This document shows positions 1 through 40,664 of a DNA stretch of 40,664 bases, piece by piece (positions within the stretch are counted from its first letter, which is position 1; every line of letters begins with the position of its first letter). A program made the translations under genes and the position numbers. The notes under the pieces are model-generated. The model had not been told where the DNA came from. It saw only the letters and a list, made by a program, of their open reading frames with translations, and did no database searches. The stretch is from an uncultured Oscillospiraceae bacterium (GTDB taxonomy: Bacteria > Bacillota > Clostridia > Oscillospirales > Oscillospiraceae): positions 1 to 40,664 of the forward strand of contig CALWXA010000023.1 of NCBI GenBank assembly GCA_944385395.1, in the 5' to 3' direction.

Positions 1-22
1 AAGTCTTTTCGACAGGCTGCTG

Positions 23-57
23 CACTTTTTGAAACTTCAAAAAAGTTTCAAAAAGTG
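23..57. repeat. perfect 15-bp hairpin of repeat copy 1
   Basis: Perfect inverted repeat: arm 23-37 and arm 43-57 with a 5-base loop. It lies directly before the conserved part of an interspersed repeat (60-116). The second copy of that repeat, at 8270-8326, also has a hairpin just upstream, but with a different sequence. This suggests a two-hairpin element whose first stem varies. It could also act as a terminator for transcription arriving from the left edge. Confidence 0.6.
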
Positions 58-59
58 GT

Positions 60-116
60 TTGACTGGACGTGAAAGACAACCCTGACGGTTTTCTTTCAC
101 ACTATCTTTCCCTCCG
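60..116 (+). repeat. interspersed palindromic repeat, copy 1
   Basis: Bases 79-116 are identical to 8289-8326, and similarity extends back to about base 60. The core is itself an inverted repeat (arms 70-82 and 88-100, one mismatch, loop CTGAC). Read in frame it gives a spurious peptide containing NPDGFLSHYLSLR, identical in both copies, which is why short false ORFs appear over it. It looks like a REP- or MITE-like element rather than a gene. No transposase is nearby. Confidence 0.65.
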
Positions 117-163
117 AAACCTTCGGCGGGAAGGTTTATCGACAGACTCTACTATTGCAGCAA

Positions 164-1066
164 TCATACGCCGGCCAGTTCCTGCTCTTCCGGAGCAGCT
201 TCTGTCTGCTGCTCTTCTGCGGCGGATTCCTCCGGCTCTTCCGGAGCACTGCCGTCGAAGGGACGCTCCAGGCCTTCCAGATCCCGGAGGTTTTTCCGGA
301 AGTCATTGCAGAAGGCGGCGTATTCATAGCCGGTGCAGATCCGTTCATCCATCACCACGCCCATAGGCATGGCACGCTTATCCAGATCCCCCAAGGCATA
401 GCCGGGGACAGGCTTGCCCATGCACACGAACACACTGGTGGTGCCGAACTCATAGCAATGGTGGTGGATGAAGCTGGTCTTGATAGAGGCCAAATTGGTG
501 ATGAACAGGCTGGTATGGAACGGGGACAGGTCAATGATGGCCCGGGGCAGCAGGCCCACCTGATCCAGGTGGCGGGCCAGAAACACCACAAAACGCACCA
601 GTCCCGGCACCGCAAACAACGCCGAGGCAAACTTATCCATGGAGTTGGCGTAGGAAGCATCCTCATTTTTGGCAATGGTCTCCTGCACCCGCTGGTTGAT
701 GGTAAAAATGGTGTCGTCTGGATGGAGGAATACCTTCAATACCGTTTCGTCCGGCGTGCCGTCGGGGCGCTGCTTGAGCATCACAAAGGAGACGCAGAAG
801 TGATTGCGCTCATAGATGCGGTTGTTCATGATGAAATAGTTCAGCTTGGGGTTGGCCAGCACCGCCTTGTAATACGCCGCCATGATGATGCTCATGTGAT
901 TGATCCGCACGCCGCTGCGGCGCTTTTCCCGGATATAGCTTTTCATGAGATCCTCGTCAATATATTCCGTTACTGTATTTTGCGCATCGTAACGCTTGGG
1001 CATGATGTAAGGAACAATAGCCACAATAGGGCTCAGCCCTTTTACGCGTTTCCCGTCAGGGCGCAT
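164..1066 (-). CDS. E2/chloramphenicol-acetyltransferase-fold protein with degenerate active site
   Basis: The 300-residue protein resembles the catalytic domain of 2-oxo acid dehydrogenase E2 acyltransferases, which share the chloramphenicol acetyltransferase fold. There is no N-terminal lipoyl domain or peripheral-subunit-binding domain, and no E1/E3 gene nearby. The place of the catalytic HRxxDG motif reads D-E-R-I-C-T-G (residues 240-246), so both the catalytic His and the Asp are missing. The last 30 residues are rich in Glu, Ala and Pro and look disordered. The ATG at 1066 was chosen because GAGAGG lies 8 bases upstream; a longer in-frame start at 1099 has no such site. The gene is divergent from recJ and has its own promoter. 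Fold assignment is fairly sure; function is unknown, and CoA-dependent acyl transfer is unlikely with these residues. Confidence 0.75.
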   Translation of the reverse strand: MRPDGKRVKGLSPIVAIVPYIMPKRYDAQNTVTEYIDEDLMKSYIREKRRSGVRINHMSIIMAAYYKAVLANPKLNYFIMNNRIYERNHFCVSFVMLKQRPDGTPDETVLKVFLHPDDTIFTINQRVQETIAKNEDASYANSMDKFASALFAVPGLVRFVVFLARHLDQVGLLPRAIIDLSPFHTSLFITNLASIKTSFIHHHCYEFGTTSVFVCMGKPVPGYALGDLDKRAMPMGVVMDERICTGYEYAAFCNDFRKNLRDLEGLERPFDGSAPEEPEESAAEEQQTEAAPEEQELAGV

Positions 1067-1101
1067 AGCGATTTCCTCTCTTCTTTCTACAAGATGCATT
1101 C

Positions 1102-1130
1102 ATTATATAGGATAATGGCCACAAATGCAA
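1102..1130 (-). promoter_or_regulatory. sigma-A promoter for the E2-like gene
   Basis: On the minus strand TTGCAT (1125-1130) and TATAAT (1102-1107) are separated by exactly 17 bases, 35 bases ahead of the chosen start codon. The -10 box is a perfect consensus. Confidence 0.7.
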
Positions 1131-1183
1131 CCGTCCCGCCGGCGGATGGGGCAGGGGATCTTTCCCAGAAGCCGGATTTGTGC

Positions 1184-1212
1184 TTTACCTTTCCTATTGC
1201 ATTTGTTATAAT
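1184..1212 (+). promoter_or_regulatory. sigma-A promoter for the recJ operon
   Basis: TTTACC (1184-1189), 17 bases, TATAAT (1207-1212), about 50 bases before the recJ start. This is the only good promoter seen ahead of the recJ-relA-dtd-MBL-hemZ run, so it probably drives the whole operon. Confidence 0.6.
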
Positions 1213-1261
1213 AAATCATTATTAGTGTCAGTATGCCCAGAGGAAGGAGGCGCTTTACGAC

Positions 1262-3361
1262 ATGAAATTTCAGAAATGGCGTGTGGCGCCTGCCTGTCCC
1301 CAGGCGGCAGAGAGGCTGATGGCCGCGGGCTATCCGTATCTGGTGTCCGCCGTGCTGGCCAGAAGGGGCATTTCCTCCGCTGAGGAAGCAGCCGCCTTCC
1401 TGGAGCACGACCGGCAGCTGGCCTATTCTCCCCTGCTGATGAAGGATATGGACCGGGCTGTCGCCTGCATCAGCGCGGCTCTGGCCCAGAAGCGCCGCAT
1501 CGCCGTATTCGGCGACTATGATGTGGACGGTATCACCGCCACCTGCATCCTGGTGGACTATCTCACCTCCCGGGGAGCCGACTGTCTGTACTACATCCCA
1601 CGGCGCATCGAAGACGGTTACGGACTGGGGCAGGAGGCCATTCTGGCCCTGCATCAGCAGGGGGTATCCCTGCTCATCACCGTGGACTGCGGCATCACCG
1701 GCATGGACGAGGTGGCCTATGCCCGCTCCCTGGGTATGGAGGTAGTCATCACCGACCATCACGAATGCAAGGAGCAGCTGCCTCAGGCCAATGCCGTGGT
1801 AGATCCTCACCGCAGCGACTGTCCCTATCCCTTCAAGCATTTGGCGGGCTGCGGCGTAGCGCTGAAGCTGGTGCTGGCTTTGGGCGGGCCGGACCGGGAG
1901 GACGCTCTTTTTGCCCGGTACTGCTCCCTGGCCGCCATCGGCACGGTGGCGGATGTGATGCTGATGGCAGGGGAGAACCGGACCATCGTTTCCCGGGGGC
2001 TGGAGGTCATCCATCACTCGGATTTCATCGGGCTGCACGCCCTGCTGCAGGAGATTGGATTGGCCGACAAGGCCATCACCTCCGTGCAGATCGGCTTTGT
2101 GCTCTCGCCCCGGATCAACGCCGCCGGGCGCATGGGCGCCGCCGATGTGGCGGCGGATCTGCTGCTGTGCAGCGATCCGGACCGGGCGGCGGATCTGGCC
2201 CGGCAGCTGTGCACCCTCAACCGCCAGCGGCAGTGTGTGGAGCAGCAGATCTATGCCCAGGCCCTGGAGATGATCGAAGAGCTGCCGGAGGATCAGCGCA
2301 GTGCGCTGGTGCTCTCCAGCGATACCTGGCATCAGGGCGTGGTGGGCATTGTGGCCTCACGGCTCAGTGAGAAATTCTCCTGTCCCAGCTTTATGATCCA
2401 TCTCAACGACGGCGTGGGCAAGGGCTCCTGCCGCAGTTGGGGCGGTTTCAATCTCTTTACCGCATTGGAAAGCTGCAGCGATCTGCTGCTGGGGTTCGGC
2501 GGCCACGAGCTGGCGGCGGGCTTTACCATTGCCGAAGAAAACATTCCCGCATTCCGGGAGCGCATGAACCGCTGCGCCAGAGAATATCGGGGCGGAGCAG
2601 CGCCGGTATCCTGTCTGGACATCGATGTGGCCCTGACCCAGCCCGGGCGGGTGACCCTGGAGGAAGTGGCCGCTCTGGATGCGCTGGAGCCGTACGGCTC
2701 CGGCAACAGCCGGCCCGTATTCTGTCTGCAGGGCGCAACCCTGGAACGGATCCAGTACGTAGGACAAAATCGGCATCTGAAGCTGCATCTGAGCAAGGGC
2801 AGCGCACAGTTTGACGGTATCTTTTTCTCCGCCGCAGCCCAGCCCTGCTCCATCACCGCCGGCAGCCGGGTGGACGCCGCCTTCTATCTGCAGATCAACG
2901 AGTTCCGGGGCTGCCGGTCGGTGCAGCTGCAGATGGTGGATCTGCGGCCCTCCCTGTGCTGCAGCGCCAAGGAGGACGAGGCATTACAGCTGCTGCAGCG
3001 CTGTCTGGCCGGAGAAATTCTGAGCCGGAAGGACGCTGTGCGGCTGCGGCCCACACGGCAGCAATGCGTGGGGGCCTGGCGCTGCCTGCAGCAGCTGCTG
3101 CCCCAGGAGGGCGCTGCCTTCGATTATCTGCCCCTGATCCGCCGGATGGCCGGCGGCGTGTGCGGTGCAGAGCCCTTCCTGCGCTCGGCGCTGTGTCTGG
3201 AGATCTTCCGGGAGCGGCAGCTGCTGGAAAGCTGCCGGCAGGAAGAGCAGCTGATCCTGCGCTTTACAGATGCAGGGAAAAAAGTCAGTTTGGATGAGTC
3301 CGCCTATCTCATGCTGCTGGACGGCATCCTGGATCCATCCAAAGGAGGTGAAACGCCATGA
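1262..3361 (+). CDS. recJ: single-stranded-DNA-specific exonuclease RecJ
   Basis: RecJ degrades single-stranded DNA 5' to 3' and works in recombination, mismatch and gap repair. The 699-residue protein shows the DHH phosphoesterase motifs in order: DYDVDG at 85-90, DCGI at 142-145, TDHHE around 164-168, DPH at 181-183, and the DHHA1 motif GGHELAAGF near 412-420. An OB-fold region follows, then an extra C-terminal segment of about 130 residues that the shorter proteobacterial enzyme lacks; longer RecJ proteins are common in Firmicutes. AGGAAGGAGG lies upstream of the ATG at 1262. Its stop overlaps the relA start (ATGA at 3358-3361), so translation is probably coupled. In many Firmicutes an apt gene sits between recJ and relA; here it is absent. 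Confidence 0.95.
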   Translation: MKFQKWRVAPACPQAAERLMAAGYPYLVSAVLARRGISSAEEAAAFLEHDRQLAYSPLLMKDMDRAVACISAALAQKRRIAVFGDYDVDGITATCILVDYLTSRGADCLYYIPRRIEDGYGLGQEAILALHQQGVSLLITVDCGITGMDEVAYARSLGMEVVITDHHECKEQLPQANAVVDPHRSDCPYPFKHLAGCGVALKLVLALGGPDREDALFARYCSLAAIGTVADVMLMAGENRTIVSRGLEVIHHSDFIGLHALLQEIGLADKAITSVQIGFVLSPRINAAGRMGAADVAADLLLCSDPDRAADLARQLCTLNRQRQCVEQQIYAQALEMIEELPEDQRSALVLSSDTWHQGVVGIVASRLSEKFSCPSFMIHLNDGVGKGSCRSWGGFNLFTALESCSDLLLGFGGHELAAGFTIAEENIPAFRERMNRCAREYRGGAAPVSCLDIDVALTQPGRVTLEEVAALDALEPYGSGNSRPVFCLQGATLERIQYVGQNRHLKLHLSKGSAQFDGIFFSAAAQPCSITAGSRVDAAFYLQINEFRGCRSVQLQMVDLRPSLCCSAKEDEALQLLQRCLAGEILSRKDAVRLRPTRQQCVGAWRCLQQLLPQEGAAFDYLPLIRRMAGGVCGAEPFLRSALCLEIFRERQLLESCRQEEQLILRFTDAGKKVSLDESAYLMLLDGILDPSKGGETP

Positions 3362-5562
3362 CCATGGAAGAACGCTATGAACAACTGGAGGCAACCATCC
3401 GCTCCTACAATCCCGGCGCCAACTTCCAGCAGATCCGTGCTGCCTATGAGTACGCCGCTGCCGCCCACGAAGGACAGAAGCGCAAGGACGGCTCGCCCTT
3501 CGTCAGCCATCCCCTGGCGGTAGCCCAGATCGTGGCGGAGGAGCTGCATCTGGACTCCGAGTCCATCATGGCGGCTCTGCTTCACGACACCATCGAAGAC
3601 ACCGCCGCCACCCATGAGGATCTGGCCAAGATCTTCTCACCCACCGTGGCTGATCTGGTAGAAGGCGTCAGCAAGCTGACGAGAGTACACTTTACCTCCA
3701 AGGTCCAGGAGCAGATGGAAAACCTGCGCAAGATGCTGCTGGCCATGAGCAAGGACATCCGGGTGATCCTGGTGAAAATTGCCGACCGGCTCCACAACAT
3801 GCGGACCATGGAGTACCAGACCCCGGAAAAGCAGAAGCAGAAATCCTTCGAGACCATGGAGATCTATGCTCCCATTGCCCACCGCCTCGGTATGCAGCGG
3901 ATGAAATGGGAGCTGGAAGACCTGTCGCTGAAGTATCTGGACCCTGTGGGCTATCAGGAGATCACCGATGCCCTGGAGGTCAAGGAAGCCGAATACAAGG
4001 ACTTCATGGAGCAGGTGAACCAGCAGATCCGGCAGCGGGTGAAAGAGGACGGCATCGGCGACGCCGTGGTCTACGGGCGGCTGAAGCATCCCTACAGCAT
4101 CTACCGCAAGATGTATACCCAGAACAAGTCCCTCAATGAGATCTTCGATCTCATCGCTTTCCGGGTCATCGTGGACACGGTGGCGGACTGCTACAACGTG
4201 CTGGGCATCGTCCACGATCTCTACAAGCCCATTCTGGGCCGGTTCAAGGACTACATCGGCACCCCCAAGCCCAACATGTATCAGAGCCTCCACACCACGG
4301 TGATGGGCGCTTCCGGCATCCCCTTTGAGGTGCAGATCCGCACCCATGAGATGCACGAGATCGCCGAATACGGTATCGCCGCCCACTGGAAGTACAAGCA
4401 GAACGGGCAGGGCAAGGGCGACGAGAACAGCTACGAATGGGTCCGGCGGCTGCTGGAAAACCAGGACGGCGCCGACGCCGAGGAATTCATCCACTCCCTG
4501 AAAGTGGATATGTTCGCCGACGAGGTATTCGTCTTTACCCCCCGGGGCGATGTCATCAATCTGCCTGCCGGGGCCACCCCCATCGACTACGCCTACACCA
4601 TTCACTCCGCCGTGGGCAACCATATGGTGGGTGCCAAGGTCAATGGACGCATCGTGCAGTACGACTACCAGCTGCGCAACGGCGACGTGGTGGAGGTACT
4701 GACCTCCCAGTCCGCCCGGGGACCCAGCCGGGACTGGATCAAGATCGCACGGAGCAGCGAGGCACGGTCCAAGATCCGTCAGTGGTTCAAGCGGGAGCGC
4801 CGGGATGAGAACATCGTGGCGGGCCGGGCTTCCTTCGAGTCCGAGCTCAAGCGCTGCGGTGTCACCATCAAGGAACTGGCCAGCGACGAAAACCTGCCGG
4901 CGGTACTGAAAAAGCTGAGCTACAACACGCTGGACGACATGTACGCCGCCATCGGCTACGGCGGCATCACCGCCCTGAAAATCGTAGGCCGGCTGCGGGA
5001 GGAGATCCAGAAGATCATCCAGCGCCGCCAGGCCGAACTGCCCCAGCCTGTGGCAGAGCCGGCCAAACAGGAGGCCGCCAAGCAGGCGGCGCCGGTCCGG
5101 CAGCGGGCGGTACAGGGCATCATCGTAGAGGGCATGGCCAACTGCCTGGTGAAGTTTGCCAAGTGCTGTACCCCCGTACCCGGGGATGACATTGTAGGCT
5201 TCATCACCAAGGGCTACGGCATCAGCGTACACCGCAGCGACTGCCCCAACGCCTCCCCGGAACGCCGGGCCAAGGAGGAAGGACGCTGGCTGAAGGTCAG
5301 CTGGGCCGAGAGCGCCCAGGAGACCTATCACACCACCCTGCAGGTCACTGCCAAGGACCGGATGGGCATCATCGTGGATATCTCCACGGTGCTCTCCTCC
5401 ACCAAAACACGGGTGTGTTCCCTCAATGCCAGAACCACCCCCGACGGGTTCGCCCTGACGGAGATCGAGATCGAGGTCTCCGACCATCAGCAGCTGCAGA
5501 CGGTGATCCGCCGGCTGGAGCAGATCTCCGGTGTGATGCGGGTCACCCGCCCCGCCGGCTAA
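3358..5562 (+). CDS. relA: bifunctional (p)ppGpp synthetase/hydrolase RelA/SpoT (Rel)
   Basis: This enzyme makes and breaks the stringent-response alarmones ppGpp and pppGpp. The 734 residues carry an N-terminal HD hydrolase domain (His51, His76-Asp77, Glu80-Asp81), the synthetase domain with YSIYRKM near 250, and the loop RFKD at 295-298. The RxKD form marks bifunctional Rel enzymes, as opposed to ExDD in synthetase-only RelA. Then follow a TGS domain from about 393, a helical region, the conserved Cys region (KCCTPVPGD near 601-609) and a C-terminal ACT domain. All hydrolase residues are kept, so both activities are expected. GGAGGTGA lies 6 bases ahead of the start, inside the end of recJ. 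Confidence 0.96.
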   Translation: MTMEERYEQLEATIRSYNPGANFQQIRAAYEYAAAAHEGQKRKDGSPFVSHPLAVAQIVAEELHLDSESIMAALLHDTIEDTAATHEDLAKIFSPTVADLVEGVSKLTRVHFTSKVQEQMENLRKMLLAMSKDIRVILVKIADRLHNMRTMEYQTPEKQKQKSFETMEIYAPIAHRLGMQRMKWELEDLSLKYLDPVGYQEITDALEVKEAEYKDFMEQVNQQIRQRVKEDGIGDAVVYGRLKHPYSIYRKMYTQNKSLNEIFDLIAFRVIVDTVADCYNVLGIVHDLYKPILGRFKDYIGTPKPNMYQSLHTTVMGASGIPFEVQIRTHEMHEIAEYGIAAHWKYKQNGQGKGDENSYEWVRRLLENQDGADAEEFIHSLKVDMFADEVFVFTPRGDVINLPAGATPIDYAYTIHSAVGNHMVGAKVNGRIVQYDYQLRNGDVVEVLTSQSARGPSRDWIKIARSSEARSKIRQWFKRERRDENIVAGRASFESELKRCGVTIKELASDENLPAVLKKLSYNTLDDMYAAIGYGGITALKIVGRLREEIQKIIQRRQAELPQPVAEPAKQEAAKQAAPVRQRAVQGIIVEGMANCLVKFAKCCTPVPGDDIVGFITKGYGISVHRSDCPNASPERRAKEEGRWLKVSWAESAQETYHTTLQVTAKDRMGIIVDISTVLSSTKTRVCSLNARTTPDGFALTEIEIEVSDHQQLQTVIRRLEQISGVMRVTRPAG

Positions 5563-5586
5563 TCATCGAAAGGAGCAAGTTCCTCT

Positions 5587-6033
5587 ATGCGAGCAGTACT
5601 CACCCGGGTGAAAAGCGCCTCTGTCACCGTGGCAGGCGAAGTGGTGGGCCAGATCGGCCCCGGCTTCCTGATCCTGCTGGGCGTCACCCACAACGATACC
5701 GAAGCCCAGGCCGTGAAGCTGGCTGACAAGCTGACGGGCCTGCGGATCTTTGAGGACGAGAGCGGCAAGATGAATCTGGGCCTGGAGGCCGTAAACGGCC
5801 AGATTCTGGTGATCTCCCAGTTCACCCTGTACGCCAACTGCAAAAAGGGCCGACGTCCGGAATTCCTCTCCGCCGCCCGGCCGGAAGTGGCCACGCCGCT
5901 GTACGAGAAATTCGTGGAGCTGTGCCGGGACAAGGGTTTCCATGTGGAGACCGGCCGGTTCGGCGCCGAAATGCTGGTGGAATCCATCAACGACGGGCCT
6001 TTGACCATCGTGGTGGACACCGATCAGCTGTAA
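5587..6033 (+). CDS. dtd: D-aminoacyl-tRNA deacylase
   Basis: Dtd removes D-amino acids (and glycine mischarged on tRNA-Ala) from tRNA, protecting translation. The protein has the usual length of 148 residues. The two family motifs are present: SQFTLYA around residues 78-84, and GPLTIVVDT near the C-terminus, a mild variant of the usual GPVT. AAAGGAG lies upstream of the ATG at 5587, 24 bases after relA. The relA-dtd order is widespread in Firmicutes and reflects a shared transcript rather than a known biochemical link. Confidence 0.95.
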
Positions 6034-6059
6034 ACACCACCATTTTCAGGAGGTTTATC

Positions 6060-6686
6060 ATGCAGATCCAAACACTGGCAGTAGGGCCTTTAATGACCAA
6101 CTGCTATCTTTTGCAGGATGAAACGGCCGGCGTATGCGCCGTCATCGATCCCGGTGACGAGGGCGCACGGATCGCCCGGGCCGTGGCTGATTCCGGCTGC
6201 GCCCTGCAGTTTATCCTGCTGACCCACGGTCACTATGACCATTTCACCGGTCTTGCGGAGCTGCTGCGGCAGTATCCCGACACCCCGGTATACATCCAGC
6301 CCAACGACGCCGCCGACGGCGCCGGCGGCGCCTATTCCCTGAAGGCACCCCGGCTGGATGACGCCCATCAGCGCTGGTACCGGGAAGGGGACACCCTGAC
6401 GCTGGGCTCCCTCACCATCCGTGTCCTGGAGACTCCGGGCCACTCTCAGGGCAGCGTATGTCTGGTGGTGGGCGATGTGATTTTCTCCGGCGACACCCTG
6501 TTCCTGGCCTCCTGCGGCCGTACGGATTTCCCCGGCGGCGACTATCGGGCCATGCTGCAGTCCCTGGCTCGGCTGGGACGGCTGGAAGGGGACTACCGGG
6601 TCTATCCCGGCCACGACCGTTCCACCACCCTGGACTATGAGCGGCAGCACAATCCCTACATGCGCCACGCCCTGAGCCTGTCATGA
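6060..6686 (+). CDS. MBL-fold metallo-hydrolase, glyoxalase II-like
   Basis: A 208-residue metallo-beta-lactamase-fold hydrolase. The metal-binding motif THGHYDH spans residues 55-61; a further His is in ETPGHSQG near 136, the bridging Asp in SGDTLF, and the last His in YPGHD. This pattern fits small hydroxyacylglutathione-hydrolase-like proteins, but many of these in Firmicutes have no proven substrate. The ATG at 6060 follows AGGAGG by 6 bases. An upstream in-frame start at 5922 would overlap dtd by over 100 bases and was rejected. The stop overlaps the hemZ start (ATGA), so the two are translationally coupled. Confidence 0.9.
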   Translation: MQIQTLAVGPLMTNCYLLQDETAGVCAVIDPGDEGARIARAVADSGCALQFILLTHGHYDHFTGLAELLRQYPDTPVYIQPNDAADGAGGAYSLKAPRLDDAHQRWYREGDTLTLGSLTIRVLETPGHSQGSVCLVVGDVIFSGDTLFLASCGRTDFPGGDYRAMLQSLARLGRLEGDYRVYPGHDRSTTLDYERQHNPYMRHALSLS

Positions 6687-8161
6687 AGCTGATTTTTCAC
6701 GGTCACGACGACCGCTATGCCATTGAGCAGAGCCTGCTGGCCTTTTTCCCCCAGCAGCGGCCGGTTTACGAGCCGGCCCAGCCGGGAGAGGATCAGGCGG
6801 AGGTATCTCTCCACGTAGGCAAGGTATACACCACCGGTGTCACCCAGCTCACCTGCGATGGTAAAACCGCCCGGGGCGTCTCCCGGATCCGGATACCGGA
6901 GGGGCTGGATGAATATGAGACGCAGCGGCTGCGGCAGCGGGTGCTGAAGCTCAGCTTTTTCAAGGCCGCCCGGACCATCACCGGCGTGACCCCCTCCTGG
7001 GGCGCCCTCACCGGCATCCGGCCGGGGAAGATTGCCGGGGCCTTGCTGGAGCAGGGCTGCACCGTAGGGGAGACCCAGCGGGTGCTGCGGGACACCTATT
7101 TTGTCTCGCCGGAGCGGCGGCAGCTGGCGATAGAAACCGCTCAGGCCGGTTTGAAAGCCAAGGCAGAACTGCAGCCGAAGGATATCTCCCTCTACATCGG
7201 GATCCCCTTCTGTCCTACCCGCTGCGCCTACTGCAGCTTCGTATCCGCCTCGGTGGAAAAGAGCTTTGCCCTGATGGAGCCGTATCTGGAGGCTCTGAAG
7301 CAGGAGATCACCCTGGCGGCGGAAACCGTCCGGGAGCTGGGGCTGCGGATCAAGTCCTTCTACATGGGCGGCGGTACCCCCACCACCCTGTCGGCCCGGC
7401 AGCTGCAGGAGCTGCTGGACCATCTCAACGCCAGCTTTGATCTCACAGACTGCGCCGAATATTGCATCGAGGCCGGACGGCCCGACACCATTACCCGGGA
7501 AAAGCTGCAGGTACTGCTGGACCACGGCACGGACCGCATCAGCGTCAATCCCCAGTCTCTGGAGGACACGGTGCTGCGGGCCATTGGCCGGCAGCACTCT
7601 GCCGGGGATATCTACCAGACCATGGAGCTGGTACAGTCCATGGGCTTTGCCCATGTGAATATGGATCTCATTGCCGGGCTTCCGGAGGATACTCCGGAGG
7701 GGTTCCGGCGGAGTCTGGACGGGTGCCTTGCCATGGGACCGGACAACATCACCGTCCACACCCTGGCACTGAAAAAGGGCAGCCGTATCCTGCTGGAAGG
7801 TCTGCGGATCCCCACAGGAGAGCAGGTGGCCGAAATGCTGGATTACGCCAATCCCACCCTCCGGCAGGCCGGGTTCGTGCCCTACTATCTCTACCGGCAG
7901 AAATATATGTCCGGCAGCTTTGAGAATGTGGGATGGTGCATATCCGGGGCAGAGGGGCTGTATAATATCTACATCATGGAAGAACTGCACAGCATCCTGT
8001 CCCTGGGAGCCGGCGGCTCCACCAAAATGGTGGATGCAGCCCGGGGGCACATTGAGCGGGTATTCCACCCCAAGTTCCCCGCCGAATACATCCAGAGGCC
8101 GGAGAAGATCCGGGAAAATCTGGCAGCCTTCCGTGCATTCCACCAGAACATGGGCAAATAA
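6683..8161 (+). CDS. hemZ: HemZ-type radical SAM coproporphyrinogen dehydrogenase
   Basis: A 492-residue radical SAM protein of the HemN/HemZ family. The [4Fe-4S] motif is C177-PTR-C181-AY-C184, followed by the Gly-rich GGGTPT. The N-terminal 160 residues carry the LTGIRPGKI segment (109-117) typical of HemZ rather than HemN or HemW. In Bacillus, HemZ is linked to anaerobic oxidation of coproporphyrinogen III. No other haem gene is in the window, so the substrate is inferred from the family only. Its start overlaps the stop of the MBL gene and it is the last gene of the recJ operon. In other Clostridia hisS and aspS often follow; here the flippase block does. Confidence 0.88.
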   Translation: MKLIFHGHDDRYAIEQSLLAFFPQQRPVYEPAQPGEDQAEVSLHVGKVYTTGVTQLTCDGKTARGVSRIRIPEGLDEYETQRLRQRVLKLSFFKAARTITGVTPSWGALTGIRPGKIAGALLEQGCTVGETQRVLRDTYFVSPERRQLAIETAQAGLKAKAELQPKDISLYIGIPFCPTRCAYCSFVSASVEKSFALMEPYLEALKQEITLAAETVRELGLRIKSFYMGGGTPTTLSARQLQELLDHLNASFDLTDCAEYCIEAGRPDTITREKLQVLLDHGTDRISVNPQSLEDTVLRAIGRQHSAGDIYQTMELVQSMGFAHVNMDLIAGLPEDTPEGFRRSLDGCLAMGPDNITVHTLALKKGSRILLEGLRIPTGEQVAEMLDYANPTLRQAGFVPYYLYRQKYMSGSFENVGWCISGAEGLYNIYIMEELHSILSLGAGGSTKMVDAARGHIERVFHPKFPAEYIQRPEKIRENLAAFRAFHQNMGK

Positions 8162-8163
8162 AC

Positions 8164-8192
8164 AGCAGGCGGGGCTCTTATGCCCCGCACTG
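8164..8192. repeat. GC-rich hairpin after hemZ, copy A of a repeated stem
   Basis: Arms AGCAGGCGGGGC and GCCCCGCACTGC with the loop TCTTAT. Identical arms with a different loop recur at 8359-8390, so two copies of the hairpin flank the palindromic repeat. There is no T-run, so it is a poor intrinsic terminator, but it may protect the 3' end of the hemZ transcript. Confidence 0.55.
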
Positions 8193-8227
8193 CGCCGCCT
8201 GTCAAAAATACTTTTTGCCAGGCGGGA

Positions 8228-8266
8228 CCTTGCGAAACTTTCCATAGTTTTCATAGTTTCGCAAGG
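8228..8266. repeat. 12-bp stem hairpin upstream of repeat copy 2
   Basis: Perfect arms 8228-8239 and 8255-8266 with a 15-base loop. It occupies the same place relative to repeat copy 2 as the 23-57 hairpin does to copy 1. The two stems share the GAAACT/AGTTTC part and differ elsewhere. Confidence 0.55.
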
Positions 8267-8269
8267 CAG

Positions 8270-8326
8270 TTCACTGAACGCGAAAGAAAACCCTGACGGT
8301 TTTCTTTCACACTATCTTTCCCTCCG
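8270..8326 (+). repeat. interspersed palindromic repeat, copy 2
   Basis: The core inverted repeat has perfect 11-base arms (8282-8292 and 8298-8308) around CTGAC. Bases 8289-8326 match 79-116 exactly. It lies in the 266-base gap between hemZ and the flippase gene, which otherwise holds only hairpins and the flippase leader. Confidence 0.65.
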
Positions 8327-8358
8327 TTACATAGAAGCACTTTGCTTTCATTCCTTGC

Positions 8359-8390
8359 AGCAGGCGGGGCGGCACACCGCCCCGCACTGC
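8359..8390. repeat. GC-rich hairpin, copy B of a repeated stem
   Basis: Arms AGCAGGCGGGGC and GCCCCGCACTGC, as at 8164-8192, with the loop GGCACACC, which extends the stem. Pyrimidine-rich TTTCTTTTCC follows, so this copy could act as a terminator just before the flippase gene. Confidence 0.5.
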
Positions 8391-8427
8391 TTTCTTTTCC
8401 TTGCTATCTTGCGGAAAGGGGCGTTTC

Positions 8428-10017
8428 ATGACCAGGGAGCGGCGACAAAATTTCATCGGCGGGGCGGCCATTCTGGCCGGTGCTGTGGCGGTGACCAAGG
8501 TCATCGGGGCTCTTTACAAGATCCCTCTGGGGAACCTTCTGGACAAGGAGGGCATGGCCCATTTCTATGTGGCCTACAACATCTATAACCTGCTGGTGAT
8601 CCTCTCCACCGCCGGGCTGCCGCTGGCGCTTTCCCGGCTGGTGGCCCAGGCCCAGGCATTGGGTCAGGAAAACCAGAAGCGGCGGGTATTCCGGGTGGCA
8701 CTGGCGCTCTTTCTGGCTATGGGGCTTCTCTTCAGCGGCGCCATGCTGTTCTTCCCCGGACAGCTGGCGGAACTGCTGCAGGATCCCATGGCAGCTCCTG
8801 CCATCCTGGCACTGGCTCCCAGCGTGCTGTGCGTATGCTTGCTGTCAGCCATCCGCGGCTATACCCAGGGGCAGGGCAACATGAAGCCCACCGCTGTCAG
8901 TCAGATCATCGAATCCGCCAGCAAGCTGGTGGTAGGCCTGAGCCTGGCCTATGTGCTGCTGCGGCTGGGGTATGGAAGCCACATCGCCGCCGCAGGGGCC
9001 ATCGCCGGTGTATCGGCGGGGTCTGTGCTGAGTCTTCTGCTGCTGGGAAGTTATCTCTTCGTACGCCGGGGGAGCACCTCCGGTCGGGATGTGCCCCGCA
9101 GCCGCCGGCAGATCGCCGGGCGGCTGCTGCGCACCGGTATCCCCATCACCATCGGGGCCGGGACCATGAGCTGCATCACCCTGTTGGATCAGGTACTGGT
9201 GATGGGCACGCTGCAGCATCAGCTGGGACTGTCGGCAGAAGGTGCCACCGCCCTGTACGGCGAGTACACCTTCGGCATGACCCTGTTCAACCTGCCTTCG
9301 TCCTTTATCTATCCGGTGACGGTGAGTCTGATCCCTGCCATCAGTGCCGCTCTGGCTCGGCGGGACACCGCCGGGGCCGGCAGAAGCACCCAGACGGCCT
9401 TTCGCATCACGGCGCTGCTGGCCTTTCCCGCCGGTGTGGGACTATCCGTGCTGGCCGGGCCTATTCTGCAGCTTCTCTATCCCGCCGTGCCGGAAACGGC
9501 GGCGGCTGCGGCCTATCATCTGTCGGTACTGGGCATTGCCTGCATTTTCGTGTGTCTGTCCATCCTTACCGGCGGCGTGCTGCAGGCCTACGGCAAAGAG
9601 TACATCCCTGTCTTTTCCCTGCTGTGCGGCGGTCTTTTGAAGATCATAGCCAACTATGCCCTGGTAGCCAATCCCGACATTGGCATCAAGGGAGCACCCA
9701 TCGGTACCCTTTGCTGCTATGTGCTCATCACCCTCATCAATCTCATTGCCATCCACCGCTGTCTGGAACGGAAGCCGGATTACTTTGCGGCCTTCTTCCG
9801 TCCGGCGCTGGTGACGGCCATGATGGCCATTGTGGCACGGGGCGGATATCTGCTCTCTCAGAGGCTGGCGCCCGGAAGCCGTCTGGCGGTGGTGCCGGTG
9901 ATCGCTGTGGCTGCCCTGATCTATTGCGCTGCGGCAGTGGTGTTGGGCGCCGTGCGGCGGGAGGATCTGCTGGCTCTGCCTAAGGGAGAAAAAATTGCCA
10001 ATTTTTTGCAGATTTGA
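8428..10017 (+). CDS. SpoVB/YabM-type lipid-linked oligosaccharide flippase
   Basis: A 529-residue integral membrane protein of the MOP exporter superfamily, with about 14 hydrophobic segments and an N-terminal pattern (start of segment 1 at residues 10-30, then KIPLGNLL) typical of Firmicutes SpoVB/YabM/YtgP proteins. These move undecaprenyl-linked cell-wall or spore-cortex precursors across the membrane. In Bacillus yabM sits directly before yabN (MazG), the same order as here, so YabM is the likeliest counterpart. The ATG at 8428 follows GGAAAGGGG; a TTG at 8401 in the same frame is less likely. Which precursor it carries cannot be read from the sequence. Confidence 0.85.
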   Translation: MTRERRQNFIGGAAILAGAVAVTKVIGALYKIPLGNLLDKEGMAHFYVAYNIYNLLVILSTAGLPLALSRLVAQAQALGQENQKRRVFRVALALFLAMGLLFSGAMLFFPGQLAELLQDPMAAPAILALAPSVLCVCLLSAIRGYTQGQGNMKPTAVSQIIESASKLVVGLSLAYVLLRLGYGSHIAAAGAIAGVSAGSVLSLLLLGSYLFVRRGSTSGRDVPRSRRQIAGRLLRTGIPITIGAGTMSCITLLDQVLVMGTLQHQLGLSAEGATALYGEYTFGMTLFNLPSSFIYPVTVSLIPAISAALARRDTAGAGRSTQTAFRITALLAFPAGVGLSVLAGPILQLLYPAVPETAAAAAYHLSVLGIACIFVCLSILTGGVLQAYGKEYIPVFSLLCGGLLKIIANYALVANPDIGIKGAPIGTLCCYVLITLINLIAIHRCLERKPDYFAAFFRPALVTAMMAIVARGGYLLSQRLAPGSRLAVVPVIAVAALIYCAAAVVLGAVRREDLLALPKGEKIANFLQI

Positions 10018-10066
10018 CGGGAATATTGGCTCAATTCAGAAAAACCCTTGCATTGGAAGTGTAAAT

Positions 10067-10855
10067 ATGGTAAATTTTGATTTGAAATCGCATTATGATT
10101 ATCAGGATCTGCTGCAGATCATCCATCTGCTGCGCTCACCCGGAGGATGTCCCTGGGATCAGGAGCAGGATCATCATTCCATCCGCCGGGGGTTCCTGGA
10201 GGAGACCTACGAGGCGGTGGAGGCCATTGACCGGGAAGACACGGCGCTGCTGCGGGAAGAACTGGGCGATGTGCTGATGCAGGTGATCTTTCACGCCGAC
10301 ATCGAGTCCGATGCCGGGCGGTTCACTATGGATGATGTGGTGGATCAGGTGGCCAAAAAGCTGATCTTCCGGCATCCTCACGTCTTTGGCAGCACCCAGG
10401 TGTCCGGCACCGATCAGGTGCTGGTGAACTGGGACAAGCTGAAGCGGCAGGAAAAGGGACAGGCCACTGTGACCCAGACCCTGGACAGTGTGGCCCGGAC
10501 GCTGCCCCAGCTGTGGCGGGCGGAGAAGATCCAGTCCAAGGCCGCCAAGGCCGGATTTGACTGGCCGGATATTGCGTCGGCGCTGGACAAGCTGGAGGAA
10601 GAAACAGCGGAGCTGCGCCAAGCCGTGGAGACCGGAGACGGCGTAGAAGAAGAACTGGGGGATGTGCTGTTTGCCGCTGTAAAGGTGGCACGGTTTTCCG
10701 GCATCGATCCGGAGACGGCCCTCAGCGGTACCTGCGAAAAATTCATCCGGCGGTTCCAGGCCGTGGAGGATGCCCTTCTGGCCCAGGGCCGCACCATGGA
10801 GGATGCGTCCCTGGCAGAGCTCACAGAGCTGTGGGACCAAGCAAAGCGTTCTTAA
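10067..10855 (+). CDS. mazG: nucleoside triphosphate pyrophosphohydrolase MazG
   Basis: MazG hydrolyses (d)NTPs to the monophosphate and pyrophosphate, cleaning abnormal nucleotides. The 262-residue protein has two tandem MazG domains: the first with the metal-binding EExxE at 45-49 and REELGDV at 63-69, the second with LEEETAELRQ and EEELGDVLF. It lacks the N-terminal tetrapyrrole methylase domain found fused in Bacillus YabN. The ATG at 10067 has GGAAG 8 bases upstream. An in-frame TTG at 9995 would overlap the flippase gene and adds a Cys-rich tail unlike the family, so it was rejected. Confidence 0.92.
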   Translation: MVNFDLKSHYDYQDLLQIIHLLRSPGGCPWDQEQDHHSIRRGFLEETYEAVEAIDREDTALLREELGDVLMQVIFHADIESDAGRFTMDDVVDQVAKKLIFRHPHVFGSTQVSGTDQVLVNWDKLKRQEKGQATVTQTLDSVARTLPQLWRAEKIQSKAAKAGFDWPDIASALDKLEEETAELRQAVETGDGVEEELGDVLFAAVKVARFSGIDPETALSGTCEKFIRRFQAVEDALLAQGRTMEDASLAELTELWDQAKRS

Positions 10856-10868
10856 GGCGAAAAAATTC

Positions 10869-10907
10869 GTTTTGGGATACATGCCGCTTTGGCGGCACGA
10901 ACGAAAG
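10869..10907 (+). promoter_or_regulatory. nested inverted repeat in the HU leader
   Basis: The 73-base gap before HU holds an inner hairpin TGCCGC-TTTG-GCGGCA, flanked by outer complementary TTCGTT and AACGAA. It lies about 20 bases before the HU start codon. It could be an mRNA leader structure or weak attenuator; no clear promoter was found. Confidence 0.4.
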
Positions 10908-10928
10908 ATTTTTTAGGAGGAACCATTC

Positions 10929-11204
10929 ATGAACAAGGCTGAACTCATTGCTGCCGTGGCTGAAAAGACCGGCATGTCCAAGAAGGACACCGAGGCTGTC
11001 ATCGCCACCACCCTGAACACCATCACCGCCGCCCTGGCTGAGGACGACAAGGTCCAGCTGGTGGGCTTCGGCTCTTTTGAAGTGAAGAAGAGAGCTGCCC
11101 GTACCGGCCTGAACCCCAAGACCAAGGAGAGCATCGCCATTCCCGCCTCCAAGGCCCCCGTTTTCAAGGCCGGCAAGGCTCTGAAGGACGCTGTGGCGGA
11201 GTAA
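10929..11204 (+). CDS. hup: DNA-binding protein HU
   Basis: A 91-residue histone-like protein of the HU/IHF family that bends and compacts DNA as a dimer. The family signature is at about 46-60 ([15 protein letters not shown]), followed by the DNA-clasping arm with NPKTKE. AGGAGG precedes the ATG by 7 bases. It sits between mazG and the S4 gene, an order seen in Clostridia but not in Bacillus, and is closed by its own strong terminator, so it is probably expressed far more than its neighbours. Confidence 0.96.
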
Positions 11205-11216
11205 CAATCCCCCTTT

Positions 11217-11251
11217 GCCGGTGTGACAGGAAACGTCACACCGGCTTTTTT
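11217..11251 (+). terminator. intrinsic terminator after HU
   Basis: Perfect 11-base stem GCCGGTGTGAC / GTCACACCGGC with the loop AGGAAAC, followed by six T. It ends 21 bases before the S4 gene start, so that gene depends on read-through or its own promoter. Confidence 0.9.
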
Positions 11252-11272
11252 CTGCGAAAGGAGCCGCGTCTT

Positions 11273-11530
11273 ATGCGACTGGACAAATATCTGAAGGTCT
11301 CCCGGCTCATCAAGCGCCGGACCGTGGCCAACGAGGCCTGCGACAACCAGCGGGTCACCGTCAATGGCCGGGTGCAGCGGGCCTCCTATGAGGTCAAGCC
11401 CGGGGACCGCATCACCGTGCGGTTCGGTGAGCGCACCGTGGCGGTGGAGGTCCTCAGCGTACAGGACAACGTGGGCAAGGCCGACGCTGCCGCCCTGTAC
11501 CGGGAGCTGCCGCCGGACGAACAGGGATAA
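11273..11530 (+). CDS. rqcP: S4-domain RNA-binding protein RqcP/YabO
   Basis: The 85-residue protein is a single S4 RNA-binding domain (MRLDKYLKVSRLIKRR at 1-16, then VTVNG and PGD). It matches Bacillus YabO, now called RqcP, which binds stalled 50S subunits and works with RqcH in adding alanine tails to stuck peptides. It is also related to HslR/Hsp15. The position after mazG and before yabP supports YabO. AAAGGAG lies upstream of the start. No rqcH is in the window. Confidence 0.9.
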   Translation: MRLDKYLKVSRLIKRRTVANEACDNQRVTVNGRVQRASYEVKPGDRITVRFGERTVAVEVLSVQDNVGKADAAALYRELPPDEQG

Positions 11531-11536
11531 ATCGCC

Positions 11537-11585
11537 AAGCCCTCTCATACACATACAGTGATACTGCTTGTGTATGGGAGGGCTT
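11537..11585 (+). promoter_or_regulatory. large hairpin covering the yabP ribosome binding site
   Basis: Arms 11537-11553 and 11569-11585 form a 17-base stem with one G-U type mismatch; the loop contains a further CAGT/ACTG pairing. The 3' arm contains GGGAGGG (11576-11582), the only ribosome binding site for yabP (ATG at 11591). Only four T follow, so it may also be a weak terminator for rqcP. The sequence CATACA occurs twice here; one copy, at 11552-11559, fits the sigma-E -10 pattern CATACAnT, but the matching -35 is weak. Confidence 0.55.
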
Positions 11586-11590
11586 TTACC

Positions 11591-11878
11591 ATGGTATATG
11601 AACTCAACAACTCCGGCTCCGGCCGGGAGCACCGGCTGGAACTCACGGGCCGGCACCGGCTCACCGTGTCCGGCGTGGAAGATGTGGAACGGTTCGATGA
11701 AAACTGTATCGTCATGGCCACCTGCGCCGGGACCCTGATCGTCACCGGTGAGGAGCTGCACATCGGGAAGCTGACATTGGACGGCGGGGAGCTCCACGTA
11801 GACGGCCGCATCGACGCCATGTCCTATGAGGAGGCGCCGGCACCCCGGGGGTCCCTGCTGCAGCGGCTGTTTGGGTGA
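11591..11878 (+). CDS. yabP: sporulation protein YabP
   Basis: A 95-residue YabP/YqfC family protein. In Bacillus, yabP is made in the mother cell under sigma-E next to yabQ. It shows the family pattern: an N-terminal HRLELTGRHRLTVSGV segment, DENCIVMATCAGTLIVTGEEL in the middle, and a closing LHVDGRIDAMSYEE. Biochemical role is unknown. The ATG at 11591 matches the family start; an upstream in-frame TTG at 11558 would lie inside the leader hairpin. The stop overlaps the yabQ start (TGATG). Confidence 0.9.
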   Translation: MVYELNNSGSGREHRLELTGRHRLTVSGVEDVERFDENCIVMATCAGTLIVTGEELHIGKLTLDGGELHVDGRIDAMSYEEAPAPRGSLLQRLFG

Positions 11879-12654
11879 TGGAAAATTATGTGTCCGCCCA
11901 GCTGCTGTCCTTTCTGCAGTCCATCCTGCTGGGCCTGCTATGTGGAATGCTGTACCACCTGCTGCGGACGCTGCGGACCATGAAGCTCCGGGCCGCCTGG
12001 CTGATGCACACCCTGGACGGCATATACGCCGTGCTGTTTCTGCTGGCACTCTTCCTGCTGGCGCTGCAGCAGGGGGATGGAGAACTGCGGCTGTACATGC
12101 TGCTGGGCGTAGCGCTGGGGCTGGCCAGCTATTTTTTATTCCTCAGCACCATCCTGGCACCCATCTGGAGCTTCTGGATCGACACCGTGCTGTATTGCTT
12201 CGGTCTGCTCTGGCGGCCTGCCGCAGCCATCCTGCGCTGGGGAAAATTTTTCGGTAACACGGTAAAAAAAGTCTTTTATTTTTGGTATAAATACGCTACA
12301 ATAGATAAATACAAGTGGGATTATCTCCCGTTGGCTGGAAAAACAGGGAAAAGGAGGAGAGCCGCCGCTGTGAAACAGAAGAAAACCAAGAAAAAACGGG
12401 GCGGAATCATGCTGTTGGTGGTCGTACTGCTGATGGGCATGGTGGGTTTTGAGCTGCTGCATGTATATGACCAGATCTCCTCTGCCCAGGCACAGCAGCA
12501 GGCTCTGGCTGCCCAGAAAGAAGAGACCCAGAAAGCCAATGAGGAACTGCAGGAGGACCTGGGCCGGGCGGATGATCCGGAATTCCTGAAAGAGCTGGCC
12601 CGGAAGGAACTGGGTATGGCCGAGCAGGGCGAGATCATCTTTCGCTGCGACTAA
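11878..12654 (+). CDS. YabQ-DivIC fused reading frame
   Basis: One uninterrupted 258-residue frame covers two genes that are separate in Bacillus. Residues 1 to about 150 are a YabQ-like membrane domain with four to five hydrophobic segments; YabQ is needed for spore cortex formation. After a basic linker (KQKKTKKKR) comes a DivIC/FtsB-type part: one membrane segment (about 178-195), a coiled coil rich in Gln, Glu and Ala, and the closing ELARKELGMAEQGEIIF pattern of DivIC, which acts with FtsL in septum assembly. An internal AAGGAGGAGA and GTG at 12370 lie in the same frame, so DivIC could also be made alone (94 residues). The start may be this ATG or the GTG just before it; both overlap the yabP stop. 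Confidence 0.85.
   Translation: MENYVSAQLLSFLQSILLGLLCGMLYHLLRTLRTMKLRAAWLMHTLDGIYAVLFLLALFLLALQQGDGELRLYMLLGVALGLASYFLFLSTILAPIWSFWIDTVLYCFGLLWRPAAAILRWGKFFGNTVKKVFYFWYKYATIDKYKWDYLPLAGKTGKRRRAAAVKQKKTKKKRGGIMLLVVVLLMGMVGFELLHVYDQISSAQAQQQALAAQKEETQKANEELQEDLGRADDPEFLKELARKELGMAEQGEIIFRCD
12351..12372 (+). promoter_or_regulatory. divIC: internal ribosome binding site and GTG start for DivIC
   Basis: AAGGAGGAGA (12351-12360) is followed 9 bases later by GTG at 12370, in frame with the upstream YabQ. Starting here gives a normal 94-residue DivIC with a basic N-terminus and a single membrane segment. A TACAAT at 12297-12302 might be a -10 box for a separate transcript, but its -35 is poor. Confidence 0.6.
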
Positions 12655-12696
12655 CAGATAGTCCCCAGATTGGGAAGGGAGAACAAACGGAAACAT

Positions 12697-13137
12697 ATGG
12701 AATTGGCGGTTGGGAGCATTGTAAGCGGTAAAGTGACCACCATCACCAAATTCGGCGCCTTTGTCAGCCTGCCGGGCGGCAAATCCGGCTTGGTGCACAT
12801 TTCAGAGGTGGCTGCCGCTTTTGTCAGCGATGTCCACGATTTTCTTACAGAGGGCCAGGAGGTACAGGTGAAAATCCTGTCCATCACGCCGGATGGGAAG
12901 ATCAATCTCTCCATCAAGCAAACCCAGCCCCGTCCCCAACGGACGGAGCATCGTCCCCCCTATGACCGCAGTGCCCCGGTCCGGCCGACAGCACACCGCA
13001 CGCCGGCACCTCCCGTCTCTGCCCCGCCGGCAGAGCCCTCTTTCGAGGACAAGCTCAAGCAGTTCCTGTCTCTGTCGGACAGCAAGATGTCTGAGCTCAA
13101 CCGCAACCGGGATGGAAAACGGCACAAAAGAAGATAA
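12697..13137 (+). CDS. S1 RNA-binding domain protein, YabR-like
   Basis: The 146-residue protein starts with one S1 RNA-binding domain (GSIVSGKVTTITKFGAFV at about 6-23, SGLVHISE near 32-39, DGKINLSIK near 66-74), followed by a Pro- and Arg-rich disordered linker and a basic C-terminus (KRHKRR). It matches Bacillus YabR, found right after divIC. Such proteins bind RNA or ribosomes; the exact role is unknown. The ATG at 12697 fits the family start although its best Shine-Dalgarno (GGGAAGGGAG) is rather far away; a TTG at 12672 is less likely. Confidence 0.88.
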   Translation: MELAVGSIVSGKVTTITKFGAFVSLPGGKSGLVHISEVAAAFVSDVHDFLTEGQEVQVKILSITPDGKINLSIKQTQPRPQRTEHRPPYDRSAPVRPTAHRTPAPPVSAPPAEPSFEDKLKQFLSLSDSKMSELNRNRDGKRHKRR

Positions 13138-13138
13138 C

Positions 13139-13175
13139 AAAAAGCACCGGAAGGATATCCTTCCGGTGCTTTTTT
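13139..13175. terminator. bidirectional intrinsic terminator
   Basis: Perfect palindrome with 18-base arms, A-rich on the left and T-rich on the right, between the convergent YabR gene and the Cys-tail membrane protein gene. It can serve both strands. Confidence 0.9.
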
Positions 13176-13186
13176 ATGGTGGCATA

Positions 13187-14260
13187 TCAGATTGACTCTT
13201 TCCGGAGTTTATCCGTCAGGGATTTGCTCAGATTCACGGCGCCATAGAGGTTCTTGGCGCTGCAGCCCGCCCGGCCGCCGCCGGCACAGGCGCAGGCACA
13301 GGCACAAGCACAGCTGGAGGCGCAGGCGCAGTGCCCGCCGCCGCCAAAGCCACCGCCGCCGAAACCGCCACGGCCGCCGCCAAAGCCGCCGCCGGAGGTC
13401 TTGGGCTTGGTCTTGGTGCCGGTGCTGCCGGGCCGGGGTCTGCCGTCCCGTCCTGCGGGGTACCAGAGGCCATGGTAAAAGACATAATGGGTACCGAAGC
13501 CGCCACGGTAGCTCCGGGCCGCCCGGGAAAAGACCGTGATGAAGATCACCAGCATCACCACAAAGACCACCAGGGTCATCTGACTGATGATCCGGCCGGA
13601 ATAATCCGGCTCATATTCCACCACCGGCATGTTGTCCTTGCTGTTTTCCCACAGAAGCTCCGTGGGCCAGTCCTCATAGCGCATCACCAGATCCAGCTTG
13701 GCACCATAGGTCAGGTCATATCCCGTCCACTGCACCACATTGCCGTTCTGAGTTTCCTCAAAAGTAGGGGGAACTACCAGGGTATTGGTCCCTGCAACGC
13801 CCTGAGGATGGGTCCAGGTGACGGTCATGGACTCAATGAGGGCTTCATCGAACCAGCCGGTGGCATAGTCATACTCCACAGCGCTGCCGTCCAGGGTATA
13901 CATATACTCCTGGGTCCAGCGGTAGGAAAACTCGATGATCTCCCCATCGTCATAGCCACGGTCGAAGTAGACGTACATATAGCTGTTGTCAAAATCCAGG
14001 CTGGCGATGTTATCCGTCAGCGCCTTCACATCCCGGATACTGCCGTTGGGAATGCCGATTTTCACCCATTCCACCGGGCCTTCTGCCAGCACCTCCCAGC
14101 GCAGGTGGACCGTCATGTCCAGACTGCCGTCCTCCGTATTGGGCGCTATGGTAATGTCATAATTGCGGATATAGTCCAGGTCCCCGGCATAAGCCGTGGG
14201 CACCGCTGCCAGCACCCACACCAGGCAGGCGGCCAGCAGCACCATCATTCTCTTTCTCAT
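13187..14260 (-). CDS. membrane protein with DUF2207-like ectodomain and cytoplasmic Cys-Ala repeat tail
   Basis: A 357-residue protein. It has a signal peptide (1-25, ending PTAYA), an extracytoplasmic domain of about 200 residues whose start (YDITIAPNTEDGSLDMTV) recalls DUF2207, one membrane helix (about 226-244) followed by Arg-rich RAARSYR, then a Gly-rich region (289-309) and a tail HCACASSCACACACACAGG at 310-328. By the positive-inside rule the tail is in the cytoplasm. The mature protein has eight Cys (311, 313, 317, 319, 321, 323, 325, 333), all in this tail. Its start overlaps the stop of the radical SAM gene (ATGA), so it may be the substrate of that enzyme. A metal-binding tail is the alternative. 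Family naming is tentative. Confidence 0.8.
   Translation of the reverse strand: MRKRMMVLLAACLVWVLAAVPTAYAGDLDYIRNYDITIAPNTEDGSLDMTVHLRWEVLAEGPVEWVKIGIPNGSIRDVKALTDNIASLDFDNSYMYVYFDRGYDDGEIIEFSYRWTQEYMYTLDGSAVEYDYATGWFDEALIESMTVTWTHPQGVAGTNTLVVPPTFEETQNGNVVQWTGYDLTYGAKLDLVMRYEDWPTELLWENSKDNMPVVEYEPDYSGRIISQMTLVVFVVMLVIFITVFSRAARSYRGGFGTHYVFYHGLWYPAGRDGRPRPGSTGTKTKPKTSGGGFGGGRGGFGGGGFGGGGHCACASSCACACACACAGGGRAGCSAKNLYGAVNLSKSLTDKLRKESI
13262..13333 (-). repeat. Cys-Ala dipeptide repeat coding segment
   Basis: Codes for residues 310-333 of the membrane protein. The alternating Cys/Ala pattern uses both TGT and TGC and both GCC and GCT, so the codons vary while the peptide pattern is kept. That argues for selection on the protein rather than simple DNA slippage. 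Confidence 0.7.
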
Positions 14261-15645
14261 GCCTCACCCTCCTGATTGCCGGTATGCAGCTGACAGATAT
14301 GCTCCATGGCAGCGCTCTTTTGCCGGATGTCACGGCAGGTAGGACTATCCCAGATGGTCTGCCAGTCGTCGGTGAGGATATGGCCCAGCTGCACGCCGCC
14401 CAGCCAGCTCTGGCAGGGTACCACCGTGCCGTCGGGGGTGATGGCCATATTGGAAAGGCAGGCACCGCAGCTGGGGATCAGATGCAGGCCCATCTCACGC
14501 AGCTCAGGCTCTTCCAGCCAGCCGGGGCTGGTGAAGTCCAGCTCCATTCCCAGCTCACGGGCTGTGGACACCGCCTCCTGCAGCACCGCCAGCAGCTCAT
14601 CATGGCTCAGCCGGGTGGCCCGGCTCTCATCACCCAGAGCTTCACCGGAAGGGATCAGGCCGGAGCAGGTGGCGTACCGCACGCCCAGCTCATGGGCCAG
14701 GCGCAGCGTGGCGGCATAGTCACGGTTCAGGCTGCACAAAGGCGTATTCACCGACACGATGAGGCCGGCGGCCACGGCATTGCGGATGCCCTGCACGGTA
14801 TCGGCAAAACCCGGAGCGCCCACCAGCTGGTTATGTACCGCTTCATCGGCGGCATACAGGGTTACCTGAACGCTGTCCAGACTGGCCTCATACAGCTGGC
14901 GGCACAGATCCGGCGTCAGCAGCCGGCCATTGGTATTCAGCCGGGTGACGAACCACTGGGCCGCTTCCACCAGCTCAGGAAGATCAGGCCGCATGGTGGG
15001 CTCGCCGCCGGTAAAGGTGACCTGGGGAATATTGGCGCGGCGCAGACGGTCCAGCACCTTTTTCCACTCCTCCGTGGACAGCTCCGCCGTCTCGCCCATA
15101 GGCTGCCCGGCGGCGTAGCAATGCAGGCATTTCTGGTTGCAGTGCCAGGCTCCGTCCTTAGTCATGGCGCTGACCATCAGGTCCATCCGGTGGGGGGCCG
15201 ACATATAGGGGGCGTATTCCCCCAGATCCAGCACCGCCACATCCGCATCCGGCTCCTCACCCCGGGCAATGGCCACCAGTGCGGTGATCATGGTCTCCAG
15301 GTCCGCTGCCAGGCGCCGGGCCGAGGTGGCCGGATATACCTTGCGGGTAGCTTTCACCGCCTGGACGGCCATCTGCTGCCACTGTTCCGGGCCGATCTCG
15401 CTATGGCCGGAATACTGCTCCAGCTGGTCCATGAAGTTGGAGAGCAGAATGGCCCAGGACAGATTCAAAGGCACCAGCTGCGCCCCGTTGAGCAGCAGCA
15501 AAAAGGGCTCCTGAGGGCTGTCGGCACGGGGCGGGATCATGTGGATGCGCAGCACACCGGGGCCATGGGGGTCCAGGGTCACATGCCGCACACAGTTGAG
15601 ATGTTCGGCCCGGAAGCGCTGCTCCCGGGAGGTCAAAACGCGCAT
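14257..15645 (-). CDS. radical SAM protein with short SPASM/Twitch-like C-terminus
   Basis: A 462-residue radical SAM enzyme. The [4Fe-4S] motif is C169-NQK-C173-LH-C176, with TGGEP at 212-216 for SAM binding. The C-terminus has C393, C396, C411, C437 and C451 in a pattern like a reduced SPASM or Twitch domain that could hold one or more auxiliary clusters. The first 150 residues are an extra domain ending in a hydrophobic patch (FLLLLNGAQLVPLNL at 48-62) that might bind a peptide, as PqqD-like RRE domains do, but I cannot confirm this. AGGAGGTG lies 6 bases upstream. It is coupled by a 4-base overlap to the Cys-tail protein, the presumed target. Most SPASM proteins modify peptides; the reaction here is unknown. 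Confidence 0.88.
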   Translation of the reverse strand: MRVLTSREQRFRAEHLNCVRHVTLDPHGPGVLRIHMIPPRADSPQEPFLLLLNGAQLVPLNLSWAILLSNFMDQLEQYSGHSEIGPEQWQQMAVQAVKATRKVYPATSARRLAADLETMITALVAIARGEEPDADVAVLDLGEYAPYMSAPHRMDLMVSAMTKDGAWHCNQKCLHCYAAGQPMGETAELSTEEWKKVLDRLRRANIPQVTFTGGEPTMRPDLPELVEAAQWFVTRLNTNGRLLTPDLCRQLYEASLDSVQVTLYAADEAVHNQLVGAPGFADTVQGIRNAVAAGLIVSVNTPLCSLNRDYAATLRLAHELGVRYATCSGLIPSGEALGDESRATRLSHDELLAVLQEAVSTARELGMELDFTSPGWLEEPELREMGLHLIPSCGACLSNMAITPDGTVVPCQSWLGGVQLGHILTDDWQTIWDSPTCRDIRQKSAAMEHICQLHTGNQEGEA

Positions 15646-15676
15646 AAGCCACCTCCTGCAGGTGTGATTTTTCTAC

Positions 15677-15705
15677 AGTATAGCATCCCCAGGAGGCAAA
15701 TGCAA
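15677..15705 (-). promoter_or_regulatory. sigma-A promoter for the radical SAM operon
   Basis: On the minus strand TTGCAT (15700-15705), 17 bases, TATACT (15677-15682), about 32 bases ahead of the radical SAM start codon. No operator-like repeat overlaps it. Confidence 0.7.
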
Positions 15706-15921
15706 TCACCCGCCTGCAGGCAAAAAAGGGAGCCGCCCTGCCAAGCAGAGCGGCCCAAGCGGGTGGGATATTGGAAAGCTTCCGATATGTATGATAGTGC
15801 ATGGGGCCAATTTTGTAAATAGGAGCTTTTGACGAAGCTTGACCGGTTTTGGGACTCTCTGTCGGCCCGGCAGGCAAATCTGAAAAATTTGTGAATTATG
15901 CCCAAATAACCCACGAGCTAC

Positions 15922-15950
15922 TTTTCAAACCTTCGGCAATCTGGTATAAT
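15922..15950 (+). promoter_or_regulatory. promoter for hpf
   Basis: TTTTCA (15922-15927), 17 bases, and a perfect TATAAT (15945-15950) preceded by TGG, giving an extended -10 element. The leader to the hpf start is about 70 bases. Confidence 0.65.
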
Positions 15951-16025
15951 ATTGAAAAGGATAAAGGGAACTTGCTCCCCGACCCTTTTCGTCTATGGAA
16001 CAGCCACAGGAAAGGAGCAGTCACT

Positions 16026-16562
16026 ATGAAGTTCACATTTACCTGCAAGAAAATCCCCCTCAACAACTCCGTCAAGGAATATGCCGAGAAGAAAATCAGT
16101 AAACTGGACCGGTATTTCCAGGAGGATGCGGAAGCATTTGTGACCTTCGCCGTGGAGAAGAAGAACCGCTGTGTGGTGGAGCTCACCATCCGCAGCGCCA
16201 ATGGCACCTTGTTCCGGGCCCAGCAGGAAGATCCTGACGGGGATATGCGGGGCGCCATCGACGCCGCCGTGAATTTCATCGAGCGCCGGATCCGGAAAAA
16301 CAAGACCCGCCTGGCCAAGAACCTCCGGCCGGAGGTCATGGAGCCCGTGGCGCCGGAATTCGAGATCGCAGAGGAAGCTCCCTACGAGATCGTCCGTACC
16401 AAGCATTTCGCCGTCAAGCCCATGAGCACCGAAGAGGCCATTTTGCAGATGAATCTGCTGGGCCACGCCTTCTACGTCTATCGCAGCATGGACAGCAGCG
16501 CCATCTGTGTGGTATACCGCCGCAACAACGGCGGCTATGGTTTGATCGAAACCAACGGCTGA
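16026..16562 (+). CDS. hpf: long-form ribosome hibernation promoting factor
   Basis: A 178-residue long HPF. Residues 1 to about 100 form the RaiA/HPF domain that binds the 30S decoding centre, with the usual basic helix (ERRIRKNKTRL near 82-92). Residues about 118-178 form the C-terminal domain that dimerises and joins two 70S ribosomes into 100S particles; it ends YRRNNGGYGLIE, typical of the family. The ATG at 16026 follows GGAAAGGAG. Transcribed alone from an extended -10 promoter and closed by a strong terminator. Usually induced on entry to stationary phase and by ppGpp. Confidence 0.95.
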   Translation: MKFTFTCKKIPLNNSVKEYAEKKISKLDRYFQEDAEAFVTFAVEKKNRCVVELTIRSANGTLFRAQQEDPDGDMRGAIDAAVNFIERRIRKNKTRLAKNLRPEVMEPVAPEFEIAEEAPYEIVRTKHFAVKPMSTEEAILQMNLLGHAFYVYRSMDSSAICVVYRRNNGGYGLIETNG

Positions 16563-16576
16563 TTGAGTCGGTTTAT

Positions 16577-16612
16577 AAAAATATCCCGGGCCAAAAGGCC
16601 CGGGATATTTTT
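16577..16612 (+). terminator. intrinsic terminator after hpf
   Basis: Stem ATATCCCGGGCC / GGCCCGGGATAT with the loop AAAA and flanking A and T runs. Confidence 0.92.
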
Positions 16613-16648
16613 ATGCCTCTCACACCCCAGTTCTCAGCAAATGCAGGC

Positions 16649-16677
16649 TTGACTTCTTTACCATGGCATGCTATTTT
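16649..16677 (+). promoter_or_regulatory. promoter for the padR operon
   Basis: TTGACT (16649-16654), 17 bases, TATTTT (16672-16677), about 35 bases before the padR start. Confidence 0.6.
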
Positions 16678-16696
16678 TATTACAGTAAACGTAATA
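16678..16696. promoter_or_regulatory. probable PadR operator
   Basis: Inverted repeat TATTAC-N7-GTAATA directly after the -10 box and before the ribosome binding site. Its position over the expected transcription start suits self-repression by PadR. The sequence differs from the ATGT/ACAT operator of classical PadR. Confidence 0.45.
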
Positions 16697-16710
16697 GTTG
16701 GAGGCGGCAT

Positions 16711-17031
16711 ATGCGGGATCATGTAAAAGGCGGGGCGCTGACGGAGGTGACCTTCTACATTCTGCTGGCTCTTTTCACGCCCAGGCACGGCTATGCCATT
16801 GCACAGTTCATTGAAGACGCCACCCAGGGACGTTTGGTGCTGGGGGCCGGGACACTGTATGGGGCATTGACTGCGCTGGAGCAGCGGGGTTGGATCGCTC
16901 TGACTGAACAGCAGGGGCGAAAGAAGGAATATGTCGTCACGCCTCTGGGAAAGGATGCAGCCCGGCGGGAACTGAACAGGCTGCGGCAGCTGACAATGAC
17001 TGCCGCCAAGATCATGGAGGAAAAGGCATGA
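16711..17031 (+). CDS. PadR-family transcriptional regulator
   Basis: A 106-residue winged-helix regulator. Residues about 10-75 form the PadR HTH (LTEVTFYILLAL, HGYAIAQ, LGAGTLYGALTALEQRGWI), followed by one C-terminal helix for dimerisation. GGAGG lies 6 bases before the ATG at 16711. The stop overlaps the next gene (ATGA). PadR regulators with a DUF2812 partner are common in Firmicutes, where the pair may sense membrane or drug stress; this role is not proven. Confidence 0.92.
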   Translation: MRDHVKGGALTEVTFYILLALFTPRHGYAIAQFIEDATQGRLVLGAGTLYGALTALEQRGWIALTEQQGRKKEYVVTPLGKDAARRELNRLRQLTMTAAKIMEEKA

Positions 17032-17615
17032 GCAGGACATATGTGCGCTTTTTCGGTGGGCTCCTGACGCTGCAGGAGCGGTGGCTGAACAAAATGGCCC
17101 AGCGGGGCTATCGGCTGGTGCATACCACCAAAGCCACCTATACCTTTACCCCGTGCCAAAGCGGGGAATATCAGTACTGTGTGGAATTCATCGGGGAAAA
17201 GTCCCGCCAGGGCGCTGAGGCGTATCAGGCATTTCTGGAGGAAATGGGATACAAGGTATTCTACAAGAACATCAACCTCAATTACTCCGTAGGGAAAGTA
17301 CGCTGGCGGCCCTGGGCTCAAAGCGGCGGACAGCTGGCCACCCACGCCACCACCTTTGATCGGGAGCTGCTGATTGTAGAAAAGAAGGCAGACGGAAAGC
17401 CCTTTGCCCTCCACACCACTTATGCCGACCGGATGGCCTATATCCGCAGGGTGCAGCGGCCCTGGCTGTGCCTGCTGGCTTTCTCTGCCCTGGGGTTCGC
17501 CCTGACTCGGGGCTGGATCTGGGGCATCTTTGGGGCGGTATGCCTGCCGGCAGTACTGGCGCAGACTGCGGAATGGCTGTTGCTGCGGCAGCAGGCCAAA
17601 ACTGAGGAATGGTAA
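17028..17615 (+). CDS. DUF2812 membrane protein
   Basis: A 195-residue protein with a soluble N-terminal domain (about 1-145, starting with a pattern ...LQERWLNKMAQRGYRL typical of DUF2812) and two C-terminal membrane segments (about 146-165 and 168-186). Families of this type are nearly always encoded next to a PadR regulator, as here with a 4-base overlap. Function unknown; possibly the membrane partner or sensor for the regulator. Confidence 0.85.
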   Translation: MSRTYVRFFGGLLTLQERWLNKMAQRGYRLVHTTKATYTFTPCQSGEYQYCVEFIGEKSRQGAEAYQAFLEEMGYKVFYKNINLNYSVGKVRWRPWAQSGGQLATHATTFDRELLIVEKKADGKPFALHTTYADRMAYIRRVQRPWLCLLAFSALGFALTRGWIWGIFGAVCLPAVLAQTAEWLLLRQQAKTEEW

Positions 17616-17627
17616 GCAAGATACGAA

Positions 17628-17661
17628 AACAGGCGGCGGATGATTGCATCCGCCGCCTGTT
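17628..17661. terminator. intrinsic terminator between convergent genes
   Basis: Perfect 15-base stem AACAGGCGGCGGATG / CATCCGCCGCCTGTT with a 4-base loop. On the minus strand it is followed by TTTTCGT, so it fits best as the terminator of the RND gene; on the plus strand the T-run is broken. Confidence 0.8.
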
Positions 17662-17676
17662 ATTCTTCGCCACAAA

Positions 17677-20600
17677 TTACAGATCCAGGATCTGCAGGTC
17701 GGACTCCTCCACCTTCCGCAGCTGGCGGTTGGCGATGAGGTCGTACATGCAGGGGACTACCAGCAGGGTCATCAGCGTGGCATACGTCAGACCGCCGATG
17801 CACACCAGGGCCACCGGCTGCATCATAGCGGTGCCCACGCTCTGGTCGAAGGCCATGACCACCAGGCCCAGGATCGTGGTAATGGAGGTCATGAGAATGG
17901 GACGCAGGCGGGTGACGCCGGCTTCCACAATGGCCTCTCGGCGGTCCATACCCTCCAGCCGCAGCCGGTTGATATAGTCCACCAGCACGATACCGTTATT
18001 GACGATGATACCCACCAGCAGCACGAAGCCAATGAGGGAAATGACGCTGACCTCCAGGCCCGCCAGCAGCAGGGCCAGAAAACCGCCGGTAAAGGCCAGG
18101 GGAATGGTGAACATCACGATAAACGGGGATTTCAGGGACTGGAACTGAGCCACCATCACCAGGTATACCAGCACCACGCCCAGCAGCAACATCAGCATCA
18201 GCTGCTGCATGCTGTCCATGATCTGCTCGTTCTCGCCCTGGAAGGACACGGTGATCCCCTCCGGGAGATCCGTCTCCGCCACAGCTTTTTCCACGGCATT
18301 GCTCACCAGCGTCACGTTATAGCCTTCTGCGATATCCGCAGACACGGTGACGTACCGGCGCTGCTGGCTATGCTGGATGCTGCTGAGACTCACCGTCTCC
18401 TGAATTTCCGCTACCTCCGAGAGCTTAAAGGGCTGGGCATCGTTCCCGCTGCCGGAGGTACCGGAAGCAGCGCTGCCCAGCATGCCGTTCATGGAGGACA
18501 TACCACTCATGGAAGACATACCGCTCATGGAAGAGCCGCCGGTGAAGGAAGAACTGCTGCCGGGGGTGATCTCCAGGTCCATCAGGGTGTCCAGGGTCAC
18601 CCGGGAAGCCTCAGGGCTCTCCACGCTGACCCCCAGGTCCATGCCGTCCAGGGTCATATCCCCGGCAGAGGAGGAAGTGGTAAGAGCCTGGGCTACCTGC
18701 ATATAGATCTGGGCCACGGTCATGCCGTGTTCCATGGCCGCATTGCGGTCAATAGAGATATGGATGGCTGCCGCTGCATCTTCCAAACCATCGGAGACTT
18801 CGGCAGTGCCTTCCACGCCGCTGATGGTCTCTGCCAGCGCTGCAGCTGCCTGGTGCAGCGCCTCCATATCCTCGCCGTACACCTGCAGCTGAATGCCGCT
18901 GCCGGTCATCACAGAAGTCATACCGTCCATGGAGCCGCTGGCAGTAACGGTACAGGGCAGGTCGGCACACAGCTCCTGGATCTCGCGGCCGGCAGCTGCG
19001 CCGGACTGACCTTTTGTCAGGTTGACATAGGCCGTTACGTCATAAGAGCTCTGAGTGGCCGATCCCATGCTCATACCCATACCGGAGAGCATATTGCCGC
19101 TGCTCATGGTGGCGCCCACCGTTTCCACATGCTCCACGCTGGCGGCACGCTCCAGCACCTCGTCGGCCAGTTCCATGGCAGTTTCCCGGTCGGTGCCCTC
19201 CGGCATGGTAATGGTCAGGTTAATGGTATTGGAGTCCATTTCCGGCATGAAGGTAAAGCCACGGCTCAAAGTCAGCGCCGCAGAGCCCACCAGCAGCACC
19301 AGGGCGGAAAGCAGTACCACTGCCTTATGGTTCAGCGCCCAGGCCACGCTTTGCCGGTAGCGGGGCAGCAGACGCTCCAGAACGCCGGGCTTGACGGCCT
19401 TTTCCTTGCGCAGCATACCCGATGCCATGGCAGGCACCAGGGTCAATGCCACGATGAGGCTGGCCATCAGGGAATAGGTCATGGTCAGGGCCAGATCCGT
19501 AAAGAGGTCACGGGTGAGGCCGTCCAGGAACACGATGGGCAGGAACACGCACACCGTGGTCAGGGTAGAGGCGGTGATGGCACCCAGCACCTGCTGGGCG
19601 CCGAACACGGCGGCCTGGATCACCGTAGCGCCCTTACTGCGCAGGCGGTAGATGTTCTCAATGACCACCACGGAGTTATCCACCAGCATACCTACCGCTA
19701 CAGCCAGACCGCTGAGGGAGATCATATTGATGGTAACGCCGGAGAAGTACATCAGCACAACGGCGAAGATCAGGCTTACGGGAATGGCGCACAATGTGAT
19801 GATGGTAGGCCGCAGATCACGCAGGAACAGCCACAGGATCACCACAGAGAACAGCACGCCCCAGCCAAGGCTGCTGAGGATGGAGTTGACGATGAGGTAA
19901 ATATAGCTGCCCTGGTCCATGAGAGACACGAACTGCAGGCCCGGATATTCCTCCTGCAGCTCCGCCATCCGGTCATTGATGTTGTTGGACACGGCGGCGG
20001 TGGCATAGGTGGACTGCTTGGTGAAGCTGAGGATCACACCGTTCTCGCCGTTGAGCCGGGAATACAGTTCACTGCTGTTATCGGTAACGAACACGTCCGC
20101 CACATCCGACATCCGGATGGGCTCCACGCCATCGATGCCCAGGTCAAAGAGCACCATTTCTTCCAGAGACTGCTGGGTATCCAGCTTATCTCCCACGGAG
20201 ACCATATACGCCACGCCGTCCTGGCTGACATAGCCCGCCGGCATGGAGAAATCCTGGGCTGTCAGCAGCGCCGTCACCGTAGAGAGGTTCAAAGCCGCCC
20301 CCAGGTCCGCCTGGGAAAGGGCGCTCTGGCGGGAGGCTTCCAGGGTGGCCAGGCTTTCGTCCATCTGGCTCAGGGCCAACTGCAGCTGTACCTGGGCCGA
20401 CAGCAGCTGATTTACGCCGTCTACCAGAGAAATGGCGCCGGAGCTGATGTCATCCACTACATCCATAAGGTTCAGGTCTGCTATGGCCTGGAGCTGCTCC
20501 AAAAGGTCGGTGAGGGCACCTTCCGCATCGCCCATACCGCCCAGGGCTGCCAGCTGCAGCTCTACATCCGCCAGCTGGGCCTGCAGTTCCACGTATTCCG

Positions 20601-21525
20601 GATCGCTTTCGATCTCCTGGATCTGCTGCTGCCGCTGCTCTTCCGTCAGGTTGGGGTCGGCGACAATGGCATCCAGCTGCTCCTGATACGGCGCCAGCTG
20701 CTGCTGGAGCTGCTGCTTCTGGGCCTGCAGCAGCTGCAGGCGCTGCAGCTGCTCCTGGGTCTGGGAACCCGCGGTCTGCAGCTGGCCCAGTGCATCCTTC
20801 AGGCTATCTGCCGCCTGGAGCACAGCATCTTCCTGGGCCTGGATCATGGCGGACTGGGCTGCGGCGATCTGATCCCGGGCAGAACGGAGCTGGGCAATGG
20901 CTGCATCCATCTGTGCCCCGATGGCATCTGCCAGCCGGGCGCTGAGGGCATCCAGCTTCTCCTGGTTCAGCAGCACATGCAGCTCACGCTCCACCAGGCC
21001 GGTGGCGTCCACGCTGGCTACACCGCTGATGCCTGCCAGTTGGTTGAGCAGAGTATCCTCCACAAAGGTGGACAGCTCCTCCATATCCTTGCCGTCATAG
21101 GCCACCGCAGCCACCTGTACCGGCAGCATGGAGGGATTGATCTCCAGCACGTAGGGGGTGGACACCGTATCGCCCCAGGTGCCTTCCAGCACGGAGATCT
21201 TCTGCTGGATATCCAGCAGGATGCTGTCCACATTCACGTCCTCTTCAAACTCCAGCATCACCATGGAGGCACTACCCTGAGAGGTGGAGGTCACGGACTT
21301 GATCTGTTCCAGGGTGGCCATGGACTGCTCCATAGGACGGGTGATCTCCGACTCCACCGCCTCGGGGCTGGCGCCGGGATCGCTGGTCACAATGATGACA
21401 TAGGGAAAGTTCATGTTGGGCAGCAGGTCCGGCGTCATCCGGGTATAGGCCACCACACCCAGGATCAGAACGGCCAGCACCGCCACAAAGACGGTCAGCG
21501 GCTTTTTTGCGCTGAATTTCGGCAT
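17677..21525 (-). CDS. RND-superfamily efflux permease with coiled-coil and Met-rich insertions
   Basis: A 1282-residue RND permease (AcrB/SwrC type), about 240 residues longer than usual. The standard order is seen: membrane helix 1 (about 8-28), first large outer domain, helices 2-6 with VGMLVDNSVVVIEN (proton relay; AcrB has Asp-Asp where this has Asp-Asn), second outer domain, helices 8-12. Two insertions stand out. Residues about 198-405 in the first outer domain form a Gln-rich coiled coil. Residues about 990-1028 in the second are rich in Ser, Gly and Met with a repeated MSGMSSMSGMSSMNGM. No membrane-fusion protein gene is adjacent, so the coiled coil may replace it. Start at 21525 chosen for AAAGGAG upstream. 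Substrate unknown. Confidence 0.9.
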   Translation of the reverse strand: MPKFSAKKPLTVFVAVLAVLILGVVAYTRMTPDLLPNMNFPYVIIVTSDPGASPEAVESEITRPMEQSMATLEQIKSVTSTSQGSASMVMLEFEEDVNVDSILLDIQQKISVLEGTWGDTVSTPYVLEINPSMLPVQVAAVAYDGKDMEELSTFVEDTLLNQLAGISGVASVDATGLVERELHVLLNQEKLDALSARLADAIGAQMDAAIAQLRSARDQIAAAQSAMIQAQEDAVLQAADSLKDALGQLQTAGSQTQEQLQRLQLLQAQKQQLQQQLAPYQEQLDAIVADPNLTEEQRQQQIQEIESDPEYVELQAQLADVELQLAALGGMGDAEGALTDLLEQLQAIADLNLMDVVDDISSGAISLVDGVNQLLSAQVQLQLALSQMDESLATLEASRQSALSQADLGAALNLSTVTALLTAQDFSMPAGYVSQDGVAYMVSVGDKLDTQQSLEEMVLFDLGIDGVEPIRMSDVADVFVTDNSSELYSRLNGENGVILSFTKQSTYATAAVSNNINDRMAELQEEYPGLQFVSLMDQGSYIYLIVNSILSSLGWGVLFSVVILWLFLRDLRPTIITLCAIPVSLIFAVVLMYFSGVTINMISLSGLAVAVGMLVDNSVVVIENIYRLRSKGATVIQAAVFGAQQVLGAITASTLTTVCVFLPIVFLDGLTRDLFTDLALTMTYSLMASLIVALTLVPAMASGMLRKEKAVKPGVLERLLPRYRQSVAWALNHKAVVLLSALVLLVGSAALTLSRGFTFMPEMDSNTINLTITMPEGTDRETAMELADEVLERAASVEHVETVGATMSSGNMLSGMGMSMGSATQSSYDVTAYVNLTKGQSGAAAGREIQELCADLPCTVTASGSMDGMTSVMTGSGIQLQVYGEDMEALHQAAAALAETISGVEGTAEVSDGLEDAAAAIHISIDRNAAMEHGMTVAQIYMQVAQALTTSSSAGDMTLDGMDLGVSVESPEASRVTLDTLMDLEITPGSSSSFTGGSSMSGMSSMSGMSSMNGMLGSAASGTSGSGNDAQPFKLSEVAEIQETVSLSSIQHSQQRRYVTVSADIAEGYNVTLVSNAVEKAVAETDLPEGITVSFQGENEQIMDSMQQLMLMLLLGVVLVYLVMVAQFQSLKSPFIVMFTIPLAFTGGFLALLLAGLEVSVISLIGFVLLVGIIVNNGIVLVDYINRLRLEGMDRREAIVEAGVTRLRPILMTSITTILGLVVMAFDQSVGTAMMQPVALVCIGGLTYATLMTLLVVPCMYDLIANRQLRKVEESDLQILDL
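18481..18534 (-). repeat. 18-bp tandem repeat coding the Met-Ser-Gly segment
   Basis: About three units of an 18-base motif (CATGGAAGACATACCGCT on the plus strand, with small changes) code for the repeated six-residue Met-Ser-Ser-Met-Ser-Gly type pattern in the RND permease. The length stays in frame, so copy number may vary between strains. Confidence 0.6.
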
Positions 21526-21592
21526 ACAAGATCGCTCCTTTATGAGAAAAAAGCCCGTTCCTGACAGGAAAAGCTGAGGGCGCAACAGTGCT

Positions 21593-21621
21593 ATTTTAGC
21601 ATTCGGGGCTGCCCCTTTCAA
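21593..21621 (-). promoter_or_regulatory. promoter for the RND permease
   Basis: On the minus strand TTGAAA (21616-21621), 17 bases, TAAAAT (21593-21598), about 70 bases before the start codon. Confidence 0.6.
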
Positions 21622-21660
21622 TATGCCCGGATGATTATTTACGGAACCGTTACAAACAAA

Positions 21661-21688
21661 AATTCCCAGGCGCAAGCACCTGGGAATT
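21661..21688 (-). terminator. intrinsic terminator after the GntR regulator
   Basis: Stem AATTCCCAGG / CCTGGGAATT with an 8-base loop; on the minus strand it is followed by TTTTTG. Confidence 0.8.
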
Positions 21689-21699
21689 ACTTGTCAGAT

Positions 21700-22476
21700 T
21701 CAGTCAATGGTGCGCACAAAGGTCATGCCGCTTTTCTGCATGTGCACATCCAGCCGCACCCGGTCGCCCCGGATATAGCTGCGGGTATATTCATAAATCC
21801 GGCCGTCCTCCGTGCGGGTCAGGCGCTGGTGATAAAAACCGCAGGTGCCTGCGTCCACACCCAGGAGCTTGGCCCGGGGCTCGTCCAGCATCACCGTTTC
21901 ATAGCAGTCATCCGCCGAGAAGGGGATGATGCCCACATGGTACAGCAGGCTATAAAAGCTGTGGGTCTGCACCATTTCACGGGTCAGGTTGGGATAGATA
22001 TACTGGGGATAATAGGAGGTCTCCAGGATCAGAGGCTGCCCGTCCACATTACGGACACGGGTGAAGCAGTAAACCTTGGTGCCCTCCTTCAGCTCCATTT
22101 TCCGGCAGATCACCGGGGAAGCCGTCAGGATATCAAAATCCACCAGGGTGGAGGACGGTACCTTGCCCATGGAGTTGACCTCCGTGGTGAAAGAGTAACG
22201 CACGCCCCGGCGGGTCACAGAAGGATCGGCTACAAAGGTACCCTTTCCCCGCTTGCGCACCACCAATCCTTCTGCCTCCAGATCTCCGATGGCCTGGCGC
22301 ACTGTGTTGCGGCTGATGTCAAAGCAGCGGCACAGCTCGGCCTCCGAAGGCAGCAGATCGCCCACCGCCAGCGCGCCGGAAGAAATGTGGCGCTTGATGA
22401 TGCCCACCAGCTGGGCGTACAGCGGGATATCGCTGTTGAGCATCAGCTCACTGGTCAGAATGAGATTCTGTTCCAT
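21700..22476 (-). CDS. GntR/HutC-family regulator with UTRA domain
   Basis: A 258-residue regulator. The N-terminal winged helix (about 15-80) has PSEAELCRCFDISRNTVRQAI and ends in RGKGTFVADP; the UTRA ligand-binding domain follows (about 95-250). HutC-type regulators bind small ligands such as sugar phosphates. The ATG at 22476 has AAAGGAA 10 bases upstream; a longer start at 22521 was rejected. It lies between gapA and the RND gene on the same strand, with a hairpin before and a terminator after. A control of either neighbour is possible but not shown by any shared operator. Confidence 0.9.
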   Translation of the reverse strand: MEQNLILTSELMLNSDIPLYAQLVGIIKRHISSGALAVGDLLPSEAELCRCFDISRNTVRQAIGDLEAEGLVVRKRGKGTFVADPSVTRRGVRYSFTTEVNSMGKVPSSTLVDFDILTASPVICRKMELKEGTKVYCFTRVRNVDGQPLILETSYYPQYIYPNLTREMVQTHSFYSLLYHVGIIPFSADDCYETVMLDEPRAKLLGVDAGTCGFYHQRLTRTEDGRIYEYTRSYIRGDRVRLDVHMQKSGMTFVRTID

Positions 22477-22559
22477 ACATGTGGGTTCCTTTCCCCAATC
22501 AGCAAGATTTGCACCCGGCACCGGTACTATTCAGATCAGCCGGGCAGAAGATTCCGGAT

Positions 22560-22595
22560 GCCAACAGCGCCGCCCATGCAGGCGGCGCTGTTGGC
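22560..22595 (-). terminator. perfect hairpin after gapA without T-run
   Basis: 15-base perfect stem (arms 22560-22574 and 22581-22595), 6-base loop. Neither strand has a T-run after it, so it may stabilise the gapA mRNA 3' end rather than terminate on its own. Confidence 0.5.
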
Positions 22596-22632
22596 GGAAC
22601 AAAAAAGAAGGAAAACTAAAAAGGAAAATAGC

Positions 22633-23673
<1,041 letters not shown>

Positions 23674-23695
23674 TCAAACGTATGGTACATTTATC

Positions 23696-23723
23696 ATTAT
23701 ATGCTGATCTCTAAAAAAATCAA
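23696..23723 (-). promoter_or_regulatory. promoter for gapA
   Basis: On the minus strand TTGATT (23718-23723), 16 bases, TATAAT (23696-23701). Confidence 0.7.
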
Positions 23724-23771
23724 CCCTTTTTTTGAAAAATTTTCGTAATTGCGGAAAGTGACCGAAAGAAC

Positions 23772-23800
23772 TTGTCAGTTCTTGTTTTTTTTGGTATAGT
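23772..23800 (+). promoter_or_regulatory. promoter for the HATPase-mnmA pair
   Basis: TTGTCA (23772-23777), 17 bases, TATAGT (23795-23800) with TTGG before the -10. About 90 bases ahead of the HATPase start. Confidence 0.65.
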
Positions 23801-23890
23801 TTGGACGGATATTGACGCCGCTGGCTGTATTTCCCGGGCATAGTATGCACCAGGCAGCGGCATTTTATGAGAGAAGGAGGTGACGTTTCC

Positions 23891-24703
23891 ATGCAGGATG
23901 AACAGCAGGCCAAACTGCTCAATGAGATATTGCCCAACGTCGCCTCTCAGATCCGGGGCTCTCTGGGCAACATGCACGCAGCCATGCGCCATTTGGCGCC
24001 GGGAGAAAATGACGAAGCTCTGCGGAAGGATCAGGCCATTTTCGCCCAGAGCTATTACCGGATGATGCGTCTGGTAAACAATCTCTCTGCCGCTCCCATG
24101 CTGCTGGAAACGACGCCGTTTCTCACCGCCAACGCAGAGCTGGTGGAGTGGCTGGGGGGACTGTGCCGTCAGGCCCAGCCTTTGGCAGAGGTTGCCGGCA
24201 TCACCCTGACCTTTTCCTGCGACATGTCCAGCCACGTGACCGCCATCCACAAGGGGCATCTCACACGGCTGGTGTGGAACCTTCTGTCCAATGCACTAAA
24301 ATTTACTCCTGCCGGCGGCAGCGTCACCGTATCGCTGCGTGTATCCGGCAGTCAGATCCTGCTGCGGGTGGCGGATACCGGCTGCGGCATCCGGGAAGAC
24401 TTGCAGGAGACGGTTTTTGACCGCTATCTCCATCCGGGTCAGATGGACCCCCAGCCTCATGGACTGGGGCTTGGGCTGCCGCTGTGCCGCCGCATCGCCC
24501 AGGGGCATGGCGGGCAGCTGCTGCTGGAATCCCGGGAGGGAACAGGCACCACCGTCACCGCTGTGCTGCCGGACCGCCGGTCAACCGACGGTGTGGTGCG
24601 GGATGTGCCCTTTCACTATGCCGGCGGATTTCAGCCGGTGCTGATGGAGTTGTCCGACGCTCTGCCTTATGGGGCTTTCACCCCGGAACATCTGGACGAG
24701 TGA
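23891..24703 (+). CDS. HATPase-domain protein, histidine-kinase-like without phosphoacceptor His
   Basis: A 270-residue soluble protein. Residues about 10-75 resemble the dimerisation helices of histidine kinases, but the H-box reads N-V-A-S-Q-I-R-G-S-L (16-25) with no His where the phosphoacceptor should be. Residues about 120-228 form a full HATPase domain: N-box LSNALKFTP (132-140), DTGCGI (162-167) and GLGLGLPLC (191-199). The last 40 residues are an unknown extension. No membrane segment, sensor domain or response regulator gene is present. AAGGAGGTGA precedes the ATG at 23891. It is followed closely by mnmA. It may bind ATP to control a partner rather than phosphorylate itself. Confidence 0.85.
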   Translation: MQDEQQAKLLNEILPNVASQIRGSLGNMHAAMRHLAPGENDEALRKDQAIFAQSYYRMMRLVNNLSAAPMLLETTPFLTANAELVEWLGGLCRQAQPLAEVAGITLTFSCDMSSHVTAIHKGHLTRLVWNLLSNALKFTPAGGSVTVSLRVSGSQILLRVADTGCGIREDLQETVFDRYLHPGQMDPQPHGLGLGLPLCRRIAQGHGGQLLLESREGTGTTVTAVLPDRRSTDGVVRDVPFHYAGGFQPVLMELSDALPYGAFTPEHLDE

Positions 24704-24729
24704 ACCGCTTATTGTAAAGGCGTGATTGC

Positions 24730-25779
24730 ATGGAAGGAAAGACAGTATTAATCGCCATGTCCGGCGGCGTTGACAGCAGCGCCGCCGCTCTTTTGCTGCA
24801 GCGGCAGGGCTATACATGTGCCGGAGCCATGCTGAGCCTGCTGCCGGAGGGCAACGACCCCTCTGATGCCGCAGCTGCGGCGGAGCGGCTGGGGATCCCT
24901 TTTTACCTCCTGGACCGGCGGGAGCTGTTTGCACGGCAGGTGATGGATCCTTTCGTAGCGGCCTACTGCGCCGGGCGGACGCCCAATCCCTGCATTTTCT
25001 GCAACCGGCACGTAAAGTTTGGGGCTTTGCTGGACTTTGCCCTGGAACAGGGGTATGACTATCTGGCCACCGGCCACTATGCCCGGGTAGCCCAGGATCC
25101 GGATACCGGAAAGTATCTGCTGCTGCGGGGACGGGACGGGCGGAAGGATCAGAGCTATGTGCTCTATCAGCTGACCCAGCACCAGCTCTCCCATCTGCTG
25201 CTGCCGGTAGGGGATTTCGGGAAAGACGCCCTGCGCTGCGCCGCACGGGAAGCGGGGCTTGCCAACGCAGACAAGTCCGACAGTCAGGACATCTGCTTCA
25301 TCCCGCACGGAGCGTATCCCCGTTTCCTTCAGGAATACGGCGGAGTGTCTCTGGAACCCGGAGATTTTGTGGACGCCGCAGGCCGGGTGCTGGGCCGGCA
25401 CAACGGGCTGCCCTGTTACACCATGGGGCAGCGGAAAGGGCTGGGCGTCAGCGCCGGGAAGCATGTCTATGTGGTGGAGAAAAATCCTCAGGACAACACC
25501 ATCCTGCTGGGAGATGAGGCAGATCTGTACAGCCGCCAGCTCCTGGCCGCAGAGGTAAACTGGATCAGCGGGGAGGAGCCAGCCGGTCCCATCCGCTGTA
25601 CTGCCAAGACCCGGTACAGTCAGGCGGAGGCGAATGCCGTTGCAGAAATGACGGATACAGGGCTTTTACGTGTGGCCTTCGATACGCCTCAGCGGGCTGT
25701 AACGCCGGGGCAGGCGGTGGTGCTGTACCAGGGCGAGGCAGTCCTGGGCGGCGGCACCATCCAGTGTGCGGAATCATAA
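24730..25779 (+). CDS. mnmA: tRNA-specific 2-thiouridylase MnmA
   Basis: MnmA adds sulfur to uridine 34 of tRNAs for Lys, Glu and Gln, taking it from a cysteine desulfurase. The 349-residue protein has the PP-loop SGGVDSS (11-17) for ATP, the catalytic Cys91 in NPCIFCN, and the second catalytic Cys189 in SQDICF. The C-terminal part covers the two beta-barrel domains of the family. It starts 26 bases after the HATPase gene and is closed by a strong terminator. No desulfurase gene is nearby. Confidence 0.95.
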   Translation: MEGKTVLIAMSGGVDSSAAALLLQRQGYTCAGAMLSLLPEGNDPSDAAAAAERLGIPFYLLDRRELFARQVMDPFVAAYCAGRTPNPCIFCNRHVKFGALLDFALEQGYDYLATGHYARVAQDPDTGKYLLLRGRDGRKDQSYVLYQLTQHQLSHLLLPVGDFGKDALRCAAREAGLANADKSDSQDICFIPHGAYPRFLQEYGGVSLEPGDFVDAAGRVLGRHNGLPCYTMGQRKGLGVSAGKHVYVVEKNPQDNTILLGDEADLYSRQLLAAEVNWISGEEPAGPIRCTAKTRYSQAEANAVAEMTDTGLLRVAFDTPQRAVTPGQAVVLYQGEAVLGGGTIQCAES

Positions 25780-25792
25780 CAATGGAAAAGAG

Positions 25793-25824
25793 AAAGAGGC
25801 TTGTGCTGCACAAGCCTCTTTTTT
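25793..25824. terminator. intrinsic terminator after mnmA, usable on both strands
   Basis: 13-base stem AAAGAGGCTTGTG / CACAAGCCTCTTT with a 3-base loop, followed by T-run. On the minus strand it ends in TCTTTCTCTTTT and so can also end the polysaccharide cluster transcript. Confidence 0.88.
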
Positions 25825-25894
25825 ATCGCTCACTGACCTGCCATTCATCCTGATAGATCAGATCGTCAATATCCAGAATTTTCTTTGCTTCCAT
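25823..25894 (-). CDS. possible 23-residue acidic small protein
   Basis: A short frame coding for 23 residues (starts MEAKKILDIDD, ends WQVSER). It is supported by AAAGGAGG 7 bases ahead of the ATG, a better site than most in this window, and by a large palindrome just upstream. It ends at the terminator. No family recognised. It could be a real small protein, a leader peptide, or the surviving start of a deleted gene. Confidence 0.4.
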   Translation of the reverse strand: MEAKKILDIDDLIYQDEWQVSER

Positions 25895-25904
25895 CCGCCG
25901 GCCT

Positions 25905-25940
25905 CCTTTCTGCCTATACTGGACAGTATATGCAGAAAGG
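25905..25940. repeat. 36-bp near-perfect palindrome before the small ORF
   Basis: Arms 25905-25921 and 25924-25940 pair with one mismatch around a 2-base centre; the inner TATACTG-GA-CAGTATA is perfect. On the minus strand the 3' arm contains the first half of the small ORF's Shine-Dalgarno. It may be a repressor operator or an mRNA hairpin controlling translation. Confidence 0.55.
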
Positions 25941-25971
25941 GCAGGGAAGATGCAGGAACCAATAAAGAGGA

Positions 25972-26571
25972 TCAAGCCTCCGGCCGTTCCAGATCCTTGA
26001 TTTTCCGGGCCGGATTTCCCACAATCACACAATAACCTTCCGGAAAGCTTTTTGTCACCACAGCACCGGCACCTACCACCGTATGGGGTCCCAAGCATAC
26101 GCCCGGCAAAATCACTGCATTCATGGCAATCCAGCTTTTTTCCCCTATGGTAATGGGCTTTCCTGCCTGATGATCTTCCACGTCATCCAAACTATGGTTA
26201 GACGTGATCAGACCAACACCCGGTGCGATCATGGTGCCTTTTCCTATGGCAACAGTCGCATCCAAACCTTGAAAGTATGAGCCCACCGTAAAGAAATTCT
26301 GTATATCGTCGGGGTCGAAACAGATGTTCTCCGGGCAGGCGATCTGGGCATGTGGCGGCACCGGCCAGGGCACATGTCTGTTTCGCCCCAGTACCTTCTG
26401 CCCAAACCAATACCGCAGGATCCATTTCCAGCCAGTAGAAAAATGTGTGCGGGAAAAATACCTGCCTTGCAGGTACTTCTTGTCATAGCAAAGGCAGCCC
26501 AGGCAATACACCAAAAATACCAGCACACAGACAAACGGCCTGCGGATTGCTCTTATCGTTTTCTTCAGCAT
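25972..26571 (-). CDS. hexapeptide-repeat acyltransferase
   Basis: A 199-residue protein. A hydrophobic segment (about 12-30) may anchor it in the membrane. From about residue 95 it has left-handed beta-helix (hexapeptide) repeats such as VAIGKGTMIAPGVGLIT and ITIGEKSWIAMNAVILPGV, ending with the usual [13 protein letters not shown] and VIVGNPARKI. This places it with the CysE/LacA/NodL acetyltransferases; the likely role is O-acetylation of the polysaccharide or a precursor. GGAGA precedes the start codons at 26577 and 26571. Last full-length gene of the cluster, 14 bases after the flippase. AT-richer than the housekeeping genes. Confidence 0.85.
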   Translation of the reverse strand: MLKKTIRAIRRPFVCVLVFLVYCLGCLCYDKKYLQGRYFSRTHFSTGWKWILRYWFGQKVLGRNRHVPWPVPPHAQIACPENICFDPDDIQNFFTVGSYFQGLDATVAIGKGTMIAPGVGLITSNHSLDDVEDHQAGKPITIGEKSWIAMNAVILPGVCLGPHTVVGAGAVVTKSFPEGYCVIVGNPARKIKDLERPEA

Positions 26572-26585
26572 GCTCATTTCTCCGT

Positions 26586-28058
26586 CTATGCATCTAATTC
26601 TCCGTAGTGGTTGATGGTATGCCACTTACTTTTCACATAGCCAAGCACAAGTACAGCATACGCCAGCGACCATATACCGCCCAAGATCAGCGATTCTGCC
26701 ACTGTTCCTATAACAGCATCCAACGGCAACAGGGCCTTGCCTGCATAAAATACCACGGCCAATACCAAGTTCAATAGACTTATTTTCCCGATCTCACCCA
26801 ACGGTAGCATGTTGAGCATGGAAATATTCAATGCTTTCGCCGTTTTCCAAAGCATGATGGCCGCAAGTATAAATGTAGAAACCACCGTTGCAATCGCCGG
26901 CCCAATAAATCCCATCGCCATATAAAAGAGGATGTTCAGCACCACGTTCAACGCCAGATTATATACGCTGTTACGGAAAATATATCGGCTGTTGCCTGTG
27001 GCATTCAACAACATCCCCCAATACGTGCATCGCAGCAGTTCCAGCAAGGCATAAACACGAAATACACTGACACCCGGCAGATACTTTTCTGAATACAGGA
27101 TGGTCATTGCCTCAGGAGCAAACGTAATAATGCCAAATACTGGCAGCGCAATCACCGCATAATTCAAAGCAAACGATTCCCGCCACAGAGCCACTGCCTG
27201 CTCCTTCTGCTTTCGCTTCAGCAGCAGCGCAATTTTGGGCATGATTACCGCCGTAGTAGATGCGGCCAAAATGGTCAGCGGCAATTCTTTCGCGGCATTG
27301 GTAAAGATTGCATACTCCTCTGTAGAAAACAGTGCCGAAATAGTGAGCTTGTCCAATTCTCTGGACAACGTTCCTACCGAAGAGGCCAGCCCCAGCGGGA
27401 CACTGAAGGCCAAAATCGTCCTGAGTTGACTTTTGTTAATGCGGAAACGAAGCCCCTCTGCCAAACGGCGCACCAGGACATATACCCATAGGCCGAACAG
27501 CACTTGCACTGCCAAAAAAACAATCATGTAGCCGCGGAAGGACATACCTGTCCAGTCCGCCACCAGCACCGACAGCAAAAGTGCAAGGCTATTGAAAAAT
27601 CGATAGCCAATCAGAGTATCCGTCCTGTCATAGACCACCAGCACATTTTCCACCGAGGACATGGTGAGCGAAGCAAACGGATACAATAGCAGGAAAAAGG
27701 CATACTCCCCAATGGCCGGGTTCTTGTAATACCATTCCAAGGCCGGAATCCCCAACACCAGAATCACGCCGACCAAAGCCGAAAGGATGAGATTCAGGGA
27801 ATAATACTGATGCAGGAAATTGCGGCGGTCCTGATGGTCCTCTGCCCGGCCCAAAAAATAGTTGATGCTGTTTGGAAGCCCTAAAAGCAGCAGCGTTGAA
27901 AGAAGCGATACGCTCATCAACAGTTGGGAATAAGTCCCATACTCATCCAGTGTTCGAATCCTGGAAAGCACCATCACGCACAGCATGTTCATTACCAGGC
28001 TCAACCCCTTAGAGGCTGTAAGAATGATGGTGCTTTTACCTATGGATGCTTTGCTCAC
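26586..28058 (-). CDS. Wzx-type polysaccharide flippase
   Basis: A 490-residue membrane protein of the MOP superfamily with about 14 hydrophobic segments. It resembles flippases of polysaccharide loci that carry undecaprenyl-linked repeat units to the outer face of the membrane. It starts at GTG (28058) with GGGGG upstream. With the ligase/polymerase gene and the glycosyltransferases it supports a Wzx/Wzy-type route. It is distinct from the SpoVB/YabM-type flippase at 8428. Its low GC content suggests transfer. Confidence 0.88.
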   Translation of the reverse strand: MSKASIGKSTIILTASKGLSLVMNMLCVMVLSRIRTLDEYGTYSQLLMSVSLLSTLLLLGLPNSINYFLGRAEDHQDRRNFLHQYYSLNLILSALVGVILVLGIPALEWYYKNPAIGEYAFFLLLYPFASLTMSSVENVLVVYDRTDTLIGYRFFNSLALLLSVLVADWTGMSFRGYMIVFLAVQVLFGLWVYVLVRRLAEGLRFRINKSQLRTILAFSVPLGLASSVGTLSRELDKLTISALFSTEEYAIFTNAAKELPLTILAASTTAVIMPKIALLLKRKQKEQAVALWRESFALNYAVIALPVFGIITFAPEAMTILYSEKYLPGVSVFRVYALLELLRCTYWGMLLNATGNSRYIFRNSVYNLALNVVLNILFYMAMGFIGPAIATVVSTFILAAIMLWKTAKALNISMLNMLPLGEIGKISLLNLVLAVVFYAGKALLPLDAVIGTVAESLILGGIWSLAYAVLVLGYVKSKWHTINHYGELDA

Positions 28059-28105
28059 ACAATAGCCCCCGTTCTCGGCATATATCTCGTCCTATTATCC
28101 TAACT

Positions 28106-29449
28106 TTACTCATTTCCGGCGTGGCAGATATTAGACCGCAGTAGGGCCTCCAACGACTGGGCCAAATGCGAATACGAAAAATTTTTTGCTCCACCGGTGC
28201 TTTCTTCCATGGAATTTTCTCCACGGCTATGCTTTTGATACAAGGAATACAAATATTCTTTCAGGTTCAAAAATTCTGATTCTCCGCCAATTTCTTCGCA
28301 GCAGGCCCCCAAATGATACTCAGAGATAATTTCTTTCACTTCGCTGTTGGGCACGTTACCTGAAACTATGCAAACAATAGGGTGCTGGTGCATCATATAT
28401 TCCAAAAATTTCCCGCTTAAAATACCCTGTTCTTCTGTTGTGTTCCAGGTAGCCAGCAGTAGTATGTCGCTGGTCTGCTGAATACTAATGGCAGCCTCTC
28501 TTTTGATAAATCCTCGATTTTCCAGAATTTGCTCCATACCATAAGGGGCTGCCTGAGAAACAAGTTGGGAAAAATCTTTTCCTGCATATACACAAACTAC
28601 TTGGCGTAAGTCGATCCTACCTTCGTCGGCCAGCTCGCGAAGCGCCCGAAACAGCAGGCTCAAATTGCGGCGATTGTGGTAGAGCGCACCGCAGTAACTC
28701 ATGGTCCACCGCGGGTCCCTTTCGGCATCCGCCTGCACCGCCGGGCAGTCCTCCGGGTCAAACCCATTTGTGATAACATGTACCTCATCATTCTCACATG
28801 CAGGCATTTTACCGGCAACGCCTTTAGAAACAGCCACCAATACGTCTGCTTTTCGGTTTACACTCGCCCAATATTTTCTTGCCCACATTCCTGCCAGCGT
28901 GTGGTCGAATGAGTATTCAACCAAATCCCGATATTCCGCTATCCAGCAAGCTGTTGGATTCTTCTTTTTGTAATACCGGGCAATCATATGCGATGAAAAC
29001 GGCCCATAAGTAGATACAACAGCATCTGCTGCTATATTATGTGTTTTTAGATACCGAATAGCAGCGGACGCAAAATCGTAACTTTTATAGATGTTCAGCC
29101 AAGTCCGAACCAAATTTTTCAATCCGTTACGCTTTACCGTAGTGCATGAGCCTCCCGTCTCTGCTACAACAGGCCGCTTACCATCATCTGCCTTATGTGC
29201 GGCATACACCCCATATATTCTGTTATATATACTCTGATATCTTTCGCTGTTAGAAAGGCGAATCACCTGGGAAATATCTTCTACATCCTTCTCCAACAGT
29301 TTATCGTTGACATCTGTATTTTCGGTTTCCGACATAATGACAGTAACTTCATGCCCTGCCCGCTGCAAATACTTGGCCATCTTGGAAGACCTCACTGCAG
29401 CGATACGGTTTGCCGGGCTGAAAATCGGAGCAATATAGAGAATTTTCAT
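28106..29449 (-). CDS. GT4-like glycosyltransferase
   Basis: A 447-residue protein starting MKILYIAPIFSPANRIAAVR, typical of GT-B fold family 4 glycosyltransferases, with an N-terminal acceptor domain and a C-terminal domain with the partial motif EEQGILSGKFLEYM near 330-345, which stands in for the usual E-x7-E donor site. Sugar and acceptor unknown. Its start overlaps the stop of the ligase-like gene (ATGA). Base composition is markedly AT-rich compared with neighbours. Confidence 0.85.
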   Translation of the reverse strand: MKILYIAPIFSPANRIAAVRSSKMAKYLQRAGHEVTVIMSETENTDVNDKLLEKDVEDISQVIRLSNSERYQSIYNRIYGVYAAHKADDGKRPVVAETGGSCTTVKRNGLKNLVRTWLNIYKSYDFASAAIRYLKTHNIAADAVVSTYGPFSSHMIARYYKKKNPTACWIAEYRDLVEYSFDHTLAGMWARKYWASVNRKADVLVAVSKGVAGKMPACENDEVHVITNGFDPEDCPAVQADAERDPRWTMSYCGALYHNRRNLSLLFRALRELADEGRIDLRQVVCVYAGKDFSQLVSQAAPYGMEQILENRGFIKREAAISIQQTSDILLLATWNTTEEQGILSGKFLEYMMHQHPIVCIVSGNVPNSEVKEIISEYHLGACCEEIGGESEFLNLKEYLYSLYQKHSRGENSMEESTGGAKNFSYSHLAQSLEALLRSNICHAGNE

Positions 29450-30903
29450 GCTTTAATCTCCCTTTGCTTGCAGGTATCTGAAAGCCACCGAGGCAACACT
29501 GCTGCCAAGGCTAAGTACAGCCACATCACCAGCAGGTCCTGGGCGTCCGCGGGCGCTGTGGACACAATGGGATAAATACCCAACGCGCCTAATGCCAAAA
29601 GGGCATATGCAGCCTGTTCCCAACGGCGGCCTCTGACACCTATCCGCAGCATGTGCAGGATCCTGCGCAGCAGCAGCCATGCGATAGCGCACAAGGGAAT
29701 CAGGACAAATATTCCGTAATCCGCCAGTAGTCTGGCAATGAAACAGTGAATATTCCAGATACCTGCGTCTCCGGTCACCTTGAGATCTCGTGCCAGCATC
29801 TCTGAATTGCCCAGCCCTACCCCCAATCCGTAGGAATCCAAAAAGCAATCCCCGGCATGAATTAAGAGCTTCGTGCGAATTCCTGCACTGGCATCTCCCC
29901 GCAGTGTCACTTCGCCAGTTTCTTTGTCAATTTCAAAAAATTGATCCTCCAACGAAACTCCGCCAGGTCTTTGGAGTTGAATTTCCAACCCATCCAACGA
30001 TTGCCCGGTGATTAACGCTTCCGTATACGCCTTAATCTGCGGCATCAGATAGTAATAGCGATTGACAAACTCCACACTCAAAACGCCAATGAGAATCACT
30101 GCTACCACCAGGATCCTGCCTCTCTTTTTGCTGCATAAAAAATAGAGGACTATTGCAGCCAGAAGAATCACTGATGCCACAACGCACAAACGGCCAGAAC
30201 ACAAAACAGGAACCATATAGGCGCAAACTGCCAGCGCCGCTACTCCCACTGCCCCCCATTTGGACCAGCGGTTATCCGGACGCAGATACCACAGCAAGGC
30301 TGCTGCTACCATCAGCAGCACAGTAGCTGCATAGTCGTTGGGATTTCCGCTGAATACCACCGGAGGCTGAAACATTCCATCGAATATCTGAATCTGTTTC
30401 AGATCATCACAGCAACTATTTACAAGTCCGCCAAAAAATACCTCGTACAGGCCAAGCACACCAATAAGGCACAGCATGACAATGCACACCTTCACCGTCA
30501 GATCCCGTACAGCGGGGCGGCGCAGCATTCGAATAGCCAGAAGGAAAAACGTTACATCGAAAACCAAGTTAAAAAGCCTGTCCCGAGTCCACAAAAAGTC
30601 CTGCGCCCGGAACAGCGATGCAGCTCCGTACAAGAGCAGAATCAAGCCCAGTACATCGCACCATTTTTCAATGACAGTGGCTTGCGTCCAAGGCAGTTCC
30701 CTATGCAGGATCATCCAGAGCAGGTATAGTCCTGCGGTCACGGGTAGTAAGATGCGAAAAGTATACAGCGTACCCAGGCCAGGCACAGAAACCGTCAACA
30801 GATATGGTCCGATAAATGCCGCAGCTACAGTGAGAAGCCATAAAACTATCGTCACCGTATAAAGTCGGTCACTCTTCCAAGCCTGCCTCGGTTTTTCCAT
30901 CAT
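29446..30903 (-). CDS. O-antigen ligase/polymerase-like membrane protein
   Basis: A 485-residue protein with 10 to 12 hydrophobic segments and one larger outer loop (about 310-400) before the last helices, the layout of Wzy_C/O-antigen ligase family proteins. In such loci it would polymerise repeat units or join the chain to its acceptor. The sequence GVGLGNSEML near the loop end fits the family. The start is a double ATG at 30903/30900 preceded by GGGAAA, and overlaps the end of the upstream glycosyltransferase gene. Sequence is poorly conserved in this family, so ligase and polymerase cannot be told apart. Confidence 0.8.
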   Translation of the reverse strand: MMEKPRQAWKSDRLYTVTIVLWLLTVAAAFIGPYLLTVSVPGLGTLYTFRILLPVTAGLYLLWMILHRELPWTQATVIEKWCDVLGLILLLYGAASLFRAQDFLWTRDRLFNLVFDVTFFLLAIRMLRRPAVRDLTVKVCIVMLCLIGVLGLYEVFFGGLVNSCCDDLKQIQIFDGMFQPPVVFSGNPNDYAATVLLMVAAALLWYLRPDNRWSKWGAVGVAALAVCAYMVPVLCSGRLCVVASVILLAAIVLYFLCSKKRGRILVVAVILIGVLSVEFVNRYYYLMPQIKAYTEALITGQSLDGLEIQLQRPGGVSLEDQFFEIDKETGEVTLRGDASAGIRTKLLIHAGDCFLDSYGLGVGLGNSEMLARDLKVTGDAGIWNIHCFIARLLADYGIFVLIPLCAIAWLLLRRILHMLRIGVRGRRWEQAAYALLALGALGIYPIVSTAPADAQDLLVMWLYLALAAVLPRWLSDTCKQREIKA

Positions 30904-32059
30904 GGTTATATTTCCCTTTCCATTCTTCAAACAGGGCCAAATAGTCCCGTGCGTTCTTCTCCCAAGTTTGTTCTGCCGCATCTTGCCGCCCCTGCCGGGC
31001 AATGCGGTCCGCTTCCTCCGGATGTTCCAGACACCACGCAATGCGCTGCGCTATCACATCCGGCCGATCAGGGGGCACGAGAAAGCCATTGACACCATCT
31101 TTGATGAAATCCGCAATGCCCTCTCCGGCCGTGCCTATCGTAATACAGCCGGAAGCCATAGCCTCCAGATAGACGATGCCAAAGCCTTCGTTTACGCTGG
31201 GCATCACAAAGAACTGGGACCGGCTCAGCAGCTCCATCACCTGTTCGTTTGGGATTTCCCCGGTAAACCAGACAGCGTCCCCCAAATGGCCGGTTTCACA
31301 CTGCTGCTCCAGAGCGCGCCGCTCCGTCCCCTCCCCTGCCAGCGTCAAAGCAGCATCCGGATACTGCTTCCGCAGCTGCCGGAACGATTCGATGGTGACG
31401 TTGATCCTCTTTTGTTTGGTAAGATGCCCCACCTGTATCACGGAAAAGGGCCGCCGGTCAGCGGACGGCAGACAATGATTGACCGCAAAGCCGTTGCAGA
31501 TGACCCGGAGCTCCGGCGAGACCCCGGCCTGCTCCAGATAGCGCTTGATGGCGGAACTGACACAGACCACGGTATCCGCCTTATCGGCATAGCGCTTTAC
31601 CGCATTCAGATCGTGGTTCCACGGCGCTTCACAGCCGGTTTCCCCGTGGCTGGTAAAGACCAGCGGACACCCGAACCTTTGCCGCAGGAGACTGGCAAGC
31701 TCCGTGTTGATGCCCAGCTTATGGGCGTGAATGATGTCCGGTCTGAAATCCCCCAGAATCTTTGAGAGGTTCCGGTTCAGAACCCAGACCGCACTCCGGA
31801 GATTCCAGCCGGTCCGTTTCCCGTAGTTGGAGAAGGAGGGGAAGCGCATGAACACGTGTTCGATTCCATCCACAACCTCGGTATAGAGCAGTGGGAAAAA
31901 CCGCTTTCCGTCCTGCCCGGTCTTAATCATCGGCGTTGGAACCAGAATTCTGACCCGGTGCCCGGCCTTGACGAACTCTTTCATTTGATTGTGTACAAAC
32001 AATGCAGTGGGGACACAGATTCCTTGATAGTGGTAATGTGCCACAACCAGGATGTTCAT
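30869..32059 (-). CDS. GT4 glycosyltransferase
   Basis: A 396-residue GT-B glycosyltransferase of family 4. The N-terminus MNILVVAHYHYQG is followed by the HAHKLG motif. The donor domain shows VGHLTKQKR near 215 and the E-x7-E motif in NEGFGIVYLEAMASG near 295. It resembles WbpH/TuaC-like transferases of capsule loci. AAAGGGAG precedes the ATG at 32059; a longer start at 32110 was rejected. Sugar specificity unknown. Its end overlaps the ligase-like gene by 35 bases. Confidence 0.9.
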   Translation of the reverse strand: MNILVVAHYHYQGICVPTALFVHNQMKEFVKAGHRVRILVPTPMIKTGQDGKRFFPLLYTEVVDGIEHVFMRFPSFSNYGKRTGWNLRSAVWVLNRNLSKILGDFRPDIIHAHKLGINTELASLLRQRFGCPLVFTSHGETGCEAPWNHDLNAVKRYADKADTVVCVSSAIKRYLEQAGVSPELRVICNGFAVNHCLPSADRRPFSVIQVGHLTKQKRINVTIESFRQLRKQYPDAALTLAGEGTERRALEQQCETGHLGDAVWFTGEIPNEQVMELLSRSQFFVMPSVNEGFGIVYLEAMASGCITIGTAGEGIADFIKDGVNGFLVPPDRPDVIAQRIAWCLEHPEEADRIARQGRQDAAEQTWEKNARDYLALFEEWKGKYNHDGKTEAGLEE

Positions 32060-32099
32060 AAAATAACTCCCTTTCTGCCGCAGAAGGTCAAAAGATTGC

Positions 32100-32228
32100 T
32101 TACCGGGCAAATCTCCCTGTAAAGTCGGTGGAGGCCACGTCCTTCAGGGGCAGTTTCACCGGTTTCCCGATGACAGCGGACTGGTACATGGCCAGGATTA
32201 TCTCCAGGATCCAGCGGTAGTTGGCTGC
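32100..32228 (-). pseudogene. 3' remnant of a Gfo/Idh/MocA oxidoreductase gene
   Basis: About 42 codons ending in a stop resemble the C-terminal end of Gfo/Idh/MocA-type sugar dehydrogenases (AANYRWILEIILAMYQSA, then GKPVKLPL). The rest of a roughly 350-residue gene is absent; the upstream sequence belongs to the end of the next glycosyltransferase gene. There is no ribosome binding site or start codon that would make a sensible short protein. This looks like a deletion scar. Confidence 0.6.
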
Positions 32229-32262
32229 TCCTGCCCTAGGAGGGGCAAAGGAAGCCGGCCGG

Positions 32263-33366
32263 TTAAAGGTGGAGGGCCTCCCGGTAATAGGCCTGGGACT
32301 GCCCGCACACCGCGCGCTGGGAAAACCGGGCGGATGCCTCCGCGCAGCGGGACTGTATCCCGGCATATTCCTGAATCACCTGTAGAATACGCTGAGCAAT
32401 GTCCTGTGCAGACAGGGGATCCACATGGTACCCCACAACCCCCTCCGGGAATTGCCGGTCAAACCCCTGGCCCTCGCTGTAGAGAACCGGAAGCCCCTGG
32501 GTCAGCGCCTCGGCGTAAACCAGGCCGAAGGACTCCGTCAAAGAGGGCAGTACAAAGAGGTCCGCCCGGCGATATTCTTCGATTAGCTGCTCCTTTGGAA
32601 GCTTCTGGACCCGGCGTACAAAATCCATGCCGCACAGGGCGCGGTCTATCTCCTGATTTTCCCCGGCACCCACAACGGTCAGTTCCGCATCGACCCCCTG
32701 CGCCCGGATCAGCTCCACCGCCTTGGCCAGGCGCAGCTGGTTCTTGCTGGCATTCACCACCCCCGCCGTCACCAGACGTAGCTGTTCTCCGGGGGGACAG
32801 CGTGTTTCGGAGGCGGTGTGCTCCGTCCAGAAGGGGTCCACGGCAAATGGGAGCAGCTTGAATTTCCGGGCCATCTGCTCGCGCTCCCCCGGGGAGACCA
32901 TGTGCTCCAAGGCATAGTTCCGGTAGGCGTCCGACACGAAAAGAACCAGTTCCGCCTCCCGGAAAATTTCCCGGCCCAGCCCCCGCAGATGGATTAGCCT
33001 GCGGTAGATGGTATTGACATCGGTGTTCTGCACCGTAACCACATAGGGGATGCCGAATTCCCGCTTGGCCCACAGGCAGTGGATCCCACCGGAGTACAGG
33101 AAGTACCCGTGCAGAAGCTCCGGCCGCAGATGCTCCACCTCCCTGCGGAAACACCGGTAGATCTTGCGCTGCTTGTGCATGTACCAATACCGGTCGTAGG
33201 GGTGGAAGCAGTGGGCCTCGATCACAGACACGTCCTGCCGACGGGGATCCTGATACCGCATGGGTACAAAAAATACCGAATCCAGCCCGTCTGCCAGAAA
33301 TCCCTGATGCAGGGTCTGGTAGACCTTGGAGTTATAGTAGTCGTTGCTGATATGGAGAATCCGCAT
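32263..33366 (-). CDS. GT4 glycosyltransferase
   Basis: A 367-residue family 4 glycosyltransferase: N-terminal MRILHISNDYYNSKVYQ, then HGYFLYSGG and VTVQNTDVN, and in the donor domain VNASKNQLRLAKA near 212 and the E-x7-E motif in TESFGLVYAEALTQG near 295. GGAAAGGGAAG precedes the start. It is GC-rich compared with the rest of the cluster. The last 20 residues may have been altered by the deletion that created the adjacent oxidoreductase stump. Specificity unknown. Confidence 0.9.
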   Translation of the reverse strand: MRILHISNDYYNSKVYQTLHQGFLADGLDSVFFVPMRYQDPRRQDVSVIEAHCFHPYDRYWYMHKQRKIYRCFRREVEHLRPELLHGYFLYSGGIHCLWAKREFGIPYVVTVQNTDVNTIYRRLIHLRGLGREIFREAELVLFVSDAYRNYALEHMVSPGEREQMARKFKLLPFAVDPFWTEHTASETRCPPGEQLRLVTAGVVNASKNQLRLAKAVELIRAQGVDAELTVVGAGENQEIDRALCGMDFVRRVQKLPKEQLIEEYRRADLFVLPSLTESFGLVYAEALTQGLPVLYSEGQGFDRQFPEGVVGYHVDPLSAQDIAQRILQVIQEYAGIQSRCAEASARFSQRAVCGQSQAYYREALHL

Positions 33367-33398
33367 GGTTCGCTTCCCTTTCCATATGATGATGCGGT

Positions 33399-34481
33399 TT
33401 ATTCCAAAAATTTTCTGATTTTCGCTACGATCTTCTCAGCAGAGTGGCCATCACCAAAGGGCTGGTAATCCGGATCAAACTGGACCGGACGGTTCAGTTT
33501 TTCCAGAATATCCTCTTTCTCAGGCCGGGCCAGCTGATTGCAGCCATTCACCATAGTCTCCGGCCAGACCACAAAGTCCAGCACGGTGACACAGGGCTTA
33601 GCGGCAAAAAATGCCTCCCGCTGCACACCTCCGGAATCCGTGACGATCTTCTTGGCGTGGTTCACCAGAGAAATAGACGTCTGATATCCCACCGGCTGGG
33701 TCAGGATCAGCCGATCATATCTTCCGTCAGCCGTCAGGCGCAGGGCACGCTCCCGATTCCGGGGATGAACCGGATATACGGTGGGCGCATCCAGAGCCTG
33801 CATAGCGTCAAAAATATGGCGCAGCGTTTCATCACAATCCGTATTCTCCTGTCGGTGGCAGGTCATATAATAGAAGGTTTCCGGCACCTGTACCGGGGCT
33901 CCCTGCAGATCGGTGATCTCCTGCAGCTCACTGCCATCCAGCCGGCTGGAATAGTAACAGAAAGCGTCATACATGGGATCGCCCACCACGGTGGCTGTAT
34001 CCCCCAGGCCTTCCCGTTCCAAGAAACGCAGGCTGGACTCCGTGCAGGGCAGATTGATGGCCGATACATGGTCCGTTACGGTGCGATTCACTTCCTCGGG
34101 GCTCTCCAAGGTGCCAAAGCGATTGCCCGCCTCCACGTGGCAGATGGGAATGTGCAGTTTTACCGCCGCCAGAGCCGCCGCCATAGTGGAATTGGTATCT
34201 CCAAACAGAAGCACCAGATCCGGCTGTTCCTGCAGGAATACCTTCTCCAGTTCCATCAGCATTTTGCCGGTCATCTGTCCGTGTGTTCCGCCGGAAATCC
34301 CCAGATTATAATCAGGCCGGGGAATGTCCATTTCCTCAAAGAACACATCGGACATATTGGCATCAAAATGCTGTCCTGTGTGGATCAGAATTTCCTGCAA
34401 CTCTTTGCGCAGCACACGGGAAACCACCGCCAGCTTGATAAACTGGGGGCGGGCTCCCACCACCGAACAGATTTTCTTCAT
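33399..34481 (-). CDS. UDP-N-acetylglucosamine 2-epimerase family (WecB/WbpI-like)
   Basis: A 360-residue non-hydrolysing UDP-HexNAc 2-epimerase. Motifs: GARPQFIKL (9-17), HTGQHFD near 35-41, GDTNSTMA near 94-101, HVEAG near 115-119, and DSGGVQREA near 284-292. WecB makes UDP-ManNAc; WbpI epimerises UDP-2,3-diacetamido-glucuronic acid. The next genes upstream encode a 6-dehydrogenase, an N-acetyltransferase and an aminotransferase of the WbpA/D/E type, which favours WbpI, but the sequence alone cannot decide. It starts immediately after the stop of the dehydrogenase gene. Confidence 0.9.
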   Translation of the reverse strand: MKKICSVVGARPQFIKLAVVSRVLRKELQEILIHTGQHFDANMSDVFFEEMDIPRPDYNLGISGGTHGQMTGKMLMELEKVFLQEQPDLVLLFGDTNSTMAAALAAVKLHIPICHVEAGNRFGTLESPEEVNRTVTDHVSAINLPCTESSLRFLEREGLGDTATVVGDPMYDAFCYYSSRLDGSELQEITDLQGAPVQVPETFYYMTCHRQENTDCDETLRHIFDAMQALDAPTVYPVHPRNRERALRLTADGRYDRLILTQPVGYQTSISLVNHAKKIVTDSGGVQREAFFAAKPCVTVLDFVVWPETMVNGCNQLARPEKEDILEKLNRPVQFDPDYQPFGDGHSAEKIVAKIRKFLE

Positions 34482-35801
34482 TTACAGTACCTCGATGTTC
34501 TCCCGGTTGGCAAGACCCTTAGTAACGTTCTTGCAGTCAAACACCGGCACGCCGCAGTCTGCCACCATGGCATAGTCCACATTGCTGTGGGCGGTGGTGA
34601 TGACCACCAGGTCATACTGCTTCACCACGTCTGCCGTCAGTTCCGTCAGGCCGGTATGCCACTGGCCCTCGTAACGGTACTTGGGCACAAAGGGATCATA
34701 ATAATTGGTGTTGGCGCCGGTCTTGTGGAATTCCTCGATGACCCGAAGGGCAGGGCTCTCCCGGTAGTCGTCGATATCCTGCTTATAGGCCACGCCCAGT
34801 ACCAGCACCTTGGAGCCGTTGAGGGCTTTCTGATAGCGGTTGAGGATCTTGCCGGCACGCTCCACAGTATACTCGGGCATCCGGTCGTTGATCATCATGG
34901 AAGTCTCGATCATGCTGGTGTGGAAGCCATACTCCCGGGCCTTCCAGCTCAGATAGTAGGGATCCAGGGGGATGCAGTGGCCGCCCAGACCGGGGCCGGG
35001 ATAGAAGGCCTGGAAGCCGTAGGGCTTGGTCTTGGCAGCGTCAATGACCTCCCAGATGTCAATGCCCATGCGGTTGCAGAGAATGGCCATCTCGTTCACC
35101 AGGCCGATATTGATGTTGCGGTAGGTGTTCTCCAGGATCTTCTCCATCTCCGCCACGGCGGGGCAGGACACGGTATGCACCTCGCCCTCCAGAATGGAGC
35201 GGTACACCATGGAGATCACCTCGGCGGCATCTTCGCCGATGGCACCCACTACCTTGGGGGTGTTGCTGGTCTTATAGATCAGGTTGCCCGGATCCACACG
35301 CTCAGGGGAGAAGCCCAGATAGAAATCCTCACCGCACTTCAGGCCGCTGCCCTCCTCCAGAATGGGACGGATCAGCTCCTCGGTGGTACCGGGATAGGTG
35401 GTGGACTCCAGAACCACCATAGTGCCCTTCTTCAGGTGCTTGGAGATAGCGATGGTGGAGTCACGGACATAGCTGATGTCCGGCTGCTGATGCTTGTCCA
35501 GGGGAGTGGGCACGCAGATGGCGATAAAGTCCACGTCGCACACCAGGGAGAAGTCCGTGGTGGCCCGGAGCATACCGGAAGCCACCAGCTCCTGCAGGTC
35601 GGAATCCACCACGTCGCCAATGTAGTTCTTGCCGGCGTTTACCAGGTCCACCTTTTCCTGCTGCACATCGAAACCGGTGGTGTGGAAGCCGTGCTTGGCC
35701 TTGTCCACAGCCAGAGGCAGGCCCACATAGCCCAGGCCGCACACGCCCATCCGCAGGGTCTTATTCTGGATTTTCTGGATCAGTTCTTCTTTCATAGTCA
35801 T
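34482..35801 (-). CDS. UDP-N-acetyl-hexosamine 6-dehydrogenase (WbpA/WecC-like)
   Basis: A 439-residue nucleotide-sugar dehydrogenase that oxidises C6 of a UDP-HexNAc to the uronic acid with NAD. The Rossmann motif is GVCGLGYVGLPLA (19-31). The catalytic Cys is in GPGLGGHCIPLDP near residue 270. The C-terminal UDP-binding domain has VLGVAYKQDIDDYRESPAL. The ATG at 35801 has AAGGAG 10 bases upstream and starts 1 base after the N-acetyltransferase stop. WbpA (UDP-GlcNAc) and WecC (UDP-ManNAc) are close relatives; the neighbours favour the WbpA role. Confidence 0.93.
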   Translation of the reverse strand: MTMKEELIQKIQNKTLRMGVCGLGYVGLPLAVDKAKHGFHTTGFDVQQEKVDLVNAGKNYIGDVVDSDLQELVASGMLRATTDFSLVCDVDFIAICVPTPLDKHQQPDISYVRDSTIAISKHLKKGTMVVLESTTYPGTTEELIRPILEEGSGLKCGEDFYLGFSPERVDPGNLIYKTSNTPKVVGAIGEDAAEVISMVYRSILEGEVHTVSCPAVAEMEKILENTYRNINIGLVNEMAILCNRMGIDIWEVIDAAKTKPYGFQAFYPGPGLGGHCIPLDPYYLSWKAREYGFHTSMIETSMMINDRMPEYTVERAGKILNRYQKALNGSKVLVLGVAYKQDIDDYRESPALRVIEEFHKTGANTNYYDPFVPKYRYEGQWHTGLTELTADVVKQYDLVVITTAHSNVDYAMVADCGVPVFDCKNVTKGLANRENIEVL

Positions 35802-35802
35802 G

Positions 35803-36384
35803 TCAGTCCATCTCCTTGACTTCCGATTTTTCATTCATCTCATAAGCCTTGCCGCAGGCAGGGCAGACCGCCCGGCCATCCGTAAAGGTCAGTTTTTCAC
35901 CGCACTTGCAGACATAGCCCCGAATCCGGGCCGGATTCCCCAGCACAATTGCATAATCAGGCACATCCTTGGTCACCACGGCGCCGGCACCTACAAAGGC
36001 GTATCGGCCGATATCATGGCCGCAGACGATGGTGGCGTTGGCGCCGATGCTGGCACCCTCCTTCACCACGGTTTTACGGTACTCACTTTTGCGTTCAATA
36101 AAGGCCCGGGGGTTGATAACGTTGGTAAAGACGCAGGAGGGGCCCAGAAATACGCCGTCCTCACACACCACGCCAGTATACACCGACACGTTGTTCTGGA
36201 TCTTCACGCCGTTGCCCAAAGTCACATCCGGGGAGATCACCACGTTCTGGCCGATGTTGCACCGCTCTCCAATGGTACACCCCTTCATGATGTGGGAGAA
36301 ATGCCAGATCTTGGTGCCTTCCCCGATCCGGCAGCCCTCGTCCACATAGCTGGACTCATGGACAAAATACGCTTTATCAGCCAT
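35803..36384 (-). CDS. WbpD-like UDP-amino-sugar N-acetyltransferase with zinc-ribbon tail
   Basis: A 193-residue left-handed beta-helix acetyltransferase. Hexapeptide repeats fill residues 10-150 (for example [17 protein letters not shown], and [17 protein letters not shown], typical of WbpD/WlbB). The C-terminus adds CKCGEKL...CPACGKAY, a likely zinc ribbon. In the Wbp pathway it acetylates the 3-amino group of UDP-GlcNAc3NA. The ATG at 36384 overlaps the aminotransferase stop (TGATG) and has GGAGGTG upstream. Confidence 0.9.
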
Positions 36385-37511
36385 CAAAGCACCTCCAGAA
36401 CAGCGTCAATGATCTGCTGCTGCTCTTCTGCCTCCAGATAGGGGTGCATGGGCAGAGAGAAGGTCCGGGCGCAGTAATCGTTGGCATTCCGGAAAGTCTC
36501 ACCGTAATGGGGCTCATCCCGGAATACCGGCAGGGCATGCTGGGGCGTAGGATAATACACCATGTGGGGGATACCTGCATCCTTGAGATGGGCGATCACC
36601 TGATCCCGCTGCTGCTGGTCAGCCGCCAGCACGGCATACTGGGCCCAGACACTGGTGCAGTTTTCCGCCACGAAGGGAGTCACCAGCTTACCGGCAAAGG
36701 CATCGTTATACCGCCGGGCCACCTGCTGCCGCTGATCCACCTCGTACTCCGCCAGAGCCTTCAGCTTGGGCAGCAGCACGGCGGCCTGGATGTGGTCCAG
36801 GCGGGAGTTCATGCCCACCCGGATGTTGTCATACTTGCCGCCGGGGCCCTTGCCGTGGACGCAGATGGAACGGATCACATCCGCCATGGCATCGTCATCG
36901 GTAAAAATGGCACCGCCGTCACCGTAGCAGCCCAAGGGCTTGGCAGGGAAGAAGGACGTGGTGGCCATGTGGCCGAAGGCGCAGCAGCGGCGGCCGTGAT
37001 AGGAACCGCCGAAGCTCTGGGCAGCATCTTCGATGAGGGTCAGGCCATACTTTTCGCAAATGGGGACAATGGCATCATAGTCACAGGGATTACCCAGGAT
37101 ATCCACCGCCACCACCGCCTTGGGGGTAAGCTTGCCCTCTGCCAGCACCGCCTGAATCTGACGTTCCAGGCTTTCCGGGCACAGGGTATAGGTGTCCGCC
37201 GTTATGTCGCAGAACACCGGTGTGGCGCCGAACATCTTGGCCGGCTCCGTAGAGGAAATAAAGGTCATATCCGGGCAGAACACGGCGTCGCCTGCTCCCA
37301 CGCCGCAGACCATATAGGCGATCTGCAGAGCGTCGGTGCCGTTGGCGCAGGTGATGCAGTGCTTCCGGCCGGTAAAGGCCGCCAGCTGCTTCTCCAGCTC
37401 CTTGACATACGCCCCGCCGATAAACTGGGCGTCATCCAACACTTTCTGGATATTGGCGTTGATCTCGTCCTTCAGGTGACGGTACTGGGTTTTCAGATCG
37501 ATAAATTCCAT
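36384..37511 (-). CDS. DegT/DnrJ/EryC1/StrS aminotransferase (WbpE-like)
   Basis: A 375-residue PLP-dependent sugar aminotransferase. The PLP Lys is in [16 protein letters not shown] near 185-200; other marks are [10 protein letters not shown] near 56-65 and EDAAQSFGG near 161-169. The start [14 protein letters not shown] is typical of the WbpE/WlbC group, which transfers an amino group from glutamate to the 3-keto sugar. It is the first of four coupled nucleotide-sugar genes. The enzyme needs a 3-keto substrate made by a WbpB-type oxidoreductase, which is not intact in this window. Confidence 0.92.
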
Positions 37512-37512
37512 G

Positions 37513-38757
37513 TTACTTCACACGCCTCGCTTCTTCTAAGATGGCACAGAGCTTCTGCGTCAGATTGGGATAATCAAAGTCCTCTGCCGCACGCCGGGCA
37601 TTGGCACATTGTTTCGTATATTCTTCCTGGGGCATATCGGCATATGTCCGGAGCGCCTGGGCCAGCAATTCCGGGTCCTGGCCAGAAACTCCTGTGCCGG
37701 CCCCATATCGCTCAATCAGGTTATAGCGAAATGGGAGATCCGAAAGAAGGGGCCGCCCGGCAGCAAAGTACTCAAACATCTTGTTCATGCTTAAGCCAAA
37801 ACGGCCGATGGGGGTCTGCTTGGCGTGAATCAGGTTCAAATCCGCCTTGGAAAGAATAGACGGGATATATCTTTTCTCCACAAACCCCTTGAACAAAATA
37901 TTCTGCAAACCCAAAGACTTTGCTTTCGCCTGCAAAGGCTCTACCTCATCGCCTTTGCCCCATACCAGAATCCGGACCTTGTTATCGCCACGTTGCTGCA
38001 GACACCGGGCGGTCTCCACCAACACATTCAAATCATCTGCCAGCCGCACCGAACCGGTATATACCGCCTTGAAGGTATCGGGATCATCTAAGTCCGGATC
38101 AGACAAGGGATATGCCTCCCGGTTGGCATCAAACTCCTTCAGGTCCACGCCGTTATTGACATTCCGGACTTTCGCCAGATCGATGGTCTTGTCCCACCCC
38201 CGCTCCCGGATGTAATCGGCGCCGCCTTCCATGGTGAAGATCAGCCGGTCGGCATGCTGGTAGATCCACTTCTCCAGCCGGTACAACATCCGGATCACCG
38301 GGTTTTTTCGACTGATTCCTTTATAATCCACGATGGATTCCGGCCACAGATCCCGGACCTCCACTACGCAGGGCAATTTCTTGCGCCTAGCATACAGCAC
38401 CGACATAAAGGCGGTAATGGGATCAGGGGAGGAGGTATAGATCACATCCGGCAGTTCAAACTGGTTGCAGGCACGCCACAGCCGTACCGGGAATTCCAGC
38501 ATACCCCAGATTCTGGAAAAACCGTTGCCCTTATAGTTGCTGCTGCGCACGAAGGTGTAGGGCACACCGTCCATCTCCACCTCTTTATAAAGCTCCCGGC
38601 CGGTGATCATATTCACGTCCGTATTGTGCACCATGCTGGAGGTAAACAGCTTTACTTCGTGGCCCATGGCCGCAAGGTACTTAGAAAAGTAATAGTGCCG
38701 CACCAAGCCGCCCATAGACGGAGGCGTAGCCGTGTGATTGAGAATCCAGATTTTCAT
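37513..38757 (-). CDS. GT4 glycosyltransferase, WbuB-like
   Basis: A 414-residue family 4 glycosyltransferase. N-terminus MKIWILNHTATPPSMGG; DLWPES near 150, a motif common in WbuB-type transferases; the donor domain has YTGSVRLADDLNVLVE near 245-260 and a short FGLSMNKMFEYFAAGRP motif near 335-350. AAAGGAGAG sits 7 bases before the ATG at 38757. The same leader and first codons are repeated at the right edge of the window. Sugar specificity unknown; WbuB relatives often add an amino sugar. Confidence 0.9.
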   Translation of the reverse strand: MKIWILNHTATPPSMGGLVRHYYFSKYLAAMGHEVKLFTSSMVHNTDVNMITGRELYKEVEMDGVPYTFVRSSNYKGNGFSRIWGMLEFPVRLWRACNQFELPDVIYTSSPDPITAFMSVLYARRKKLPCVVEVRDLWPESIVDYKGISRKNPVIRMLYRLEKWIYQHADRLIFTMEGGADYIRERGWDKTIDLAKVRNVNNGVDLKEFDANREAYPLSDPDLDDPDTFKAVYTGSVRLADDLNVLVETARCLQQRGDNKVRILVWGKGDEVEPLQAKAKSLGLQNILFKGFVEKRYIPSILSKADLNLIHAKQTPIGRFGLSMNKMFEYFAAGRPLLSDLPFRYNLIERYGAGTGVSGQDPELLAQALRTYADMPQEEYTKQCANARRAAEDFDYPNLTQKLCAILEEARRVK

Positions 38758-38854
38758 CTTCTGCTCTCCTTTGGGCCCTGTCGCAATAACAGTTTCCTTT
38801 TGTTTCATGCATCTGTTGGAAGGGTTGCTGTTCCCTTTTCAGCAAGACCATCCG

Positions 38855-39748
38855 TTATTTTTTTATGAATGGTTTAGCGGGATTTCCCACAACGGTCTGC
38901 CCACTCTCCACGTCTTTTACCACCACGGCGCCCAGTCCTACAAATGCCTCCCGTCCAATGCGACACTGGTTTCTCACCAACGCTCCCACGAGATAGGCAC
39001 CGTCCTCCACCACTACACTTCCACAAAAGCGGCAGGCAGCCACCGCCGTTGCATTTTTCCCAAAGCGGCAATTGTGGGATACCTGCGTCATAGCGTCTAG
39101 CTTCACTCCATCCCCAATGACAGTGTCATCCAGCGTTCCACGACACACTGTGCTGTTCTCACCAATCAGCACATCCTCACCGATCCATACACCTCCAAAA
39201 TGACGTATCATCGTCTTGTTGTGGTGTTCATCCTCTGTATAGCTGATGCTGTCGGCATGACCAATCACGACCCCGGATCGGATTTCACTGTTCGCCCCGA
39301 TTCGTACCCGGTTCACGATGGACACATTATTTCCGATAATAACATTGTCGCCAACGGAAATATCCCCGTCCAGTGTGCAGTTATGTCCAATGGAAACATT
39401 CTCTCCTAATCTTACTTGTGTGGAAAGATACGTATTCTTACCTATGCGGGGACGCAGTTCCTCTGTCCCAAAAAAATGCTCTAATACGCCGAAAAATGCC
39501 CGCTTAGACTCTGCAGTCACAATAGCACCGGCAAACGGCCCGCTTACGTCTTCTGATACGATAGCCAGGCTGACCTGACTCAGGTCCATCCCCTCGGGTA
39601 TATTCCCCTGCGTTTTAACCCAGGTAACCGTGCCGGGTCGATAGTGTGCCAACGAAGAAAATCCTTTGATTTCATCGCCGCTGTTCCCTGTAAAGGTAAA
39701 TGAGATCTCTTCCTGACGCAGGAATTCCAATATATCTGCTATCAGCAT
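38855..39748 (-). CDS. LpxD-like sugar N-acyltransferase
   Basis: A 297-residue protein with an N-terminal LpxD-like domain (about 1-90) and a long left-handed beta-helix (about 100-270) with many hexapeptide repeats (VRLGENVSIGHNCTLDGDI, VIGNNVSIVNRVRIGANSEI). His residues in the HNKTMI and SHNCRFG segments may be catalytic. In Gram-negatives LpxD acylates a lipid A precursor; no other lipid A gene is present here, so a role in N-acylating a sugar of the surface polysaccharide is more likely. Start at 39748 has GAGG upstream and lies 4 bases after the deacetylase stop. Confidence 0.85.
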   Translation of the reverse strand: MLIADILEFLRQEEISFTFTGNSGDEIKGFSSLAHYRPGTVTWVKTQGNIPEGMDLSQVSLAIVSEDVSGPFAGAIVTAESKRAFFGVLEHFFGTEELRPRIGKNTYLSTQVRLGENVSIGHNCTLDGDISVGDNVIIGNNVSIVNRVRIGANSEIRSGVVIGHADSISYTEDEHHNKTMIRHFGGVWIGEDVLIGENSTVCRGTLDDTVIGDGVKLDAMTQVSHNCRFGKNATAVAACRFCGSVVVEDGAYLVGALVRNQCRIGREAFVGLGAVVVKDVESGQTVVGNPAKPFIKK

Positions 39749-39752
39749 GTGC

Positions 39753-40478
39753 TTATACCTCACTTTTCTGCAGGATCTCACCTATACTTCGAATATTATC
39801 AGCCATTTGGAGATACCGTTCTCCCGCAGCGGAACAAATGAAAGCGGTTACACTTTGCGCAATGTCCTGTTCCTGCTGGTGATACCAAAACGCATGGGTA
39901 AGGATATGCAGGTGGTCATATGCCTGGCTTCGGATGATATCCAGCACAGGTTCCCGCCAGTGACGGCGGCTATCAGACAGATATTTAAAATCGCAGAAAA
40001 ATGTTTTTTCGTAGGAAATTTCTACACCTTGGATTTTAAGATTACTTTCCAGCACCGTTGCAGAGGGGCGATGCATGGACATAGTAGATACAGGACCGTC
40101 AAGAAGCTGCGACAGAATGTCTATTTCTTTGCGAATATGTTCCACCAATTCCTGCTCCGTACCCTCCGGATACGCCTTAGCGTCAAAATGCAAGCCAATC
40201 TCATGCCCCATGCTCTGAATTGTCCGAAGCTTTGCCAAGCTGCCCGGAGATGCCGGGTTGTAGAAATCACTGGTCAATAATACAAAGTAGGTACTGCTGA
40301 CTCCCAGTCTCTGCTCAAGCGCAGCCAGCTCCACCGCACTGTCCAGACTAAAATCAATATCATGCCGGAGAATCACACACCGGGGAGCCGTCTCCCAATT
40401 GTGATAATTCCTCACGGCATATCCATTTTCTCTAAGCAATGCAATTAGACTTTCATATGCCTTATAAGTAAATTCCAT
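39753..40478 (-). CDS. polysaccharide deacetylase-like protein
   Basis: A 241-residue protein with the RHDIDFS motif (38-44), an aspartate pair typical of NodB/polysaccharide deacetylases, then GHEIGLHFD near 90-98 giving further metal ligands, and SMHRPS near 133-138. It looks like a complete, metal-dependent de-N-acetylase of the kind seen in capsule loci. Its neighbour adds an acyl group, so the two could swap the acyl group on an amino sugar. The start codon follows ATGAGATAATCT with only a weak ribosome binding site. The upstream stump gene ends 3 bases before it, so translation may be coupled. Confidence 0.85.
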   Translation of the reverse strand: MEFTYKAYESLIALLRENGYAVRNYHNWETAPRCVILRHDIDFSLDSAVELAALEQRLGVSSTYFVLLTSDFYNPASPGSLAKLRTIQSMGHEIGLHFDAKAYPEGTEQELVEHIRKEIDILSQLLDGPVSTMSMHRPSATVLESNLKIQGVEISYEKTFFCDFKYLSDSRRHWREPVLDIIRSQAYDHLHILTHAFWYHQQEQDIAQSVTAFICSAAGERYLQMADNIRSIGEILQKSEV

Positions 40479-40481
40479 AGA

Positions 40482-40565
40482 TTATCTCATTTCCTCGGAA
40501 AAATGATTATATACTGGCAGGACCCTGTGAAAAGTTCCCGTATGGTTCAAGATCCAAACTTTCAT
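40482..40565 (-). pseudogene. 5' remnant of a GT4 glycosyltransferase gene
   Basis: A 27-codon frame starting MKVWILNHTGT, nearly the same as the start of the intact glycosyltransferase at 38757 (MKIWILNHTAT). The ribosome binding site and first codons match at the DNA level too. After about 11 codons the likeness ends and a stop follows. It is either the remains of a second copy or a leader peptide that helps translate the deacetylase gene. Confidence 0.55.
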
Positions 40566-40571
40566 CTTCTG

Positions 40572-40601
40572 TCTCCTTTGTGCCCCGCTGCAGGGCACAA
40601 A
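40572..40601 (-). promoter_or_regulatory. hairpin overlapping the ribosome binding site of the truncated GT frame
   Basis: Perfect 9-base stem TTTGTGCCC / GGGCACAAA with a 7-base loop (40577-40601); on the minus strand its 3' end runs into AAAGGAGA (40572-40579). It sits in the leader of the polysaccharide cluster as seen from the right edge and could limit translation or be an RNA-polymerase pause or antitermination site. The last 60 bases of the window are AT-rich with no clear gene. Confidence 0.4.
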
Positions 40602-40664
40602 CTTCTTCCCGTTTTTTTACATATTCGTTTTATTTTACTGCTGTTTGCCTGATTTGTAAAGTAG

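Follow-up and report, generated by a model that had tools for sequence, protein, structure and literature searches.

Most of what is known about radical SAM peptide chemistry comes from short peptides that undergo cleavage. In an uncultured Oscillospiraceae bacterium, a gene for a radical SAM enzyme overlaps a gene for a membrane protein whose C-terminal tail carries an alternating run of cysteine and alanine. The question raised by this locus is whether the enzyme modifies that tail on the intact membrane protein, as a preliminary description made from the sequence alone had proposed. The pair lies in the window, by which we mean the whole stretch of 40,664 nucleotides analyzed here. The two genes form a genuine, closely paired unit that has no name in Pfam or NCBIfam (for the enzyme, among the best 25 of 69 NCBIfam matches). 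No published description of the pair was found among the titles, abstract openings and some passages of the literature matches listed, subscription papers and bioRxiv being outside the scope of this search.

A membrane protein with a cysteine-alanine tail

Both open reading frames of the preliminary description were recovered, and the 4-base overlap of the two genes was read directly (Table 1). The one common promoter that had been assigned to them was not confirmed: the site predicted by a consensus promoter scan lies 146 bases upstream and is separated from the gene by a terminator-like hairpin; the other candidate is the TATACT box, ~32 bases upstream of the enzyme start codon. Rfam gave no match in the window or in nine loci. 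The flanking genes are ordinary, encoding S4, YabP, YabQ/DivIC and S1-domain proteins on one side; on the opposite side are genes for a ribosome hibernation factor with S30AE domains, PadR and DUF2812.

Table 1. Features of the two genes, their products and the adjoining sequence; nucleotide positions are those of the window
Feature	Nucleotides	Strand	Residues or length	Basis or remark
Radical SAM enzyme gene	14257..15645	-	462 aa	
Tailed single-pass membrane protein gene	13187..14260	-	357 aa	
Gene overlap, 4 bases	14257..14260	-		TCAT; ATGA on the coding strand
Shine-Dalgarno-like AGGAGG, 5' of enzyme gene	15652..15657	-		Sequence
Candidate -10 box TATACT	15677..15682	-		Invariant in three related genomes
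Terminator-like hairpin, 16 pairs	13139..13174	-		Separates two convergent transcription units
Membrane protein: signal peptide, contains C12	14186..14260	-	1-25	Hydropathy; AlphaFold2 helix 2-19
Membrane protein: beta-sandwich ectodomain	13601..14185	-	26-220	AlphaFold2 strands, pLDDT mostly >90; mean column identity 0.51
Membrane protein: membrane helix	13526..13594	-	223-245	Hydropathy; AlphaFold2
Membrane protein: Gly-rich linker	13331..13405	-	286-310	Sequence
Membrane protein: Cys-Ala block CACASSCACACACACA-GGGRAG-C	13262..13330	-	311-333	Core nearly invariant across relatives
Enzyme: N-terminal RRE-like domain (predicted)			~1-130	Predicted topology
Enzyme: radical SAM barrel			C169/C173/C176	Pfam PF04055, E 1e-21
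Enzyme: SPASM/Twitch-like C-terminus			C393, C396, C411, C437, C451	Pfam PF13186, E 3e-10

Hydropathy agrees with the signal peptide and the single membrane helix described earlier for the window's membrane protein. All eight cysteines of the mature protein (residues 311, 313, 317, 319, 321, 323, 325 and 333) are indeed confined to the tail, the only other one, C12, being in the signal peptide. The tail, with the sequence HCACASSCACACACACAGGGRAGCSAKNLYG, lies C-terminal to the Gly-rich linker and is disordered in the AlphaFold2 model of the protein (pLDDT 80.8). The family libraries searched, Pfam and NCBIfam, contained no match to this protein at E<=1; a sequence search of solved structures gave a single match, disregarded at E 0.05, and Foldseek gave only generic beta-sandwich-type matches (query TM ~0.2-0.4 among the best 50). 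DUF2207 (PF09972) is matched weakly by nine of the 64 aligned members of the family (E<=0.01, best 8.8e-6), and, judging from these matches, the ectodomain may be DUF2207-related. In Pfam, no DUF2207 match was obtained for the window protein, three G653-type proteins and the G694 protein.

Across 66 tailed proteins, mean column identity is 0.97 in the tail core (residues 319-333) and 0.83 in the tail (residues 311-337), compared with 0.51 in the ectodomain, 0.48 in the linker and 0.27 in the membrane helix. This conservation argues for the tail more strongly than a shuffle test, in which 2 of 100,000 shuffles of the 35-residue tail retained the five-unit Cys-Ala run. In the same 66 proteins, the residue after a block cysteine is Ala in 429 of 446 cases (Val in 14, Phe in 2 and Gly in 1), and 295 of 380 Cys-Cys intervals consist of a single Ala, the others being mainly ASS or AHSS. 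A last Cys after a Gly/Ser-rich stretch of ~4-6 residues is present in every tail type seen. Since the 18-nucleotide stretch encoding the CACACA core occurs as 49 distinct sequences in 64 genes, it is the protein and not a DNA repeat that is conserved; an origin of the tail as a DNA repeat artifact was rejected on these grounds, codon usage in the core being variable.

Several tail types were recognized. In four genomes (G653, G771, G737 and G658) the last residues of the protein are CACACACACASSGGCT or CACACACACAGGGGCT, and in G694 and G732 the Cys-Ala block is CACVSCACACVSCACACACAGGGGAGC, a type also found in loci L062 and L064. A variant GG(R)VGCSERGYQVLHWL stands behind the repeat in G426, G497 and G505. 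At the nucleotide level, an exact pattern for (CA)4 had matches in 14 of 391 genomes of the window's class, and a reversed control pattern had 1. Matches outside the tailed-protein gene family were set aside in G213 and G255, where they fall in open stretches of 23 and 76 residues, respectively, and in G282, where the match precedes the likely start codon of an unrelated gene.

Co-occurrence of enzyme and tail

Separate profiles of the tail only, the enzyme only and the ectodomain only were searched against the class sample of 391 genomes, the window's own included, and each found the same 11 genomes, from eight genera (four genomes belong to one genus). With the enzyme-only profile these 11 stood at E 2e-58 or better and were followed by a gap. 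The next-best radical SAM group, in 15 genomes (E about 5e-49 to 8e-43), matched residues 165-448 only, without the N-terminal domain, and no CACACA was found in open reading frames within ~1.5 kb on either side of these 15 loci. Since the separate queries coincide and the next-best loci lack CACACA, the Cys-Ala tail tracks this enzyme clade. Hypergeometric co-occurrence probabilities were 1.4e-21 per genome and 7.5e-15 per genus, both ignoring relatedness. In three genomes (G389, G426 and G562) the tail and enzyme matches are on different contigs, and in each a tailed gene reaches a contig end; the G426 enzyme match contains a stop codon.

The same picture was obtained at narrower and wider ranges. 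The enzyme is present in 19 of the 21 genomes of the window's genus. The tail was searched for in 14 of the 21, namely the two that lack the enzyme and a selection of 12 that have it; 12 genomes had both and two (G605 and G641) had neither. Among 139 genomes of the phylum, the enzyme-only profile gave seven matches at E<=1e-50, the threshold considered, the window's included. All seven adjoin a Cys-Ala tailed membrane protein even though the query contained no tail, and in four of the seven the tail is of a type present in none of the queries.

A scan of genome contigs yielded at least 62 loci with the membrane protein, and a gene-order search added one, for 63. Because the six query patterns of the scan included the Cys-Ala run, the set favors tailed proteins. 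Of the 63 loci listed, 60 contain the enzyme, some with just a fragment of it at the edge of a contig. L059 and L065 have a tailed gene whose start coincides with a contig edge, and their genomes carry the enzyme on a different contig, in L065 as an open frame of 244 aa only, matching residues 4-235. L028 comes from a genome without the enzyme and looks like a remnant, since its tailed gene has lost the 5' end, signal peptide included. Two loci (L001 and L006) duplicate the window and L002 and were left out of the counts, as were L003-L005, which are chance Gly-rich matches without a Cys tail.

In 61 of 65 pairs of tailed protein and enzyme, window included, the tailed gene follows the enzyme gene on the same strand, in most cases with an overlap or a gap of a few bases (measured on the longest open reading frames); in the other four it is on the opposite strand (three) or upstream (one). 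L016 and L037 have split reading frames, with the tail in the second, and were kept as pairs. The tailed relatives' reading frames span 269-576 aa (66 proteins). Two tailed proteins accompany one enzyme of the family in each of L013, L019, L025, L029 and genome G432; in the four loci, the paired tails are identical at 16-18 of 18 core positions, and the ectodomains at 101-112 of 172-177 (59-63%). Over 53 loci, pairwise distances of enzymes and ectodomains are correlated (r=0.87; 0 of 2000 permutations), which is owed partly to shared species history.

No third gene is conserved around the pair: apart from the pair and its antisense reading frames, the commonest neighbor families occur in five loci each, among them an ABC-transporter-like family. 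The earlier remark that no peptidase or exporter is adjacent can therefore be extended, as none is conserved around the pair in the relatives' loci either. The pair occurs in Lachnospiraceae, Oscillospiraceae, Bacilli and Eggerthellaceae, and in an Aminicenantes and an archaeon if those assemblies are clean; almost all named records are metagenome assemblies with possible binning errors, chiefly in the Aminicenantes and archaeal loci.

Thus, the pairing of enzyme and tailed protein is near-obligate in the genomes searched. The preliminary description had held that the two belong together, and both the class sample and the listed loci bear this out; an intact tailed homologue without the enzyme was not found in these searches, L028 lacking its 5' end. 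Co-occurrence with the enzyme is no less strict for the ectodomain than for the tail, so presence or absence alone does not single out the substrate. The tail is favored over the ectodomain because conservation of the latter is much lower.

The radical SAM enzyme

The enzyme belongs to no family named at its cut-off in NCBIfam: its best match reached 103.6 bits against a cut-off of 500 (TIGR04055), and none of the best 25 of 69 matches reached its own. TIGR04340 ('ACGX system') matches relatives, far below cut-off; the targets of the ACGX system are Cys-containing repeats. The AlphaFold2 model of the enzyme, made from 51 sequences, has a pLDDT of 92.6. In Foldseek, SkfB (6efn) ranked first, followed by SuiB, with 5wgg (which we take to be CteB) and TigE within the first 16. 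The alignments were near full-length, and their rmsd of 8-16 A means that the domains are placed differently in the enzyme and in these structures. By sequence, SkfB was again first among solved structures (E 4.9e-22), the match spanning the barrel and part of the C-terminus.

In the model, strands 32-37, 48-52 and 56-60 are followed by helices 62-76, 86-101 and 109-127 and then by the barrel. The RRE of SkfB consists of three strands followed by three helices, as described in the passages available from PMC6231123, and the order of elements is the same. Profile comparison with the N-termini of another radical SAM group gave no support for an RRE (probability 1.8%), and no PqqD match was found in Pfam among the best 25 of 45 families. 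From its modeled topology, the N-terminal domain is predicted to be RRE-like.

Seven cysteines (C169, C173, C176, C304, C393, C411 and C451) are conserved in all 55 aligned enzymes, and C437 and C396 in 51 and 49 of the 55, respectively; the G505 enzyme has Val at the position of C304. Enzymes of G653, G737, G658 and G694 have a longer C-terminal CX2C...C...C pattern that is absent from the window's enzyme, which has fewer C-terminal cysteines than these relatives with a longer SPASM pattern. The number of auxiliary clusters therefore probably varies within the enzyme clade.

Proposed modification of the tail and competing explanations

As one helix follows the ectodomain, ectodomain and tail are on opposite sides of the membrane. 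The preliminary description had placed the tail in the cytoplasm by the charge rule. Net flanking charge agrees with this, favoring an inside C-terminus in 53 of 66 members, whereas counts of Lys plus Arg give weaker backing, being higher inside in 37 of 66, equal in 11 and lower in 18. A CxxC..CxxC motif beyond residue 200 in 41 of 66 members, together with matches to two Pfam zinc-ribbon models in 12 and 10 of 64 members, is consistent with a reducing cytoplasm. The enzyme, which has no signal peptide by eye, would be in the cytoplasm like the tail. G653-type relatives have ~200 extra residues between membrane helix and tail, and two of these four (G653 and G737) have a second hydrophobic stretch behind the membrane helix (residues 307-326 and 283-302, respectively); if it spans the membrane, their tail would be outside.

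We consider it likely that the locus is a dedicated two-gene unit in which the enzyme modifies the cytoplasmic tail, most probably with thioethers, and the protein stays in the membrane. The coincidence of tail and enzyme and the failure to find an intact tailed protein without the enzyme support the earlier proposal that modification takes place on the intact membrane protein. The enzyme would bind the tail in the cytoplasm through its predicted RRE-like domain and would use a 5'-deoxyadenosyl radical on the (Cys-Ala)n block. The recognition site may include the conserved Gly-rich stretch and final Cys that follow the repeat. The Cys sulfur would most likely be joined to a carbon of Ala or of another small block residue, giving a chain of short thioether rings. 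In an extended strand, the alternation would put every Cys on one face and every Ala on the opposite one. The near-absolute Ala in the aligned tails suggests that it is the acceptor or the sole residue small enough for the active site. Ala is among the four residues that take part in the thioether bridges of ruminococcin C, according to the passages available from PMC6779426. The product would not be released; the putatively DUF2207-related domain would remain outside and the modified tail inside the membrane, where it would probably be a sensing, redox, metal-binding or docking element. Four points of this model are inferred: the tail as substrate, a thioether as product, the cytoplasmic location of the tail and its retention without cleavage.

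The step to thioethers carries its own alternative. A different change of the tail, such as epimerization, a C-C link or a beta-thioether (lanthionine) in place of an alpha-thioether, rivals this step only and overlaps the explanation preferred here; we regard it as somewhat unlikely. SuiB makes C-C links, and the alternatives are indistinguishable by sequence. SPASM enzymes also make beta- and gamma-thioethers, as in QhpD and ranthipeptides, in the passages available from PMC8172795. SuiB cross-links two side chains and is not a thioether synthase (PMC6231123, in part), and because it ranks next to SkfB, similarity of fold does not fix the chemistry. Against a different change, all the blocks are Cys-rich, and SkfB, a sactionine synthase, has the nearest solved structure.

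Two further explanations remove the modification or the membrane anchor. A tail that binds a metal or cluster through free thiolates, with the enzyme acting elsewhere, for example on the ectodomain before export, is quite unlikely: the strict Ala between cysteines would be unnecessary for metals, the enzyme resembles peptide-modifying maturases, and the mean column identity of the ectodomain is only 0.51. These points outweigh, in our view, the affinity of eight closely spaced cysteines for soft metals, the CxxC..CxxC motifs beyond residue 200 and the equally strict co-occurrence of the ectodomain. That the protein is instead an unusual RiPP precursor, whose modified tail is cut off and released as a peptide, is improbable. 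It has a Cys-rich C-terminal core, a Gly-rich segment before that core and a RiPP-type enzyme, yet a conserved peptidase or exporter is missing around the pair, the tail always comes with ectodomain and membrane helix in the architectures seen, and relatives such as G653 have ~200 additional residues between helix and tail.

In comparison with sactipeptide and ranthipeptide systems, a SPASM/Twitch radical SAM enzyme with a Cys-rich neighbor, the presumed substrate, is present here; a short leader-core precursor is replaced by a membrane protein, and peptidase and exporter genes are absent from the cluster. The unit appears to work like RiPP-type radical SAM maturation but misses these two defining features. 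SkfB (the sporulation killing factor sactisynthase, PDB 6EFN), SuiB and CteB share with the enzyme the radical SAM barrel, the SPASM/Twitch-like C-terminus and, as predicted here, the RRE-like N-terminus. Their substrates are short peptides, whereas here the proposed substrate forms the C-terminal part of a membrane protein that has a signal peptide and lacks accompanying processing genes. Rings that close inside a run of alternating Cys and Ala would, to our knowledge, represent a link pattern not seen before, and we know of no Cys-Ala repeat in the substrate of the maturase QhpD. QhpD, in the passages available from PMC8172795, is a radical SAM maturase of quinohemoprotein amine dehydrogenase and, as proposed here, places thioethers on a subunit that functions as a protein, not on a peptide; it differs in that this protein is an enzyme subunit, the links are to Asp/Glu and the operon holds further maturation genes.

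Among published systems, the closest counterpart to a membrane protein whose C-terminal Cys tail may be modified is formed, in the passages available from PMC12452194, by the TIGR04222 proteins with their MNIO (DUF692) enzymes. As here, a large domain and a disordered C-terminal Gly/Ser/Cys tail are encoded next to a modifying enzyme; the differences are a non-heme iron enzyme, a tail predicted outside and the absence of the enzyme from one third of genomes (PMC12452194, in part). The TIGR04222 profile had no match in the window protein, and the 12 families with a match in any of the 64 aligned members did not include it.

If the proposed modification is true, radical SAM peptide chemistry would be used for building cell machinery, on the tail of a membrane protein. 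More tentatively, the pair may represent a widespread unrecognized modification system, in which the alternating (Cys-Ala)n residues at the cytoplasmic terminus of a membrane protein resembling a receptor would be converted by one enzyme into an unbroken series of very short thioether rings. The resulting ladder would be a permanent, covalent structural or sensory element and not a secreted product. With its two genes and a nearly invariant presumed target of about 25 residues, the pair lends itself to a direct test, and the enzyme could serve as a tool for stapling tags onto proteins.

DUF2207 proteins have a signal peptide, a beta-rich ectodomain and a membrane helix, the same plan as here, with the weak Pfam matches of nine of 64 members, the window protein not included. 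No paper naming DUF2207 and radical SAM together was found in the literature search. The deletion of a DUF2207 protein in Streptococcus mutans has been studied for stress tolerance and biofilm, as described at the start of the abstract of PMC10457818.

A candidate small RNA adjacent to hpf

Sequence features point to a likely small RNA next to hpf, the gene for the ribosome hibernation factor. A promoter-like TTTACA-17-TATCAT is followed by ~60 nt that contain CGGAAGCTTTCCAATATCCCACCCGCTTGGGCCGCTC, a block identical across three genomes, and next by a strong terminator-like hairpin. An Rfam search with it returned no match, and its folding z-score was only -1.6. The element was present in 4 of 61 family genomes, the window's own counted. 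In the three genomes besides the window's own (L157, L158, L159) it lies close to hpf in a ~3-kb stretch from which the radical SAM pair is absent; therefore, it seems to go with hpf and not with the pair.

Position of the candidate small RNA in the window
Feature	Coordinates	Strand	Description
Candidate small RNA	15722-15830	minus	Promoter-like element, ~60 nt with identical block, terminator-like hairpin; adjoins hibernation factor gene

Disrupted genes for the tailed protein

In the one-contig genome G505 (L122, L125), an ORF that by eye resembles a transposase splits the gene for the membrane protein with the Cys-Ala tail, and the enzyme ORF is full length. The tailed gene at L028:5992-6798 lacks its 5' end and is probably a decaying remnant; the enzyme was not found in the same assembly.

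Related enzymes and their neighbors

The next-nearest radical SAM/SPASM group (L097-L111) came from 15 class genomes. By eye, these enzymes carry a PqqD-like N-terminus, preceded by odd Met/Leu/Phe/Pro/Ser-rich stretches in the three ORFs inspected, and ORFs within ~1.5 kb on either side contained no Cys-Ala run.

Among the G653-type relatives, which have ~200 further residues between membrane helix and tail, three loci (L171, L173, L167) encode two proteins after the enzyme whose N-termini look signal-like by eye. At L171, one is weakly DUF4097-like and the second had no match. In this group, the enzyme unit is possibly extended by two further proteins.
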